Shown piece after piece: positions 1 to 64,000 of a stretch of 64,000 nucleotides of DNA (its first letter is position 1; each line of letters opens with the position of its first letter). The translations under genes and the position numbers were made by a program. Below the pieces are notes generated by a model. It was given only the letters and a program-made list of their open reading frames with translations, made no database searches and was not told where the DNA came from. The DNA comes from Bacillota bacterium (lineage in GTDB: Bacteria; Bacillota; Desulfotomaculia; Desulfotomaculales; Desulforudaceae), in contig JBFLXL010000004.1 of the NCBI GenBank assembly GCA_040757205.1, forward strand, positions 62,001 to 126,000, in the 5' to 3' direction.

Positions 1-627
1 CATCCCCGGCTCGTCCGCGGCCCCCAGCACCTCCACGATCTTGCCCTCCGGGGCGCGGCGTTTGCCGGGCCAGGCGGTGAGGGCGACCACCACCTTGTCT
101 CCGGAACGGGCCGCGTTCAGCCGGCCCCGCGGTATGAACACGTCGTGCGGCAGGCGGGGCTCGTCGCAGACCACGAATCCGTAGTTCTGTTTCTTCTGGA
201 AGGTCCCCACCACCCGTTCGTTGGCGTGGTGCAGGATCTTGATCACTTCGCCCTCTTTTTTTCCGTTCCGGCCGGGGGTGACCCGCGCCACCACCCGGTC
301 GCCGTGCATCGCGCCGTTTAGGGCCGACGCGCTGATGAACACGTCCGGGTGTTCCCGGTTATCGGGAATCACGAAACCAAAGCCCCGGGGATGCCCCTGC
401 AGCTTGCCGACGGTGAGATTCATCTTCTCGGGCAGGCCGTAGCGGGCCGCCCGCGTCTTGTAGATCGAACCCTCGCTCTCCATATCCCCGAGCAGCTTCT
501 TGAAGGCGCGCGCGCCGGTCTTTTTCACGGCGAAGGCCCGGAGGAGTTCGTCCTCGGTCATCGGCCGGTAGGCGTCCTTGCGCATGTATTCTAAAACTGC
601 GTCTCTGTCATTTCTCTCATTCATCAT
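1..627 (-). CDS. rnr: Ribonuclease R, N-terminal part (cut by window edge)
   Basis: RNase R is a processive 3'-to-5' exoribonuclease that degrades structured RNA and works with the SmpB-tmRNA rescue system. About 209 residues are visible, reading out of the window. They begin with a helix-turn-helix-like segment (DAVLEYMRKDAYRPMTEDEL). Two cold-shock-type RNA-binding stretches follow, with the signatures GHPRGFGFVIPD near residue 80 and QNYGFVVCDE near residue 155. The catalytic RNB and S1 domains lie outside. The start is the first of two adjacent ATG codons, 2 nt after the stop of the HD-domain gene, so the two are probably co-transcribed and coupled. smpB usually follows rnr and may lie just beyond the edge. 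Confidence 0.93.
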   Translation of the reverse strand, partial: MMNERNDRDAVLEYMRKDAYRPMTEDELLRAFAVKKTGARAFKKLLGDMESEGSIYKTRAARYGLPEKMNLTVGKLQGHPRGFGFVIPDNREHPDVFISASALNGAMHGDRVVARVTPGRNGKKEGEVIKILHHANERVVGTFQKKQNYGFVVCDEPRLPHDVFIPRGRLNAARSGDKVVVALTAWPGKRRAPEGKIVEVLGAADEPGM

Positions 628-629
628 TA

Positions 630-1181
630 TTATAGACCCAACTCCTTGGCTTTTTCCTGCATCGCCTCCAGGCCCAGCTCGATGAATTCCTCCAGGGACA
701 GGCCCAGTTCGGCGCAGGTCTCTATTTGTTCGCGGTTGGCGCCCCGAGCGAAGGCCTTCTCCTTGAACCGGTTGGTCAAGAAGGCCACGTCCACGGCGGC
801 CAGTTTCTTTTCCGGACGGATGAGCGCCCCGGCCACAATGAAGCCGGTCAGCGGGTCCACCGCGTAGAGCGCCTTATCCAGCAAGCTCTCGCGGGGGAAG
901 CCGTGCCGCTCGTTGTGCACTTTCACCGCGTACACGACTTCCGGCGGCAGTCCCAGCTCCGCAAGCATCCGGGCGCCCTCCATGCTGTGACGCTCCGGCT
1001 CGTCCTTGGTCTTTTCGTAGTCGATGTCGTGGAGCAGTCCGGTCAGCCCCCACGACTCCTCGTCCTCTTCAAACCGCCGGGCCAGGCGGCGCATCACCGC
1101 TTCGGCGGCCAGGCAGTGCTTTTGAAGATTCTTGTTCGGCAGGTTCTTTTTCAGCAAGACCATCGCTTCTTCCCGTTTCAA
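630..1181 (-). CDS. HD-domain phosphohydrolase (HDIG type)
   Basis: A 183-residue soluble protein with one HD domain, the metal-dependent phosphohydrolase fold. The signature is LLHDIDYEK near residues 49-57, with HSMEGA and a later VHNERHG supplying further likely metal ligands. HDIG proteins of this size are widespread in Firmicutes and their substrates, often nucleotides or small phosphate esters, are mostly unknown. The TTG start is supported by AAGGAGG seven bases upstream. It sits directly before rnr (2-nt gap), which suggests co-expression with RNA turnover, but the sequence does not show a functional link. Confidence 0.85.
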   Translation of the reverse strand: MKREEAMVLLKKNLPNKNLQKHCLAAEAVMRRLARRFEEDEESWGLTGLLHDIDYEKTKDEPERHSMEGARMLAELGLPPEVVYAVKVHNERHGFPRESLLDKALYAVDPLTGFIVAGALIRPEKKLAAVDVAFLTNRFKEKAFARGANREQIETCAELGLSLEEFIELGLEAMQEKAKELGL

Positions 1182-1448
1182 GCTTCAACCTCCTTGGTTC
1201 CTTAGTTAGATTCCGGTGTGCTCGACCGGGGCATTATCTTCGGTCACCATGTCTGCGCTGGGAAAGCGCCGGCTGAACTCCGTGCTCCGCGTGGACAGCG
1301 GTTTCAGCTTGGCTCGGGGCACTGCACGCTCGCCTCACATACTAGTTATTTCCTGATTTCTAACCGGCTTAACCCTCCCCGGCCACGGACCGCGGCTGTT
1401 CCACGGCCGCAAAAGCCGACCGGGGGCACCCAGGATCGCCCAGCACCG
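1182..1448. other. Intergenic region with a nested hairpin
   Basis: This 267-bp gap lies between the thioesterase and HD genes. Read on the minus strand around 1270-1310 it holds an outer GCTGAA/TTCAGC pairing that encloses CCGC/GCGG, so a transcript could fold there. There is no T-run after it and no T-box, riboswitch or tRNA motif that I recognise. The last 20 bases hold the strong ribosome binding site of the HD gene. Confidence 0.3.
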
Positions 1449-1889
1449 TCAGCCCAGGACTTGGGCCGGCACCCGCAGGAACTTCCCCTGGGCCGTGGCC
1501 ACCACCGTCCCGTCAACGAGGCGGGCCTTGGCCTCCAGGATAAGCAGCCGCCCGCGCGCACCGGTCTGCCGGGCCTCCACCAGGAGTTCGCGCTCCACCG
1601 GCACCGGCAGGCGAAACCGCACCGTCAGTTCGGCGGTCACCGCCGTTTCCTTCCGCCGGTACAGGAACTGGGCCATGGCCTCGTCGAGCAGGGTGGTGAC
1701 GATCCCACCGTGCACGCGACCGGTCCAGCCCTGGTGTTCGGGCCCCGGCACAAACCGCGTGACACAGGCGTCACCTTCATCCGCGAAAACCAGTTTTAGG
1801 CCGATGGGATTGATCGGACTGCAGGCGAAACACATGTGGGTGGTCTCGTCGATCGTCAAGCTACCAGACCCCGATACGGTCGATTCCAC
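1449..1889 (-). CDS. PaaI-family hotdog thioesterase
   Basis: A 146-residue single hotdog-fold protein expected to hydrolyse acyl-CoA thioesters in the cytoplasm. The PaaI/YigI subgroup signature is visible as GRVHGGIVTTLLDEAM near residues 57-72, and the end has the usual antiparallel strand pattern. The N-terminus carries a CFACSPINPIGLKL stretch, as in many stand-alone PaaI-like proteins. The GTG start has only a weak ribosome binding site, so a TTG ten codons in (position 1859) is possible. It appears to be a single-gene unit, with the divergent signalling gene starting 273 bp away. Confidence 0.8.
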   Translation of the reverse strand: MESTVSGSGSLTIDETTHMCFACSPINPIGLKLVFADEGDACVTRFVPGPEHQGWTGRVHGGIVTTLLDEAMAQFLYRRKETAVTAELTVRFRLPVPVERELLVEARQTGARGRLLILEAKARLVDGTVVATAQGKFLRVPAQVLG

Positions 1890-2162
1890 GATTCCGAGGA
1901 TACCTCGAGATTGCGGATTGATTCTATAATTTTACACGAAACCCGGGCATTTCGCAAACTCCTGTTTTTTCGGGGTTTTGCAGCCCCCTTACTGCTGATT
2001 GGCAGTTCTCCGTTACAACCCAAAAACCGGCTAATCGCTTAGAATAGGCCCTAATGGTTATCCTCACTTTTTAATTTGGGCGCAACAAACAATTAACAAT
2101 CATCTGCGATAATCGCCATAACGACATGATAATTTCTGCCGGGTTGTTGGAGATGATGCCGA
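1890..2162. other. Divergent intergenic region
   Basis: A region of 273 bp between two divergent genes, visibly richer in AT than its surroundings. A perfect TATAAT occurs at 1925-1930 on the plus strand but lacks a good -35 box at 16-18 bases. No terminator or riboswitch was recognised, including the c-di-GMP classes I looked for because of the downstream gene. Confidence 0.3.
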
Positions 2163-4505
2163 GTGATCACGGCGATCGGGAATATCTATCAGCTGGTTGG
2201 CGACCTGCTCCGCTACCGCCCGCGGGGAATGCTTGTTCTTAACCGATCCATTAATCAGGCGTCTCCGGTGGACAAGCTGAAACGGGTACTTGCCGGTGAC
2301 AGGCCGATCGGGGTCATCTTCCTGGATATCGTGAAATTTCATGAAATACATCAGCTGCAAGGTTCAATTATAGCTACCCGGATCCTGTTCTTGCTGGAAG
2401 ACGCCCTCCGGCACAGAATAGCGGAATTGTTGCCCGAAGCCGGTATTTTAGCCGTGGAACACTTATGGGCCGATGATTTCGTGGTCTTGGTGGCGCTTGA
2501 AGACGTGCATTCACAGGAGTACCTTTTGCACCTGGCTGCAACCCTGCGCTCGTCCCTGAAGGAAGAACTGAACCCGAAGCTGGTGGAACTGGTAGGCTCG
2601 GAACTTGAACTGCACCTGGGTTGTTCCGTGATTGAACCACGCGGCAACCTGAAGCCGGACCTAAAGCTGTATAACGCACTTCGGGAGGCCCAGAGAGTGG
2701 CCAAGGGGGCGGTGGACTTGGACACCCTGAGGCTCAAGAGGGATTTTGAGGAGATCATCGAGAACAAGAACCTGAAGATCCAATACCAACCGGTTGTCTC
2801 CCTGTCGTCCGGGGAAATACTGGGGTGGGAAGCACTTACCCGTGGACCGGAAGGCAGCCACTTCAGCCGACCGGACATCATTTTCCGCTTTGCGGAAGAA
2901 GTGGGGTTGTTGTTTCCCACCGAAAGAGTCTGCCGTGAAAAGGCGATCAGCAATATCAACGGCTTAGGGCCGGAACAAAAGCTTTTCCTGAATGTTCACC
3001 CCCGTACGATGAACGACCCGAAGTTCGTCAGGGGTGAAACCTTGCAGTTGTTACAAAAATACGGCCTGGCCCCCCACAACATCGTATTTGAAATCACCGA
3101 GCGGCACAGTATTAAAGATTACCACTTCTTCAAGCGGGTGGTGGAACACTATCGCAGTCAAGGATACCGCATTGCGATCGACGATGTCGGCGCCGGTTTC
3201 TCCGGACTGCAGTCCATCGCCGAGATCCGCCCGGATTTCATCAAAATTGACATGTCCCTGGTCCGGAACATCGACAGCAACCCCAGCCGGCAGGCCGTGG
3301 TGAACGCCCTGATCAGCCTGGCCGGCAAGATCAACAGCCGGGTCATTGCCGAGGGAGTTGAGACCCAGAATGAACTCAATGTCCTGCTGTTACAGGGGGC
3401 ACACTTTGCGCAGGGCTATTTTTTGGCCCGCCCCGAATTTCCCAAGCCGGCGGCCACAAAGGCCGTGGTCGCCTACATCCGGCGGCAGAGAACCGGGGAT
3501 CTCGCCGGCCGGCGGCGCAACTTGTGCATCGGGGACCTGACCGTACCGGCGCTGGTGGTCGGCGAAGAAACACCGGTTTCGAAAGCCAAAGAGCTGCTGG
3601 ATGCCGTCAAGCAACCGAACAGCGGCCTTTTGGTGATTAGAGGACAGGAGACCGTTGGACTCGTCATGCGGCACAATCTCCACCGAACACTGAGTTCCCA
3701 GTATGGGGTGCCTCTCTATTACCGGCGCCCGATAACAGCCGTGATGGACCGCGCACCGTTGGTCCTGGAGGTCCATATCAGTTTGGAGGGGGCGGCGGAG
3801 TTGGCGGTCAACCGGGCCCAGGATAAGCTGTATGACGATCTGGTGGTTGTGGATGAAAACAGAGTCCTGGTTGGAGTGGTGCCGGTCCAGCGGCTGCTCG
3901 ATACCGTAACCCGGATGCAGATTGAACTGGCTAAGGGCGCTAATCCGCTGACCGGCCTTCCCGGAAACGTGGCCATTGAGGAAGAACTCTCCAGAAGAGC
4001 CCGTCACGGGCAGATCAGTAGCGTGATCTATGCCGACCTGGATGGGTTCAAGGCCTATAACGACATTTACGGATTCGAACACGGCGACCAAATGATTATG
4101 CTCTTGTCCAAAGTGCTTTTACACAGTGCCAAAAAATATGGTACGGAAGAAGACTTTGCCGGGCACATCGGCGGCGATGATCTGATCGTGATTACCAAGC
4201 CGGAATGCGCGGAGCGAATCAGCCGGAAGACTGTGGGGCTGTTCGACCGCTTGGTCGGGAGCTGCTTTTCTTCCGAGGAGCGGGCCAGGGGGGCGTTTTA
4301 CGGTTACAACCGGGCCGGGCGGCAGGAATGGTTGCCCCTGACGTCAGTTTCTCTGGCCATTGTTGACTGTCAAGACCATGAGGACTACCGGTCACTGGCC
4401 GAGACCGCCGCTCAGTTGAAGAAACGCGCCAAGGCACTACCGGGTAGTGTTTACGTGCGGGACAGGCGCTCAAAAACTGCTAAAACCATAGTAAAGAGCT
4501 TTTGA
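2163..4505 (+). CDS. c-di-GMP signalling protein: degenerate GGDEF, EAL, CBS pair, GGDEF
   Basis: A 780-residue soluble protein with four modules. Residues ~40-175 resemble a decayed GGDEF domain (WADDF where GGDEF would be, near 102). Residues ~205-450 form an EAL phosphodiesterase domain with EALTRGP near 223, the ITERHS glutamate and DDVGAG near 339, so it should hydrolyse c-di-GMP. Residues ~460-590 look like two CBS motifs that could bind an adenine nucleotide. Residues ~600-760 are a second GGDEF-like domain with GGDDL near 670, probably weak or only GTP-binding. There is no membrane segment. The GTG start has GGAG about ten bases upstream. A receiver gene follows after 78 bp, which suggests shared signalling. 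Confidence 0.88.
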   Translation: MITAIGNIYQLVGDLLRYRPRGMLVLNRSINQASPVDKLKRVLAGDRPIGVIFLDIVKFHEIHQLQGSIIATRILFLLEDALRHRIAELLPEAGILAVEHLWADDFVVLVALEDVHSQEYLLHLAATLRSSLKEELNPKLVELVGSELELHLGCSVIEPRGNLKPDLKLYNALREAQRVAKGAVDLDTLRLKRDFEEIIENKNLKIQYQPVVSLSSGEILGWEALTRGPEGSHFSRPDIIFRFAEEVGLLFPTERVCREKAISNINGLGPEQKLFLNVHPRTMNDPKFVRGETLQLLQKYGLAPHNIVFEITERHSIKDYHFFKRVVEHYRSQGYRIAIDDVGAGFSGLQSIAEIRPDFIKIDMSLVRNIDSNPSRQAVVNALISLAGKINSRVIAEGVETQNELNVLLLQGAHFAQGYFLARPEFPKPAATKAVVAYIRRQRTGDLAGRRRNLCIGDLTVPALVVGEETPVSKAKELLDAVKQPNSGLLVIRGQETVGLVMRHNLHRTLSSQYGVPLYYRRPITAVMDRAPLVLEVHISLEGAAELAVNRAQDKLYDDLVVVDENRVLVGVVPVQRLLDTVTRMQIELAKGANPLTGLPGNVAIEEELSRRARHGQISSVIYADLDGFKAYNDIYGFEHGDQMIMLLSKVLLHSAKKYGTEEDFAGHIGGDDLIVITKPECAERISRKTVGLFDRLVGSCFSSEERARGAFYGYNRAGRQEWLPLTSVSLAIVDCQDHEDYRSLAETAAQLKKRAKALPGSVYVRDRRSKTAKTIVKSF

Positions 4506-4583
4506 TGGGCGTGACTTACCTTGTTGTTTCGCCCTGGAAAGATCCTGCATTATTTATTATTTGCTTTTAGGAGGGAGTGCGTT

Positions 4584-4952
4584 TTGCAGATTCTAGTGGC
4601 GGAAGATTCGCTATTTGCGCGGAAGGCTATTGTGGGCATTTTGCAGGGTTACGGTCACAATGTCTTCGAGGTCGCAAACGGGGTGGACGCTTTGAATAGC
4701 TTCTGGAAACTCCGCCCGGATCTCGTCTTCATGGACATTGCAATGCCGCACATAAACGGTCTGGACGCCACCAAAGTGATAACCGCGGCTGAGCCAAAGG
4801 CAAAAGTGGTAATCCTGACGGCTTTGGCCGACACAACCAACGTTCTTCAAGCAGTCCGGAACGGCGCGATAGACTTTATCGTTAAGCCTTTTGATGAAGC
4901 CCGGCTGATGCAGGTGGTTAATCGCGTTCAAGAGATCAACACTACGGCGTAA
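4584..4952 (+). CDS. Stand-alone CheY-like response regulator receiver
   Basis: A 122-residue receiver domain with no output domain. It carries the acidic pair ED at residues 7-8, the phosphoacceptor Asp51 in LVFMDIAMP, the Thr in LTAL and the conserved lysine in IVKPF. It should be phosphorylated by a histidine kinase and act through protein contacts. I chose the TTG at 4584 because TTTAGGAGGG lies eight bases upstream. An earlier in-frame start would add a hydrophobic stretch foreign to the family. It follows the EAL/GGDEF gene on the same strand, and no kinase is encoded nearby. Confidence 0.9.
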   Translation: MQILVAEDSLFARKAIVGILQGYGHNVFEVANGVDALNSFWKLRPDLVFMDIAMPHINGLDATKVITAAEPKAKVVILTALADTTNVLQAVRNGAIDFIVKPFDEARLMQVVNRVQEINTTA

Positions 4953-5197
4953 TTCAGCTTTTAAGGACCGCCGCCGAGCCGCCCTCGACGCCGGGGTGAC
5001 CGGGGTCCGTCTCGCAACGTGCGCCTGTTTTTTTTGCATACGAAAAAACACTGGGTCAAGGTCCCGGCACTTCGCTTCGTCGACTGCTCACCCCGCCATC
5101 CGATCCGTTAGTCAGCACCCCGGTTTTTTGTTGTCCCCGGCGCCTTTCTGTGGTATTTCTATGACAAGGGCTTCTTTAAGGGAGCGTCTTTAAAACG

Positions 5198-5611
5198 ATG
5201 AACGCCGGACTAAACCGCCCGCAGGAGGACGAACTCGCCCTCCTGCAGGCCCACACCGAAAAACTAACCTGGTCCTGCCTGCTTTTCCTCCTGCACCGCA
5301 AGCCGGCGCACGGCTACGAGCTGATTCAGTCCTTGAACGAGCTGGGACTGGCAGAAAGCGAGGCGGACCCGGCCACCATTTACCGGAACCTGCGCCGGAT
5401 GGAGGAGGAAGACCTGGTGACCTCCCGCTGGGAGGCCGGGTTGTCAGGCCCCGCCCGCCGGCTTTACCACCTGACCCCGGCGGGTGAGGCGGCCCTGCAC
5501 CTGCTCGCCCACCTGCTGCGGGAGAAGAAAGCGAAAATAGAGGAGTTTCTGGGCCGGTACCGGGAGCTGTTTCCGGACGGACCGGCGGGAAACGGGAAAG
5601 AGGGAGACTGA
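5198..5611 (+). CDS. PadR-family transcriptional regulator
   Basis: A 137-residue winged-helix protein. Residues ~22-100 match PadR, with LLFLLHRKPAHGYELIQSL opening the domain, PATIYRNLRRMEEEDLV as recognition helix and start of wing, and YHLTPAGEAAL closing it. A C-terminal helix (EKKAKIEEFLGRYREL) would dimerise. PadR proteins usually repress neighbouring genes in response to a small ligand. The stop overlaps the ATG of the binding-protein gene by one base, so the two are translationally coupled. The likely ligand is therefore an anion handled by that protein, but this is inference. Confidence 0.87.
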   Translation: MNAGLNRPQEDELALLQAHTEKLTWSCLLFLLHRKPAHGYELIQSLNELGLAESEADPATIYRNLRRMEEEDLVTSRWEAGLSGPARRLYHLTPAGEAALHLLAHLLREKKAKIEEFLGRYRELFPDGPAGNGKEGD

Positions 5612-6438
5612 TGCTGCCCAAACCCGAGCAGTCACTGACCATTCTCCACGCGGGCGCCTTGCGCCATCCGCTCCGGGAGTGCGCGCGCCTCTTCGGGCAG
5701 AAGCACCCGCGGGCCGAGATCCGCCTGGAGGCCGCCGGTTCGCTGGCGTGTGCCCGCCGCCTCCTGGAGGGCCGCCACGCGGACGTCGTCGCCCTGGCCG
5801 ATCCGATGCTCTTCGAAAAGCTGCTGGTGCCCCGGTTGGTCCAGCGTTACTTTGTCTTCGCCATCGACCAGATGGTGATTACTTTCGACGACCTGTCCCG
5901 GCACAGCCGCCACATCAACCCGGACAACTGGATGGACGTCCTGCTGGAGCCGGAGGTGACCTTCGGCCGTTCCGACCACAACCTGGACCCCGCCGGCTAC
6001 CGGACCCTGATGCTGTGGCGGTTGGCCGAGCAGCACTACGGCCGCCCCGGCCTGTTTGGCCGGCTGAACGACAAGTGCCGCCCGGAGTTTATTTACGCTA
6101 AATCGGTCGACCTGACCCCGGCGATCCGGGAAGGGCGCCTGGACTACGGGTTCCAGTACCGGAGTGTCGCCCGGCAGGAGAGCTTGCGTTTCCTGCGCCT
6201 GCCCGAGCGGATCAATTTGTCCAACCCCGCCTATGCCGGCCACTATGCACAGGTGTCGGTGGAGTTGGACAGCCCGCTCACCGGCCTGCGCACAATGTTG
6301 CACGGCGCCCCGGTGGAGTTTGCGGCCGGCTGTACCAAACAGGCCCGCAACCGGGAACTGGCGGAAGCTTTCCTGGAGCTGCTCATCAGCCGCGCCGGTC
6401 AACAAATCCTTGAGGAGTCGGGCCTCGTTCCCTACTAG
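5611..6438 (+). CDS. ModA/WtpA-like substrate-binding protein without signal peptide
   Basis: A 275-residue protein of the type II periplasmic binding fold, closest by motif to molybdate/tungstate binding proteins. The opening strand LTILHAGALRHPLRE is followed by RAEIRLEAAGSLACARRL and ADVVALADP, and the chain ends in a helix-rich LISRAGQQILEESGLVPY like WtpA. Unlike those proteins it has no signal peptide or lipobox, because the fold begins about eight residues from the ATG. It therefore appears cytoplasmic and may act as a sensor or buffer with the coupled PadR protein. No ABC permease or ATPase is adjacent. The stop codon directly abuts that of the convergent TauE gene. Confidence 0.78.
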   Translation: MLPKPEQSLTILHAGALRHPLRECARLFGQKHPRAEIRLEAAGSLACARRLLEGRHADVVALADPMLFEKLLVPRLVQRYFVFAIDQMVITFDDLSRHSRHINPDNWMDVLLEPEVTFGRSDHNLDPAGYRTLMLWRLAEQHYGRPGLFGRLNDKCRPEFIYAKSVDLTPAIREGRLDYGFQYRSVARQESLRFLRLPERINLSNPAYAGHYAQVSVELDSPLTGLRTMLHGAPVEFAAGCTKQARNRELAEAFLELLISRAGQQILEESGLVPY

Positions 6439-7407
6439 CTAGAAGAGGAACTGCACGACGTAGCTTAACCCGGTGAACGTGATGATAAAAGCCAGCAGCC
6501 ACTTGATGACGTTGGACGGGACGAATTTCTGGGTCCTGGCCCCGAGGTACATTCCCACCATGCCGCCGAACCCGAAAAGGACACCGAGCAGCCAGTCCGG
6601 CGCTATCCCCAAGTGAGGGTAAAACGGAGCAACGGCCTGGTAAAACACAACCGCCGTCAAGGACGTGAGAAAGGTGCCCATCAGAGTCGCCCCGGCGATG
6701 GTGTACACCGGCAGGTGAAACATGGCCACGAAGATCGGCGCGATGATCGCCCCGCCGCCGATGCCGTAGATCCCGCCCACAATGCCCACCAGCGCGGAAA
6801 CAGAAATCATGATCACGGGGTTGACCGCAAAAGACTCGCCGTAGAAAGAATATTCCATTCTGGTCAGGCTGAACTGCTTCACCTCGGTCCGGGGCAGAGC
6901 CGCCTTGCCTTCCTCCTGAACGGCCGCCGCCGTTTTGCGGAACTCGCTGACCAGTTCCTGAAACCGGCGTTCCACGGACTTCGCCCCGGCGCCGGGGGCT
7001 TGTTTCTTGATCAGGGATCTCGCCATCACGAGGCCGATATACAAAAGTACCAGTCCGGCGAAGAACTTGAAAGCGGCCGGGTCCGGCAAGTAGTGCACCC
7101 GCGCGAACACCCCCAGGAACACTCCGGGAAGGGTGCCCACAACCACCATCCAGGTCAGGGGCCAGACCATGCGCCCTTCCCGGATGTAGCGGTATACCCC
7201 GCTGGGAATGGCCACAACGTTGAAAAGGTGGTTGGTGGCGCTGACCGCAGGCGTGGTGAATCCGAGCACGCTTACCTGGAGCGGCAGCAGCAGGAAGGCG
7301 CCGGACACGCCGCCCATGCTGCAGACGAAGGCCACCGCGAAACCGGCCAAAAAAGGGATCCACGGTGCCACCTCAATTCCGGCTACCGGGAAGAACACGT
7401 CACCCAC
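6439..7407 (-). CDS. TauE/SafE-family sulfite/organosulfonate exporter-like membrane protein
   Basis: A 322-residue polytopic membrane protein with about eight hydrophobic segments arranged as two TauE/SafE repeats. The repeats are GFAVAFVCSMGGVSGAFLLL near the N-terminus and VGIVGGIYGIGGGAIIAPIF in the second half. A charged cytoplasmic loop of roughly 70 residues separates them. Family members export sulfite, sulfoacetate or related anions, but the substrate here cannot be read from sequence. The GTG at 7407 is too close to AAAGGGG, so the GTG three codons later (7398) is the more likely start. It is a single gene convergent with the binding protein. Confidence 0.85.
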   Translation of the reverse strand: MGDVFFPVAGIEVAPWIPFLAGFAVAFVCSMGGVSGAFLLLPLQVSVLGFTTPAVSATNHLFNVVAIPSGVYRYIREGRMVWPLTWMVVVGTLPGVFLGVFARVHYLPDPAAFKFFAGLVLLYIGLVMARSLIKKQAPGAGAKSVERRFQELVSEFRKTAAAVQEEGKAALPRTEVKQFSLTRMEYSFYGESFAVNPVIMISVSALVGIVGGIYGIGGGAIIAPIFVAMFHLPVYTIAGATLMGTFLTSLTAVVFYQAVAPFYPHLGIAPDWLLGVLFGFGGMVGMYLGARTQKFVPSNVIKWLLAFIITFTGLSYVVQFLF

Positions 7408-7728
7408 CCCCTTTACCGAGTGGAGCTTTTCAGTGTCAAAACAACACGTCTTTCCACTAACTGGTCTTTTGACTAGTCCACGACGTCAGGCCGTCAGACG
7501 GCTTGACCGGCTAGACGCCCGGCGTGGAAACAAAAGCCCGGCGAAGCAAGCCCGTGGCCGGCCAAAATCCCCCCGTTTTTCTACTATGTGCATGTTGCAT
7601 ATAGCATAGCATGGAGATGGAATAAAGGCAATGGCTTTGTTACGAAAAACACAATTGACACCGATTGTGCGCCGCCTCGGCCGGCGGCCCCGCCCGCACG
7701 GCCGAATCCTGTAGGCGCTGAACCTGCA

Positions 7729-7820
7729 CTTCCGCCGGCGCCTGCACCGGTACGTATGGTTGCACGCGGCTGGCAGGTGCCCTGTAGGCCTTCCGTCGGC
7801 GCGTGCACCGGTACGTATAG
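7729..7820. repeat. 31-bp direct repeat, period 61
   Basis: Copies at 7729-7759 and 7790-7820 agree at 28 of 31 bases and share the core TGCACCGGTACGTAT. CCTGTAGGC precedes the core in each unit, with a 13-base insertion in the first. The repeat lies just beyond the pyrophosphatase terminator. Confidence 0.75.
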
Positions 7821-7837
7821 CCGCAAGGCACCATTGA

Positions 7838-7867
7838 AAAGCCCCCGCACTTGTGCGCGGGGGCTTT
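7838..7867 (-). terminator. Intrinsic terminator of the pyrophosphatase gene
   Basis: An eleven-base stem AAAGCCCCCGC / GCGGGGGCTTT with an eight-base loop lies 31 bp after the hppA stop. On the minus strand it is followed by TTTTC. It would also work, more weakly, in the other direction. Confidence 0.82.
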
Positions 7868-7897
7868 CGTTGCGTGCCGCCTTTTAAAGGGGCGTGA

Positions 7898-9946
<2,049 letters not shown>

Positions 9947-10059
9947 GTAACAAATCCACCTCCATCAAACAATTTATTGCAGAAGATTACCGGAGCCTCT
10001 CACCATCTCCAGCATCAACCACCCCCCATTAACTAGTCGGCAAAGGGCCAAAAAAGCTG

Positions 10060-10290
10060 TTAGTTCCACACGGTCAGGATGATGGACAAAAGACCGAAAA
10101 CAACAGCCAAAACAATGGTTACTTTGCCAAAGAACTGGTCCAAACCCTTCTTTTTGCCAAAAAAGGTCTCGGCGCCTCCGGCGATGGCCCCGGAAAGGCC
10201 GGCGCTCTTACCGGACTGCAAGAGGATTACGGCGATCAGCCCGAGGGCGATCAGGGCGTGCAGGCCCATTACGATGCTTTTGAGCAACAT
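10060..10290 (-). CDS. secG: Protein translocase subunit SecG
   Basis: A small SecYEG accessory subunit of 76 residues with two membrane helices (LLKSIVMGLHALIALGLIAVI and VTIVLAVVFGLLSIILTV). They flank the conserved loop LLQSGKSAGLSGAIAGGAETFFGKKKG. The ATG at 10290 is preferred because AAGGAG lies nine bases upstream, while the TTG three codons earlier directly touches that site. In many Firmicutes secG stands between eno and rnr. Here eno is just upstream and rnr lies 9 kb downstream, so the ancestral block seems to have been split by insertion. Confidence 0.93.
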   Translation of the reverse strand: MLLKSIVMGLHALIALGLIAVILLQSGKSAGLSGAIAGGAETFFGKKKGLDQFFGKVTIVLAVVFGLLSIILTVWN

Positions 10291-10320
10291 GGCAAACAAC
10301 TCCTTACAATACCGATGAAT

Positions 10321-10349
10321 ATTATAGCATGGCCCTCATACACCTGCAA
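10321..10349 (-). promoter_or_regulatory. Promoter of secG
   Basis: A perfect TATAAT (10326-10321) and TTGCAG (10349-10344) are separated by 17 bases, about 30 bp before the secG start. This gives secG its own transcription start separate from eno. Confidence 0.65.
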
Positions 10350-10393
10350 CGTCAAAATAGCAGGAATTCCAGAAACGGCGCCCATTTACGCCA

Positions 10394-11911
<1,518 letters not shown>

Positions 11912-13495
11912 TCACCGTTCTTTGTCTTCACCACTTCTGAATTCTGGATTCTGGATTCCTCTCCCCTGGGAGAGGAGGGAGGTGCCCGTCATTTCCACCG
12001 GCTTGGGCAACCCCAGCAAGTCCAGAATTGTGGGGGCCACGTCCTGTAAGCCGCCCGGCCGCAGGGACCGGCCCGCCGCCGCCCCGCCGATGATCAGCAG
12101 CGGCACCGGGTTACAGGTATGAGCCGTAAGGGGACAGCCTTCGGCGTCGCACATGTGCTCGGCCTTGCCGTGATCCCCCACCACAAGCACCGTCCCGGCC
12201 TTGGCCAGCACCGCCTCCACGACCCGGCCCAGGCATTCGTCCACCGCCTCGACGGCCTTGACAGTGGCCGAAAGGTCTCCGGTGTGCCCAACCATGTCGG
12301 GATTGGCGTAATTCACAATGATTACGTCGTATTTTTCCATATTCGCCAGCAAAGTATCCGTTACCTCCCTGGCACTCATTTCCGGTTTCAAATCGTAAGT
12401 GGGCACTTTCGGGGAAGGGATCAGGAGCCGGTCTTCCCCGGGGTCGCACTTTTCCACGCCCCCGTTGAAAAAGAAAGTGACGTGCGCGTATTTTTCGGTC
12501 TCGGCCAGGCGGAGCTGGCGGAGGCCGTGCCGACTCAGGACGTTTCCCAGGGTGTTGGGCAGTTCCTGAGGACCGAAAGCGACCGGCGCTTCGATGGTCC
12601 GGTCGTACTGCGTGAGGCACACGAAGTCCGGAAAGACGGGCGCCGGACCGCGGTCGAAACCGCCGAATTCGGCGTCCGTGAAGGACCTGGTGATCTGGCG
12701 GGCCCGGTCCGGCCGGAAGTTGAAAAAAACCAGCGCGTCCCCGTCGCGCACCAGTCCGACCGGCCGGTCGTCCCGGACAATGACGGTCGGCTGGATAAAC
12801 TCGTCGGTTTCCCCCCGCTCGTAGCCCTGTTCCACGGCCTGCCGGGCCGAAGAAGCCTGAAAGCCCCGGCCCTGGACCATGGCCCGGTAGGCCCGGGCCG
12901 TGCGCTCCCAGCGCCGGTCCCGGTCCATGGCGTAGTACCGTCCCATTACCGAGGCCACCGCCCCGAAGCCGAGCGTCTTCAGCTTCTCCTCCAACGCGGC
13001 GATGTACTCCAGGGCGTTCGCCGGAGGTACGTCGCGGCCGTCCAGGAAAGCGTGCACGTATACGGAACGCTGATCCAGCCGCCCGGCCATCTCCAGCAGG
13101 GCGAACAGGTGGCTGATATGGCTGTGCACGCCGCCGTCGGACAAAAGCCCCATCAGGTGCAGGGTGCCGCCGTTTCCGCGCGAAGCCTCAATACTCGTGA
13201 TCAGGACTCCATTTTCAAAAAAACTCCCGTCCCTGACGGCACGGGTGATTCGAGTCAGATCCTGGTAGACGATCCGGCCGGCCCCGAGGTTCAGGTGCCC
13301 GACCTCGGAGTTCCCCATCTGGCCGGGGGGAAGCCCCACCTCCTCGCCCGCGCACTTGAGCACGGTGTGGGGCCAGTTGCTCAGGTACCGTTCCCAGTTG
13401 GGAGTGTCGGCCAGGGCGATGGCGTTCCCCTCCACCCGGTCCCCCAGGCCCCAACCGTCCAGAATCACCAGGACCAGCGGCGTGTTGCGGTTCAA
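11912..13495 (-). CDS. gpmI: 2,3-bisphosphoglycerate-independent phosphoglycerate mutase
   Basis: A 527-residue manganese enzyme of the alkaline phosphatase superfamily that interconverts 3- and 2-phosphoglycerate. Motifs are LVILDGWG at the N-terminus, the phosphoserine Ser63 in MGNSEVGH, HAFLDGRDVPP, the metal-binding NYANPDMVGHTG and VVGDHGKAEHM. The TTG start overlaps the tpiA stop as TTGA, so the genes are coupled. The normal end of the family is near TGTSLL. Here about 20 extra residues follow, including RGIQNPEFRS, encoded by the GAATCCAGAATCCAGAATTC repeat. The extension looks acquired and is probably tolerated at the exposed C-terminus. Confidence 0.96.
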   Translation of the reverse strand: MNRNTPLVLVILDGWGLGDRVEGNAIALADTPNWERYLSNWPHTVLKCAGEEVGLPPGQMGNSEVGHLNLGAGRIVYQDLTRITRAVRDGSFFENGVLITSIEASRGNGGTLHLMGLLSDGGVHSHISHLFALLEMAGRLDQRSVYVHAFLDGRDVPPANALEYIAALEEKLKTLGFGAVASVMGRYYAMDRDRRWERTARAYRAMVQGRGFQASSARQAVEQGYERGETDEFIQPTVIVRDDRPVGLVRDGDALVFFNFRPDRARQITRSFTDAEFGGFDRGPAPVFPDFVCLTQYDRTIEAPVAFGPQELPNTLGNVLSRHGLRQLRLAETEKYAHVTFFFNGGVEKCDPGEDRLLIPSPKVPTYDLKPEMSAREVTDTLLANMEKYDVIIVNYANPDMVGHTGDLSATVKAVEAVDECLGRVVEAVLAKAGTVLVVGDHGKAEHMCDAEGCPLTAHTCNPVPLLIIGGAAAGRSLRPGGLQDVAPTILDLLGLPKPVEMTGTSLLSQGRGIQNPEFRSGEDKER

Positions 13496-14262
13496 CCCCC
13501 CACCACCCCCCCGGTCTCCCGGATGATACCGGCGAAACTCTCGACCTTCAGGCTCGCCCCCCCCACCAGGGCCCCGTCGATGTCCGGCTGGGACATCAGG
13601 GCGCCGGTGTTTTCCGGCTTCACGCTGCCCCCGTACTGGATGCGGACCTGGTCGGCCGCCTCCCGGCCGAATAGTTCGCCCACCAGGACGCGGATGCGGG
13701 CGTTTACATCCTGGGTGTCCGCCGGGCCGGCGGTCCGGCCCGTGCCGATCGCCCACACCGGTTCGTAGGCGATGACCAACCCGGCCACCGCGTCGGCCGG
13801 CAATCCGGCCAGGCACCCCTGGACCTGGGCGGTGACCACTTCTTTTGTCCGGCCCGCTTCGCGCTCCTCCAGGGACTCCCCCACGCAGACGATCGGGACC
13901 AGCCCCCGGGAAAGCGCCGCCCGGGCTTTGCGGTTCACGTTCGCGTCGGTCTCCCCGAAATACTGCCGCCGCTCGGAGTGGCCGAGGATTACGTAGCGGC
14001 AGCCGATCTCCGCGAGCATCACCGGCGAAACCTCACCGGTAAAAGCCCCCTCGGTTTCCCAGAACATGTTCTGGGCGGCCAAGCCGATGGGCGACCCGGC
14101 CAACACCCCGGCCACCGGCACCAGGGCCGGAAACGGCGGGGCAATCACGATTTCCACGTTGTGAACGCCGGCACTCGCGTCTTGCAGCCGCCGCACGAAT
14201 TCCACGGCCTCCGACGGCGTCTTGTACATCTTCCAGTTACCGGCGATAATCGGCTTGCGCAA
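13492..14262 (-). CDS. tpiA: Triosephosphate isomerase
   Basis: A 256-residue TIM-barrel enzyme that interconverts dihydroxyacetone phosphate and glyceraldehyde 3-phosphate. The active site is complete: Asn/Lys in IAGNWKMYK at residues 7-15, the catalytic His in ILGHSERR near 96, the catalytic Glu in IAYEPVWAIGTG near 169, and the phosphate loop IQYGGSVKP. The TTG start has GGGAGGGGG upstream. It lies 18 bp after pgk and overlaps gpmI by four bases, the usual order of a glycolytic operon. Confidence 0.98.
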   Translation of the reverse strand: MRKPIIAGNWKMYKTPSEAVEFVRRLQDASAGVHNVEIVIAPPFPALVPVAGVLAGSPIGLAAQNMFWETEGAFTGEVSPVMLAEIGCRYVILGHSERRQYFGETDANVNRKARAALSRGLVPIVCVGESLEEREAGRTKEVVTAQVQGCLAGLPADAVAGLVIAYEPVWAIGTGRTAGPADTQDVNARIRVLVGELFGREAADQVRIQYGGSVKPENTGALMSQPDIDGALVGGASLKVESFAGIIRETGGVVGG

Positions 14263-14280
14263 AGCTTTGATTCCCCCTCC

Positions 14281-15462
14281 CTACCGGTCCTGCAGGACCG
14301 CCACCCCGGGGAGTTCCCGGCCCGCCAGCAATTTCAGCGAGGCGCCCCCGCCGGTGGACACGTGGTCCACCCGGTCGAGCACCCCCGCCTGTTTGACGGC
14401 CGCGACGGTATCTCCCCCGCCGACGATCGTGGTCGCTTCGGCGGCGGCGATCACCCGGGCCAAATCCAGCGTGCCGCGGTCGAACCCGGGCACCTCGAAA
14501 AGGCCGACCGGACCGTTCCAGAAAATGGTGCGGGCCGGCCGGAGCCGGTTGGCGTACAGGCGCACAGTGCCGGAACCCAGGTCAAAAGCCGCCCAGCCGA
14601 CGGGGATGCTCTCCACATCCACGGTCACCCTTTTCTCAGGCTGCTCCCGGTCGGGTGCCACCACCAGGTCGATCGGCAACGTGATCCGCTCCCCCCGGCC
14701 GGCCTTGGCCAACAGCGCCCTGGCCGTATCGAGCCGGTCGGCCTCGAACAGGGAAGCCTGGAGATTGTGACCCTGGGCGGCCAGAAACGTGTTCGCCATT
14801 CCGCCGCCGATCAGGAGGTAGTCGGCCTTCTCGATGAGGCGCTCCAGAACCCCGATCTTGTCCGAAATCTTCGCGCCCCCGATGACAGCCACGAACGGGC
14901 GTTCCGGAGCGGCCAACAACCGCCCCAGAATATCCAGTTCTCTCTCCAGGAGCAAACCGGCCACAGCCGGAAGGTGGGCGGCGATGCCGGCGGTGGAAGC
15001 GTGGGCGCGATGGGCGGTTCCGAAGGCGTCGTTGACGTAGAGGTCGGCCAGGGCCGCCAGGCGGGAGGCAAATTCAGGGTCGTTTTGTTCCTCTTCGGGG
15101 TAGAAGCGGACGTTCTCCAGCAGCATGATGTCACCCGCAGCCAGTTCCCGGGCGGCGGCTTCCGTCTCCGGACCCACGGCCTCCCCGGCGAAGCGCACCG
15201 GCCGTCCGGTCAGCGTGCCGAGTCTTTCGGCCACCGGCCGCAGGCTGAAACGGCCGTCGGGTCTTCCTTTGGGCCGGCCCAGGTGCGAGGCCAGAATTAC
15301 GGCCGCCCCGCCGGCGAGCAGGTACTCGATCGTGGGCAGACACGCGCGGATCCTGGTGTCGTCGGCCACCTTACCCTGTTCGTTGAAGGGGACGTTGAAG
15401 TCCACGCGCACAAAGACCCGTTTTCCACCGACGTCCACGTCCCGTATCGTTTTCTTGTGCAA
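14281..15462 (-). CDS. pgk: Phosphoglycerate kinase
   Basis: A 393-residue two-domain kinase that makes ATP from 1,3-bisphosphoglycerate. Visible motifs are KRVFVRVDFNVPF at residues 14-26, the substrate-binding SHLGRPKG, the hinge-proximal VIGGAKISDKIGVL, WNGPVGLFE and the nucleotide loop GGGDTVAAV with STGGGASL near the C-terminus. The TTG start has GGAGGGAG upstream. It lies 27 bp after gap and 18 bp before tpiA. All key residues and the length are normal. Confidence 0.98.
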   Translation of the reverse strand: MHKKTIRDVDVGGKRVFVRVDFNVPFNEQGKVADDTRIRACLPTIEYLLAGGAAVILASHLGRPKGRPDGRFSLRPVAERLGTLTGRPVRFAGEAVGPETEAAARELAAGDIMLLENVRFYPEEEQNDPEFASRLAALADLYVNDAFGTAHRAHASTAGIAAHLPAVAGLLLERELDILGRLLAAPERPFVAVIGGAKISDKIGVLERLIEKADYLLIGGGMANTFLAAQGHNLQASLFEADRLDTARALLAKAGRGERITLPIDLVVAPDREQPEKRVTVDVESIPVGWAAFDLGSGTVRLYANRLRPARTIFWNGPVGLFEVPGFDRGTLDLARVIAAAEATTIVGGGDTVAAVKQAGVLDRVDHVSTGGGASLKLLAGRELPGVAVLQDR

Positions 15463-15489
15463 ACGTTTCTCCCTCCGCAGTCGGCGGGG

Positions 15490-16533
15490 TTATGCCGATT
15501 CCGGAAATCCCCTGGACGCGATGTAGGCGGCCAGGTCCACCACCCGGCAGGAATAACCCCACTCGTTGTCGTACCAGGCCACCACCCGGACCAGATTCCC
15601 GCCCAGGACCATGGTTGAGGGGCCGTCAATGGTGGCGGAATGCGGGTCCCCGATGTAGTCGACCGAAACCAGGGGGGTATCTTCAAAGGCCAGCACGCCT
15701 TTGAGTTCGCCCGCGGCCGCTTCCCGCAGGGCGGCGTTGACTTCTTCCTCGGCGGCCTCCCGTTCGAGTTCGGCCACCAGGTCGACCACCGACACGTTCG
15801 GCACCGGAACCCGCAGGGCGAAGCCGTTGATCCGGCCCTCAAGCTCGGGCAGTATCCCGCCCACCGCCATGGCCGCGCCGGTGGTCGTGGGGACGATGGA
15901 CAGGGCGGCCGCCCGGCCCCGGCGGGGGTCCCGATAGGGCATGTCGAGCAACTGCTGGCCGTTGGTGTACGCGTGCACCGTGTTCATCAGCGCCTTGCGG
16001 ATCCCAAACTGCTCGTGCAGCACCTTGGCGACCGGAGCCAGGCAGTTGGTGGTGCAGGAAGCATTGGAGAGGATGTGGTGCCTTTCCGGGTCGTACAGGT
16101 GGTGGTTTACGCCCATCACCACCATCAGGTCCGCGTCGGCCGCCGGCGCGGTGACGATCACCTTCCGGCCTCCGGCCCGGAGGTGGCCCCCGGCCCGGGC
16201 GGCGTCCTTCAATACCCCGGTCGACTCGACCACGATGTCTGCTCCCAGGTCGGCCCACGGGAGAGCCGATGGGTCCGCTTCCGCAAGGACCTTGATTTCC
16301 CGGCCCCGGAACAGAAACACGTCGCCGAGGGCGCTCACTTCATCTTGAAACCGGCCGTGAACCGAATCGTGGCGGAGGCTGTACAGCAGGGATTCCGCGT
16401 ATGCGGGCGTTGCGGCGAGCCGCCGCGACCTGTGATTGACCGCCGCCACCTCGACGTCTTCACGGGCCAGGGCCGCGCGCATCACCAGCTTCCCGATCCG
16501 GCCGAACCCGTTGATACCCAGTCTCACCTTCAT
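15490..16533 (-). CDS. gap: Glyceraldehyde-3-phosphate dehydrogenase
   Basis: A 347-residue enzyme, first gene of the glycolytic operon. It has GINGFGRIGK at the N-terminus, the catalytic cysteine in SNASCTTNC near residue 157, the HAYTNGQQ loop and WYDNEWGYS at the end. The ATG follows GGGGAGGAG by eight bases. The coenzyme loop is unusual. After VAAVNH it reads RSRRLAATPAYAESL, so the aspartate that normally holds NAD is absent and three arginines occupy the loop. The loop is also a few residues longer. This suggests use of NADP or of both coenzymes, and perhaps a biosynthetic role, but that is inference. Confidence 0.96.
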   Translation of the reverse strand: MKVRLGINGFGRIGKLVMRAALAREDVEVAAVNHRSRRLAATPAYAESLLYSLRHDSVHGRFQDEVSALGDVFLFRGREIKVLAEADPSALPWADLGADIVVESTGVLKDAARAGGHLRAGGRKVIVTAPAADADLMVVMGVNHHLYDPERHHILSNASCTTNCLAPVAKVLHEQFGIRKALMNTVHAYTNGQQLLDMPYRDPRRGRAAALSIVPTTTGAAMAVGGILPELEGRINGFALRVPVPNVSVVDLVAELEREAAEEEVNAALREAAAGELKGVLAFEDTPLVSVDYIGDPHSATIDGPSTMVLGGNLVRVVAWYDNEWGYSCRVVDLAAYIASRGFPESA

Positions 16534-16600
16534 CAGCCGTACTCCTCCCCTAGTATGAGTTGTTCCCGTTCCGTCTAACCGGCCGAAGACGATTGGCCAC

Positions 16601-16629
16601 ATTATAACAGGCCGGGCAGCGGATGGTAA
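16601..16629 (-). promoter_or_regulatory. Promoter of the gap-pgk-tpiA-gpmI operon
   Basis: TTACCA (16629-16624) and a perfect TATAAT (16606-16601) are separated by 17 bases and lie 68 bp before the gap start. No CggR gene or evident operator is adjacent. Confidence 0.72.
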
Positions 16630-16652
16630 CCCCCGTATGCAATTCACCCGGC

Positions 16653-17594
16653 TCAGTTCCGGGTCTTGGAACCCAGGATCTGCCCGGCGATGTGTTCCAG
16701 CCTCCGCAGGCGATGGTTGACGCACGACTTGCTCAAGGGAGGCTGGGCCAACTCACCCAGTTCGCGCAGGCTGACTTCCGGATACTGCAGGCGCAGCCGG
16801 GCCACCTGGCGGAGCGGTGGGGAGAGGTTCTCCAGGCCCAACCGCTGCACCACCAGCCGGATGTGTTCCTCCTGGCGCATTCCGGCCGAAACCGTCTTGC
16901 CCAGGTTGGCCGTGTCACAGTTCACCAGCCGGTTCACCCGGTTGCGCATATCCTTGTAAACGCGGGTGTTTTCAAAATCAAGCAGGGCCGTGTGCGCTCC
17001 CATGAGCTTGAGCGCGTCGGCCACCTGCTCGCCGCCCTTGAGGTAGACGACCCAGCCCCGTTTGCGCGGGGAAAAACGCCCCTCCAGGCCAACCTTGCGC
17101 ATCAAGCCCGACAGGTCCGCTGCCAGGCGCTCGTCCCCGACGGCGATTTCCAGATGGTAGGCCCCCCGGGGACTGGAAACCGAGCCGCGGGCCAGGAACG
17201 CCCCCCGGAGGTAGGACCGCCGGCAGCATTCCCGGCCCACCAGGTCCCGCCTCAGACCGGGTCTGACCCTTAGGGAAGCAGTGAACAGGCCCGTCTCCAC
17301 CAGGGCGGGACCCAGGCCGTCCTGGCGGCCGATGCGCACCAAATACTCGTTGTTCTTCTTCAGCCGTGGCTTGCGGCGGATTTCCACCCGGGCGGCAAGT
17401 TTGAACTGCGTCTTCAACGCCTTGAAGACTTTGCGGGCGATCGCCGCATTTTCCGTCGTGACCAGCAGCTCCCCCGGTCCGCGGACCAGGCGGCCGTTAA
17501 GCTTGACCAGCGCCGCCAATTCGGCCAGCCGGCAGCAAGACGGCAACCCTTCGATCCGGGCCAGTTCGTCCTTGGTGTAGGCCGAAAACGACAC
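16653..17594 (-). CDS. whiA: Sporulation/cell-division regulator WhiA
   Basis: A 313-residue DNA-binding protein with a degenerate LAGLIDADG homing-endonuclease-like N-terminal region and a C-terminal helix-turn-helix. Family signatures are RSYLRGAFLARGSVSSP near residues 127-143, the NCDTANLGKTVSAG segment and the recognition helix region SLRELGELAQPPLSKSCVNHRLRRL. It starts at GTG. In most Firmicutes the order is rapZ-yvcK-whiA. Here rapZ lies 124 bp upstream and yvcK is absent between them. The role inferred from relatives is control of cell division and chromosome segregation. Confidence 0.95.
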   Translation of the reverse strand: MSFSAYTKDELARIEGLPSCCRLAELAALVKLNGRLVRGPGELLVTTENAAIARKVFKALKTQFKLAARVEIRRKPRLKKNNEYLVRIGRQDGLGPALVETGLFTASLRVRPGLRRDLVGRECCRRSYLRGAFLARGSVSSPRGAYHLEIAVGDERLAADLSGLMRKVGLEGRFSPRKRGWVVYLKGGEQVADALKLMGAHTALLDFENTRVYKDMRNRVNRLVNCDTANLGKTVSAGMRQEEHIRLVVQRLGLENLSPPLRQVARLRLQYPEVSLRELGELAQPPLSKSCVNHRLRRLEHIAGQILGSKTRN

Positions 17595-17718
17595 AGGCCA
17601 GCCCTGCCTCCCGCTGTTTGCTATTTATTATAGCACAATCATAAATAGTGCTGACCTAAAACTTCCCTAAAAGGTCTTTTTGTGTGAATCTATTCCCTGA
17701 TTAAAACATATGTGCCTA

Positions 17719-18600
17719 TTAATTTGCGCCGGCAGTGTCCCGGCCCAGGTCACGGTGCCGGACGACGATCCGGTGGTTGCGCTCCCGCAGTTGTTCTCCG
17801 AGCCAGTTGGCCAGCACCACCGACCGGTGCTTGCCGCCCGTGCACCCGATGGCCAACGTCAGCGTGGTCTTGCCCTCCCGGATATATTGCGGGATCAAGA
17901 AATCGAACAGGTTTTGCAGGTGGGAAAGAAACTCGCCGGTGATGGGCGCTTCGAAGACGTAGTCTTTTACCGCCTCTTCGAGCCCGGTCAGGGGCTGGAG
18001 TTGGGGTTCGTAATGGGGGTTGGGCAGAAACCGGACATCGATGACCAGGTCGGCGTCCAGGGGAATTCCGTACTTGTAGCCGAAAGAAACGGCGGTGATC
18101 GCCAAACGCTCCCGGTCTCCATTGCCACCGTAGAGGTTGGCTATCTCTTGCTTGAGCTGGGCCACGGAGAAATTGGAGGTGTCGATGATCTTGTGGGCCA
18201 GTCCGCGCAGTTCCCGCAGCGCCAGCCGTTCGGCCTCAATCCCTTCCACGATCTCCCCCGAGGTGCTCAACGGGTGCGGGCGCCTGGACTCCTTGAAGCG
18301 GCGCACCAAGGTCTCGTTTGAGGCCTCCAGGTAGAGGATTTCATAACGGAGACTCTGGTCTTTGAGGTCGTTCAACACGTCAAGGACGGTGGCGAAGAAC
18401 TCCCCTCCCCGGACGTCGACCACCAGCGCGATCCGCTCTATCTTTCCGGTGGTTTGGGCGCAAAGCTCGGCAAACTTAGGTATCAGCTTTGGGGGCAGAT
18501 TGTCGACACAAAAGAACCCCAGGTCCTCCAGACACCGTACGGCCTGGGTCTTGCCCGCTCCGGACAGACCGGTGACAATCAGGAGCCTGGTCCCCGCCAT
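17719..18600 (-). CDS. rapZ: RNase adapter / nucleotide-binding protein RapZ (YvcJ)
   Basis: A 293-residue P-loop protein with Walker A GLSGAGKT at residues 11-18, [15 protein letters not shown] just after it, VVDVRGG, and the C-terminal domain motif [19 protein letters not shown]. Enterobacterial RapZ guides RNase E in sensing glucosamine 6-phosphate. In Firmicutes, YvcJ binds and hydrolyses nucleotides and its partner is less clear. It lies 19 bp after the isomerase gene and so is probably co-transcribed with sugar metabolism genes. Confidence 0.95.
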
Positions 18601-18619
18601 GATTCATCACACCCCGGGT

Positions 18620-19687
18620 CTATTCGTGTTTGGCCAGTTCGTTTTTGAGGTGGTCGATCACCCGCACCGGACCGGGGTCGATCCCGGCCAGTGCCGCCAC
18701 ATACATGCTAGCGTAATCTCCCAGATAAATCAACGAATAGAGCCGGGCCGACTCAGTGGGGCCGGAGGCGTGAACCTCGGTCAGGCCGGCCGTCTTCCTG
18801 ACCATTTCCCGGGTAATCTTCATGCGGAGCCGCACCCGTGGGTGATCGGCGTCGTCTTTTAGGATGATGAGCCAAATCCGGCCCAGGAGGTCTCCGGGCT
18901 GTTCAAATCCGACCACCTCGTTGTGGTTGAGCTCGGGAAACACGTTCCAGTAGGCGGGCGCCTTGGCGTTCTCGTTGAGCTGCCCCTTCCAGCGCTGGGC
19001 GACCACCTCGGTGGTGCCCGAGGCGCCCCAGATCACGGGCAGCCGGTCCTGAAGGTTCAAGGCTAGTTGCTTGGCCGGGTTTTCGCGGGTCGGCGTCCGG
19101 GGGCCGTACCGGTCGCGGAGTTCCCGCAGGTGCACGGAAAGGCCTTCGACCTCGGCCCGCATCCCGGCGAAAAACCCCAGCCGCTCAAGCACGGCCACCA
19201 TCGGGATAAAAAGGTGCCCGGTCGCCGCGCGCGGGGCGATGCCGGCCGGCACGCGGATCACCGTTTGACCATCGGCGGCGGCTTTATCCCCCAGTTGCCC
19301 GCCGGTGGTGACCGCCACCACGGACGCCCCCCGCTCCCGAGCGGCATCGTAGGCGCTCAAGGTCTCCTCGGTGTTCCCGGAATAGCTGACCGCGAAGACC
19401 AGGGTGTCCTGGTTGACGTACCACGGCAGCGTGTAGTCCCGGTTGACCAGCACCGGGAGGTGCAGCTTGCCGGCGGCAAACACCCGCAAGAGGTCCCCGC
19501 CGATGGCCGAACCCCCGACACCGGTCACCAGGATCTGCCGCCAGTCCGTCACTTCGGGCAGGGGCGTTTCCCCGGCCAGGGACCAGGCTTGCTCACATTG
19601 TTCGGGCAGGTTCCAGGCCGCCTCGAACATCCCCGTGGAATCCAGTGCTCCCAATTCCCTTGCACTGTCCAACACACCACTCACCAT
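18620..19687 (-). CDS. Bifunctional phosphoglucose/phosphomannose isomerase
   Basis: A 355-residue double SIS-domain protein of the archaeal-type PGI/PMI family. It should interconvert glucose 6-phosphate or mannose 6-phosphate with fructose 6-phosphate. Motifs are VTGVGGSAIGGDLL near residue 53, VSYSGNTEETLSAY near 100, GIAPRAATGHLF, and the catalytic region ELNHNEVVGF in the second domain. The ATG follows AAGGAGG. Together with the nearby ROK glucokinase it feeds hexoses into the glycolytic operon upstream. Classical Pgi is not present in the window. Confidence 0.92.
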   Translation of the reverse strand: MVSGVLDSARELGALDSTGMFEAAWNLPEQCEQAWSLAGETPLPEVTDWRQILVTGVGGSAIGGDLLRVFAAGKLHLPVLVNRDYTLPWYVNQDTLVFAVSYSGNTEETLSAYDAARERGASVVAVTTGGQLGDKAAADGQTVIRVPAGIAPRAATGHLFIPMVAVLERLGFFAGMRAEVEGLSVHLRELRDRYGPRTPTRENPAKQLALNLQDRLPVIWGASGTTEVVAQRWKGQLNENAKAPAYWNVFPELNHNEVVGFEQPGDLLGRIWLIILKDDADHPRVRLRMKITREMVRKTAGLTEVHASGPTESARLYSLIYLGDYASMYVAALAGIDPGPVRVIDHLKNELAKHE

Positions 19688-19816
19688 ATCACCCTCCTTA
19701 AAGTTAAGGATCAGGACGGTCAGGACAATAACTTACGGAACACTTGCCTATCAGATCTCCTTGCCTTCAACTCCAACCTTTCTGGAATGTCGGAACCTAC
19801 CCTGAAAATCCCCTCG

Positions 19817-19873
19817 ATAAACACTTTCATTCCCGCATGAGCGACGATGAATCGTCGTGAGCGACTCCTCCGA
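19817..19873. repeat. 57-bp direct repeat, copy 1
   Basis: This is identical to 20003-20059 at 56 of 57 bases. It contains the palindrome CGACGAT-GA-ATCGTCG followed by GAGCGACTCCTCC. A related, diverged sequence lies at 45625-45653. Confidence 0.88.
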
Positions 19874-20002
19874 CTCCTCTGACTTGGCTCGATCCGGTGG
19901 GTTTCGGGGCCCACTTCGAGCACGTCCTCAGCGCAGGCCCGCCCAAGCCGTCTGATGGTGCCGCAGGCGGCATGGTTGTCTTCTCTGAAAATATAATCTG
20001 GA

Positions 20003-20059
20003 ATAAACACTTTCATTCCCGCATGAGCGACGATGAATCGTCGTAAGCGACTCCTCCGA
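20003..20059. repeat. 57-bp direct repeat, copy 2
   Basis: Second copy of the 19817-19873 unit, with one substitution (GTAAGCG for GTGAGCG). The two copies are 186 bp apart and in the same orientation. Confidence 0.88.
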
Positions 20060-20119
20060 AAGGTGTCCGCCGAAGTCACTCAGAATCATTCCGGCTGTAT
20101 CGCCGCAACATCCTCCGGT

Positions 20120-21133
20120 TCACCTGCCGCGCAGGGCCAGGGCGACCGCGCCCAGCGCGCCCGCCCGCGCGCCCAGCGCGCCCGGCACCAGTCGCACCTG
20201 CCGGTAGGCCGCCTCCAGGGCCTGCTCCCGCAGGGAGGTGTCCATCCGCTCCCAAAGCAGCCGGCCGCTTCGCATCACCCCGCCGCCCAGCACTACCAGG
20301 CCCGGATTGAGCAGGTTGACTACGGCGGCCAGCCCGGTCCCCAGGTGCCAGGCCGCCTCGTCTAGGATGGCGCGCGCTTCCGGGTCGCCCGCTTCGGCCG
20401 CGCGGGCCACGGTTGCGGCCGTAATCGCTTCCGCCGCCCCGCCCGCCAGGGCCAGCATGCCGGCTCCGGGGCGGACGCGGGTACCGCCGGTTCCGGCAGG
20501 CGCACCGGCACCGCCGCCCGCACCCCCGTCCAGCAATTCCCGGGCCCGGAGCGCGATCGCCGTTCCGGAGGCCACCGCCTCCAGACACCCCCGGCTCCCG
20601 CAGCGGCAGCGCGGGCCGCCCGGCACCACGGTGATGTGCCCGATCTCGCCCGCCCCGCCGCCCGCACCCCCGTAAATCTCCCCTCTCAGGATGAGCCCGC
20701 CGCCGATCCCGGTGCTAACAGTGACGTACACCAGTTCGGTGCCGCCCCGGCCGGCGCCGAAGGCGTACTCGCCCAGGGCGCCGAGGTTGGCGTCGTTCTC
20801 CAGGCGCACCGGGAGTCCGAGGCGTGCCTCCAGGTCGGCTCGCAGGGGCGCCTCTTTCCAACCCAGGTTAGGCGCCTGGTGCACGATTCCGGTCTGCGGG
20901 TCGAGCGGCCCGGGCGCCCCGACCCCCACCACCCGGACGTTTTCGGGGCGCGCGCCGGCCTGGGCCGCGACCGCGGCCACCGTCTCCGCAATCCGCTCCA
21001 CGACGGCTTCGTATCCCCGCCCGGCCTCGGTCGGCACCTTCGCCTCCGCCTTGACCGTACCTTCCGCCGTGGCCAGCAACGTGTATATTTTGGTACCGCC
21101 CAGGTCGACCCCGGCTACATAATCGGCCCCCAC
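20120..21133 (-). CDS. glcK: ROK-family glucokinase
   Basis: A 337-residue ROK sugar kinase. The ATP loop is VDLGGTKIYTLLA at residues 9-21. The catalytic aspartate is in LENDANLGALGE near 115, the glucose-binding GEIGH near 163, and the zinc site CRCGSRGCLE near 178. GVGAPGPLDP and VLGGGVM are also family motifs. It should phosphorylate glucose with ATP in the cytoplasm. A Gly/Ala-rich linker of about 25 residues around 205-230 is longer than usual. The gene starts at GTG and lies 19 bp after the Cof phosphatase gene, probably as one operon. Confidence 0.93.
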   Translation of the reverse strand: MGADYVAGVDLGGTKIYTLLATAEGTVKAEAKVPTEAGRGYEAVVERIAETVAAVAAQAGARPENVRVVGVGAPGPLDPQTGIVHQAPNLGWKEAPLRADLEARLGLPVRLENDANLGALGEYAFGAGRGGTELVYVTVSTGIGGGLILRGEIYGGAGGGAGEIGHITVVPGGPRCRCGSRGCLEAVASGTAIALRARELLDGGAGGGAGAPAGTGGTRVRPGAGMLALAGGAAEAITAATVARAAEAGDPEARAILDEAAWHLGTGLAAVVNLLNPGLVVLGGGVMRSGRLLWERMDTSLREQALEAAYRQVRLVPGALGARAGALGAVALALRGR

Positions 21134-21152
21134 GAGTCCACCCCGCTTTCCG

Positions 21153-21962
21153 TCACTCGCCGAGCACGAACCGCTCGATGACCTCGGCCACGCCGTCCGC
21201 GTCGTTGGACGCCGTGACGTGGTCCGCGTGCCGTTTCACCTCGTCCCGGGCGTTGCCCATCATCACGCCCAGCCCGGCCCAGGCCACCATGTCCAGGTCG
21301 TTGTAGCCGTCGCCGATCGCCATCACGGCTTCCCGCGGGACGCCGCAGTGTTCCGCCAGGTACTGCAGCGCCCGGCCTTTGGTCGCCCGGGGATGGGAGA
21401 ACTCCAGGAACTTGAGCTTCGAGCGGGTGATGTGCACCCGCTCCGGCGGGAAAAGGGCGAGCATCTCCCGTTCCAGGCGCTCGATGTCGTCCTCAGCGCC
21501 GATGGCCAGCACCTTGGTCGGGTCGCGGCCGCCGAGGTATTCAAGGAGGTCGCCCACCGGGTGGGCTTCAACCCGGGAAAGGTCGGCGTACCTTCGGCCC
21601 AGTTCGGTCAGGACTTCCATATAGAGCCGGTCGTCCAGGTACACGTTGATGTGGTAGCCGTGGGCCCGCAGGCGTTCGATCACGGCCCGGGCGGTGTGGT
21701 TCGCCAACGCCCGGTGCAGCAGTTCGGCGCCGGTCACCGGGTGCTTCACCAGCGCTCCCTGGTAGGTGATGATCGGAGCGTCGATGCCCAGGCGGCGCGC
21801 GAACGGCGCCGCGGAAAGGAACATCCGCCCGGTCGCCAGGGTGACCACCACGCCCGACTCCTGGGCGCGGCTGATCGCCCGCTCCGCGCGCGGCGACACC
21901 TCGAGCCCGCTCGTGAGCAGAGTGTCGTCCAGGTCAATGGCCACCAGCCCGTAGTCCGGCAA
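21153..21962 (-). CDS. Cof-type HAD-IIB phosphatase
   Basis: A 269-residue haloacid dehalogenase-like hydrolase. Motif I is AIDLDDTLL with the nucleophile Asp at residue 10, motif II is ATGRM near 44, the motif III lysine lies in KGRALQYLAEHCG and motif IV is GDGYNDLDMV near 217. The large alpha/beta cap between 85 and 180 places it in the Cof group, which act on sugar phosphates, nucleotides or flavin phosphates. The exact substrate is unknown. The TTG start has GGGGGT six bases before it. It probably shares a transcript with glcK. Confidence 0.9.
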   Translation of the reverse strand: MPDYGLVAIDLDDTLLTSGLEVSPRAERAISRAQESGVVVTLATGRMFLSAAPFARRLGIDAPIITYQGALVKHPVTGAELLHRALANHTARAVIERLRAHGYHINVYLDDRLYMEVLTELGRRYADLSRVEAHPVGDLLEYLGGRDPTKVLAIGAEDDIERLEREMLALFPPERVHITRSKLKFLEFSHPRATKGRALQYLAEHCGVPREAVMAIGDGYNDLDMVAWAGLGVMMGNARDEVKRHADHVTASNDADGVAEVIERFVLGE

Positions 21963-22194
21963 AACAATACCCCCGTGCTAGGGCGGACCGGACCGAAGTC
22001 CGCCGGTCTCCGCCCCGCTATTGTGGATGCCCCGGCCCGGCCCGCCCTGAACCTTCTCCCGTCATGTTCCTTCAGGCGGGCCTTGTTTATCCGGAGTGGT
22101 GCGCATAACGCCTCTGAAAATCAAAGTTCGCCGACTGGGCACTTTATACCTGCCCGGGCGGCGGCAAGGTTTGGCAAACGGCCGGGTCCGGCCG

Positions 22195-24039
22195 TTATTC
22201 CGCGGGAGCGTCGTGGAAGTAGTCGTACACGGCTTGGGCGGCCTTGCGGTTCATGGACGGGACGGCGGCCAGTTCCGCCGGCGTCGCCCCCTTAAGGGCG
22301 TCCAGGGACGGGAAGGCTTTCTGCAGGGCGCGGCGCCGCACCGGCCCGATGCCGTCGATCTCCTCCAGCAGGGAACGCAGGCTTTCCCGGGAACGGGTCC
22401 GGCGGTGGGTGCCGACGGCGAACCGGTGGGCCTCGTCGCGCAAGTGCTGCAGGAGAAAAAGGGCCTGGGAGTCCGGGGGCACCGGCACCGGTGTGCTGCG
22501 TCCCGGGGCGTAGACCTTTTCCGCTTCCTTGGCCAGGGCGAACACGGGTACGGCCTGGAATCCGGTCTCGCGCAGGGCCTCCTGGGCCGCGCTCAGCTGG
22601 CCCTTGCCCCCGTCAATGAGCACCAGGTCGGGCAACCGGTAAAAACGGGCTTCGCGCGACGAGAGCTGTCCCGTGGCAATCAACTCCGCCTCTTCACGGG
22701 CGCGGGCGAAACGGCGGGCCACCACCTCGCGCATGGCCGCGAAATCGTTCGGAGCGCCGACGGTCTCCCGCACCCGGAACTGCCGGTATTCAGCGGGGGC
22801 CGGGCGGCCGTCCTCGAAGACGACCATGACGCCCACCGTTTGGGCGCCCTGAATGTTGGAGATGTCGTACCCCTCAAGGCGGGCCGGGGCCTGTTCCAGC
22901 CCCAGGACGGCGGCGAGTTCGGCCAGGGCCTCGCCCGCATCGCGTTCGAACTCCATCTGGACCCGGGCCTCGGCGGCGTTTTGCTCGGCCAGGCGGACCA
23001 GTTCAAGTTTGCGGCCGCGCCTGGGCACGGGCAACCGGACGCGGGCTTGCCGCCGCAATCCCAGCCACTCGGCGATCACTCCCCGCTCCTCGCCCAGCGG
23101 GGCGGGGAGCAGCACCTCGGGCGGGATGAAACCGGCCTCCCGGTAGTACTGCTTCAAAAAGGCGGCCAGCACCTCGGCGTCGGAGCGCTCCGCGATCCCC
23201 TGCAGGTCCAGGATGTGGCGACCGAGCAGCTTGCCGTCCCTGATTTCCAGCACGACCGCCCGGCCGCGGTTTCCGTCCCGGGCCAGCGCGACCACGTCCC
23301 GGTCCTCCCGCCCGGGGGACACAATGCTCTGCCGGGCCAGCACCTGCTCGACAGCCCGGAGCTGGTCACGCAGTTCGGCCGCCCGCTCGAATTCCAGGTT
23401 CGCCGCGGCCGCCTCCATCTTCCGGGTCAGGCCGCGCGCCAGTTCGGCGTGCCGCCCCTCCAGGAACAGCAGCACCTCCTGCACCATGGCCCGGTACCGC
23501 TCGGGATCGACCGTACCAGCGCAAGGGCCCAAGCAGCGCCCGATGTGGTGGTTCAGGCACGGGCGCTGCTGCCTGAACCGGGTCTGACGGCAGGAACGGA
23601 GCGGGAAGAGTTTTTTCAGAATCCGCACCGTCTCGTGCACCGCCGCCGCGCCCGGGTAGGGGCCGAAGTAGCGGGCGCCGTCGCACGGCTGGGTGCGGGT
23701 CAGAAAGATGCGGGGGTACTCCTCCTGCACGGTCACCTTCAGGTACGGGTAGCTCTTGTCGTCCTTTAGCACCACGTTGTAGCGCGGCCGGTGCTCCTTG
23801 ATCAGATTCGACTCCAGGATGAGGGCCTCGATCTCCGAGCCGGTGACCAGGCACTCCACGTCCCGCGTCTTGCCGACCAGCGCCTGGACTTTGTCGCTCC
23901 GCGCCCCGGTGAAGTATGACCGCACCCGGTTTTTGAGGGATACGGCCTTGCCGACGTACAGCACCTCGCCGCGCGCGCCCCGGAAGAGGTACACCCCGGG
24001 CTGGTCGGGAAAGTGTTTGGCTTTTTCCGCCGGCTCCAC
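22195..24039 (-). CDS. uvrC: Excinuclease ABC subunit C
   Basis: A 614-residue endonuclease making both cuts in nucleotide excision repair. It has the N-terminal GIY-YIG nuclease (PGVYLFRG, then EVLYVGKA), a Cys-rich segment (CLNHHIGRCLGPCAG), the UVR helix that binds UvrB (NLEFERAAELRDQL), the RNase H-like nuclease (LEGYDISNIQGAQTVG and LVLIDGGKGQL) and two helix-hairpin-helix motifs at the end. The GTG at 24039 is chosen because GGAGGAG lies nine bases upstream. An earlier TTG lies inside a repeat and has no ribosome binding site. Confidence 0.96.
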   Translation of the reverse strand: MEPAEKAKHFPDQPGVYLFRGARGEVLYVGKAVSLKNRVRSYFTGARSDKVQALVGKTRDVECLVTGSEIEALILESNLIKEHRPRYNVVLKDDKSYPYLKVTVQEEYPRIFLTRTQPCDGARYFGPYPGAAAVHETVRILKKLFPLRSCRQTRFRQQRPCLNHHIGRCLGPCAGTVDPERYRAMVQEVLLFLEGRHAELARGLTRKMEAAAANLEFERAAELRDQLRAVEQVLARQSIVSPGREDRDVVALARDGNRGRAVVLEIRDGKLLGRHILDLQGIAERSDAEVLAAFLKQYYREAGFIPPEVLLPAPLGEERGVIAEWLGLRRQARVRLPVPRRGRKLELVRLAEQNAAEARVQMEFERDAGEALAELAAVLGLEQAPARLEGYDISNIQGAQTVGVMVVFEDGRPAPAEYRQFRVRETVGAPNDFAAMREVVARRFARAREEAELIATGQLSSREARFYRLPDLVLIDGGKGQLSAAQEALRETGFQAVPVFALAKEAEKVYAPGRSTPVPVPPDSQALFLLQHLRDEAHRFAVGTHRRTRSRESLRSLLEEIDGIGPVRRRALQKAFPSLDALKGATPAELAAVPSMNRKAAQAVYDYFHDAPAE

Positions 24040-24058
24040 GCTGCTGATCTCCTCCGCC

Positions 24059-24263
24059 CGCAAAAGTCAAAGAAGTTAAAAGGGGGACGGTCCCCTATTT
24101 TCCCGTGAAAAGTCAAACGTCGCTGGGTAATAATTAAGTAAGGTGTCCCCGTAATTTCCCACGCAAAAGTCAAAGAAGTTAAAAGGGGGACGGTCCCCTA
24201 TTTTCCCGTGAAAAGTCAAACGTCGCTGGGTAATAATTAAGTAAGGTGTCCCCGTAATTTCCC
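24059..24263. repeat. 103-bp tandem duplication
   Basis: Two units (24059-24161 and 24162-24264) differ at one base. Each carries AGGGGGACGGTCCCCTATTTTCCC and GGTGTCCCCGTAATTTCCC, and the second motif is partly repeated again to 24299. The array starts within 20 bp of the uvrC start codon. Confidence 0.92.
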
Positions 24264-24332
24264 GTAATTTCCCAGTAAGGTGTCCCCGTAATTTCCCATA
24301 TTCCTATGGTGAAAGCCAAAGAAGGTGAAATA

Positions 24333-24345
24333 GGGGACTGTCCCC
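24333..24345. repeat. GGGGACTGTCCCC palindrome just after uvrA
   Basis: This dispersed palindrome is one of six GGGGAC(T/G)GTCCCC sites in the window (24083, 24186, 24333, 30131, 43431, 43454). Flanked by TAG and CTTTTT, on the minus strand it could also help end uvrA transcription, but the T-run lies on the wrong side for that. Confidence 0.8.
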
Positions 24346-24349
24346 CTTT

Positions 24350-27295
24350 TTAGGCTTCGGCGGCGGCGTGGCCGGCGCCGGGGGTCCGGTCGGCCCGGCC
24401 GAGCACCCGCCGCAAAAACCGGCCGGTGTAGGATTCGGCTTGGGCGGCCACCGCCTCGGGAGTGCCGGTGGCCACCACCCGGCCGCCGCGGTCCCCGCCT
24501 TCGGGACCCAGGTCGATGATATGGTCGGCCGTTTTGACGACGTCCAGGTTGTGCTCGATCACGATCACCGTGTTCCCGGCGTCCACCAGGCGCTGCAATA
24601 CCAGCAAAAGCTTCTTGATGTCCGCGAAGTGCAGCCCGGTCGTGGGCTCGTCCAGGAGGTAGAGCGTGCGCCCGGTCGCCCGCCGCGAGAGCTCCGAGGC
24701 CAGCTTCACCCGCTGCGCCTCGCCGCCCGAGAGCGTGGTCGCCGGCTGGCCGAGGCGGATGTAGCCTAAGCCCACGTCCTGCAGGGTGGCCAGGCGGCGG
24801 TGGATCTTGGGGACCGGGGCAAAGAACTCGGCGGCCTGGTCCACCGTCATCTCCAGCACGCCGGCGATGGTCCGTCCCTTGTACCGGACATCCAGCGTCT
24901 CCCGGTTGTACCGGCGCCCCCCGCACACCTCGCAGGGCACGTACACGTCGGGCAAAAAGTGCATCTCGATCCGGATGATGCCGTCGCCCCGGCAGGCCTC
25001 GCACCGCCCGCCCCGGACGTTGAAGCTGAACCGGCCGGGCTTGTAGCCGCGCATTCGGGCCTCCGGGGTGAGCGCGAAAAGCTCCCGGATGTCGGTGAAC
25101 ACCCCGGTGTAGGTGGCCGGGTTCGAGCGGGGGGTCCGCCCGATGGGCGACTGGTCGATGTCGATCACCTTGTCCAAATACCCTGTGCCCCGGATTTCGC
25201 CGTGCGCCCCCGGGTGGGTGCGGGCGCCGTGCAGGGCGGCGGCCAGCGCCTTGTTCAGAATTTCGTTCACCAGGGTGCTTTTCCCCGACCCGGAGACCCC
25301 GGTGACGCAGGTGAACACACCCAGCGGGAACGGCACGTCGATATTCTTGAGATTGTGCTCGCGCGCCCCGACCACCTCGACCCACCGGTCCCCGGGAGTC
25401 CGGCGCGCCGGGGGCACCGCGATGGACTTCCGGCCGGCCAGGTACTGCCCGGTGATGGAAGCGTCCGTGCCGGTGATCTCCCGCAGGGTGCCCGCCGCCA
25501 CCACCCGGCCGCCGTTCAGCCCGGCGCCGGGACCGATGTCGATGATGTGGTCCGCGGCCCGGATGGTCTCCTCGTCGTGCTCAACGACGATCAGGGTGTT
25601 CCCGAGATCGCGCAGCCGCTTCAGGGTGTCCAGGAGCCGCCCGTTGTCGCGGGGGTGCAGCCCGATGCTGGGCTCGTCCAGGATGTAGAGCACCCCCACC
25701 AGCCCCGACCCGATCTGGATGGCCAGCCGGATCCGCTGCGCCTCGCCGCCCGACAGCGTGGCCGCCTGGCGGTCCAGGGTCAGATAGTCCAGGCCGACGT
25801 TGATCAGGAAACCCAGCCGCGCCCGCAGCTCTTTGAGCACCCGCTGCCCGATCAGCGCCTCCCGGGCGGTAAGGTTCAGTTCCGCAAAGAACCGGTCGGC
25901 CGCAGTGATGGACAACGCGGCCACCTCGGCGATCGATTTGCCGCCCACCTTGATCGCCAGCACCTCCGGCTTCAAGCGGCGGCCTTCGCAATCCGGGCAG
26001 GGCTTGGTGCGCATCATCCGCTCGGTCTCCTCGCGGACGTGGTCGGAGGTGGTCTCCCGGTGCCGGCGCCCCAGGTACGCCACCACCCCTTCAAACGGCG
26101 CGGTGTAGCGGCGCAGCCGCCCGGCCATGTCCCGGTAGCTGAAGGGGACGCGGGTCTCACCGGTGCCGTACAGGATGATGTCCATGTGGTCCGGGTCCAA
26201 CTCCCGCACCGGTGTGTTGACATTGAACCCGTAATGCCCGGCCAAGCCATCCAGGATGTGGTAACCCCGGGTCCACCAGGACCAGGCGGCCACGGCGCCT
26301 TCGTACAGGGTCTTGCTCCGGTCCGGGACGACCAGGTCGACGTCGACCTCCAGGCGGCTGCCCAGGCCGGTGCACGTCGGGCAGGCCCCCACCGGGCTGT
26401 TGAATGAAAACAGGCGCGGCGTGATCTCGCTGAAGCCAAAACCACAGTCCACGCAGGCGAAGTTCTGGCTGAACAAGATCTCCGGCACATTCTGAATCCT
26501 GGCTTCTGAATTCTGATCTCCGGCTCTTGGCTTCGAGTTTCCGGCTTCTGAATTCTGAATCCTGGATTCTGAATTCTGATCGATAACGTGGCAGACGGCC
26601 AGGCCGCCGGTCTGTTTCAGGGCGGTCTCGAGGGAGTCGGCCAGCCGCGCCTCCAGGCCCGGCCTGACCACCAGCCGGTCGACGACAATCTCGATGGTGT
26701 GCTTCTTGTTCCGGTCGAGGGTGATGATCTCGCCGGTCTCGCGCATTTCCCCGTCGATGCGCATCCGGACGAACCCGCCGCGCCGGGCTTCCTCCAGCAC
26801 GCGCACGTGCTCGCCCTTCTTGCCCCGGACGACCGGCGCCAGGATCTGCAGGCGGGTGCCCTCTCCCAGCGCCATCACCTGGTCGACCATCTGCTCCACC
26901 GTCTGGCTGCTGATCGGGTGCCCGCAGTGCGGGCAGTGCGGCCGCCCCACCCGGGCGAACAGGAGCCGCAAGTGGTCGTAAATCTCGGTCACGGTGCCCA
27001 CCGTGGACCGGGGGTTGTGCGAACGGGTTTTCTGGTCGATGGAAATGGCCGGAGACAGGCCCTCGATGTAGTCGACGTCCGGTTTGTCCATCTGGCCCAG
27101 GAACTGGCGCGCGTAGGCCGACAGCGACTCCACGTAGCGGCGCTGCCCCTCGGCGTAGATGGTGTCAAAGGCCAGCGAGGACTTCCCGCTGCCGGACAAA
27201 CCGGTCAGCACCACCAGCTTGTTCCGGGGGATCTCCACGACAATGTTTTTTAGGTTGTGTACGCGCGCGCCGCGCACGATAATCTTGTCTTGCAT
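24350..27295 (-). CDS. uvrA: Excinuclease ABC subunit A with in-frame repeat insertion
   Basis: A 981-residue damage-sensing ATPase of nucleotide excision repair. It has two ABC modules with Walker [10 protein letters not shown] and GVSGSGKST, two LSGGEAQR signatures, zinc-finger cysteines ([21 protein letters not shown] and CEVCGG) and the [18 protein letters not shown] segment. The ATG giving [17 protein letters not shown] matches family starts. Between VCHVID and [12 protein letters not shown] lie about 28 extra residues rich in Gln, Asn, Ser and Glu, encoded by GAATTCAGAATCCAGG-type repeats. They keep the frame and precede the CVDCGF finger. UvrA and UvrB genes are 71 bp apart. Confidence 0.97.
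26488..26582. repeat. Heptad-repeat insertion inside uvrA
   Basis: Roughly 90 bp of alternating TTCTGAA, TTCTGAT, CCTGGAT and GGCTTCTG units. They belong to the same family as 11717-11792 and 11934-11960. The insertion length keeps the uvrA frame open. Confidence 0.88.
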
Positions 27296-27366
27296 GTTGT
27301 TCTTGCACCCCAGGCCTCCGTCAGATTCCGTTATATGGTAACCGCCGGGCGCACCCGCCATCCGCC

Positions 27367-29394
27367 CTACTCCGGCTGGTCCCCCACCGCCGGGCGGAGC
27401 AGACGGGCGCCCTTGGGCTGGAGCTCGAGCCGCAGTTCGATCAGCACGTCGCGCAGTTGGGCCGCCCGCTCGAACTCCAGGTGCCGGGCGGCGTGCTGCA
27501 TGTCCTTCTCCAGCCGGGCGATCAGTTTCTTGAGGTCGTTCCCGGTGAGCCGTTTCTCGCTCGCCGCGAAGTACGGCGCCTCGGTTTCGGCCGCCCGGGT
27601 GGCCTCGATCACGCTCCGCACCGCCTTCTGCACGGTCTGCGGGGTGATGCCGTGCTCCCGGTTGAACGCCGTCTGGCGCGCGCGCCGCCGTTTGGTCTCG
27701 TCCAGCGCGCGCCGCATCGAGCCGGTGATCTGGTCGGCATACATGATCACTTTCCCGTTCAGGTTCCGGGCCGCCCGCCCCGCCGTCTGGATCAGGGAGC
27801 GCTCGGAGCGCAGGTAGCCCTCCTTGTCGGCGTCCAGGACGGCCACCAGGCTGACCTCGGGCAGGTCCAGCCCTTCCCGCAAGAGGTTGATCCCCACCAG
27901 GACGTCAAAAGTCCCCAGGCGCAGGTCGCGCAGGATCTCCATCCGCTCCAGGGTGTTGATCTCCGAGTGCAGGTACCGGACTTTCAGGCCCAGTTCCCGG
28001 AAGTAGTCGCACAGGTCCTCGGCCATCCGCTTGGTCAGCGTGGTGACCAGCACCCGCTCGCTCTTGGCCGCCCGCTTCCGGATCTCGCCCAGGAGGTCGT
28101 CGATCTGGCCGCGGGTGGGCCGGACCACCATCTCCGGGTCCACCAGCCCGGTCGGGCGCACGATCTGCTCCACCACCGCCGCGGCGTGTTTCAGCTCCCA
28201 CGGGCCGGGCGTGGCCGAAACGTACACCCCCTGCCGGACCCGGGCCATGAACTCCGTGAAGGTCAGGGGCCGGTTATCGAAGGCCGACGGCAGCCGGAAA
28301 CCGTGCTCCACCAGCGCCACCTTGCGCGAGTGGTCGCCCTCGTACATGCCCCCGATCTGGGGGATGGTGATGTGCGACTCGTCCACCACGATCAGCAGGT
28401 CGTCCGGAAAGTAGTCGAGCAGGGTAAACGGCGGCGCCCCCGGTTCCCGCCCGGTCAGGTGGCGGGAGTAGTTCTCGATGCCCTTGCAGTAACCCAGCTC
28501 CCGCATCATCTCCAGGTCGTAGTTCGTGCGCTGCTCCAGGCGCTGGGCCTCCAAAAGCTTGTTCGCCGCCCGCAGTTCAGCCAGCCGCCCGGCCAGTTCC
28601 GCCTCGACGGCCGTGACCGCCCGGTCCAGCCGCTCCCGGGAAGTGGCGTAGTGGCTGGCCGGCAGGATGGAGACGTGCTGCCGTTCGCCCAGCACCTCCC
28701 CGGTCAGGGCGTCGAATTCCAGGATCCGCTCCACCTCGTCGCCGAAGAACTCGACCCGGAGGGCCCGCTCCCCGGAGGCGGCCGGAAACACCTCCAGCAC
28801 GTCGCCGCGCACCCGGAACCGGCCGCGCCCGAAATTGACGTCGTTGCGCTCGTACTGAATGCGCACCAGCTCCCGGAGCACCGCGTCCCGGTCGTAGCCG
28901 CCCGCTCGTGAGCGCAGCGAAACCACCAGGTTCTTGTACTCCTCCGGGTCACCCAGGCCGTAGATGCAGGACACGGACGCCACGATGATCACGTCCCGCC
29001 GCTCGAACAGGGACGAGGTCGCCGAGTGGCGCAGCTTGTCGATCTCCTCGTTGACCGAGGCGTCCTTTTCGATATACATGTCCGCGGACGGGAGGTAGGC
29101 CTCCGGCTGGTAGTAGTCGTAATAGCTTACGAAGTACTCCACCGCGTTCCCGGGGAAAAACTCCTTGAACTCCCCGCAGAGCTGCGCGGCCAGGGTCTTG
29201 TTGGGCGCGATCACCAGGGTCGGCCGCTGCACCCGGCTGATCACCTGGGCCATGGTGTAGGTCTTGCCCGAGCCGGTCACGCCCAGCAGCACCTGGTGGC
29301 GCAAACCCTTTTCCAGGCCGCGCGTCAGGTTCTCGATCGCCTCGGGCTGGTCGCCCCGCGGCCGGTAGTCCGAAACCAGCTTAAAAGGGGGCAT
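27367..29394 (-). CDS. uvrB: Excinuclease ABC subunit B
   Basis: A 675-residue helicase-like DNA damage verification protein. It has Walker A GVTGSGKT near residue 38, the beta-hairpin region [15 protein letters not shown] that clamps DNA, the DESH box in [13 protein letters not shown], helicase motif [11 protein letters not shown] and a C-terminal UVR coiled coil ([16 protein letters not shown]) that binds UvrC. The ATG at 29394 has GGAGGTGG upstream, and the longer open frame upstream has no family match. uvrB, uvrA and uvrC lie in that order on one strand. Confidence 0.98.
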
Positions 29395-29586
29395 TCGTCC
29401 CCACCTCCACCCGCTATTATACCACTTCGGCAAAACGGGAAAAAAGACGCGCGGTTGGATTATGGGCGCTCCGTTGTGGCAAACATAATGATGGCGCCCA
29501 GGTGGCAATGAAGCGGAATTGCAGAGTTGCTTACAGACTTCCCGAAAAGGGCACACAAATAAAAGAAATGAGGGGGTCCATTTAGG

Positions 29587-30039
29587 ATGAGAATCCCAAG
29601 AGACCGGTTGGTCATCGGTTTTACCGCCGGGGTGATCGCCGGCCTAACGATGAACATCCTTGACCTCGTGTTACACCTGCTGAATATCCCCAAGCTGCTT
29701 TTCCTGGACTGGGCGGCGATCACGATCTACGGCTCGAGACCCGATAGTTTGCAGGAAGCGGCCTTGGCTTTCGGGGTGCAGCTCTTCTTCGGCGGGCTGT
29801 TGGGCATCGTGTTCGCCTACCTTCTCCCCCTGTTCAAGAGCAGGTACCACCTGTTCAAGGGCTTTGTCTTCGGGGTGACCGCATGGTTCGTCATTCACGG
29901 CTTGGTCATCATGTTCAACTACGAGGGGCTGCGCACCATATCCTTCGCCACGGCGCTCACCGACCTTATCGGCTCCGCGGTTTTCGGCGTGGTGGTGGCC
30001 TTTGTTTTCAAACAGCTGCACGACAGAGTCACCGTCTAA
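29587..30039 (+). CDS. Four-helix hypothetical membrane protein
   Basis: A 150-residue protein with four likely membrane helices (about 9-32, 60-83, 90-110 and 120-143) separated by short charged loops. I do not recognise it with confidence. The size and topology recall the YqhR-type membrane proteins of Bacillus, but no signature fixes this. The ATG follows GAGGGGG and TTTAGG. It is a single gene diverging from uvrB, with a 192-bp space before it. It may be a stress or envelope protein, and no function is assigned. Confidence 0.7.
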
Positions 30040-30130
30040 AAGGGAGGCCGGAGTATTATCAATCACCCTAGACAGGCCGTAGACCCAGTCTTCACTGAAG
30101 AATGCGGGTGAAGAACAGGAACTGAAAATC

Positions 30131-30161
30131 GGGGACTGTCCCCCTTGACGCCGTCAAGGGG
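30131..30161 (-). terminator. Hairpin after the Gly/Gln-rich lipoprotein gene
   Basis: Arms CCCCTTGACG and CGTCAAGGGG (30141-30161) form a ten-base stem 38 bp beyond the lipoprotein stop. It is combined with a GGGGACTGTCCCC palindrome, and ATTTTC follows on the minus strand. It is a plausible, weak intrinsic terminator. Confidence 0.55.
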
Positions 30162-30198
30162 ACGATAGTTCAACCTTCGAAACCATTGGCACCGAGTA

Positions 30199-31491
30199 TC
30201 ATTGGCCGCCGCCCTGGCCGCCCTGCTGCCCGCCTTGGCCGCCTTGCTGACCCCCTTGCCGGCCGCCCTGGCCGCCGCCCTCCTGTTGGGCTTCAATGCT
30301 CTGGATCTGGCCCGGAATGTCGATTTCTACCGTCTTGCCGTCCTGGGTCCTAATCATCAGCTTGGTCATCGGCTGTTGTTGTTGCTGTCCCTGCTGTTGC
30401 CCCTGCTGCTGGCCCCCGCCCTGTTGCCCCTGGCCGCCGCCGCCCTGCTGACCCTGACCACCCTGTTGGCCGCCGCCCCGGGTCAGGTCGCCGTAGTACT
30501 CCCGGAGCAAGAAGGCGTTTTTGCCTTGCACCAGGCGCACCGGCACCATGCGGGCCGGCACCGTGTAGTCCCCGCTGGTGATCTGGGTCTCGTAGGCCCA
30601 GTGCCCGTCCCGGGCCAGGCCGACCGCCGCGTCGTAGCTGAACTGGGCGAGCAGGTCCGGCCGGACGTCGACCTCGGCGTCGTGGTCCCCGGCGACCAGC
30701 GCCTCCGCGGCCGTGCGGTCGGCACCGACGCCCACGGTCAGCACTTCATTCAAAAGGCCCCGCTGCCGGAGTGCCTCCACCGCACTGACCGCCATCCGGC
30801 TGTCCACGGCCAGTATCGCTCCCAACGGACCAGCGGCCAAAGCTTCGTGCACGCCGGCTGCCACCCGCCCCGGGTCACCCTGGGGATGCTCCCGCACATC
30901 GACCGCGAATCCGGGTTGCCCCCGCATAAAGGTGGTGATGCCCTCGATGATGTTGCGGGAGATCGGGTCCGCCGGGTCCCCGCCCAGCACCAGCACGCGG
31001 CCCGGCGCCCCCGGGGGCAGGTTGCGCACTACGTACCGGGCCTGGTGCTCCCCGGCCCGGACCTGCTCGGAAGCCACGTAAGCGTCCAGCGGCGCGTCCG
31101 GGGCAAACGTCTCCAGCGCCACCACCCTGATCCGGTTCATCGCCAGGCGGCGGACGATTCCCGGGCCCATCTCCGGCTCCACGAACTGGATCACAACGGA
31201 GTCGACCTTTTGTTCGATAAACCGCTCCACGTCTCTCTCCTGGCGGCGGGCGTCACCTTCCGCATCCCGCCAGATAATCCGGACCTTCTCGTCGTTCCCC
31301 GCCCGTTCCTGAACAAGGCGTTTGATCACCTGGTTTCCGTCCCGGCTTTCGTCGGCGATGCTGTAAGCCACCGCCAGCGGACGCTCGCCCGGCCGGGCCT
31401 GGCCGCCGCGGTTGAAGAGGCCGCAGCCGCCGACCCCCAGCAGGACGAAAGTGCAAAGGAAAAGGACAATCACTCTCTTGATCTTGGGCAC
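30199..31491 (-). CDS. Sugar-type substrate-binding lipoprotein with Gly/Gln-rich tail
   Basis: A 430-residue exported protein. The signal peptide ends at Cys23 (LLGVGGC), which would be lipidated. Residues ~38-325 match the periplasmic binding fold of LacI/RbsB type (LAVAYSIADESRDGNQVI, DSVVIQFVEP, GRVLVLGGDPADPISRNIIEG, TVGVGADRTAAEAL). The end is unusual: two low-complexity tracts of almost pure Gly and Gln (~340-375 and ~403-430) flank a short folded-looking piece, TKLMIRTQDGKTVEIDIPGQ. No permease or ATPase is adjacent, so transport would need distant partners. The tails might instead anchor or space it in the cell wall. The start is GTG. Confidence 0.82.
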   Translation of the reverse strand: MPKIKRVIVLFLCTFVLLGVGGCGLFNRGGQARPGERPLAVAYSIADESRDGNQVIKRLVQERAGNDEKVRIIWRDAEGDARRQERDVERFIEQKVDSVVIQFVEPEMGPGIVRRLAMNRIRVVALETFAPDAPLDAYVASEQVRAGEHQARYVVRNLPPGAPGRVLVLGGDPADPISRNIIEGITTFMRGQPGFAVDVREHPQGDPGRVAAGVHEALAAGPLGAILAVDSRMAVSAVEALRQRGLLNEVLTVGVGADRTAAEALVAGDHDAEVDVRPDLLAQFSYDAAVGLARDGHWAYETQITSGDYTVPARMVPVRLVQGKNAFLLREYYGDLTRGGGQQGGQGQQGGGGQGQQGGGQQQGQQQGQQQQQPMTKLMIRTQDGKTVEIDIPGQIQSIEAQQEGGGQGGRQGGQQGGQGGQQGGQGGGQ

Positions 31492-31584
31492 GATACCGCC
31501 CCCTCGAGAATATGATTCCTCGAATCGAAAGGTTGATTCTATTTACGGCGCCACCAACATAAGCTATGTCAGGAGGGATTGGCA

Positions 31585-31911
31585 ATGATTACCATATTCG
31601 GGAGCACTCCGGCCAGCCCGCTTTTGGAGGCGATTGAAAAGGCCCGGGAAGAGTGTAGAGAAGCGGAAATGATGCTTACCCACGCCGAGCCCGACTTCAT
31701 CGACCACGCCGTCAACCGGATCAATGCCGCCCGCAGCCAGTTCGAGGCTCTGATCAGGACCGCCAAGAAGCAAAGAGTGCAGGCGTGGCCGGAACTCCAG
31801 CCGGTGGCCGAATACCGCCCGGAAGAAGACGAAGAAGCGGCAAATAGTAATAAGACCTCTTCCGTGTGCGCTCAGCTCAAGTCGTTTTTGAAGGGCACGA
31901 TTTCACGATAG
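31585..31911 (+). CDS. DUF2508-family protein
   Basis: A 108-residue small acidic helical protein. The segment PLLEAIEKAREECREAEMML and DFIDHAVNRINAARSQFEALI fit the DUF2508 pattern (LL.EIE.AR, then D.IDHAIY...AAE). Family members occur near recombination or sporulation genes in Firmicutes and their function is unknown. The ATG at 31585 lies eight bases after AGGAGG and is preferred over the TTG two codons earlier. The last 40 bp overlap the convergent uracil-DNA glycosylase gene, so the C-terminus (VCAQLKSFLKGTISR) may be a recent extension. Confidence 0.75.
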   Translation: MITIFGSTPASPLLEAIEKAREECREAEMMLTHAEPDFIDHAVNRINAARSQFEALIRTAKKQRVQAWPELQPVAEYRPEEDEEAANSNKTSSVCAQLKSFLKGTISR

Positions 31912-32513
31912 GCGTCGCGAATCAGCTGAAAGTCCCGCCATACCTCGCGCTTCTTGCCCGGGTCCCGGAGCAGCGCGGCGGGGTGGTAGGTGGACATGAA
32001 ACGTACGCGGCCCCTTACGATCCACTGGCCCCGCCAGGCCGTAATGGAAGCCTGGGGGTCGATCAGGTTTTTCAACGCGGTGCTGCCCAGGATCACCACC
32101 AGCGGGGGGCCGATCAGGGCGAACTGCTTCCGGAGCCAGGGCAGGCACGCTTGCGCCTCCTCCCGGCTGGGCACCCGGTTGCCAGGGGGCCGGCATTTGA
32201 CCACATTGGCAATGTACACCTCGGAGCGCGCAAATCCGGCGGCGTCCAGAATCCGGTCCAGAAGCCGGCCCGCGGCACCGACAAAGGGCCGCCCCAGGCG
32301 GTCCTCCTCGGCCCCGGGCCCTTCGCCGATCAACATCAGCCGCGCCCGGGGGTGGCCTTCCCCGAACACCAGGTTCGTACGGCCCGCAAAAAGGCCACAC
32401 TCCCGGCAGCCGGACATCGCTTCGCGCAGTTCATCCAGCGCCCGCGGCGCGTTAAGGTCTTCCAGGCCGAGCGGCCCGGAGCGTGATTCCAGCAAAGGAT
32501 CCCTCACCCCCAC
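31872..32513 (-). CDS. Family 4 uracil-DNA glycosylase
   Basis: A 213-residue glycosylase that removes uracil from DNA in base excision repair, of the thermostable iron-sulfur type. Cysteines for a 4Fe-4S cluster are visible in CRECGLF near residues 36-39, in VVKCRPPGNR near 105 and in ACLPWL near 122. The active-site motif is GEGPGAEEDRLGRPFVG near 63-79, and the C-terminal HPAALLRDP supplies the leucine-loop histidine. Length is typical. The gene overlaps the convergent DUF2508 gene by 40 bp. Confidence 0.93.
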   Translation of the reverse strand: MGVRDPLLESRSGPLGLEDLNAPRALDELREAMSGCRECGLFAGRTNLVFGEGHPRARLMLIGEGPGAEEDRLGRPFVGAAGRLLDRILDAAGFARSEVYIANVVKCRPPGNRVPSREEAQACLPWLRKQFALIGPPLVVILGSTALKNLIDPQASITAWRGQWIVRGRVRFMSTYHPAALLRDPGKKREVWRDFQLIRDAYREIVPFKNDLS

Positions 32514-32533
32514 CGCAATTGCGCGGCCAGGCC

Positions 32534-32764
32534 GTTAGGAGAGTGTTGCAAAAACAGAAATCGTTCTAAACACTTGGAGGCCGCGAAAAACAAGCATGGC
32601 TTGATGCGGCGAAGCTGGACGTTGAGAAGTGAAATGTGGGAAGTGCGAGGTGAGAATTTTCGAAGGAATTCGTTTTGCGAATTCCTTCAAGCATCCCACT
32701 TCTAACCTCTCACTTCACACCTCTTTTTTTGCCAGGCGCGAGTTTTTTGCAGCGGTCTCCTAGC
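32534..32764. mobile_element. MITE-like element with inverted ends
   Basis: The ends GTTAGGAGAGTGTTGCAAAAAC (32534-32555) and the reverse complement of 32743-32764 agree at about 16 of 22 bases. Inside is an 11-bp perfect hairpin (GAAGGAATTCG / CGAATTCCTTC, 32662-32688), flanked by GAAGTG/GAGGTGAGA repeats on both sides in opposite orientation. No transposase is encoded and I see no clear target duplication. Its right end contributes the stop codon of the CooT-like gene. Confidence 0.6.
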
Positions 32765-32948
32765 CGCGTTCCAGGATGATCTTGTGTTCCACCAGGGCCA
32801 GTTCCCGGATCCGGGCATTGATGATCTTGCGCCGGCCGAAAATGTCCTCCAGCAGGAGCCCGTCCTCGTGCGGCACCACCCGGTCCACCGACGCCAGCAC
32901 CAGCTCCTCGCCTTCGGCGGTCAAAAGATACGCGTTCGCCTCACACAC
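32760..32948 (-). CDS. CooT-like nickel-binding protein
   Basis: A 62-residue protein of the CooT family, small dimeric proteins that bind one nickel ion through the N-terminal amine and Cys2. The GTG at 32948 gives MCEANAYLL, the family's conserved start with Cys2. A longer open frame to 33020 would bury this motif, so the short start is chosen. The rest (SVDRVVPHEDGLLLEDIFGRRKIINARI and LVEHKIILE) fits the family. Nickel here may serve carbon monoxide dehydrogenase or hydrogenase made elsewhere. A CbiMQO metal transporter lies in the same window. Confidence 0.8.
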   Translation of the reverse strand: MCEANAYLLTAEGEELVLASVDRVVPHEDGLLLEDIFGRRKIINARIRELALVEHKIILERG

Positions 32949-33105
32949 TTCGTGTTCACGCCCCCTGCCGAGATGGATGGCACTATAAAAATTATATTTT
33001 TTGCGCCTTCTTACTGTCAATGCAACCCGGCCGCTGCGGCCGCCCCCACGGCATAAACGGGCACCGGCCGTCAGCCGGGGAACGCCGCGGTACCCCGCCG
33101 CTCAC

Positions 33106-34353
33106 TCACACGCCCCGGCCCCGGCCGCGCCCCAGCCAGCGCCTGACCGGCGGTGTGCCGTCCAGTTCCAGGTAAACCGGCTCGCCGCCCTCGGGCACCG
33201 GCATCACTCCGAACGGTTCTCCGTCCCGCAGCCGCACATTGTCCCGCCGGAAATGGGTTCCCCGGTGGAGATATCCGACCTCTTTCCACCCGGGCTGCCT
33301 CAGAACCAGGTGCATATCGGCACGGTTGCGGACCTCAAGGCCGTTGATCTCGACGACCACGTCCCCTGACCGGACACCCGCCCGCCAGGCCGGCGAGCGC
33401 GGCATAACGTCCAGGACCATCAACCCGGCCGGGTGGGGTACGAACAGGGGGCGGCCGTGCAGTTCAATGTGTTTGCTGATGTGGATGATCAGTTCATGCC
33501 CAAGCGGGGCGAAAAGAGCCGCCAGCCAGGCGGCCCCGCCTCCGGACATGGCCAGTACGGCCAGGGTAAAGAGCGTGACGCTGTAGCCGGCCAGGTACAG
33601 GGCGCTCTTCCGGGCCTTGTCGGCGGGCGCGTGGGAAGTGGCGATGTCCGCGTAGCCCAGGCCGGCCACCAGGGTCATCATGGCGAAGACCACGGTGCCG
33701 GTGCCGCCCGGTACGTCCGGCTTGATCAGCGGCCACCATTCAGGCATGGACACCAGTTCCATTTCGGGGGCCAGGGTGCCGGTCGCGATGGTCAGGGCGA
33801 CGATCGGGATCGGCCAGAATTTCTGCAGGGTGAAGCCCCCGACCATCCGGCCCCCGGGCAGCCGGACATAGGCGGGCACCGCGCCCAGATGCCCGCTGAC
33901 CAGGATCAGGATGCTCTCGACAAAGTGCAGGATGGCCACCAGGGCCATCACGGTGGGAATGCTGATGTCCGGAAAACCGAACAGCAGGTGGCAAACCGCC
34001 AGCACCCCGCCGCCGTACGCGAAACAGAGCAGGCGCGGGTTGATCAGCATGAGCAGTATCGCCACCGGCAAGAGGTACAACAGCCCGGAACCGTGGATGG
34101 TGATTCCGGTCAGGAGGATGAGGCCGCCGCCGATCAGCCCGCCGCCGAACCCATAGGCGGTGGCGGTCAAGGTGTCGGCCAGGACGGAGTTGCCGCGGGC
34201 CCCGAAAAAGCCGGCCCGCTCTCTCGCGATACGCCGGTACTGAAGGGCGACCAGCACAATAACCAGCCAAAACAGGGGATGAAAAAGGGCGAACACGACC
34301 GAGGTAAAAACAGCCCCCAAAGCCCATTCAAAGGGGAACCCTCCGGAGATCAT
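33106..34353 (-). CDS. PDZ-domain membrane protein, MinJ-like
   Basis: A 415-residue protein with about eight membrane helices in residues 1-300 and a C-terminal PDZ domain (GLMVLDVMPRSPAWRAGVRSGDVV then INGLEVRN). In Bacillus the gene next to ctpB and ftsEX encodes MinJ, which links DivIVA to MinD at division sites and has the same layout of helices and PDZ domain. The same neighbourhood here supports that reading. The ATG overlaps the ctpA stop as ATGA, so translation is coupled. Confidence 0.82.
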   Translation of the reverse strand: MISGGFPFEWALGAVFTSVVFALFHPLFWLVIVLVALQYRRIARERAGFFGARGNSVLADTLTATAYGFGGGLIGGGLILLTGITIHGSGLLYLLPVAILLMLINPRLLCFAYGGGVLAVCHLLFGFPDISIPTVMALVAILHFVESILILVSGHLGAVPAYVRLPGGRMVGGFTLQKFWPIPIVALTIATGTLAPEMELVSMPEWWPLIKPDVPGGTGTVVFAMMTLVAGLGYADIATSHAPADKARKSALYLAGYSVTLFTLAVLAMSGGGAAWLAALFAPLGHELIIHISKHIELHGRPLFVPHPAGLMVLDVMPRSPAWRAGVRSGDVVVEINGLEVRNRADMHLVLRQPGWKEVGYLHRGTHFRRDNVRLRDGEPFGVMPVPEGGEPVYLELDGTPPVRRWLGRGRGRGV

Positions 34354-35489
34354 CTAGAGTTCAGCCCTGCTTTCAGGATCTCCAGGGCTTTCTCAAGCTG
34401 CGGATCGGACTCGAAATCGTCCGCTTCCTCCACCTGGATATGGGGCTCGATCCCCATTTGGTTCAGGTCGTAACCCGAAGGCGTCAGGTACCGCGCCGTG
34501 GTCAGTTTCAGGCCGGCCCCGTTCCGTAGCGGGAACACGTTCTGCACGACCCCTTTGCCGTAGGTCTGGGTGCCGACCAGGACCCCGGAATCCGTATCCT
34601 TGACCGCGCCGGCCACGATCTCCGCGGCGCTGGCCGTGGTCCGGTTGACCAACACCACCAGCGGCACTTCCAGCCGGTGCTTTTCGGCGTAGTAAGTCTC
34701 ATCCTCACCGGTGCGGTAGTCGATGTGCACGATCGGGCCGTCATCCACGAACAGGTCGGCCACCTCGACCGCCGCCATCAGGTCGCCGCCCGGATTGTCG
34801 CGCAAGTCCAAAATGAGGCCTCGCATGCGGCTCTCAAAACTGTTCAGCAGGTAGGCCAGCTCGCCCCCCGTCTTTTCGGTGAACTGACTCAAGACCACGT
34901 AGCCGATCCCGCCGTCCTTGAGTTCGCCCTCAACCGTCGGGACCTCGATCTGCCGCCGGACCACCGTGAACTCCAGGGGTTCTTGACTCCCGCGCCGGAT
35001 GGTGAGCTGCACCTCGGTGCCCACCTCGCCGCGCATCAGCATCACCGCGGTTTCCAGATCCATTTCCTGGGTGTCCTTGCCGTCCACGGCCAGGATCAAA
35101 TCCCCGGCCCGCAAGCCGGCCTCGGCCGCCGGGGTGCCTTCGTAGGGCCGAACCACGGTCAATCCCTCGTCACGGTAGCCGACCAAAATCCCGATGCCCC
35201 CGAAAGAACCCTCGACCTGTTCCAAAAACCGCGCGTAGGTTTCGGGCTCCAGGTATACTGAATACGGGTCGTCCAGCGCCTCCACCATCCCGCGGATGGC
35301 GCCCTCGATCATCAGTTCGCTGTTCGTGGCCTCCACATACTGGTCGTGCACGAGGCGCACTACCTGGACCAGGTTGCCCAACTGTTTGAAATTAGTAACC
35401 ACCGCGAGGTTCAGGACGACGACCACCCCGACCAGGAGCACCCCCATCCCGAAAAAGAACCAGTGCGTCGGCTGCCGGCGAGGCAACAT
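34350..35489 (-). CDS. ctpA: C-terminal processing peptidase, S41 family
   Basis: A 379-residue exported protease. It has an N-terminal anchor (about residues 10-32), a PDZ domain (FGGIGILVGYRDEG, then AGLRAGDLILAVDG) and the S41 domain. The catalytic serine is in NRTTASAAEIVAGAV near residue 290 and the lysine in GTQTYGKG near 315. GYVVLSQFTEKTG and LILDLRDNPGG are typical. Relatives trim cell-wall enzymes or sporulation regulators outside the membrane. A -10 box TATAAT (35527-35522) lies 33 bp before the ATG. It is coupled to the MinJ-like gene. Confidence 0.95.
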   Translation of the reverse strand: MLPRRQPTHWFFFGMGVLLVGVVVVLNLAVVTNFKQLGNLVQVVRLVHDQYVEATNSELMIEGAIRGMVEALDDPYSVYLEPETYARFLEQVEGSFGGIGILVGYRDEGLTVVRPYEGTPAAEAGLRAGDLILAVDGKDTQEMDLETAVMLMRGEVGTEVQLTIRRGSQEPLEFTVVRRQIEVPTVEGELKDGGIGYVVLSQFTEKTGGELAYLLNSFESRMRGLILDLRDNPGGDLMAAVEVADLFVDDGPIVHIDYRTGEDETYYAEKHRLEVPLVVLVNRTTASAAEIVAGAVKDTDSGVLVGTQTYGKGVVQNVFPLRNGAGLKLTTARYLTPSGYDLNQMGIEPHIQVEEADDFESDPQLEKALEILKAGLNSR

Positions 35490-35680
35490 AAAACACCACC
35501 GTACATAGGTTTAGGTACGCTATTATACTATCTTAGGCCCACCCAAATTACAACCGCGCAAAGTACTGAGGGCCGCCTTCCAAGAGGCGGCCCCGCGCTT
35601 CCCCCAACCGGTAAACCTGCTACCCTGCAAATAGCTCCTTGCTACTTCCTTCCGAATGGTGCCGCAGGCGGCATGGGTGT
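35490..35680. other. Intergenic region between envC-like gene and ctpA
   Basis: It holds the ctpA -10 box (TATAAT on the minus strand, 35527-35522), a hairpin GGGCCGCC-TTCCAAGA-GGCGGCCC near 35569-35593, and the 26-bp sequence 35656-35681 shared with 19955-19980. The shared sequence ends exactly at the envC-like stop codon. The hairpin may be a terminator but lacks a T-run on the minus strand. Confidence 0.5.
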
Positions 35681-36808
35681 CTACCGAAGATAGTTCCAGG
35701 GAGTTACATGTTCTCCGTGTTCCCGGACGGTGAAGTGGAGGTGTGGTCCGGTGGAAAGACCAGTACTGCCGATCCGGGCGATAGTCTCGCTCTGAGCCAC
35801 CATTTGGCCCTCGCTGACTCCCATGGTGGACAGGTGGGCGTAGAGCGTGGTAATACCGCCGCCGTGGTCGAGCACCACCACGTTGCCGTAACCCCGGAGA
35901 GTGCCCACGAAAAGGACCCGCCCGGTGCCCGCCGCCACCACCGCCGTCCCGTGGGGCGCCGGAATGTCGATGCCGTCATGGAACCGCTGTACCCCGAGGA
36001 TCGGGTGTCTGCGCCAGCCATAGTCCGAGGATACCCAGGTGTGCTTCGGCACCGGCCAGGCTAACTTGCCGGTGTGCAGGACGTCCTGGCCCGCCCGCTG
36101 CAAAGCGATCTGGCGCAGGAGTTCCTGTTCTTCCCGTTCCAGTTGGTCGACTTCAGCCTGGAACTGCGACAGACTGCCCCGGGCGACGACGAGCAGGGAT
36201 TCCTTCTCCCGCTGTTCGTTCAATAGGGACCGGTAGGCCGCCTCCTGCTCGGCGTGCAGGGACTGCACCTGTGCGCGGCGTTCCTCGATGGCCTCCTTTT
36301 GGCGCTCAATCGCCAGCCGCTCCTCTTCAATCTGCTCAATAAGGGCCACATCCCGGGCCACGATCTCCTTCAGGAACTCAACCCGGGTGACGAATTCGTT
36401 GAAGCTCTCGGCGCCGAGCAGCACCTCCAGGTAGGTGATGTTCCCATTTTCGTACGCGCTGCGCACCCGGGCCGCGAACAGCGCGTTCATTTCCGCCAGC
36501 CGGGCCTCGGCGTCGGCGAGCGCGCTCTCGGCCTCCTCCAAGCGCGCCGTTACCTCCTGCAGCAGGGCGATGAGCTGGTCAATCCGCAACAACCGTTCCT
36601 TCATCGAGTTGTCGATGACCGCGATCTCCCGGGTGAAGTTGCGCACCTGGCCGCGCGCCGATTCGGTCTGCTGCCGGGCCGACTCGAGCTGTTGCCGCGT
36701 CTGTTCCAACTTCTGCTCCAGATTGCCGTAAGCCAGGGTATACGAACCGGCGCACAAGACCAGCAGCAAAGCCGCGATCAGACCAGTGGTGATCCAGGAA
36801 CGGCGCAA
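35681..36808 (-). CDS. EnvC-like murein hydrolase activator, M23 peptidase
   Basis: A 375-residue exported protein. It has a signal sequence or anchor (residues 7-26), a long coiled coil (about 28-245) and a C-terminal LytM/M23 domain with zinc ligands in [14 protein letters not shown] and in [12 protein letters not shown]. FtsEX pulls on coiled-coil proteins of this kind to control cell-wall cutting at division. All M23 zinc ligands appear present, so unlike E. coli EnvC it may itself cleave peptidoglycan. It lies between ftsX and ctpA, matching the functional link. Confidence 0.92.
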
Positions 36809-36898
36809 AACAAAAAACCCCCTTCCGGAAAAACAGGCCGCTTACCTCTCTATTCTTCTATCGGCCGCTTCAGGCCGGGAATAAAGGCCGCTCGCTTG

Positions 36899-37786
36899 TT
36901 AAACCCGCAAGAACTTGCGCAGGGAAATCCAACTGCCGGCACCCCCCATCAGGACCCCCAGTCCCAGGAGCCCCAGGAAAAGCGGCGCCAACGTCTCCCG
37001 GTCGGTGACCGGCCGCAGGAAGAAGATCAGGTCGACCTTCTGCAGTTCGGTCAGCAGACAGTAGTAAGCCCCGCCCAACACGGTCACGGCGGCCAGCGCG
37101 CCGGTCAGGCCGACGAATATCCCCTCCAGGACAAATGGGGAGCGGACGAACCAGTTGCTCGCCCCCAGATATTTCATGATGCCGACCTCGTCCTCCCGCG
37201 CCACCAATGACAGGCGGATGGTGGTCACGATTAGGAACACGGCCCCGGCGGCCAGCAGAATCACCGCGCCCAGCGCGATCATGTTCACCCAACGGGAGGC
37301 CTTGACCAACCGGTCGACGTACTCCTCACCGTAGCGGATCTTGTTCACGCCGGGGAAGAAGGAGATCTGGTGCGCCAGCGCGGGCACCGCTTCGGCCTCC
37401 AGGGCCTTCACCCGGAAGGAATCCGGGAGCGGGTTATTCTCACCCTCGAACCCGGCCAGCAGGTCGCTTTTCTCGCCAAACGATTTCTTCAGTTCCTGCA
37501 ACGCCTGCTCCTTGGGGATGAAGGTGTAGTTCTCTACACCCTGCAGCCCGTTCAGCCGCTGCCGGAGATCCGGGATGTCGGCCCCGTCGTCGAGAAACAC
37601 GTTAATTTCCACGGTAGACTCGATGTTCCGCATGAAGTGGCCGGCGTTCACCGCGACCAGCAGAACCGTGCCCAAAATCACCAGGGTGACCATGATCATC
37701 GCTGCGGACGCCACCCCAAGCCAACAGTTCCGGTGCAGGGAGACGAATGTCTGGCGCAGGCAATACCACAGGGAGTTAAGCCCCAT
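36899..37786 (-). CDS. ftsX: Cell division ABC transporter permease-like protein FtsX
   Basis: A 295-residue membrane protein with one N-terminal helix (about 25-47), an extracellular loop of about 120 residues (EINVFLDDGADIP to VNKIRYGEEYVDRL) and three more helices. The cytoplasmic segment REDEVGIMKYLGASNWFVRSPFVLEG is the FtsX signature that contacts FtsE. FtsEX does not transport but transmits ATP hydrolysis to cell-wall hydrolases. Its start overlaps ftsE by 11 bp. The EnvC-like protein encoded next is the probable partner. Confidence 0.96.
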   Translation of the reverse strand: MGLNSLWYCLRQTFVSLHRNCWLGVASAAMIMVTLVILGTVLLVAVNAGHFMRNIESTVEINVFLDDGADIPDLRQRLNGLQGVENYTFIPKEQALQELKKSFGEKSDLLAGFEGENNPLPDSFRVKALEAEAVPALAHQISFFPGVNKIRYGEEYVDRLVKASRWVNMIALGAVILLAAGAVFLIVTTIRLSLVAREDEVGIMKYLGASNWFVRSPFVLEGIFVGLTGALAAVTVLGGAYYCLLTELQKVDLIFFLRPVTDRETLAPLFLGLLGLGVLMGGAGSWISLRKFLRV

Positions 37787-38462
37787 GACCGTAACTCCCC
37801 TGCGCTTCGTCCCGGATCAGCCGGCCGTTATCGAGCGCCACCACCCGTTTGCGCATCCGGTTCACGATGTCCCAGGCGTGGGTGGCGATCACCACCGTGG
37901 TACCGTCACGGTTGACGCGCTCCAGGAGTTCCATCAACTCCCAGGAGGTGTCCGGGTCCAGGTTGCCCGTGGGCTCATCGGCCAGGATCACCTGCGGTTT
38001 CTTGACAATCGCCCGGGCCACGCCGACGCGCTGCTGTTCACCGCCCGACAGTTCGGCCGGAAAAGCGTCCTCCTTTCCGGACAGGCCCACCTCAGCCAAC
38101 GCGTGCGGCACCTGTTCCCGTATCACCCGCCGCGACCGGCCGATCACCTCCAGCGCGAAAGCGACGTTCTCAAACACCGTCTTCCGGGGCAGCAGCCGGA
38201 AGTCCTGGAACACCACCCCGATCTGGCGCCTGAGCGTGAGCAGTTCCCGCTGCCCCAAGCGCAACACGTTACGCTCCCGGAAAAAAATCTGCCCGGAAGT
38301 GGGGAGCTGTTCCCTGAAAATCAGCCTGGTCAACGTCGATTTGCCGGCCCCGCTGGGGCCGACCAGAAACACGAATTCGCCTCTGTTGATTTTCAGGTTG
38401 ATATCGGAAACGGCCGCCGTACCGTTGGGATAGACCTTGGAGACGTTAAACAAGTGGATCAA
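37776..38462 (-). CDS. ftsE: Cell division ATP-binding protein FtsE
   Basis: A 228-residue ABC ATPase. Walker A is GPSGAGKST near residues 35-43, the Q-loop is VFQDFRLLP, the signature LSGGEQQRV, Walker B VILADEPTGNLD and the H-loop THAWD. YPNGTAAVSDINLKINRGEFVF is a typical FtsE opening. It partners with FtsX at the division site. It is the first gene of the ftsE-ftsX-envC-ctpA-minJ-like block and overlaps ftsX by 11 bp, as usual in the family. Confidence 0.96.
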   Translation of the reverse strand: MIHLFNVSKVYPNGTAAVSDINLKINRGEFVFLVGPSGAGKSTLTRLIFREQLPTSGQIFFRERNVLRLGQRELLTLRRQIGVVFQDFRLLPRKTVFENVAFALEVIGRSRRVIREQVPHALAEVGLSGKEDAFPAELSGGEQQRVGVARAIVKKPQVILADEPTGNLDPDTSWELMELLERVNRDGTTVVIATHAWDIVNRMRKRVVALDNGRLIRDEAQGSYGHGA

Positions 38463-38788
38463 GCTACAGCACTCCTTGGCCCGAATGCCAGTGAATCACT
38501 TCGACAACGCTTCGACAAAGCGCACAAAATTCCTCTAAAAATGGGAAAAAACTCACGGCCAAGTTCTTACAGCACCTGCCCTGTCTGCGGCCCCTCATAA
38601 TCTGCTGGGAAAGCAAGGTTCCAAGAAGGAATTGTTGAAAACGTGGCAAATTGTTAGTATGGTTCGTGCTGAGACCGAATGCATTAATTTTGGCTGCCGG
38701 CCAAAAATACTCTTGGTTGAGAGAACATTTGTCAAATGCTCCTTCATCTGTTTTAATTGGTCTAGACCACTTTGCGGAGGAATTGGCC
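38463..38788. other. Divergent intergenic region before the nitronate monooxygenase gene
   Basis: A region of 326 bp with no supported gene. It contains the short direct repeat CTTCGACAACG/CTTCGACAAAG near 38498-38521 and AT-rich stretches likely to hold promoters in both directions, but no box pair was convincing. The ribosome binding site GCGGAGGAA of the downstream gene closes it. Confidence 0.4.
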
Positions 38789-39733
38789 TTGAATTTTCCA
38801 ACCCTCAAAATCGGCGATCTGATCCCCCGTTACCCGATTATTCAAGGCGGAATGGCCTACCGGGTCTCGACCGCCCCTCTGGTTTCGGCCGTGGCCAACG
38901 CCGGCGGAATCGGGACCATCGGCGCCACCGGCATGACCGCCGACGAGCTGATTGAGGAAATCCGCCAGACCAGGAGTATGACCCGGGGCATCATCGGGGT
39001 GAACGTGATGTACGCCATCCGGAATTTCGCCGATCTGGTCGGCGCCGCGATTAGAGAAAAGATCGACGTGATTTTCACCGGGGCGGGTTTTTCCCGGGAC
39101 ATTTTCGACTGGGGCCGGGAAGGCCGGGTGCCGATAGTGTCCATCGTATCCTCCGCCCGGTTGGCCAAAATGGCCGAAAAATTGGGGGCCGCGGCGGTGG
39201 TCGCCGAAAGTGGGGACGCCGGCGGACACCTGGGCACCGAACGGTCCACTATGGAAATCCTGCCCGAAATCCGGGCCGCCGTGGGTATTCCAGTAATTGC
39301 GGCGGGCGGCATCGTCAGCGGGCGGGACATCGCCGATATGGTCCGGATGGGGGCGGACGGGGTACAGATGGCCACCCGCTTCGTTTTAAGTACCGAGTGT
39401 GCCGTCTCGGACGCCTTCAAACAGCATTACCTCAAGGCCGGCGCCGAGGACGTCATTCTGGTAAAGAGCCCGGTGGGCATGCCCGGCCGGGCCCTGCGCA
39501 ACGCTTTCACCAAGCTCATGGAAGAGGGCGGTCTCCCCAAACCGGCCGAATGCCTAAAATGCCTGAAGGTCTGCTCCAAGGAGTACTGCATTATCGAGGC
39601 GCTGAAAAACAGCCGGGTCGGCCTGATCGACCAGGGAATCGTCTTTGCCGGCAAGAACGTTTACAAAATCAAGGATATCCTGCCGGTGAGCAAGATCTTT
39701 GACCGCCTGATCGCCGAGTTCAAGGCGGTATAG
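38789..39733 (+). CDS. Nitronate monooxygenase / FabK-like flavoprotein
   Basis: A 314-residue FMN TIM-barrel protein of the 2-nitropropane dioxygenase family. Motifs are PIIQGGMAYRVSTAPLVSAVANAGGIGTIG at the N-terminus (in pieces), FTGAGFSRDIF, VVAESGDAGGHLG, PVIAAGGIVSGRDIADM and GADGVQMATRFVLSTE, which bind flavin. It may oxidise alkyl nitronates or reduce enoyl thioesters, and sequence alone does not decide. The tail has a cysteine cluster (CLKCLKVCSKEYC), possibly structural or for a metal. The TTG start follows GGAGGAA by six bases, and the longer frame upstream lacks family similarity. Confidence 0.85.
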   Translation: MNFPTLKIGDLIPRYPIIQGGMAYRVSTAPLVSAVANAGGIGTIGATGMTADELIEEIRQTRSMTRGIIGVNVMYAIRNFADLVGAAIREKIDVIFTGAGFSRDIFDWGREGRVPIVSIVSSARLAKMAEKLGAAAVVAESGDAGGHLGTERSTMEILPEIRAAVGIPVIAAGGIVSGRDIADMVRMGADGVQMATRFVLSTECAVSDAFKQHYLKAGAEDVILVKSPVGMPGRALRNAFTKLMEEGGLPKPAECLKCLKVCSKEYCIIEALKNSRVGLIDQGIVFAGKNVYKIKDILPVSKIFDRLIAEFKAV

Positions 39734-39748
39734 GTTTGATAAAAGAAC

Positions 39749-39771
39749 TCCGCAAGCCGGAAGCTTGCGGA
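39749..39771. terminator. Possible terminator hairpin after nitronate monooxygenase gene
   Basis: A perfect nine-base stem TCCGCAAGC / GCTTGCGGA with a five-base loop lies 16 bp beyond the stop codon. No T-run follows, so it may be only an RNA-stabilising hairpin. Confidence 0.4.
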
Positions 39772-39902
39772 ACGACATTGGAAAATATTGGGCAACCCCC
39801 TTGTGTCAATTGGATTTCTTCGACACTGCGTCTTGAGATTCCTGCCTGAAAATTTGGCCATTTAAAACTTTAGGAACACGCTGGAGGAGGGCGGAGCCGC
39901 AA

Positions 39903-41402
39903 ATGCTGTACGAGAGCACCAGAGGCCGCGCCCGGCCCGTGACGGTTTCCGAGGCCATTTTGCAGGGCATTGCGCCGGACGGGGGTCTTTTTGTCCCCGG
40001 GTCCCTGCCGGCTTTATCCGTTGATGCGTTCAATGAAGCGGCCTTCCCGGACTACCGGCGGCGGGCGGCCCGCGTCCTGGAACTCTTTCTTACCGACTTC
40101 GGCCCAGACGCCATCGCGGCCGGCGTTGCGCAGGCCTACAGCGCGGAGAAGTTTGACGACCCCGGGATCGCTCCGGTCCGCACCGTGGCCCCGGACCTGC
40201 ACTTCCTGGAACTTTGGCACGGGCCCACCTGCGCTTTCAAAGACATGGCCCTGCAAATCCTCCCCCACCTCCTCATGCGGGCGATGACCGGCACGGGCGA
40301 AACCGCCGAAATCATCATTCTGGTCGCCACCTCCGGCGACACCGGCAAGGCCGCCCTGGAGGGGTTCCGGGACGTGCCCGGCACGCGGATCATCGTGTTC
40401 TTCCCGGCCGCGGGCGTAAGCGAGATGCAGCGCCTGCAAATGGTCACCCAGGAGGGAAACAACGTGCACGTGGTCGCCGTGCGGGGCAACTTCGACGACA
40501 CCCAGAGCGGCGTGAAGGCCCTTTTTACCGACCCGGCGGTCAACGACACCCTGCACCGGCACGGACGCCGGTTTTCTTCGGCCAACTCGATCAACTGGGG
40601 CCGGTTGGCCCCCCAGATCGTGTACTATTATTCGGCCTACCTCGACCTTTCGAACCGCGGGGCGGTCAGCCCCGGGCAGGCCGTGAACTTCGTGGTCCCC
40701 ACCGGCAACTTCGGCAACATCCTGGCCGGTTTCTACGCCGGGCGCATGGGCCTGCCGGTGCGCCGCCTGATTTGCGCGGCCAACCGCAACAATGTGCTCA
40801 CCGACTTCATCCGCACCGGCACCTACGACCGGAACCGGCCTTTCCACCGGACGATCTCACCGTCCATGGACATCCTGATCTCCAGCAACCTGGAGCGACT
40901 GCTTTACGAACTGACGGGCCGAAACGCCCCGCAGGTGGACGGCTGGATGGCCGAACTCCGGGAGTCGGGCCGCTACCGGGTCGATGAGGGCACCCGGGAG
41001 CGAGTTGCCGACCATTTCTGGTCGGACTTCGCGGACGAGGACGAGACCGAGGCCGAAATCGGGGCCGTCTGGCGGGACCACCGTTACCTCATCGATACCC
41101 ACACGGCGGTGGGCAAAGCCGTGCTGAACAAGTACCGGACCGCCACCGGCGACCACACCCCGGCGGTCGTGGTGTCCACCGCGAGCCCCTTCAAGTTCAA
41201 CCAAGCGGTGGCCCGCGCCCTGCTGGGCCGGGACGCGGCCGCGGGCCGGAGCGAGTTTGAACTCCTGGAGGCATTGGCCGCCTTTACCGGGCTCGAGATC
41301 CCCACGGGGCTGCGCGGCCTGGACAAAAAGCCCGTCCGTCACGCCCGGGTGGTCGGGAAAGCAGAAATGAAGCAGGCCGTCCTCGACATCCTAGCCTTCT
41401 AG
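39903..41402 (+). CDS. thrC: Threonine synthase
   Basis: A 499-residue PLP enzyme that converts O-phosphohomoserine to threonine. The PLP lysine is in HGPTCAFKDMALQ near residue 112. Other motifs are the N-terminal YESTRG, LVATSGDTGKAALEGF, NSINWGRLAPQIVYYYSAY, the phosphate loop VPTGNFGNILAG and the C-terminal VVVSTASPFKF. Length fits the long bacterial/plant-type class. The ATG has GGAGGAGGGCGGAG upstream. The end (DILAF, then stop) runs into a short TAGCCTTC repeat. Confidence 0.96.
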   Translation: MLYESTRGRARPVTVSEAILQGIAPDGGLFVPGSLPALSVDAFNEAAFPDYRRRAARVLELFLTDFGPDAIAAGVAQAYSAEKFDDPGIAPVRTVAPDLHFLELWHGPTCAFKDMALQILPHLLMRAMTGTGETAEIIILVATSGDTGKAALEGFRDVPGTRIIVFFPAAGVSEMQRLQMVTQEGNNVHVVAVRGNFDDTQSGVKALFTDPAVNDTLHRHGRRFSSANSINWGRLAPQIVYYYSAYLDLSNRGAVSPGQAVNFVVPTGNFGNILAGFYAGRMGLPVRRLICAANRNNVLTDFIRTGTYDRNRPFHRTISPSMDILISSNLERLLYELTGRNAPQVDGWMAELRESGRYRVDEGTRERVADHFWSDFADEDETEAEIGAVWRDHRYLIDTHTAVGKAVLNKYRTATGDHTPAVVVSTASPFKFNQAVARALLGRDAAAGRSEFELLEALAAFTGLEIPTGLRGLDKKPVRHARVVGKAEMKQAVLDILAF

Positions 41403-41432
41403 CCTTCCAGCTTTGCCTTCTAGCCTTTCAGA
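41396..41432. repeat. TAGCCTTC microrepeat at the thrC end
   Basis: TAGCCTTC recurs imperfectly about four times (TAGCCTTC, TAGCCTTCC, TGCCTTC, TAGCCTTTC) over 37 bp. It starts within the last codons of thrC and includes its stop codon. Confidence 0.6.
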
Positions 41433-41447
41433 GGAAAAACTTAAATG

Positions 41448-41476
41448 TTGACTGTTTGTCCGACAATGATTATTGT
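41448..41476 (+). promoter_or_regulatory. Promoter of the AOR operon
   Basis: TTGACT (41448-41453), a 17-base spacer and TATTGT (41471-41476) lie upstream of AOR. The -10 box is the left end of a palindrome, so the promoter looks regulated. Confidence 0.65.
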
Positions 41477-41495
41477 TTAACTAGTTATAACAATA
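41471..41495. promoter_or_regulatory. 25-bp palindrome over the AOR promoter (likely operator)
   Basis: TATTGTT and AACAATA are perfect arms around TAACTAGTTAT, whose centre AACTAGTT is itself palindromic. It covers the -10 box and the expected transcription start and ends 18 bp before the ATG, a typical repressor position. The regulator is unknown. Confidence 0.65.
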
Positions 41496-41513
41496 TTTGA
41501 CAAGGGGGTTCGC

Positions 41514-43256
41514 ATGGTGGGCAAGATTCTGCGGATTAACATGCGCGAACTGACCGTCAGGTATGAAGATCTGCCCGACAAGTACCTCTTACTTGGGGGC
41601 CGGGCCCTGACCTCGGCCCTGGTCGCGGACGAGGTACCGCCGGGCGCCCACGCGCTGGGGGAAAACAACAAGCTGGTCATCGCTCCTGGTCTTTTGTCCG
41701 GCACCACCGCGCCCTGTTCCGGGCGCCTGTCAGTCGGGGCCAAGTCGCCCCTGACCGGCACCATCAAAGAGTCAAACGCTGGCGGCATCACCGCTCAGAA
41801 AGTGGCCTGTCTGGGTATCCGCGCGATTGTGGTCGAGGGCCGGCCCGCCGGGGAGGGCTTCCACCTCCTGGTGGTGGGCGAGGACGAGGCCAAACTCGTG
41901 CCGGCGGGGGACCTGACCGGGATGGGATGCTACCAGTTGAACGAGGAACTGTGGAAACGGTACGGCACCAAGTCCGGAGTGATCAGCGCCGGCCCGGCCG
42001 GGGAAATGCGCATGGTGGTAGCCGGTGTTTCGACCAACGACGGTGAAGGCCATCCCGGCCGCTACGCCGGCCGGGGCGGGCTGGGGGCGGTAATGGGTTC
42101 CAAGGGTTTGAAGGCCATCGTGGTGCGCACCGACAAGGCTTTCGAAGTCCCGGTCAAAAACCGGGAGGCCTTCAAGGAAGCCGCCCGGAAATTCGCCAAG
42201 GCCATCGCCGAACACCCCGTAACCAACGCCGCCCTGCCTGCCTACGGGACGGCGGTACTGATCAACATCCTTAACGAAGCCGGGGGCCTCCCCACCCGCA
42301 ACTTCTCCGACGGCCGGTTTGAAGCGGCCGCCCTGTGCAGCGGCGAGGCCTTGGCGGAAACGGTGCAAAAGCGAGGCGGCAAGGGCCGGACCGGTCACGT
42401 CTGCCACCCGGGTTGCTTGATCCGCTGTTCCAACATATTCGCAGACGAAAAGGGTGAGGCCGTCTGCGCTCCGGTCGAATACGAGAGCGCCTGGGCGCTG
42501 GGCCCCAACTGCGGGATCAGTAACCTGGACCACATCGCCGTGCTGAACCGCCTGTGTAACGACGTCGGCCTGGACACCATTGAAACCGGCGTAACCCTGG
42601 GCGTGCTGATGGAGGCGGGCGTGCTGGCCTTCGGCGACGGGGAGGCCGCGATCGACCTGCTGGACCGGGAAGTGCGCAACGGCACCCCGCTGGGCCGCAT
42701 CCTGGGCGGGGGAGCGGAGGCGGCCGGGAAGCTTTTCGGGCTGACCCGGGTACCGACCGTGAAAGGCCAGGGCATGCCGGCCTACGACCCCCGGGCGGTC
42801 AAGGGCATCGGCGTAACCTACGCCACCAGCACCATGGGCGCCGACCACACGGCCGGCTACTCGGTAGCGTCCAACATCCTCAAGGTGGGCGGTTTTGTGG
42901 ACCCGCTGTCGCCCGCGGGACAGGTCGACCTCTCCCGGAATCTGCAGATCGCCACCGCCGCCGTGGACGCCACCGGGCTCTGCCTGTTCACCGCTTTTCC
43001 GCTGCTTGACCTCGACTACGCCCTTCCCAGCGTGGTGGACATGCTCAACGCTCAGTATGGCGTGAACCTGACGGTGGACGATGTGGTAGACTACGGGAAG
43101 GAAATCCTCAAAACCGAGCGGGCGTTCAACCGGGCGGCGGGATTCACCGAAGCCCACAACCGCCTGCCGGAGTTCATGAGACACGAGAAGCTGGCGCCTC
43201 ACGGGGTCACCTTCGACGTCCCGGACGAGAAACTGGACGAGGTGTTCAACTTCTAA
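41514..43256 (+). CDS. aor: Aldehyde ferredoxin oxidoreductase (tungsten type)
   Basis: A 580-residue enzyme with the tungstopterin and 4Fe-4S cofactors of the AOR family, which interconverts aldehydes and carboxylic acids with ferredoxin. The N-terminal domain has KILRINMREL and LLLGGRALTSALV. Cluster cysteines are in VCHPGCLIRCSN near residue 300 (spacing three-three) and the fourth in DATGLCLFT near 490. GRGGLGAVMGSKGLKAIVV is a pterin-binding signature. The ATG follows AAGGGGG. A MoaD-like sulfur carrier and a ThiF/MoeB-like enzyme follow, so the operon probably makes and uses a specialised tungsten cofactor. The aldehyde substrate is unknown. Confidence 0.95.
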   Translation: MVGKILRINMRELTVRYEDLPDKYLLLGGRALTSALVADEVPPGAHALGENNKLVIAPGLLSGTTAPCSGRLSVGAKSPLTGTIKESNAGGITAQKVACLGIRAIVVEGRPAGEGFHLLVVGEDEAKLVPAGDLTGMGCYQLNEELWKRYGTKSGVISAGPAGEMRMVVAGVSTNDGEGHPGRYAGRGGLGAVMGSKGLKAIVVRTDKAFEVPVKNREAFKEAARKFAKAIAEHPVTNAALPAYGTAVLINILNEAGGLPTRNFSDGRFEAAALCSGEALAETVQKRGGKGRTGHVCHPGCLIRCSNIFADEKGEAVCAPVEYESAWALGPNCGISNLDHIAVLNRLCNDVGLDTIETGVTLGVLMEAGVLAFGDGEAAIDLLDREVRNGTPLGRILGGGAEAAGKLFGLTRVPTVKGQGMPAYDPRAVKGIGVTYATSTMGADHTAGYSVASNILKVGGFVDPLSPAGQVDLSRNLQIATAAVDATGLCLFTAFPLLDLDYALPSVVDMLNAQYGVNLTVDDVVDYGKEILKTERAFNRAAGFTEAHNRLPEFMRHEKLAPHGVTFDVPDEKLDEVFNF

Positions 43257-43498
43257 AACCGAACCGGGGTGGTCCACAGCCGAACGGAAATCACGTGTCT
43301 TGAAGAGTTCAATTTCAAAATCGAACCGGGGGGACCGGGAACGGTTGGAACCCTCCCCGTCTTAGGATCCCAACCGTTTTCCGGGGAAGCGCTCACAACG
43401 ATTCATCGCCGCGAAAAGGGGACGAGAAAAGGGGACTGTCCCCTTTTCTCCCCGGGGACTGTCCCCTTTTCTCGTCCCCTTTTCAGTCTTTTGAGGGA
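43257..43498. other. Intergenic region with a long inverted repeat
   Basis: A 242-bp gap inside the AOR operon. Its second half is the inverted repeat 43414-43483. The first half holds an imperfect AACCGGGG/AACCGTT repeat and no gene. The hairpin may lower expression of the genes after AOR. Confidence 0.5.
43414..43483. repeat. 70-bp inverted repeat made of GGGGACTGTCCCC units
   Basis: The left arm AAAAGGGGACGAGAAAAGG and onward pairs with the right arm over about 30 bases with one mismatch. Each arm contains the palindrome GGGGACTGTCCCC (43431-43443, 43454-43466). It would form a very stable cruciform or RNA hairpin. Confidence 0.9.
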
Positions 43499-43747
43499 GT
43501 GAGTCGCTTGGAGGTGGAACTGCGGGTGTACGCCACCCTGCGCAAATACCTGCCGGCCCAGCCGCTGGGTGAAGGTACCCTGTTCCGGTTTGAACCGGGC
43601 ACGTCCGTCGCCGGCCTATTGGAACAGGCCGGGGTGCCGCTGGACCAGGTCAAAATCATAATGGTGAACAACCGCCACGCCGGGCCGGAACACGTGCTCG
43701 CCGACGGGGACCGGGTGGCGGCGTTCCCGCCCGTCGCGGGAGGCTGA
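43499..43747 (+). CDS. MoaD/ThiS-like sulfur carrier protein
   Basis: An 82-residue ubiquitin-fold protein ending in the required Gly-Gly (FPPVAGG), whose C-terminus is activated by adenylation and carries sulfur as a thiocarboxylate. VYATLRKYLP and LADGDRVAAFPPVAGG are the usual MoaD-type pieces. It lies four bases before the gene for a ThiF/MoeB-like activating enzyme and after AOR, which points to synthesis of the tungstopterin dithiolene. The GTG at 43499 is close to GAGGGA, so a TTG three codons later (43508) is equally possible. Confidence 0.88.
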   Translation: MSRLEVELRVYATLRKYLPAQPLGEGTLFRFEPGTSVAGLLEQAGVPLDQVKIIMVNNRHAGPEHVLADGDRVAAFPPVAGG

Positions 43748-43751
43748 AGTA

Positions 43752-44477
43752 GTGAAGGAACGATACGCCCGCAACTTGAGCCTCCCGGGCTGGACCCCGG
43801 AGACCCAGCAACGCCTGACCCAGGCAAAAGTGCTGGTGGTGGGCGCGGGTGGCCTGGGCTCGGCCGTACTGCTTTACCTGACAGCGGCCGGCGTGGGCCG
43901 CATCGGGATTGCGGATGGAGACCGGGTGGAATCGTCCGACCTGCAGCGGCAGATCATCTACGATACGGACGACCTCGGGAAGGCGAAAGCCGACGCCGCC
44001 GCAAGGCGCCTGCGGGCCTTGAACCCCCAGATCGAGGCAACGGTCCACCGCACCCGCCTGGAAGCGGAGAACGCCGTCCGGTTGATCGACGATTGCGACT
44101 TGGTCCTGGACTGCACCGACAACCTGGGGGCCAGAATACTGCTGAACCGGACCTGCCTGCAGCTTTCCCGGCCCTGGGTACACGGCGCCGTCAGCGAGTA
44201 CTACGGCCACGTCACCACCTTGCTGCCTTCGGGACCGTGCTGGCACTGCCTGTTCGGCACCCAAACCGCCGGCAACCCGACGCCGCCCGGAATTCTTGGT
44301 CCGGTCCCCGGGACCATCGGTTGCGTTCAGGCCGCCGAGGCCCTCAAGTACCTCACCGGCATCGGGCGGCTGCTCGTCGGGCGGCTCCTGGTCTGGGACG
44401 CCGTCCCGGCCACGTGGGATGAGTTCACCTACACCAAGAACCCCGACTGCCCCGCCTGCCGCACCGAAAAAGCCTGA
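43752..44477 (+). CDS. ThiF/MoeB/HesA-family adenylyltransferase
   Basis: A 241-residue E1-like enzyme that adenylates the C-terminal glycine of a sulfur carrier, here surely the adjacent MoaD-like protein. The nucleotide loop is VLVVGAGGLGSAVLLYL near residue 27. RQIIYDTDDLGKAKADAA and CDLVLDCTDNLGARILLN are E1 signatures. Zinc is bound by CWHC near 161 and CPAC near 233. The probable catalytic region is GPVPGTIGCVQAAEALK. It starts at GTG. The order AOR-MoaD-MoeB-like suggests a dedicated cofactor module. Confidence 0.93.
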   Translation: MKERYARNLSLPGWTPETQQRLTQAKVLVVGAGGLGSAVLLYLTAAGVGRIGIADGDRVESSDLQRQIIYDTDDLGKAKADAAARRLRALNPQIEATVHRTRLEAENAVRLIDDCDLVLDCTDNLGARILLNRTCLQLSRPWVHGAVSEYYGHVTTLLPSGPCWHCLFGTQTAGNPTPPGILGPVPGTIGCVQAAEALKYLTGIGRLLVGRLLVWDAVPATWDEFTYTKNPDCPACRTEKA

Positions 44478-44655
44478 CCGGCAAGCGAGGGTGCAACCAC
44501 CGGTCGGCGTACCCGTTCCGGCCGGACCGCCCTGCGGGGCGGACCTTCGTTGCCCGCGCAGGACTGGTTCTAGCCGCCCCCGCCGAAAGCAACTCCCGAG
44601 ATGCACCACTGCAAGCCCAATTGCTAAAGCCGCCGATAATCCGGCGGCTTTTGTC
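44478..44655 (+). other. GC-rich spacer after the AOR operon, possible structured RNA
   Basis: About 145 bases of GC-rich sequence with several short complementary stretches (GGTTGCA/TGCAACC-like, CCGCCC/GGGCGG) precede the terminator hairpin. I compared it by eye with Moco, glycine and cobalamin riboswitch motifs and found no convincing match. Confidence 0.3.
44626..44652 (+). terminator. Intrinsic terminator of the AOR operon
   Basis: A perfect ten-base stem AAAGCCGCCG / CGGCGGCTTT with a six-base loop and TTTTGT tail, 149 bp after the ThiF-like gene and 46 bp before the next gene. Confidence 0.8.
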
Positions 44656-44697
44656 GCACAATATGGTTCAGGAACAAACGAAAGGAGGGTCCCTGAA

Positions 44698-45024
44698 TTG
44701 AGCATCCAGAAACCGGATGAGGCCGCCCGCGAACTCAAGGACCACTGGCTCGGGCGGGAAGTACTCCTAACCAAGACCGAACCGACCCCGGAGATCCGCT
44801 TCACGCTTCAGGACGCCCGGGTTGTCGACTGGCACGAGGTCAACGATCCGATCCGGCACGGGCTTCCCGAGCACACCCGCTTCGTGTCCCTGTATGGTGA
44901 GGGGGAAAAGCTTTACGCGGTGTTCATTCCCTTGGACCGGGAGACGGTTTGCGACGTACGGGACACCCGCATGGTGTTTCTGACCGGCAAAGAGGTGGTC
45001 CAGATCCGGCCGGTGAACCAGTAG
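44698..45024 (+). CDS. Hypothetical protein, 108 residues
   Basis: A soluble acidic protein with alternating strands (REVLLTKTEPTPEIRFTLQDARVV, then TRFVSLYGEGEKLYAVFIPLDRETVCDVRDTRMVFLTG, quoted by ends only). It looks like a small all-beta domain. I do not recognise a family. The TTG start is well supported by AAAGGAGGG ten bases upstream. It stands alone between the AOR terminator and the convergent nitroreductase gene. No function is assigned. Confidence 0.72.
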   Translation: MSIQKPDEAARELKDHWLGREVLLTKTEPTPEIRFTLQDARVVDWHEVNDPIRHGLPEHTRFVSLYGEGEKLYAVFIPLDRETVCDVRDTRMVFLTGKEVVQIRPVNQ

Positions 45025-45076
45025 CGCTGCAGACCGGACAAAGAACGGATGCTGCATAAATATGGACTTTCTCTGG

Positions 45077-45580
45077 CTAGCGGCGGTAGCGTTCCCGGTG
45101 CACCACTTCAGCCAGGCTCCTCTTCTTGGGGCCGGATGTTTCGCCGGCCCGGTAACCGACGGCGATGAGCGAGACCAGGGTGTACTTCCGCGGCACCCCC
45201 AGCAGGTCCCCCACCGCTTCAGCGTAGGCTTTCTTGTCCCCGGCCACCCAGCAGGAGCCCAGCCCGTGCGCGGTGGCGGCGACGAGCATGTTTTGGGTGG
45301 CGGCAGAGCCGTCCTCCAGATAGTATTTTTTGTCCCGCAGGCAGAACACGGCGATGCACGCCGGAGCCTCGGCGATGAACTTGCCGTAGTCGGTCAGCGC
45401 GGCGACCTTCTCCCGCGTGGCCGCCTCGGTCACCAGCACGAACTCCCACGGCTGCAGGTTCAACGCGGTGGCCGCCAGCCGGCCGCAGTCCAGGATGTCC
45501 AACAGCACCTCTTCCGGAACAGTCTGCCGGTTGTACTTGCGCACGCTGCGCCTGGTTTTCAGGGCTTCAATGGCGTCCAA
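45077..45580 (-). CDS. Nitroreductase-family flavoprotein
   Basis: A 167-residue FMN protein of the nitroreductase fold. RRSVRKYNRQTVPEEVL near residues 10-26 binds FMN phosphate, NLQPWEFVLVT is the next signature, and the C-terminal GVPRKYTLVSLIAVGYRAGE closes the site. Members reduce nitro compounds, quinones or flavins with NAD(P)H, and the substrate is unknown. The TTG at 45580 is preferred because GGAGGAGG lies seven bases upstream. It is convergent with the hypothetical gene, with the SDR gene upstream on the same strand. Confidence 0.9.
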   Translation of the reverse strand: MDAIEALKTRRSVRKYNRQTVPEEVLLDILDCGRLAATALNLQPWEFVLVTEAATREKVAALTDYGKFIAEAPACIAVFCLRDKKYYLEDGSAATQNMLVAATAHGLGSCWVAGDKKAYAEAVGDLLGVPRKYTLVSLIAVGYRAGETSGPKKRSLAEVVHRERYRR

Positions 45581-45604
45581 GATAATCCTCCTCCAAAAAT
45601 GCAA

Positions 45605-45665
45605 TCGCTAAATAACATTTTTATCCTCGCATGGCGACGAGGAGTTGTCGTGAGCAACTCCCTCT
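45605..45665. repeat. Relative of the 57-bp repeat
   Basis: TCCTCGCATGGCGACGAGGAGTTGTCGTGAGCAACTCC-like sequence (45625-45662) resembles the 19817/20003 repeat and keeps its hairpin GGAGTTG / CAACTCC with different stem bases. The compensating changes suggest that the hairpin shape is what is kept. Confidence 0.55.
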
Positions 45666-46454
45666 CTAATCGACCGGGCGGCCGGCCATCCCGAAGGAGG
45701 CGAGCATCCCGCCGTCCACCGGCAGCACCGCCCCGGTGATGAACGAGGCTTCCGCGCCGGCCAGGAAGAGCACGGCCGCGGCCACCTCCTCCGGGGTTCC
45801 GAGGCGCCGGAGCGCGTGCAAATCCGCCCAGTCGCGGCGGGCCTTTTCCGGGTCGGGGTAGCCGGCCAGCGTCTCTTCCACCTTTTCGGTGGCGATGGCG
45901 CCCGGGCAAACCGCGTTCACCCGGATGTTCAGGGGCGCCAGGTCCAGCGCCATACTCTTCGTCAGGGCGACGAGCCCCCCTTTGGAGGCGATGTAGGCGG
46001 CGTTGTCCTGTTCGGCGGCCAGACCCTGCGCCGAGGCGATGTTGACGATGGCCCCGCCCCCGCGCTCCTCCATCTCCGGCACACAGGACCGGGAAAACAG
46101 GTACGCCCCGGTCAGGTTCACTTCCAGCACCTGGCGCCAGTCGTTCGGCGGAACGCCCGTGATGCTCCCGGGTACGCCGACGGCGGCGTTGTTCACCAGG
46201 ATGTCGATGCCGCCGAAAGTCTCGACGGCCATGCGCACGACGTCGTCCACCTCGAAGGGCTTGGACACGTCGGCACCGACGAACATGGCCCCGCCCCCGC
46301 TTACCCGGCCGAGCCTCTCCGCCGCTTCCCGTCCCTTCCGGTCCTTGTCGACCACCGTCACCATCGCCCCCTCCTTCACGAAGGCCTCCGCGACGGCCAG
46401 GCCGATCCCCCGGGCCGCACCGGTCACGATCACTGATTTCTTCTTAAACCGCAC
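45666..46454 (-). CDS. Short-chain dehydrogenase/reductase
   Basis: A 262-residue classical SDR with the coenzyme loop VTGAARGIGLAVAEAF at residues 10-25, DVSKP, NNAAVG near 89, the catalytic serine in NIASAQG near 142 and the YIASK pair near 154-158. The C-terminal PVDGG is typical. VVDKDRKG after the second strand favours NAD. It resembles glucose 1-dehydrogenase or 3-oxoacyl-ACP reductase types, and the substrate is not known. It has a strong promoter of its own. Confidence 0.9.
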   Translation of the reverse strand: MRFKKKSVIVTGAARGIGLAVAEAFVKEGAMVTVVDKDRKGREAAERLGRVSGGGAMFVGADVSKPFEVDDVVRMAVETFGGIDILVNNAAVGVPGSITGVPPNDWRQVLEVNLTGAYLFSRSCVPEMEERGGGAIVNIASAQGLAAEQDNAAYIASKGGLVALTKSMALDLAPLNIRVNAVCPGAIATEKVEETLAGYPDPEKARRDWADLHALRRLGTPEEVAAAVLFLAGAEASFITGAVLPVDGGMLASFGMAGRPVD

Positions 46455-46514
46455 CGTCCAAAACCTCCTTACACATGGAATACTTTGCAGTAGTCCCCTC
46501 TTAATCTGGACACT

Positions 46515-46543
46515 ATTATAAGCAAAACCTGGCGAAAAAACAA
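46515..46543 (-). promoter_or_regulatory. Promoter of the SDR gene
   Basis: TTGTTT (46543-46538) and perfect TATAAT (46520-46515) with a 17-base spacer, about 60 bp before the SDR start. The -35 box lies inside the T-tract of the cbiMQO terminator. Confidence 0.75.
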
Positions 46544-46571
46544 AATCCGGGCAATAGCGCGATAGCGCCCG
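46535..46571 (-). terminator. Intrinsic terminator of the cbiMQO operon
   Basis: CGGGC / GCCCG stem around GCTATCGCGCTATT, followed on the minus strand by GATTTTGTTTTTT, 12 bp after the cbiO stop. Confidence 0.72.
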
Positions 46572-46582
46572 AACCCGTTTTG

Positions 46583-47395
46583 TCAGTCTGGTCGCCGCCC
46601 GCAGTGCCGGCGGATCCAGGCGTTGGCCGAACCGGCGTCGCGCGGCTTAACGCCCAGGCCCCGGAACACCTTGAGCAGCACGGGCAGCTCCAAGCCGGCC
46701 GCGCGCATCAGCTCCTCATCCTCCAGCAGGGCGGCGGGACCGGCGGCCGCCAGCCGGCCGTCCGCCAGAACAACCGCCCGGTCAGCCCAAGCGTAAGCCA
46801 AATCCACGTCGTGGGTGGCCAGGACGATGGTCCGACCCTGGGCGTGAAACACGGTCAGGAGTTCCATCAGCTGGCGTACCCCGGAAGGGTCAAGGCCGGC
46901 GGTGGGTTCGTCCAGCACCAATAGGTCCGGCTCCATCGCCAGCACCCCGGCGATGGCCGCCCGCTTCTTTTGGCCCAGGCTCAAGTGGTGCGGCGGCCGC
47001 TGGGCGAGCGCGGCGATGCCCACCGTATCCATGGCCCGCCGTACCCGGCGCCGGACCTCTCCGGGGCTGAGCCCCAGGTTCCGGGGACCGAAGGCCACGT
47101 CCTCCGCGACCGAGGTGGAAAACAGCTGGTCGTCGGGGTTCTGGAAAACGAGGCCGACCCGGCGGCGGATTTCGCGGAGGCTGTCCGGGCCGACCGCGCG
47201 GCCGAACACCCGGACCGAGCCACGCCCCGCGGCCAGCAGGCCGTTTAAGTGCAGCAAAAGTGTGCTCTTCCCGCTTCCGTTCGCCCCCAAAAGGGCCGTC
47301 CGGGACCCGGCCGGCGCCTCCAGGGAGAGGCCCCGCAGCGCGGGGGTGCCGTCCGGATAGGTGTAGTGCAGGTCCAAGATCTCGAAAGCATTCAA
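46583..47395 (-). CDS. cbiO: Cobalt/nickel ECF transporter ATPase CbiO
   Basis: A 270-residue ABC ATPase of an energy-coupling factor transporter. It has Walker A LLGANGSGKST near residue 35, the Q-loop VFQNPDDQLFSTSVAEDVAFGP typical of ECF ATPases, signature LSLGQKKR, Walker B LLVLDEPTAGLD and the H-loop ATHD. It powers uptake of cobalt or nickel with CbiQ and CbiM. The TTG start overlaps the cbiQ stop as TTGA, so it is coupled. It is last in the operon and followed by a terminator. Confidence 0.94.
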   Translation of the reverse strand: MNAFEILDLHYTYPDGTPALRGLSLEAPAGSRTALLGANGSGKSTLLLHLNGLLAAGRGSVRVFGRAVGPDSLREIRRRVGLVFQNPDDQLFSTSVAEDVAFGPRNLGLSPGEVRRRVRRAMDTVGIAALAQRPPHHLSLGQKKRAAIAGVLAMEPDLLVLDEPTAGLDPSGVRQLMELLTVFHAQGRTIVLATHDVDLAYAWADRAVVLADGRLAAAGPAALLEDEELMRAAGLELPVLLKVFRGLGVKPRDAGSANAWIRRHCGRRPD

Positions 47396-48147
47396 TAGAG
47401 CAGCCCCCGGTCCAACACCACCAGCAGGATGACGGCCGCCACCGAAACCAGTCCCTTGGCCAGGTCGGCGGCCCGCACCGCCCGCACCGGGCCGGCGGGC
47501 AGCCGTCCTTCGAAGCCCCGGGCGGACATGGCACGGTGCACCCGTTCGGAGCGGTCCAACGCCCCCAGGAGCACCGTCCCGGTCAATTCACCGAAAGCAC
47601 GGAAGGAACGCCGGTCCAGGCCCGGCCGGAAGGCGCGGGCGGCCAGGGAACGCTGGGCGGCGTGGAGTTCGTCCCGGAACAGGAACAGGTAGCGGTAGGT
47701 AAGAAAGAGCGCCGTCAACGGCAGAGGGGGCAGGCGCAGATGAGCCAGAGCGCTCAACAGGGTTTGCAGGGGCTGGGTCCCCAGCAGGGCGACCATCACC
47801 GTAACGGCGGTCAGAGCCTTCAGGCAAACCAAGGCCGCGAAAATCAGGCCGGCCGCCGAGAGCGGCAACCCGTTGCCCAGAGCCAGGGTGATGAACATCA
47901 GGCTTAGGAAGGGCAGCACCCACAAAAACCGGCCGGCCAAAAAACGGGCCGGCAACCCGGCGGAAAACACCGCCAGCGCCGCCAAGCCGAAGGCGGCGGC
48001 CGCCAAGGGCAGCGATTTCAGCAATATCACCCCGACCACAAAGACTGTGCCGGCGGCGATTTTGAGCCGCGGTTCCCAGCGGTGCAGCCAGGAGTCCAGC
48101 CCGGCGTGCGCGTCAATGTCTTGAACGTGGATGTGCCCCACTCCCAA
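47392..48147 (-). CDS. cbiQ: Cobalt/nickel ECF transporter transmembrane protein CbiQ
   Basis: A 251-residue membrane protein with about five or six helices and the coupling helices of the ECF T-component (RSLAARAFRPG and ERVHRAMSARGFEGRLP; the Ala-Arg-Gly motif binds the ATPase). The TTG at 48147 lies six bases after AGGAGGGGG and yields MGVGHIHVQDIDAHAG, a His-rich N-terminus that might touch metal. The longer frame to 48189 has no such support. The chain ends by overlapping cbiO. Confidence 0.9.
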   Translation of the reverse strand: MGVGHIHVQDIDAHAGLDSWLHRWEPRLKIAAGTVFVVGVILLKSLPLAAAAFGLAALAVFSAGLPARFLAGRFLWVLPFLSLMFITLALGNGLPLSAAGLIFAALVCLKALTAVTVMVALLGTQPLQTLLSALAHLRLPPLPLTALFLTYRYLFLFRDELHAAQRSLAARAFRPGLDRRSFRAFGELTGTVLLGALDRSERVHRAMSARGFEGRLPAGPVRAVRAADLAKGLVSVAAVILLVVLDRGLLY

Positions 48148-48246
48148 CGATGACCCCCTCCTCAAGCTTTCTTCAGCTTTCTTCTTCAAACCCCCGCCCG
48201 CCCCGGCCCGGTATCCCCGGGCGCTCGACCGCCGTGCACGTGAGGG

Positions 48247-48858
48247 TCAAGACCGCGGCCCGCTCCCGATCAACTCCGGCCGGACCCGCTGCAGCAGGCG
48301 CACCGCAAAGCCGGTCAGCGCCGCCTCGACCGCCAGGACCGGCAGATAGGAAGCCGACAAGACGTACACCAGCGAGAACGGCCCGTTTAAATAGTATTCC
48401 GCGCTCAAAACCAGGAAAAACACCATTACCGCCACTGCCAGGACCACGGCCAGCCCACCGCCCAGAGCGCCGCGCAGGGCGGGCGGCACGCGGCGGAGAA
48501 CCGGAAAGGCAAGACCGGCGAGTAAGGCCGGCACCCCCATGATCAGCAGGTTCGCTCCCAGGGTGGTCAGCCCGCCGTGTTGGAAAAGGAGCGCCTGAAG
48601 CAGGAGCCCCAGAAAGACGGCCAGCGGGGCCCGGCGGCCCAGGAGCACCCCGGTCAGCCCCAGCAGCACGGGATGTACGCTGGTAACACCGACGGGCACC
48701 CGGACCAAGGACGAAACGAAGAAGGCGCCCGCCAGGAGGCTGATGCGCGGCACATCCTCCGCTTTCAAGCCCCGGGCGGAGTACCACAGGAGTCCGCCGG
48801 CGGCCACGGCCGCCGCACCCACCACGGGCACGCTCAACACTCCGTCCGCGATATGCAA
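48247..48858 (-). CDS. cbiM: Cobalt/nickel ECF substrate-binding protein CbiM
   Basis: A 203-residue membrane protein of the CbiM/NikM family, which binds the metal through its N-terminal Met-His and an internal histidine. The TTG at 48858 gives MHIADGVLS, the invariant start. VGVTSVHPVLLGLTGVLLG holds the inner histidine, and QHGGLTTLGANLLIMG is a further family motif. Adding the upstream open frame would hide the metal-binding amine, so it is rejected. No CbiN was found. A leader with a terminator precedes it. Confidence 0.92.
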   Translation of the reverse strand: MHIADGVLSVPVVGAAAVAAGGLLWYSARGLKAEDVPRISLLAGAFFVSSLVRVPVGVTSVHPVLLGLTGVLLGRRAPLAVFLGLLLQALLFQHGGLTTLGANLLIMGVPALLAGLAFPVLRRVPPALRGALGGGLAVVLAVAVMVFFLVLSAEYYLNGPFSLVYVLSASYLPVLAVEAALTGFAVRLLQRVRPELIGSGPRS

Positions 48859-49007
48859 AACTCCCACATCTCCCTTCCGCCGAAAAACGAAAGACCACGG
48901 GCCGCCCCTTTCTGGGACGCCGACCTTCGTGGCCTTGAGCATTCGATATCTTTGACGACTGTCCGCCTGAAAACCGGAATGCGGCGGCCTTCATGACCGC
49001 ACGTTAC
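48859..49007 (-). promoter_or_regulatory. Structured leader of cbiMQO (unidentified metal or cofactor switch)
   Basis: About 145 nt of transcript precede cbiM. GCATTC and GAATGC (about 40 nt apart) and CCGCC/GGCGG can pair in the first half. The second half is a terminator hairpin. The arrangement is that of a riboswitch or attenuator controlling metal uptake. It does not match the cobalamin or NiCo motifs I know well enough to name it. Confidence 0.55.
48884..48934 (-). terminator. Attenuator terminator ahead of cbiM
   Basis: GGCCACG and CGTGGTC (one G-U pair) with inner GTCCC/GGGGC form the stem. TTTCGTTTTT follows on the minus strand. It lies 26 bp before the cbiM start, inside the leader. 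Confidence 0.7.
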
Positions 49008-49013
49008 GCCTAC

Positions 49014-49042
49014 AGTCTACCACAGCCGGGATGTTGGAGCAA
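49014..49042 (-). promoter_or_regulatory. Promoter of cbiMQO
   Basis: TTGCTC (49042-49037), 17-base spacer and TAGACT (49019-49014), placed so that transcription starts about 145 nt before cbiM. Confidence 0.6.
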
Positions 49043-49070
49043 CGGTTTTTTCCGGGGAGGAAATCGGCGG

Positions 49071-49162
49071 CGCAAAAAGAATAAGTATACCGGCATACTG
49101 CTACCTTAATGGTGGTGCGTGGTCAGGGTGCAAAAAGAATAAGCGTGTGGGCATACTGCTAC
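49071..49162. repeat. 33-bp direct repeat, period 59
   Basis: GCAAAAAGAATAAG followed after seven variable bases by GGCATACTGCTAC occurs at 49071 and again at 49130, just before the hypothetical gene. It could be a paired regulator-binding site or a decayed duplication. Confidence 0.75.
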
Positions 49163-49188
49163 TCAACATGAAAGAGGGGTGCGGCAAA

Positions 49189-49500
49189 ATGCTTGGAAAG
49201 CCGGATATAGACAGAGTCAAACGGAGGCTGATGTGGGACTTTCGCGTGGAAGACGAAAGTGTTCATTTCGGTGAGCGGCGTACCGGCTACGCCTTTATAG
49301 TGGACGTGGCCTTCGGGGAACCCCGGCTCTCCATTTACCACGTCACCCGCTTCGGCAGCCAGTGCGAAGACGTGGGAAAACAGCCCCCGAACGAACTGCT
49401 CTTGAAGGCCCTCGCCGAACAAGGCGCCTCCCTTGGCAAGGACGGGATGTACAACATCAACCACGAACTGCGGCTGTGGATCGAGGAGCACGTTCTATAG
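49189..49500 (+). CDS. Hypothetical protein, 103 residues
   Basis: A soluble, mixed alpha/beta protein. It opens with a helical MLGKPDIDRVKRRLMWDF, has strands around YAFIVDVAFGEPRLSIYHV and ends with helices (NELLLKALAEQG, NINHELRLWIEEHV). No family is recognised. The ATG at 49189 lies after AGAGGGG at a normal distance, and an earlier in-frame start lies in the repeat and has no ribosome binding site. It stands alone behind the 33-bp repeat, which may carry its control region. Confidence 0.65.
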   Translation: MLGKPDIDRVKRRLMWDFRVEDESVHFGERRTGYAFIVDVAFGEPRLSIYHVTRFGSQCEDVGKQPPNELLLKALAEQGASLGKDGMYNINHELRLWIEEHVL

Positions 49501-49539
49501 GAGACAACCAGCCGACCGGCGCGTGCCGGGTCACAACCC

Positions 49540-49632
49540 CCCGGTCCGACAGTTCGCCACCCCGGAAGCCGGGGTCGAGGCGCACATCCAGCACCTTTAC
49601 GCCTACGCCACGACGGCGACACTCCCAGCAGG
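49540..49632 (+). pseudogene. Fragment of a cell-wall hydrolase gene
   Basis: The plus-strand frame reads QFATPEAGVEAHIQHLYAYA then TTATLPAG. This matches my recollection of the conserved segment of clostridial glucosaminidase/amidase-type wall hydrolases (PEAGVRAHVQHLYAYA, then LPAG). Nothing of the domain is recognisable before or after, and no start codon with a ribosome binding site serves it. It is probably the relic of a deleted gene. It shares the frame of the following enzyme but is not part of it. Confidence 0.5.
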
Positions 49633-49756
49633 GTCGGCCGGCCGGCCGAAACAGGTTCGCGCAGGGCCGAAAAACCGGAGACGGATCGCCGGCCAAAACC
49701 GGCAAAATACTCCGGCCTGCCGCATAGATGGAAATGCGCCTGCCGACAATAGAAGC

Positions 49757-50662
49757 ATGGAGATCATCGCACTGCACGGCGGTCTGGACACCAGCCGCAA
49801 ACCGGAGTATATCAGCGTTCTGGAGGCCGCCGTCCATAAAGGGCACCGGCTCTTGGACACCGGGCGCGTGCCGGCCGTGGAAGCCGTACTGAAAGTCCTG
49901 GAGGACTCCCCGCGCTTCAACTGCGGCTACGGATCAGTGCTGAACCTGGACGGCGAAGTGGAAATGGACGCCGCCATCGTGGACGGCGTTACCTGTCGTT
50001 TCGCAGCGGTGGCAGCCATCCGGGCCGTGGCAAACCCCATCGCGGTGGCCCGCAGATTGATGGAGGAAACCAACCAGGTAATCCTGGCCGGATTGGGAGC
50101 AGTGAAGTTCGCCCGGGACCAGGGTTTTCCTGAGGCAAACTGTGTTTCCGAAGAGCAGCTTGAAGCTTGGCGTAAAGCCAAGGAGAGCCTGGCCCGGGGT
50201 GAAGAGCCCGAACAAAACCTGTTCACCGGGTTGGAATACCACGCCGACACCGTCGGCTGTGTGGTCTGGGACGGGCAAGGATTGGCGGCGGCTTCGTCCA
50301 CCGGCGGCTATTCGCTGAAGCGGCCGGGCCGGGTCGGGGACACCTCGGTCCTGGGCGGCGGCATCTACGCGTCAAGGGCCGGCGCCACGGTCTGCACCGG
50401 GGTGGGCGAAGCCTTCATCGAAACCCTGACCGCCAAACACGTGGATGATTTGATCGCCGCGGGCGCCCACCCCCAGGAAGCAGCCCGCAAGGCGTTGGGC
50501 AGGCTGGCCGGGATGAAGGGGGTTCAGGGCGGGATTCTGGCCCTCGATGCCCAGGGGCGAATCGGCGCCGCCTTCAACGCGGGCCGTTTTCCAGTGGTCG
50601 TCTCGATAAACGGTGTGCTACAAAGGGGTTTTCAACCGGTAAACCTCAACGATCTGAACTAG
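49757..50662 (+). CDS. Isoaspartyl peptidase / L-asparaginase family (Ntn hydrolase)
   Basis: A 301-residue enzyme of the plant-type asparaginase family, which is made as a proenzyme and cuts itself to free an N-terminal threonine. The cleavage site is HADTVGCVVWD near residue 165, with the new Thr1. SSTGGYSLKRPGRVGDTSVLGGGIYA then binds substrate. FNCGYGSVLNLDGEVEMDAAIVDG near 55-78 is the alpha-subunit signature. It should hydrolyse isoaspartyl dipeptides or asparagine. The ATG has only a weak ribosome binding site, and a long open frame upstream belongs to a decayed gene. Confidence 0.9.
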   Translation: MEIIALHGGLDTSRKPEYISVLEAAVHKGHRLLDTGRVPAVEAVLKVLEDSPRFNCGYGSVLNLDGEVEMDAAIVDGVTCRFAAVAAIRAVANPIAVARRLMEETNQVILAGLGAVKFARDQGFPEANCVSEEQLEAWRKAKESLARGEEPEQNLFTGLEYHADTVGCVVWDGQGLAAASSTGGYSLKRPGRVGDTSVLGGGIYASRAGATVCTGVGEAFIETLTAKHVDDLIAAGAHPQEAARKALGRLAGMKGVQGGILALDAQGRIGAAFNAGRFPVVVSINGVLQRGFQPVNLNDLN

Positions 50663-50933
50663 CGTCCTCCCCCACGACTTCCAGGCGCGCGGCCCGCCCG
50701 CCGATGTCAACTCTACCATTTTGCCGTCCCCAGAGTGTACAATAGTGGACAGTACCGCGTCGTCACGTACGGGGCAGGAGTTTTTCAGCAGGCGAATCCG
50801 GTTGGCGATGTGCGGCTGGACAGTACCGCGTCGCCACGTACAGAGGTTGAATTGTGCGGGCGTGCCTGCACCTTCATCGCCGCGAGCGCCAACGGACTGA
50901 TCACGTAACGTACAGGGGAGGAATTATGCGGGC
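50663..50933. repeat. Repeat-rich spacer with ~72-bp periodicity
   Basis: GGACAGTACCGCGTCGTCACGTAC at 50747 recurs at 50818 with one change, and ACGTACAGAGGTTGAATTGTGCGGGCGTG-like units occur at 50836 and 50908 (25 of 29 identical), with a weaker third copy at 50766. Short open frames through it are repetitive and unlike any protein. The last unit contains the ribosome binding site of the next gene. Confidence 0.8.
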
Positions 50934-52802
50934 GTGTCTTCAGCGGTTTTCGTGTACGGTACCCTGATGCGGGGAAGGAGCAACCACCGCTTCCTGAGTA
51001 AGGCACGTTTCCTCGGTCCGGCACTGGTTCATGAGGCCGGTCTGTTCGCGGTCACCCCGCATTATCCCGGGGTGGTGCGCGAGCCGGGAAAGACGGTGCG
51101 CGGCGAGGTATACGAAGTTGACGGTCCGACCCTGGCGGCGCTGGACCGCCTGGAAGGCACGGGCGAACTCTACCGCCGCGAGCTGTTTCCGGCGGTTCTC
51201 GAAGAAACGGGGGAAACGGTGCCGGCCTGGGTGTACCTGTGGCTGGGGCCCGTGCCGCCCGGGAGCGAAGTCCCGCTGGAACGGCAGCCCTGGCGGCCGG
51301 TCCACGCCTGCGGTCGGCGCCCAAGTCTTGTACCCACCGCGCGCTGGCCGCGGCCGGACACCCCGGCCTGGCGCCTTCTGCACCACCAACCCCGAACAAC
51401 GGCCTCCCGCCGCCCGGTTCCGGAAACCGCTGCGGCCGGCGCCCGACCGGCCGGTACGCTGCGGGTCCTGCACCTGCTTGCGCAGCAACCGGGCAAGACC
51501 GGCAGCGGGATCTACCTCGAAGCCCTGGTGCGTCACGGGGCCCGCGCCGGCATCGCCCAACGGGTGGTGGTGGGGATCCCGGCCGGGGCCCCGTTACCGG
51601 TACTGAGCCCTCTGGCAGAGGGGCAGGTCCACGCGGTCCGGTTCGGCGCGCCGCCCGCCGACTTCCCGGTGCCCGGGATGAGCGACGTCATGCCATATGA
51701 GAGCACCCGCTTTTCGGAGTTCACCCCGGCCGTTTTGGACGGCTACCTGCAGGCGTTTCACGACACGCTGACCCAAGCGGTGAAAGACTTCCACCCGCAC
51801 CTCATCCACAGTCACCACCTGTGGCTGGTCACCGCCCTCGCCCGGGTGATGTTTCCCGAAACCCCCCTGGTCTGCACATGCCACGGCACCGACCTGCGCC
51901 AGTTGGAACTGGTCCCGGCCCTGGCGCCGTTTGTCGTGCCCGCCTGTTCGGGGGTGGACCGCGTACTGGCCCTGCACTCCGGCCACGTGGAAAAGATTGC
52001 CGGGCGCTACGGCCTGCCCCCTGGACGCGTCGTCCCCGTGGGCGCCGGCTACCGGGACGACATCTTCCGGCCGGCCGCCACCTGTCTCGTGCCCCGCAGG
52101 CGGGAGGTCTTGAACATCGTGTACGCCGGCAAACTGAGCCGGGCCAAGGGCCTGCCCTGGCTGATCGAAGCCGTAAACCGGCTTGACCCTCCCGGGGGGC
52201 TCACGGTACGCCTGCTGGTCGCGGGCTCCGGGGGAGGGGAGGAAGCGGCCGCCATCCAGCAACAGGCTGCCGTCGCCGGGGACCGCGTCACTCTCCTGGG
52301 CGCCCTGCCCCAGGAGGAGCTGGCGAAGGTCTTCAGGAGCGCCGACCTGTTTGTCCTGCCTTCGTTCTATGAAGGTTTGCCGCTGGTGGTGCTGGAGTCC
52401 GTTGCCTGCGGCTGCCGGGTGGTGGTGACCGACCTGCCCGGAATGGACACGTGGCTCCCGCCGGCGCTGGACCGCTCCGGCCTTGTGGAACGGGTGCCCC
52501 GGCCCCGCCTGCGCGGGCCGGACGAGCCCGAACCGGAGGACCTTTCCCGGTTCACGGCCGACCTTGCGGTCGCCATCACCCGGCAACTAGAGCGCTGCCT
52601 CCGGGGCGAACCACTGCCGTCCGGCCAAATTGCCGGTTTGCTTGCGGCCATGACCTGGGAGGGTGTTTGCCGCCGCGTGCAGGAAGTGTACCGGCAGACC
52701 TTGGCTGAGGAGGCCAGGGAAGCGATGGGGCTGTCTAACTCGCCACCCGGTTCCGCCCATTTTTCTTGGCCCGGTACAGGGCGGCGTCCGCCGCCTGAAT
52801 GA
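50934..52802 (+). CDS. Fusion: gamma-glutamylcyclotransferase-like domain + GT4 glycosyltransferase
   Basis: A 622-residue two-domain protein. Residues 1-120 are an AIG2/GGCT-like domain: VFVYGTLMRGRSNHRFL, VRGEVYEVDGPTLAALDRLEG, with the likely catalytic Glu at the usual position (GEVYEV). Residues ~175-560 are a GT-B glycosyltransferase (LRVLHLLAQQPGKTGSG, HSHHLWLVTALA, VYAGKLSRAKGLPWLIEA and the donor motif FYEGLPLVVLESVACG). A Pro/Arg-rich linker joins them. The fusion is unusual and its acceptor is unknown. The GTG start uses AGGGGAGG from the repeat. The last 68 bp overlap the convergent diguanylate cyclase gene, so the tail after AREAMG is probably not conserved. Confidence 0.82.
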   Translation: MSSAVFVYGTLMRGRSNHRFLSKARFLGPALVHEAGLFAVTPHYPGVVREPGKTVRGEVYEVDGPTLAALDRLEGTGELYRRELFPAVLEETGETVPAWVYLWLGPVPPGSEVPLERQPWRPVHACGRRPSLVPTARWPRPDTPAWRLLHHQPRTTASRRPVPETAAAGARPAGTLRVLHLLAQQPGKTGSGIYLEALVRHGARAGIAQRVVVGIPAGAPLPVLSPLAEGQVHAVRFGAPPADFPVPGMSDVMPYESTRFSEFTPAVLDGYLQAFHDTLTQAVKDFHPHLIHSHHLWLVTALARVMFPETPLVCTCHGTDLRQLELVPALAPFVVPACSGVDRVLALHSGHVEKIAGRYGLPPGRVVPVGAGYRDDIFRPAATCLVPRRREVLNIVYAGKLSRAKGLPWLIEAVNRLDPPGGLTVRLLVAGSGGGEEAAAIQQQAAVAGDRVTLLGALPQEELAKVFRSADLFVLPSFYEGLPLVVLESVACGCRVVVTDLPGMDTWLPPALDRSGLVERVPRPRLRGPDEPEPEDLSRFTADLAVAITRQLERCLRGEPLPSGQIAGLLAAMTWEGVCRRVQEVYRQTLAEEAREAMGLSNSPPGSAHFSWPGTGRRPPPE

Positions 52803-53958
52803 CTTCCTCGGGGGTGCCGTGCTCCTTCTTCCTTTCGGAAACGCCGATGCTGACGGTTATCTTCACTTTTCCCCGGGCGGTTTTCTCCTTGTTCGCCTGC
52901 CGGGGTTTCTTTTTGGGCCGGTCCTTTCCCCGCAGGATAAACGGCCTTGCAGCGATGGCCTTCCTCAGCTCTTCAAGGTGTGCCGCCGTTTCTTCCACTG
53001 TCCTTCCCGGAAAGACAATGGTGAACTCTTCGCCGCCGTACCGGAACGGCCGTCCCCCTCCGGAAATCTGCCGCAACGCCGCGGCCACAAACTTCAGGAC
53101 CTGGTCTCCCACGGCGTGCCCGTACCGGTCATTGACCTGCTTGAACAAATCGATGTCCACCATGGCGATCGTGTAGTCTGGGCCGAGCTTCATCGTTTCC
53201 TGCCGGAGGGCGCGCCGGCCGGGGAGCCCGGTCAGTTCGTCCAGATAAGCCATGGCGTACGCCTGGTGAATAAGGGCGATGACCAGCAGAAGCCCGGCCA
53301 CGGCAAAAAACAAGGGGGTGGCTGTTCCGGCGTTGAAATGAAAGGCGAGCAATAGTGCGGTCAGTACTCCGGCAAGACAGGCGTCCAGGAAAGAACTGCG
53401 CCAGAAGTACCTGGCGCCCAGTGCCAGAAACGCGGTCAGAAACATCAGGATGGACAGTTGGGGCAACGGGGTGGCCACCCCAATACCGGTCTTCAGCAGG
53501 GGGGCACCGAGGACTGCCACAATGTCCGCATCTCCGGACGACAGCACACCAGCAACCAGGGCCAGTTGCACGAAAATGGCGGCGAAGCAGGCTTTTCCCC
53601 TGGGGGTTGAGATTCCCCGTTCTTTGAGAAAGGCCAACACCAGGATGTTCAACGGCAGCAGAAAAGTAACCGCCAGGTAGACTGTGCTTCGGTAGAAACC
53701 CGCGTCAAAACCCGGGGGATGATAGCCAAACACAAAGAAGTAAGCGGCTGAAAGCGCGAAGGTGGTGAAGAAGATCCGGCCTTGGTGGAACCACCAACTG
53801 AGAACCAACCCCACCAGGAACACGCTGTATGGTGAGTACCCTATCAGCGGCCCCAGTGCGGGGTCGGTCTCCACGTTCACCAGCCAAACGCAGGAAAGCG
53901 CCACCACCCCAAACGGCACTGTCAGCAAGGCCAGCGGTTTTGCGATGCCCGACTTCAT
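52735..53958 (-). CDS. Membrane diguanylate cyclase (GGDEF)
   Basis: A 407-residue protein with about seven membrane helices in residues 8-235 and a C-terminal GGDEF domain. AYLDELTGLPGRRAL opens the domain, MVDIDLFKQVNDRYGHAVGDQVL binds metal and GTP, and the active-site loop is YGGEEF near residue 308. A 30-residue Lys-rich insertion (GKDRPKKKPRQANKEK) sits after the loop, where some cyclases differ. It should make c-di-GMP in response to an unknown membrane signal. The ATG at 53958 is preferred, 22 bp after the CBS gene. The longer frame upstream overlaps that gene. Confidence 0.88.
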   Translation of the reverse strand: MKSGIAKPLALLTVPFGVVALSCVWLVNVETDPALGPLIGYSPYSVFLVGLVLSWWFHQGRIFFTTFALSAAYFFVFGYHPPGFDAGFYRSTVYLAVTFLLPLNILVLAFLKERGISTPRGKACFAAIFVQLALVAGVLSSGDADIVAVLGAPLLKTGIGVATPLPQLSILMFLTAFLALGARYFWRSSFLDACLAGVLTALLLAFHFNAGTATPLFFAVAGLLLVIALIHQAYAMAYLDELTGLPGRRALRQETMKLGPDYTIAMVDIDLFKQVNDRYGHAVGDQVLKFVAAALRQISGGGRPFRYGGEEFTIVFPGRTVEETAAHLEELRKAIAARPFILRGKDRPKKKPRQANKEKTARGKVKITVSIGVSERKKEHGTPEEVIQAADAALYRAKKNGRNRVAS

Positions 53959-53980
53959 GGCCCGTCCATCCGTTCGATAT

Positions 53981-54457
53981 TTATGCCGACTCTCCCTGTT
54001 TGCCGAAAGTCGCCCGGATGACGTCCTGACGGCTGATGATCCCAAGGAGTCTTTTATCGGCGTCGATCACCGGCACCCGGTTGATCTTGCGGTCCACGAT
54101 GATGGTGGCCACATCCTCAATGGGCGCGTCCGGCCCCACCGTGTAGAGCTTAGTGGACATCAACTCGTCCACCTTCTGGGCGACGGTGCGCCTGATCTCC
54201 TCGATGAAACGCTTGGGTTTCTCCAGGTAGATGAGGCTGTCGAAAATCATCACGAAAAGCGGTGCCCGCACTTTCTTCTCCCGGAATACCAGGTCCCCTT
54301 CGGTCACCACTCCGACCAGCTTCCCGTCCTTGTCCACCACGGGCAGCCCGCTGATGTGGTGCTCCAGCAGCAACTGCGCCACCTTTTCGACGTTATCGTC
54401 AGGATGGACGGTGACGACCTCGGTGGTCATTATGTCTTTGGCCAGCATCTTGGACAT
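53981..54457 (-). CDS. CBS-domain pair protein
   Basis: A 158-residue stand-alone protein with two CBS motifs (AKDIMTTEVVTVHPDDNVEKVAQLLLEH, in pieces, and LMSTKLYTVGPDAPIEDVATIIVD), each ending in GLPVVD-type or RVPVID-type strands. Such proteins bind adenosine nucleotides and regulate partners. A 30-residue helical insertion (VMIFDSLIYLEKPKRFIEEI) separates the motifs, as in many archaeal and Firmicute members. The ATG at 54457 follows AAAGGATGAGC. It lies 22 bp ahead of the GGDEF gene, so it may act on c-di-GMP signalling through energy state. Confidence 0.88.
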   Translation of the reverse strand: MSKMLAKDIMTTEVVTVHPDDNVEKVAQLLLEHHISGLPVVDKDGKLVGVVTEGDLVFREKKVRAPLFVMIFDSLIYLEKPKRFIEEIRRTVAQKVDELMSTKLYTVGPDAPIEDVATIIVDRKINRVPVIDADKRLLGIISRQDVIRATFGKQGESA

Positions 54458-55190
54458 CCTGCTCATCCTTTCGCTTTCCATACCTAATTTCATACCATTT
54501 TTCGGCCCTTGTTGTCCACCGGGTCCGGTTTCCAGGCCCGGTGTGCCGGGGCTTCGATTCGGTCACTGGCGCGGCACGCTGAATTCTCGACAGAGCGTCC
54601 TGGTCCCGGAAGGGATTGGCTTGATTTCAACAGGCCTCATTTCGACCATCCTTTTCAAATAATTGTCCGATACTCCGCCGAGGTAGCAATCACTGGTTGT
54701 TGCTTCTATCCCTTTCCCGACATCTTGGGCAAATCCCATAAAAATAAGGTGCGTACTTTTCCACGAAATAGCCCTTTGTCTGGAACGGAGCCTGTATTTC
54801 CAGAGGGCCGGTCTCCACATCGTCAATGGCGCCGCAAATCCGGCACAAGAAATGGCCGTGGGGGGGCGGGGTTCGGGTCGAAATGCCGTTTGTTCCTTAG
54901 ATTGTCAACCACTTTCTCAGCGAAAGTATTCCCCGTGCGACGGGCCGCTGCCCGCCCGGTTTTTAAGTTATCCTCCGAGGCGGCGCGTGACGGCGTTGTC
55001 CGCCGGAATGAGGAGCCGGAATGCGGAGTTAGAGGGCCTGCTTCGGTTGGGCCGTGGAATTGCCCACGGTCCCTTACCCACTCCCAAACGCCCGCGCCGT
55101 AAACAACTTCTTCGGCTGTGAACCCCGCCCGGGGAACGCCCCGTTAAACCGGGTTGCCCTACCGGCCGCCGGTATCCTGTACCGGACTCG
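54458..55190. other. 733-bp region without intact gene
   Basis: Apart from the Fur-like relic (54690-54960), this stretch shows GC-rich palindromic pieces near 55125-55180 (CCGGTTTAACGGGGCG and CCGGCGGCCGG), probably the terminator of the deacetylase gene. A short AT-richer part lies near 54700. No other coding sequence, RNA gene or mobile element is recognised. Confidence 0.45.
54690..54960 (-). pseudogene. Fur-family regulator, decayed
   Basis: One frame reads NTFAEKVVDNLRNKRHFDP and continues in another frame as HGHFLCRICGAIDDV, then GYFVEKYAPYFYGICPRC before a stop. These match the hinge and C-terminal domain of Fur/PerR regulators, including both CxxC pairs for structural zinc. The frames meet at a run of seven C (54860-54866 as G), so a frameshift in a homopolymer is likely. 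The N-terminal helix-turn-helix is missing or shortened and no start codon is seen. A sequencing error could explain the frameshift but not the missing N-terminus. Confidence 0.7.
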
Positions 55191-56141
55191 CTAAGTCCAG
55201 GCGTCGAGGACGGCCCCCAGGCTTTCGGCCAGTCCCTTGAGGTGGTAGCCCCCCTCCAGGGCGGCCACGATCCGGCCCCCGCAGTGGGCTTCGGCGATCT
55301 CCCGGACGAGGCCCGCCAAGCGCCCATACCCGGCCGTCGTCAGCCCGAGCCCCCCGAGCGGGTCGGCGTAGTACCCGTCCTGGCCCGCCGAGACCATCAC
55401 CAGCTCGGGACGGTAGTCACCGGCGGCCGGCACCAGGACTTCGCGGAAGGCGGCCTTGCATCCGGCGTCGCCCGCACTGTCCGACAGAGGCACGTTGATG
55501 TTGAACCCCGCTCCCTCCCCCCGTCCCACCCGGCCGGCGTGGCCGGTGCCCGGGTAGCCGTACCGGCTGTGGATCGAAAAGAAAAGCACGCGGGGGTCCT
55601 CATAGAAGATCTCCTCGGTGCCGTTGCCGTGGTGGAAATCCCAGTCCACCACCAGGATGCGCTCCAGGCCGTAGACCTCGAGCGCGTGGCGAGCGGCCAC
55701 CGCCACGTTGTTGAACAGGCAAAACCCCATCGACCGCGCGGGCAGGGCGTGATGGCCGGGTGGCCGCACGAGCGCCAGGGCCCGGTCGAAACGGCCGTCC
55801 ATGACCGCCTCCAGGGCGGTGATCGCACCCCCGGCGGCCCACATCGCCACCTCGTAACTGGCCGGACAGACGGCGGTGTCTGGGTCTAGGCGCCGCCGAC
55901 CCTGCCGGCACGCCTCCCGGACGCCAGCCACATACTCCGCCGTGTGCACCCGCTCCACTTCCGCCTCGGCGGCCCGCCGGGGCCGCACCACGGCCGCCCG
56001 TTCAAAACGGCCGGCGGCCTGCAGGGCGGCCGTCGCGTGGCGCAGCCGCTCCGCGTTCTCCGGATGGGCGCCGGTATCGTGCTCCAGATAGATCGGATCG
56101 TAGACCACCGCCAGGCGCGCCTCCCGCGCCGCAGGCTGCAC
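55191..56141 (-). CDS. Histone deacetylase / acetoin utilisation-like amidohydrolase
   Basis: A zinc amidohydrolase of about 316 residues with the class II HDAC layout. Motifs are ALVRPPGHHAL with the active-site histidines, GFCLFNNVAVAA, the zinc ligands in VVDWDFHHGNGT, FSIHSRYGYPGTG and VMVSAGQDG. Relatives deacetylate polyamines or acetyl-lysine. The start is uncertain: GTG at 56141 is in frame, GGAGGG lies about 19 bases further up, and an ATC at 56153 would be better spaced. It diverges from mqnB. Confidence 0.86.
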   Translation of the reverse strand: MQPAAREARLAVVYDPIYLEHDTGAHPENAERLRHATAALQAAGRFERAAVVRPRRAAEAEVERVHTAEYVAGVREACRQGRRRLDPDTAVCPASYEVAMWAAGGAITALEAVMDGRFDRALALVRPPGHHALPARSMGFCLFNNVAVAARHALEVYGLERILVVDWDFHHGNGTEEIFYEDPRVLFFSIHSRYGYPGTGHAGRVGRGEGAGFNINVPLSDSAGDAGCKAAFREVLVPAAGDYRPELVMVSAGQDGYYADPLGGLGLTTAGYGRLAGLVREIAEAHCGGRIVAALEGGYHLKGLAESLGAVLDAWT

Positions 56142-56271
56142 AGGTGTTTCGATGGTGCACCCCTCCCTTCGCCGATGCTCTAAAAAGTACAAGTTCGCGC
56201 CGCGCGGCGCATTTTCCTCTTGACGTTCCGCTTGTGTGGACAACGGAAATGTTGCATCATAGACATAAATT

Positions 56272-56967
56272 ATGAACTCGAACATTATCCGGCGCTGGCG
56301 GGTGGGAAAAAGAGTGCGTATCCTCGTGGTGACCGCGGTTGCGGCGGAGAGACAAGCGGTGTGGCGCGGTCTTCAAGGCAACCCTGAGTTCGACGTCGTG
56401 GCGGTCGGCGTCGGCCCGGTCGCGGCTGCAGCCAACACGGCAAAGTTCTTGGCGACCGCCCCGACCGACGCCTACGGCTTGGTCGTATGCGCGGGCTTGG
56501 GCGGCGGCTTTCCCGGCGTGGCGGACGTGGGCTCCCTCGTGGTGGCGAATGAAATCGTCGCCGCCGACCTGGGCGTGGAGACCCCCGACGGCTTTGCCGG
56601 TTTGGACGCGCTCGGTTTCGGCGCCACCCGGATCCCGGCCGAGGCCGGTCTGGTGCACGTGATGACCGAGGCGCTCGGCGCCGCCGGGTTGCCGGTTGTG
56701 ACCGGCCCGGTGCTCACCGTATCCACCGTGACGGGCACGGCCCAGAGCGCCGCGGTGCTGGCCGCCAAGGTGCCGGGGGCAGCCGCCGAGGCCATGGAGG
56801 GCTACGGGGTGGCTTTCGCGGCGTGCGAGTGGGGACTGCCGGTGCTGGAAATCCGCGCCGTCTCCAACTTGGTCGGGCCGCGTGACCGGGTAGCGTGGCG
56901 CGTCAACGAGGCGCTGGGCGTTCTGGAAGCCGCCGGCAAAGTGCTGTCCGAGGTGCTGAAGCCGTGA
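56272..56967 (+). CDS. mqnB: Futalosine hydrolase
   Basis: A 231-residue nucleosidase of the MTAN/PNP fold that removes hypoxanthine from futalosine in the alternative menaquinone pathway. RILVVTAVAAERQAVWRGL opens the fold. GVGPVAAAANTAKFL, VCAGLGGGFPG and the purine-site EAMEGYGVAFAA follow, and EIRAVSNLVGPRDR is a typical late segment. It overlaps mqnD by four bases (GTGA), which supports the assignment. The ATG lacks a clear ribosome binding site, so a GTG 14 codons in (56314) is possible. Confidence 0.92.
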   Translation: MNSNIIRRWRVGKRVRILVVTAVAAERQAVWRGLQGNPEFDVVAVGVGPVAAAANTAKFLATAPTDAYGLVVCAGLGGGFPGVADVGSLVVANEIVAADLGVETPDGFAGLDALGFGATRIPAEAGLVHVMTEALGAAGLPVVTGPVLTVSTVTGTAQSAAVLAAKVPGAAAEAMEGYGVAFAACEWGLPVLEIRAVSNLVGPRDRVAWRVNEALGVLEAAGKVLSEVLKP

Positions 56968-57818
56968 GAATTGCCATCTCCCCCTGCCCCAACGATACGT
57001 TCATCTTCCACGCCTGGGTGCACGGACTGGTCCCCGGCGCGCCCAAGCTCGACGTCACCTACGCCGACATCGGCGTCACGAACACCCTGGCGGCCACCTC
57101 GAACGGGCCGGACTTAGTCAAGATTTCCTACGCGGCCCTGCCCTGGGTGCTCTCCGAGTACGCGCTGCTACCGTGCGGCGGCGCGCTGGGCCGGGGGTGC
57201 GGGCCGCTGGTGCTGACGGCCGGACGGACGGACGGCGCGCAAGACCCGGCGGCGCTCACCGGCCGGCGGGTGGCCGTGCCCGATGAGCGGTCGACGGCTT
57301 ACCTTTTGTTCCGGCTGTGGGCGCCCCGGCACGTGCCGGGGGGCGTGGGCGGGATCACGGTTCTGCCGTTCCACGAGATCATGCCGGCGGTGCGCGGCGG
57401 CCTGGTCGACGCCGGGCTGGTCATCCACGAGGCGCGCTTCACCTACCCGTCTTACGGGCTGAACATGCTGGCCGACCTGGGCAACTGGTGGGAGGCTGAA
57501 ACCGGCCTGCCGCTGCCGCTGGGGGCGATCGTCGCCCGCCGGTCACTGAACCTGCCGGCGATCGCCTACTGGATCCAGGCCTCCCTGGCCCACGCCTGGG
57601 CCTACCCCGAGGCCCCGCGCGCATACGTGCTGAGCCACGCCCAGGAGTGGTCCCCGGAAGTGGCCGCCGCGCACATCGAGCTTTACGTGAATGAGTACAC
57701 TATGGATTTGGGCGGGGTCGGGTTTGAGGCGGTGGCCGCCCTGCTCCGCCGGGCCATGCAGGAAGGCCTGGTTCCGAAGTTCAGCCCCTCGGCCCTGCAC
57801 ACGGACTGGGGAATGTAG
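56964..57818 (+). CDS. mqnD: 1,4-dihydroxy-6-naphthoate synthase
   Basis: A 284-residue protein of the periplasmic-binding-like fold without signal peptide that turns cyclic dehypoxanthinyl futalosine into 1,4-dihydroxy-6-naphthoate. The start RIAISPCPNDTFIFHAWVHG is the family signature. DVTYADIGVTNTLA, KISYAALPWVLSEYALLPCGGALG and the catalytic-region GLVIHEARFTYPSYGL follow. The GTG start overlaps the mqnB stop. Presence of MqnB and MqnD shows that this organism makes menaquinone by the futalosine route. MqnA and MqnC would lie elsewhere. Confidence 0.95.
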   Translation: MRIAISPCPNDTFIFHAWVHGLVPGAPKLDVTYADIGVTNTLAATSNGPDLVKISYAALPWVLSEYALLPCGGALGRGCGPLVLTAGRTDGAQDPAALTGRRVAVPDERSTAYLLFRLWAPRHVPGGVGGITVLPFHEIMPAVRGGLVDAGLVIHEARFTYPSYGLNMLADLGNWWEAETGLPLPLGAIVARRSLNLPAIAYWIQASLAHAWAYPEAPRAYVLSHAQEWSPEVAAAHIELYVNEYTMDLGGVGFEAVAALLRRAMQEGLVPKFSPSALHTDWGM

Positions 57819-57869
57819 ATCACTCAAGCGTTATATTCCCTGTTCCTGTTCTGAGTTCACAACGGCATC

Positions 57870-58277
57870 TTATATAAGCCTTTTCCTGATCCTGCGCGAC
57901 AGGTCCTTGATCTTAGTCTCAATCTCGCGAATCATGGCGATAAACACCTCATCGTCTTTCCCTGTCGGGTCGTCCAGTCCCCAGTCCTCCCTGTGCTTGT
58001 TGGGCAGGTTAGGGCAAGCGACATTGCAGCCCATCGTGATGACAACATCAACCGGCGGGATTTCCGAAAGCAGTTTTGAGCGCTGTGTTTTCTCCATGTC
58101 GATCCCGTGAAGCTGTTTCATCAACCGGACGGCATCCTGATTGATGTGCGGCTTTGTTTCGGTTCCCGCCGAACAGCTTTCAAAAACATCACCGGCAAGG
58201 TGTTTGCCCAAGGCCTCCGCTACTTGCGAACGGCAGGAGTTATGAACACAAATGAAAGCGACTTTAGGTTTATCCAT
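57870..58277 (-). CDS. arsC: Arsenate reductase, thioredoxin-coupled type
   Basis: A 135-residue reductase of the low-molecular-weight phosphatase fold. The P-loop CVHNSCRSQ holds Cys10 and Cys15 as nucleophile and helper, and the resolving cysteines are in MGCNVACPNLP near 84-89. It turns arsenate to arsenite for the efflux pump encoded just upstream, which it overlaps by 8 bp. The base composition here is visibly richer in AT than the neighbours, as for all three ars genes. Confidence 0.95.
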   Translation of the reverse strand: MDKPKVAFICVHNSCRSQVAEALGKHLAGDVFESCSAGTETKPHINQDAVRLMKQLHGIDMEKTQRSKLLSEIPPVDVVITMGCNVACPNLPNKHREDWGLDDPTGKDDEVFIAMIREIETKIKDLSRRIRKRLI

Positions 58278-59331
58278 GTTGCTTTTCCTCCGTAAACCAA
58301 TGACGGGTTTTATTGGCGATACGCACCAGCGCTAACATCACAGGCACTTCCACAAGCACTCCTACAATGGTCGCCAGCGCTACAGGCGATGCCGCGCCAA
58401 ACAAGGAAACGGCGACTGCTACGGCCAGCTCAAAGAAGTTGGACGCGCCGATCATACCGGCCGGAGCCGCTATGTCATGCGGCAGTTTGAGCAGCTTGCC
58501 GGCGCCATAGGCTAAGAAAAAGATCAGGAAGGTTTGCAGTATAAGCGGTATGGCAATAAGGAGGATATGAAGGGGATTGCTCAGCATCACTTCCGCCTGA
58601 AAAGAGAAAATGATAATCAGCGTGAGCAGCAAACCACCAATTGTGATGTGGTTAAACTTGGGAATAAACCGCTGTTCGAAATATTCCGCGCCTTTCCGGT
58701 TTATCATCCAAACTCTTGTCGCCATACCGGCTGATAACGGTATGACAACGAACAACACAACAGACAGGATGAGCGTATCCCACGGAATGGACACGCCGCC
58801 CACGCCGAGCAGAAAAGCAACGATTGGGATGAAAGCTACGAGAATAATGAGGTCGTTTGTGGCAACCTGTACCACGGTGTAAGCGGGCCTGCCCTTTGTC
58901 AGGTGGCTCCATACAAACACCATTGCCGTACAGGGCGCGGCGCCAAGCAAAATAGCCCCAGCCAGATAATCCTTGGCAAGTTCGGCGGGAATAAACGCTT
59001 TGAATACCACATAAAAGAAAAGCCAAGCGATGCCGAACATGGTAAAGGGCTTGATCAGCCAGTTTGCCACCCATGTAACATACAAGCCTTGCGGGTTATT
59101 GCCCACATTCTTAATACTGGCGAAGTCCACCTTCATCATCATGGGATAAATCATCAGCCATATTAAAATGGCGATGGGAATAGAAACATGCGCATACTCA
59201 AGCCTGCTTAGAAAACCAGGTATTACAGGCAGGAATTTTCCGATGAGAATGCCGATAACCATGCACAGGGCCACCCATAAGGTCAGATACTTTTCAAAAA
59301 AGCTAATCCCCGTATTTTTCTCGATACTCAT
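58270..59331 (-). CDS. acr3: Arsenite efflux pump, ACR3 family
   Basis: A 353-residue membrane protein with ten helices. The ACR3 signature residues are present: the cysteine in LLGAAPCTAMVFVWSH near residue 132 and the glutamate in GASNFFELAVAVAVS near 310. IAILIWLMIYPMMMKVDF is a typical early segment. It exports arsenite using the proton motive force. It lies between arsR (with a ferredoxin relic between them) and arsC. AT-rich codons and wording unlike the surrounding genes suggest horizontal transfer. Confidence 0.95.
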   Translation of the reverse strand: MSIEKNTGISFFEKYLTLWVALCMVIGILIGKFLPVIPGFLSRLEYAHVSIPIAILIWLMIYPMMMKVDFASIKNVGNNPQGLYVTWVANWLIKPFTMFGIAWLFFYVVFKAFIPAELAKDYLAGAILLGAAPCTAMVFVWSHLTKGRPAYTVVQVATNDLIILVAFIPIVAFLLGVGGVSIPWDTLILSVVLFVVIPLSAGMATRVWMINRKGAEYFEQRFIPKFNHITIGGLLLTLIIIFSFQAEVMLSNPLHILLIAIPLILQTFLIFFLAYGAGKLLKLPHDIAAPAGMIGASNFFELAVAVAVSLFGAASPVALATIVGVLVEVPVMLALVRIANKTRHWFTEEKQHG

Positions 59332-59353
59332 AAAATTGCACCTTCAATATTAT

Positions 59354-59520
59354 TTAGCAGCATTCTTCGTTGCCTGAACAATTACAGCCCGGTACGCTTC
59401 CGGCAGCCTAACCCCTAATCACGGCGGCGGCGCATCCGATTCCGGCATCCAACAGAGATAGCATTTACAGGGCAATTTATTGCACAAGCGCCGCATTCCA
59501 TGCATTGGTCCTTGTCTATT
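59354..59520 (-). pseudogene. Ferredoxin-like gene remnant in the ars cluster
   Basis: The minus strand encodes DKDQCMECGACAINCPVNAI and then, in a second frame, DAGIGCAAAVIRG, a stop, and VPGCNCSGNEECC. Together this is a 4Fe-4S ferredoxin-type protein often found beside arsR in clostridia. One extra base after AISV shifts the frame, a stop (RG-stop) follows, and no start codon precedes the first part because a TGA directly abuts it. The gene is therefore broken in at least three places. Confidence 0.75.
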
Positions 59521-59821
59521 CATCTATCTTGCAGATGCAGCTTTCCTTATCAGAAGTGATGGTGCAGAAAAATTGCCTTGTTTTTTTGATTATTTCCGCA
59601 TCCAGCGAATAGTACGTCCATTTGCCCTCATTCCTGCCCCTAACAAGCCCGCATTCGCACAAAAGCTTCATATGATGGGACAAGGTGGATTGGGAGATCT
59701 TGAATTTTTTTAAGATCATGCAGGCGCATAACTCCCCGCAGGAAAGCATATCCACAATCATGGCTCTTTTGGGATCGCTCAAGGCCTTGAATACTTTTGC
59801 ATGCTGTGAATAGTTTTCCAT
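59516..59821 (-). CDS. arsR: ArsR-family arsenic repressor
   Basis: A 101-residue winged-helix repressor. KVFKALSDPKRAMIVDML opens the domain, the metal-binding GELCACMILKKF near residues 29-40 has the As(III) cysteine pair, and the recognition helix is SQSTLSHHMKLLCECGLV. EGKWTYYSLD is the wing. Extra cysteines at the end (ESCICK) could add a metal site. Arsenite would release it from the promoter just upstream. It leads the ars operon, and its terminus touches the ferredoxin relic. Confidence 0.94.
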   Translation of the reverse strand: MENYSQHAKVFKALSDPKRAMIVDMLSCGELCACMILKKFKISQSTLSHHMKLLCECGLVRGRNEGKWTYYSLDAEIIKKTRQFFCTITSDKESCICKIDE

Positions 59822-59856
59822 AATGACACCTCAAATCTAAGGGCATCGATATGAAT

Positions 59857-59886
59857 ACTATAATGTGTCAAATGGATAAATGTCAA
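59857..59886 (-). promoter_or_regulatory. Promoter of the ars operon
   Basis: A perfect TTGACA (59886-59881) and TATAGT (59862-59857) with an 18-base spacer lie 36 bp before arsR. The AT-rich TATTCATATCGATG following the -10 box is a plausible ArsR operator. Confidence 0.75.
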
Positions 59887-59966
59887 TTTGAAAATGATAT
59901 TTGCAGGGCTGACGAGGAGCGTGTAAGCAGCGGTGAAAGTCTTCGGTGTATTCGCCCGGGGGAGAA

Positions 59967-60000
59967 GGGTAAGGCAGGGATCCGATTCCCTGCCTTACCC
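59967..60000 (-). terminator. Inverted repeat after the symporter gene
   Basis: A near-perfect 14-base stem GGGTAAGGCAGGGA / TTCCCTGCCTTACCC with a short loop lies 74 bp beyond the symporter stop. There is no T-run, so termination is uncertain. It may also separate the operon from the ars island. Confidence 0.5.
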
Positions 60001-60073
60001 GGTCACCAGCCCGTCTGGACGGTGTGAACTTCCTTTGTCGGGTTTGTCTAAAAAGCACTTCCAAGGCAAACGG

Positions 60074-61681
60074 CTAGCTGCCGTGGGCCGAAGCCAGAAA
60101 TTCATCCGACCGGCCGGCGGTGTCTTTCGTCATGTAGGAAACCAGCACGGTGGCCAGCACGGCCGCCGGGACGCTGTAGAGCGCCGGGTTGACCAGCACC
60201 GGAACACCCAGGATATGGGGCACGTTGAAGAACTTGGCGAAGGTCAGCACGAGCGACAATACCAGGCCCACGCTCATCCCGGCCACAACCGCCTGTTTGG
60301 TCAGCCGGCGCCACCAAACGGTAAACACCAGCGCCGGCGCAAAGGTACTGGCCGCGATACCGAAGCACATCGCCACGAGCACGCCGACATTCTGGTCCCG
60401 GAGCCAAAGAGCGAGGCCGATCGCCATCGCCGCCAGGAACCCGGCGCCGGTCTTCGCAAAGAGCAACCGCTCCCGGTCGGTGCTTTGCGGCCGCAGAACG
60501 GCGGCGTAAAGGTCGTGGGACAGGCTGGTGGTGGCCGAAATGAGCAGCCCCACCGATGTGCTTAGCATTGCCGCCATTGCTCCGGCGGCGATAATGCCCA
60601 GGACTATTTCCCCGCCCAACAACTGACCAAGCATCGGCACAGCCATATTGGTCGCCATCCCCCGCTGGCCTTCGGCCAGAAGCTGAACCAGCGTGGGGTA
60701 CAAAACGTACATCGCGGCCAGGCCGACCAGGAGCACCGCGGCGTAGAAGACAGCGAGCCCCCAGATCGTGAACTCGGCGCTCTTACGGGCGGCCCGCGCG
60801 TTCCGCACGGTGTAGAACCGGATCAGGATGTGCGGCAGCCCGAGCGTCCCCAAAAAGAGCCCCAGCACCAGACTGGCTTGATTCATCAGGTCCCGCAGCT
60901 CGACTCCCGGAGTCATCGCGGCAGGTGCGTCGGGCATCTGGTCTCTGGCGGTTGTGACTGCGGCCGCCGCCGTTTCCATTTGGGCCACCGTCCCGGCCAC
61001 TTCCTTCGTCACGACCACCGGCGGGACCATCTCCTGGCCTCTTTCCACGATCGCCAGCGGGTTGCCCCCGAAGTGGGAGATGCTGACCCATATAAGAAGG
61101 CCCACCATTGCGCCAAAGAGAAGGATTCCCTGGATAGCCTGGTTGTAGGTCGTTCCCCGCATACCGCCCACGATCACGTAGATCGCCATGAGTGTGCCGG
61201 TCACCAGGACGGTGGGCAGGTAGTCCCACCCGAGCAGGAGTTTGAAAAGGTGCCCGGCGCCGACCATTTGGGGAACAAGATAAAGAGTGCACAGGACCAG
61301 GGTGCTGAGCATCGCCACGATTCTAATCCCGCTTTCCCTGCCGCCGAAGCGGGCGCTGAGTGCGTCGGCCACGGTAAACTTACCCGTGCTCTTCAAGGGT
61401 CCGGCAATCACAAGGAGCACCACTATCCACGCCGCAAAGAAGCCGAGAGCCAGCCACCAGCCGTCAACGCCGACCAGGGCCACCGCGCCGGCCACTCCCA
61501 GAAAACTGGCGGCGCTGCAATAGTCGCCCAGCATGGCGGCACCGTTGAGCCTCCACGGTATCTTCCCTTCGGCGACGTAAAACGCCGCGGTCGTCCGCGT
61601 GTGCCGCCGGCTGGCCCAACTGATGTACATTGTGAGCAAAATGCTCGCCATGACGATGGTAAAGGCAATCGGGTTATCCAT
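60074..61681 (-). CDS. actP: Sodium/solute symporter, acetate permease (ActP) type
   Basis: A 535-residue SSS-family transporter with about 13 membrane helices. FYVAEGKIPWRLNGAAMLGDYCSAASFLG is the ActP-type sodium-site region, GGMRGTTYNQAIQG and STSVGLLISATTSLSHDLYA are later signatures. An external loop of ~60 residues (ERGQEMVPPVVV to MTPGVELRDL) is longer than in E. coli ActP. Likely substrates are acetate or other short monocarboxylates. It overlaps the UspA-DUF485 gene by 8 bp. DUF485 proteins normally accompany ActP, which supports the call. Confidence 0.9.
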   Translation of the reverse strand: MDNPIAFTIVMASILLTMYISWASRRHTRTTAAFYVAEGKIPWRLNGAAMLGDYCSAASFLGVAGAVALVGVDGWWLALGFFAAWIVVLLVIAGPLKSTGKFTVADALSARFGGRESGIRIVAMLSTLVLCTLYLVPQMVGAGHLFKLLLGWDYLPTVLVTGTLMAIYVIVGGMRGTTYNQAIQGILLFGAMVGLLIWVSISHFGGNPLAIVERGQEMVPPVVVTKEVAGTVAQMETAAAAVTTARDQMPDAPAAMTPGVELRDLMNQASLVLGLFLGTLGLPHILIRFYTVRNARAARKSAEFTIWGLAVFYAAVLLVGLAAMYVLYPTLVQLLAEGQRGMATNMAVPMLGQLLGGEIVLGIIAAGAMAAMLSTSVGLLISATTSLSHDLYAAVLRPQSTDRERLLFAKTGAGFLAAMAIGLALWLRDQNVGVLVAMCFGIAASTFAPALVFTVWWRRLTKQAVVAGMSVGLVLSLVLTFAKFFNVPHILGVPVLVNPALYSVPAAVLATVLVSYMTKDTAGRSDEFLASAHGS

Positions 61682-62423
61682 GCGCTTCGCCCCCCCCTTG
61701 ATTCAGTCTTATCAGGAACACCCTGGTAATAACCACGCCGCCGATTATGGCCGTCCAGCCCGCCCAGATGGCGAGCGGCATCCCGAGCAGCTCGACGGCG
61801 GCCGCGTCCTTGTACGGAGCCGAGGTCAAGAGCGCCGCCCCGAAGTACATCACAGAGTAAAGCGCCAGGAGACCGCCGGCAAAGGAAATCTTCTTCCGGA
61901 TCGCCGCCGGTTCCAACGCTGCGGTGGGCAGAGCCTCCGGGGCCGCGGCCGCTTCGGCCGAGACGGCCAAAAGTGCGGTAATGTCGACCGTGTCCTTTTT
62001 GATGATCAGAACGGGGCAGCGCGAATGCTCCGAGATGGCCCGGGCCACGCTCCCGAAATAGAGCTTTTGCAGGCCCTTTCGCCCGGAGTCCCCCACGACA
62101 ATGAGGTCTGCTTTCGTCTCCTTCGCCACAGTAAGGATCATTCCGGTAATGGGACCGCTCTTCTTGACGGTCGTAACAGTAACCCCGTGCTTCCGGCCAA
62201 AGGCCGCAACCACATCCAGCGGCTCGCCTATAAGGGGTTGCGGTCCGGTGCCCTTTAGAGCAGCGGCTTCCGCCTCCTTTTCCACCTGGAGCAGCGGCAC
62301 TTCTTCCACCACCTGCAGGGCCACGACTTCCGCGCCCTCGCGGCCGGCGATCTCCACCGCCTCTTTGGCTGCGCCCATGGACGGCGCATACCCGTCGACC
62401 GCCACCAGTATCTTTTTAAACAC
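61674..62423 (-). CDS. Fusion: universal stress protein domain + DUF485 membrane domain
   Basis: A 249-residue protein. Residues 1-140 are a UspA domain: FKKILVAVDGYAPSMGAAKEAVEIA, then the ATP loop VVGDSGRKGLQKLYFGSVARAI and CPVLII. Residues ~180-245 contain two membrane helices (LLALYSVMYFGAALL and AIWAGWTAIIGGVVIT) in the DUF485 pattern, normally a separate small partner of ActP. The GTG at 62423 follows GGGAGG and is preferred over the longer frame. The link of a nucleotide-binding stress domain to the symporter's partner suggests energy-dependent control of uptake. Confidence 0.85.
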   Translation of the reverse strand: MFKKILVAVDGYAPSMGAAKEAVEIAGREGAEVVALQVVEEVPLLQVEKEAEAAALKGTGPQPLIGEPLDVVAAFGRKHGVTVTTVKKSGPITGMILTVAKETKADLIVVGDSGRKGLQKLYFGSVARAISEHSRCPVLIIKKDTVDITALLAVSAEAAAAPEALPTAALEPAAIRKKISFAGGLLALYSVMYFGAALLTSAPYKDAAAVELLGMPLAIWAGWTAIIGGVVITRVFLIRLNQGGGEAHG

Positions 62424-62451
62424 GCTTCTCACCTCCCAAATTGTTCCTCGG

Positions 62452-62766
62452 TCAAGGCGTACCACCCGAAGCATTGGCGCTTTGGTCAAACTTTTTGGCC
62501 GGGCCCTCACCACAGAGAATTAAGATACAACTGGCTTCTTCCTCAAGGACCTGTAATCTGTCTATTGTGCGCGTGACGTTCCGGCAGGAGCCTAAGCCGG
62601 CATAGGGACTCACCCCCCTGAGCTGTGATACCGAGATTATATAGTCGCCGGTGCCGGGCAGATAGAGATTTGCGGTCAAAAGACTGTTTTGGGTGACCAG
62701 CGGAAGAAACGGCGGGTTCTCTGGTGATAGGGCCGGGTGATACCTCTTTGAAAACCCGACCCGCAC
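62452..62766 (-). CDS. Hypothetical protein upstream of the symporter operon
   Basis: A 104-residue protein of unknown family with three cysteines and no membrane segment. VTQNSLLTANLYLPGTGDY is strand-like and RTIDRLQVLEEEASCILILC helical. The GTG start is backed by a strong ribosome binding site (GGAGGGG seven bases upstream), and the gap to the UspA-DUF485 gene is only 28 bp. This makes it more credible than other short frames here. It may be the first gene of the symporter operon. Confidence 0.6.
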   Translation of the reverse strand: MRVGFSKRYHPALSPENPPFLPLVTQNSLLTANLYLPGTGDYIISVSQLRGVSPYAGLGSCRNVTRTIDRLQVLEEEASCILILCGEGPAKKFDQSANASGGTP

Positions 62767-63056
62767 CGTTCACCCCTCCAAAACGACCGCTCGCGTCCGA
62801 AGCTGCGTTTTGGGATCGAACTCCGTATCCCTAGTGTTGTCAGGACAAAGGTCATTTTGCTGGTTGCTCAAGGTTTTAAAAACAACGAGGAAATCGCCTG
62901 CCGATAACATGATTTCCCTATTGGGGACGCTGTACAGAAAAGCTATTTATATTTATAGGAATAATTACTGGCTTGTGGATCATAAATATGGAATTATTTG
63001 ATTCTGCATAACTAATTAATCAGGCGTCCGGTCTTAAATTTAAAGGGGGTAGTTGT
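62767..63056. other. AT-rich divergent intergenic region
   Basis: A 290-bp gap with two divergent genes on its sides. It includes the near-palindrome TTGTCCTGACAA at about 62837-62848 and AT-rich tracts (ATTTATATTTATAGG) before the small gene. No confident promoter pair or RNA was found. Confidence 0.4.
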
Positions 63057-63212
63057 ATGCAAAAGGCTGTTATTTATACCCTGGCCAGCATTTTGCTCGG
63101 CTTCGTCAGTGCCGCTGCACTGGGTGAATACGATGACGGTGAGACCATAATTCTGGCCGCCATATTCTGGCTCCTGGCATCCATCCATTACCGTATGATA
63201 AAGCGGAATTAG
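63057..63212 (+). CDS. Small membrane protein, 51 residues
   Basis: A short gene with an excellent ribosome binding site (AAAGGGGG six bases before the ATG). The protein has two hydrophobic stretches (VIYTLASILLGFVSAAALG and TIILAAIFWLLASIHY) divided by the acidic EYDDGE, and it ends in RMIKRN, so a helical hairpin with the ends inside is likely. No family is recognised. It stands alone between the symporter operon and the tmRNA gene. Confidence 0.62.
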   Translation: MQKAVIYTLASILLGFVSAAALGEYDDGETIILAAIFWLLASIHYRMIKRN

Positions 63213-63558
63213 CCAGAATACGAACTTGAATCCGGCAAGCAAGTAAAAACAAAAATCCAATAATCGCCAGTCTTACAGCCGCAATTTGGTCCAAATTTTG
63301 GCAAAATGAGGATGAAAATCGCTCCTTTAATGGCCAGCCAGCCCTTATTTGCTTTCTTTTAACGATTTGCCTGTGTGCCTGCCCTGAAAACCGCCACGGT
63401 TCAAGTTAATTACCCTCTAAAAACGGCGATTCAACACAACTACCAATTGCTACAAGGCAAGACGCACAGAGCCAAAAAGCGGCTGGATTCAGGCATTTTC
63501 GGGCAAAACAAAACCACCTACCGATAAAATTCTTTTTATCAATAGATGATAGATTATT
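63213..63558. other. 346-bp spacer beside the tmRNA gene
   Basis: AT-rich sequence with no supported gene. There is no strong terminator for the tmRNA gene: the minus strand after the CCA end reads AATAATCTATC and then AAAAAGAATTT. Confidence 0.4.
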
Positions 63559-63915
63559 TGGTGGAGGCGGGGGGAGTTGAACCCACCGTCCGAAAGAATG
63601 ACTACAAGAAGCGGCTACGAGCGTAGGCTGTAGTTTGGGTTTCGCTCCGTTTGGCGCCTACAGCCAGGCTCCGCTGGAGCTATCTCGATGAATTTCCCCG
63701 GGCGCCTCCGAGAATTGGCGCCGGGTGAGTCCGCTTAAATGACACCCCGCTCCCGCTCCGCGGGCTTAAGCGGGTGGGATGCTGGCTGTCTTAAGCAGCC
63801 AGAGCGTAAGATTCGTTCTTGGCGTTTATAGCCTTTGCCACCGTTTAACGGGCTGGCGACAACCCCGGCTCGCTCCCCTTGCCTTCACTTCCCCCGTCGA
63901 AACCACGTCGCCCCC
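63559..63915 (-). ncRNA. ssrA: Transfer-messenger RNA (tmRNA)
   Basis: A 357-nt RNA that rescues stalled ribosomes with SmpB. The ends pair as a tRNA-like acceptor stem (GGGGGCG with CGCCTCC), and ACCA at the 3' end is encoded. GTGGTTTCGACGGGG near the 5' end and GGTTCAACTCCCCCCGCC near the 3' end are standard. The tag frame reads AKNESYALAA and stops at TAA (around 63799-63832), a short tag with the usual ALAA degradation signal. A promoter lies just upstream. In many Firmicutes it sits beside smpB and rnr, but here it is about 63 kb from rnr. Confidence 0.96.
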
Positions 63916-63950
63916 ATATTCAGTTTATCCGCACCAGGCGGCGTACTCGC

Positions 63951-63979
63951 ATTGTAACATAACGGCCGGCAATGGTCAA
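63951..63979 (-). promoter_or_regulatory. Promoter of ssrA
   Basis: TTGACC (63979-63974), 17 bases and TACAAT (63956-63951) lie about 36 bp before the mature 5' end of the tmRNA, consistent with a 5' leader trimmed by RNase P. Confidence 0.78.
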
Positions 63980-64000
63980 TATTTGGGAAATGTCATATTT

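What the first reader, a model, noticed from the sequence alone, without database searches (positions are those of the whole stretch)
5198..6438. PadR regulator coupled to a signal-less ModA/WtpA-like protein
The genes share one base at stop/start, and the binding-protein fold has no export signal or transporter genes. A cytoplasmic oxyanion-binding protein made together with a repressor could be a two-part sensor of molybdate or tungstate. A tungsten-type AOR operon with a repressor-like palindrome lies in the same window. I know no described system of this form.
Basis: inference. Interest (0 to 1): 0.62.

Follow-up and report, generated by a model that had tools for sequence, protein, structure and literature searches.

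The report
Repurposed transport protein as gene-control sensor
Sulfate-reducing bacteria appear to keep a relative of the tungstate/molybdate-catching protein inside the cell, paired with a DNA-binding repressor that controls nearby oxyanion transporter genes through a newly recognised 21-letter control site, so a transport part seems to have been turned into a gene-control sensor.

Summary
A PadR gene (5198-5611) shares one base with a 275-aa WtpA/ModA-like gene (5611-6438) that has no export signal. It is not a local accident. In 20/20 relatives and 46/46 named genomes, every signal-less homologue has PadR directly upstream. None of 33 canonical, exported WtpA homologues does. The signal-less proteins form one clade (100/99), found in sulfate reducers (Desulfotomaculia, Desulfosporosinus). 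One MAG encodes the two as a single 417-aa PadR-SBP protein.

A TauE/TSUP permease lies immediately downstream (6439-7407, minus). In relatives the neighbour is TauE, a chromate-type (CHR) or a MOT1 molybdate-type permease (44/47 loci). I found a 21-bp palindrome, CTAwrTGCAnnnTGCAywTAG, before these operons. It occurs once in the 2.03-Mb genome, 177 bp upstream of TauE. It also precedes distant TauE, MOT1 and CHR genes in relatives.

Best reading: a cytoplasmic oxyanion sensor (probably molybdate/tungstate) whose PadR partner represses oxyanion permease genes. Ligand, direction of control and PadR-SBP contact are inferred, not shown. New variant of a known kind.

The parts
5198..5611 (+). PadR-family repressor gene, 137 aa; stop codon overlaps the next start by one base
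   Evidence: PF03551 E 3.6e-19, 69 bits; directly upstream of the SBP gene in 20/20 relatives and 46/46 named loci, one of them as a fusion
5611..6438 (+). Signal-less (cytoplasmic) WtpA/ModA-like oxyanion-binding protein, 275 aa
   Evidence: SBP_bac_11 2.5e-41; WtpA-like but below curated cut-offs; PDB 3cij/2onk 1e-52; AF2 pLDDT 88 and Foldseek 3cij E 4.7e-34; no hydrophobic N-terminus; one clade apart from exported WtpA
6439..7407 (-). TauE/SafE (TSUP) permease gene, 322 aa, convergent and directly adjacent; likely regulated target
   Evidence: PF01925 4.3e-38; TauE of this clade (two of them broken) near the pair in 33/47 loci; operator upstream
7584..7604 (.). Predicted PadR operator, 21-bp palindrome CTATGTGCATGTTGCATATAG, 177 bp upstream of the TauE start codon
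   Evidence: Only match in the window (expected 0.02) and in the 2.03-Mb genome at up to 3 mismatches; same consensus upstream of module operons and of distal permease genes in relatives

Best explanation
The pair is a split transcriptional sensor. The WtpA-derived protein stays in the cytoplasm and binds an oxyanion, most likely molybdate or tungstate. Its ligand state is passed to the co-made PadR dimer. PadR binds the palindrome CTAwrTGCAnnnTGCAywTAG and represses genes for secondary oxyanion permeases: TauE/TSUP here; CHR- and MOT1-type in relatives. My committed direction is feedback: ligand-loaded SBP acts as co-repressor, so uptake is shut off when cytosolic oxyanion is sufficient. SHOWN by sequence: conserved linkage, loss of the signal, single clade, a fused frame in one MAG, shared operator motif, motif sites before oxyanion permease genes. 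INFERRED: ligand identity, PadR-SBP contact, PadR being the protein that binds the palindrome, direction of control, transport direction of TauE. The stated confidence is for the sensor/repressor/permease circuit; for Mo/W as ligand about 0.6, for co-repression rather than induction about 0.55.
For: PadR directly upstream of the SBP gene in 20/20 relatives and 46/46 named loci, against 0/33 exported WtpA loci. In-frame PadR-SBP fusion, 417 aa, followed 16 bp later by TauE, with an operator-like site ending 15 bp before its ATG. N-termini: exported WtpA hydropathy peaks 1.8-3.2, module proteins none above 0.6. Module SBPs are one side of a 100/99 branch. TauE, CHR or MOT1 gene near 44/47 pairs. 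Operator: 39 sites at up to 3 mismatches in 551 kb of module loci, 34 of them in the 4.6% of bases upstream of PadR/TauE; reversed control pattern 1. One site in the own genome. Sites before distant targets: TauE 1.09 Mb from PadR-SBP-MOT1 in G079, 1.56 Mb in G055, 1.58 Mb in G039; MOT1 in G042; CHR in G022. The half-sites contain ATGT...ACAT, the PadR-type box (established knowledge). The Asp that bonds tungsten in WtpA (Pf D160, PMC10221389) is kept as D126 in all module proteins except one with a local deletion.
Against: No binding, expression or structural data. The second tungsten ligand (Glu218) maps to Ser165, and the invariant Ser of the HAGS motif is Ala16 in all 47 module proteins, so the ligand may differ (the Glu218 mapping rests partly on remembered numbering, though 22/33 exported WtpA also lack Glu there). 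The consensus was derived from some of the same upstream regions it was tested on. In 15/47 loci no site was found in the defined window, although in several a site lies just outside it. In the window PadR's own promoter has no site. The fusion rests on one low-coverage contig. The module tracks dsrA, which also fits a sulfur oxyanion.
Confidence: 0.72

Rival explanations
1. The same circuit, but the ligand is a sulfur oxyanion (sulfate or sulfite). The module tunes a sulfate/sulfite permease to the flux of dissimilatory sulfate reduction.
For: All 46 module-bearing genomes of 113 Desulfotomaculia have dsrA (two as contig-edge fragments); none of the 36 genomes without dsrA has the module (Fisher p 4e-11, not corrected for kinship). 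TSUP proteins are the putative sulfate transporters found in all 44 sulfate reducers examined in PMC5840216. The pocket differs from exported WtpA at A16 and S165.
Against: The conserved D126 carboxylate should repel a sulfate that cannot expand its coordination (inference). MOT1 is classed as a molybdate transporter (PF16983). The SBP is far closer to WtpA than to sulfate-binding proteins.
Confidence: 0.25
2. Detoxification: the SBP-PadR pair senses excess molybdate/chromate-like oxyanion, and derepression turns on efflux by TauE/CHR.
For: CHR proteins are named chromate efflux transporters (TIGR00937 228.9 bits over the cut-off of 171.7). TauE of Cupriavidus is described as a sulfite exporter (cited in PMC3949148). 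Molybdate inhibits sulfate reducers (PMC7774982, abstract).
Against: MOT1, in the same predicted regulon, is regarded as an uptake family. No other resistance genes are consistently linked.
Confidence: 0.2
3. PadR alone senses its own small hydrophobic ligand, and the SBP is merely co-transcribed with a separate role, such as cytosolic Mo/W buffering.
For: PadR proteins often bind aromatic compounds by themselves (established knowledge). Solo PadR paralogues of this subfamily exist, e.g. next to TauE in G066.
Against: Strict pairing at the clade level, translational overlap, a PadR-SBP fusion, and no other Mo/W metabolism gene in the conserved neighbourhood.
Confidence: 0.12
4. The signal-less SBP is a decayed or mis-started remnant of an exported WtpA.
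For: The frame is open for 41 codons upstream.
Against: The upstream extension is hydrophilic and lies inside padR. The protein is conserved at about 50% identity across families, with conserved pocket residues and no stops.
Confidence: 0.01

Closest known systems
WtpA/ModA of WtpABC tungstate/molybdate ABC importers (A. fulgidus AF_0094, P. furiosus PF0080)
   Same: Fold, HAG and DPCGYR motifs, metal-bonding Asp kept
   Different: No signal peptide, no WtpBC partner, scores below both WtpA cut-offs, A16 and S165 in the pocket, always paired with PadR
PadR-family repressors (PF03551; nearest NCBIfam model PhaQ repressor TIGR02719, below cut-off)
   Same: Winged-helix PadR domain; predicted palindromic operator with ATGT...ACAT half-sites
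   Different: Ligand sensing appears to be delegated to a separate (once fused) binding protein
ModE-type molybdate regulators
   Same: Function: cytosolic Mo/W-responsive control of oxyanion transporter genes (from established knowledge)
   Different: ModE uses a LysR-type helix-turn-helix fused to molbindin domains; here a PadR wing and an SBP-fold sensor
LacI/LysR-type regulators with periplasmic-binding-protein-like sensor domains
   Same: A binding-protein fold reused as cytoplasmic sensor; weak LysR_substrate hit 9e-4
   Different: Different DNA-binding domain; sensor is a separate polypeptide from the WtpA branch

Membership tests
WtpA tungstate ABC substrate-binding protein | Score above curated NCBIfam cut-offs | tested here: not met
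   236.9 against 355 and 215.7 against 242.75; a canonical WtpA from the same bacterial class scores 414.8 and 371.7
WtpA tungstate ABC substrate-binding protein | Exported: signal peptide or lipoprotein N-terminus | tested here: not met
   12 residues before HAG, hydrophilic extension; exported WtpA peaks 1.8-3.2
WtpA tungstate ABC substrate-binding protein | Linked WtpB permease and WtpC ATPase | tested here: not met
   Neighbours are PadR and TauE/CHR/MOT1; WtpB/WtpC adjoin exported WtpA, e.g. L091
WtpA tungstate ABC substrate-binding protein | Two carboxylates bonding the metal (Asp160 and Glu218 in P. furiosus, PMC10221389) | tested here: inconclusive
   Asp kept as D126; Glu218 position is Ser165, but Ser/Ala also in 22/33 exported WtpA; mapping partly from remembered numbering
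WtpA/ModA fold superfamily (PF13531) | Fold and Pfam score | tested here: met
   142.4 bits against 25; Foldseek 3cij E 4.7e-34, TM 0.78 to open 3k6u
PadR family | PF03551 above gathering score | tested here: met
   69 against 27 bits
PadR family | Binds a palindromic operator upstream of a target | not testable with these tools
   Palindrome conserved at the right places; binding needs experiment
TSUP (TauE/SafE) permease, 6439-7407 | PF01925 above gathering score | tested here: met
   131.7 against 32.6 bits
ModE family | LysR-type HTH plus molbindin domain | tested here: not met
   Neither protein nor the fusion matches such models
Functional oxyanion sensor-repressor | Oxyanion binding by the SBP and ligand-dependent DNA binding | not testable with these tools
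   Needs ITC/EMSA

The most novel reading that the evidence does not exclude
A previously undescribed class of metal-oxyanion regulator: an ABC-importer substrate-binding protein lost its export signal and became the cytosolic sensor subunit of a PadR repressor, giving sulfate reducers a regulon of interchangeable oxyanion permeases (TauE, CHR, MOT1) that would make this TauE clade a molybdate/tungstate permease.
Probability: 0.5. Interest if true: 0.75.

Novelty: new variant of a known kind. Interest (0 to 1): 0.62.

Why it matters
It would show how a transport receptor becomes a transcriptional sensor, and it gives a directly testable operator and regulon. It links three permease families of uncertain substrate (TSUP, CHR, MOT1) to one regulator, which could settle what these permeases carry in Gram-positive sulfate reducers, where molybdate, tungstate and sulfate compete.

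Tried and rejected
AOR regulon: palindrome 41471-41495 does not match the operator and no site lies near the AOR gene, rejected. Riboswitch in the TauE leader: Rfam finds only tmRNA in the window. Spaced PadR box (ATGT-N2..15-ACAT) as a fixed consensus: no single spacing reached the reporting threshold; the GTGCA-N3-TGCAC signal led to the motif. Consensus sigma-70 promoter near the operator: none by scan; a weak TTGCCT-17-TATGCT next to the operator is noted only. AF2 model of the fusion: both domains well predicted but pTM 0.55 and a low-confidence linker, so no information on domain contact. Several 2-mismatch sites (and one 1-mismatch site shared by G028/G084) away from the module sit beside unrelated genes and were treated as chance (G071, G069, G057, G028/G084). 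Literature searches found no description of this pair; the library is partial.

Full report
OBSERVATION. The PadR ORF (5198-5611) and the binding-protein ORF (5611-6438) share one base of TGATG. PadR passes PF03551 (69 against 27 bits). The 275-aa protein passes SBP_bac_11 (142 bits). It resembles WtpA but scores below both curated WtpA cut-offs, and its nearest solved relatives are ModA/WtpA of A. fulgidus (1e-52). Only 12 residues precede the HAG motif. The 41-codon open extension lies inside padR and is hydrophilic.

CONSERVATION. In 60 related genomes, homologues fall into two sorts: about 50% identical with short frames, and about 40% identical with longer, exported frames. All 20 loci of the first sort that I fetched have PadR directly upstream on the same strand. 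A scan of 84,980 species genomes gave 46 named loci of the first sort, all with PadR, and 33 exported WtpA loci, none with PadR or this TauE. Exported N-termini have hydropathy peaks of 1.8-3.2; module proteins do not exceed 0.6. In a tree of 80 proteins the two sorts separate at a 100/99 branch. In 398 genomes drawn across the phylum the module appeared only in the window's class and in one further genus; the named hits suggest that genus is Desulfosporosinus (inference). In a Thermoanaerobacteraceae MAG (L077) the two genes are one 417-aa frame. Its closest relative among the fetched loci (L035) has two genes. The contig has coverage of about 3, so a frameshift error is not excluded.

THIRD GENE. 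A TauE/SafE permease gene (6439-7407, minus) ends at the base next to the pair. A TauE of this clade lies within about 6 kb in 33 of 47 loci (two are broken copies). Nine Desulfosporosinus loci have a CHR permease instead. Three loci have a MOT1 molybdate-type permease, one of them together with CHR. In all, 44/47 loci carry one of the three.

OPERATOR. Searching upstream regions for gapped palindromes gave GTGCA-N3-TGCAC in front of both padR and tauE. This was refined to CTAwrTGCAnnnTGCAywTAG. In 551 kb of module loci there are 39 sites at up to 3 mismatches. Of these, 34 lie in the 4.6% of bases just upstream of PadR or TauE; the reversed control pattern gives 1. Because the consensus came from some of those regions, the independent tests matter more. 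(a) The window's whole genome has one site, 7584-7604, 177 bp upstream of the TauE start. (b) In G079 the pair (with MOT1) and TauE are 1.09 Mb apart, and both have a site. G055 (1.56 Mb apart) also has a site at each; in G039 (1.58 Mb apart) the distant TauE has one. (c) An extra site in G042 lies 3 bp from the start of a MOT1 gene. A perfect extra site in G022 lies between a WtpC-like ATPase gene and a CHR gene. (d) By my reading, at least 33 of 46 module genomes have a site next to the pair or TauE. Among module-less genomes with this TauE I found such sites next to TauE only in three: two hold fragments of a decayed pair (G006, G078), and G004 is a sister of G006.

POCKET. An AlphaFold2 model (pLDDT 88) matches ModA/WtpA structures best (3cij E 4.7e-34; TM 0.78 to the open form 3k6u). 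WtpA bonds tungsten through Asp160 and Glu218 in P. furiosus, and mutation of Asp160 abolishes selectivity (PMC10221389). The Asp is kept (D126) in every module protein but one with a small deletion. The Glu position is Ser165, as it is Ser or Ala in 22/33 exported WtpA. The Ser of HAGS is Ala16 in 47/47 module proteins against Ser in 33/33 exported ones. I read this as a Mo/W-type site with altered, perhaps lower, affinity suited to sensing. That is inference, and the Glu mapping partly uses remembered A. fulgidus numbering.

PHYSIOLOGY. Across 113 Desulfotomaculia genomes all 46 module carriers have dsrA (two as contig-edge fragments), and none of the 36 without dsrA has the module. Kinship inflates the significance, but families f14 and f5 contain within-family contrasts. 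This ties the module to sulfate reduction, not to tungsten enzymes in general. It is compatible with either a sulfur oxyanion or Mo/W control under sulfate competition. TSUP proteins are the putative sulfate transporters found in all 44 sulfate reducers surveyed (PMC5840216). The window's genome also has a TupA tungstate-binding gene without any operator.

AOR LINK. The AT-rich palindrome at 41471-41495 does not resemble the operator, and no site lies near it.

MECHANISM. PadR, a dimeric winged-helix repressor family, probably binds the palindrome, and the SBP supplies ligand sensing. I favour co-repression of uptake permeases by ligand-loaded SBP. Derepression of efflux is the chief functional rival, and a sulfur oxyanion is the chief ligand rival.

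KNOWN KINDS. It works like ModE (cytosolic oxyanion control of transport genes), but neither protein has ModE domains. It descends from WtpA but fails WtpA's export, partner and score criteria. I found no description of this pair in the held literature.

Noticed in passing
L045 5363-5587, L046 5369-5590, L065 5370-5600, L072 5311-5601: Small 73-96 aa ORFs of two families lie just upstream of padR, several of them between tauE and padR; the one tested has no Pfam match. Possibly a further part of the module.
   Followed up: partly
G006:C17:35733-36260 and G078:C51:7598-8402: Decayed copies of the PadR-SBP pair, while TauE with its operator stays intact (in G006 beside the decayed pair, in G078 on another contig); an example of regulator loss with the target kept.
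   Followed up: partly
L035 5073-5459 (-), L072 4756 (-), L082 4957 (-), G066:C505:24906-25208: Divergent or solo PadR paralogues of the same subfamily sit beside the module or beside TauE without an SBP; they may compete for the same operator.
   Followed up: no
L190 2033-2053: Perfect operator palindrome between a WtpC-like ABC ATPase gene and a CHR permease gene in Desulfoscipio geothermicus, on a different contig from its two PadR-SBP pairs.
   Followed up: yes
   Followed up: partly
window 63559-63915 (-): tmRNA gene, the only Rfam gathering-level match in the window.
   Followed up: no
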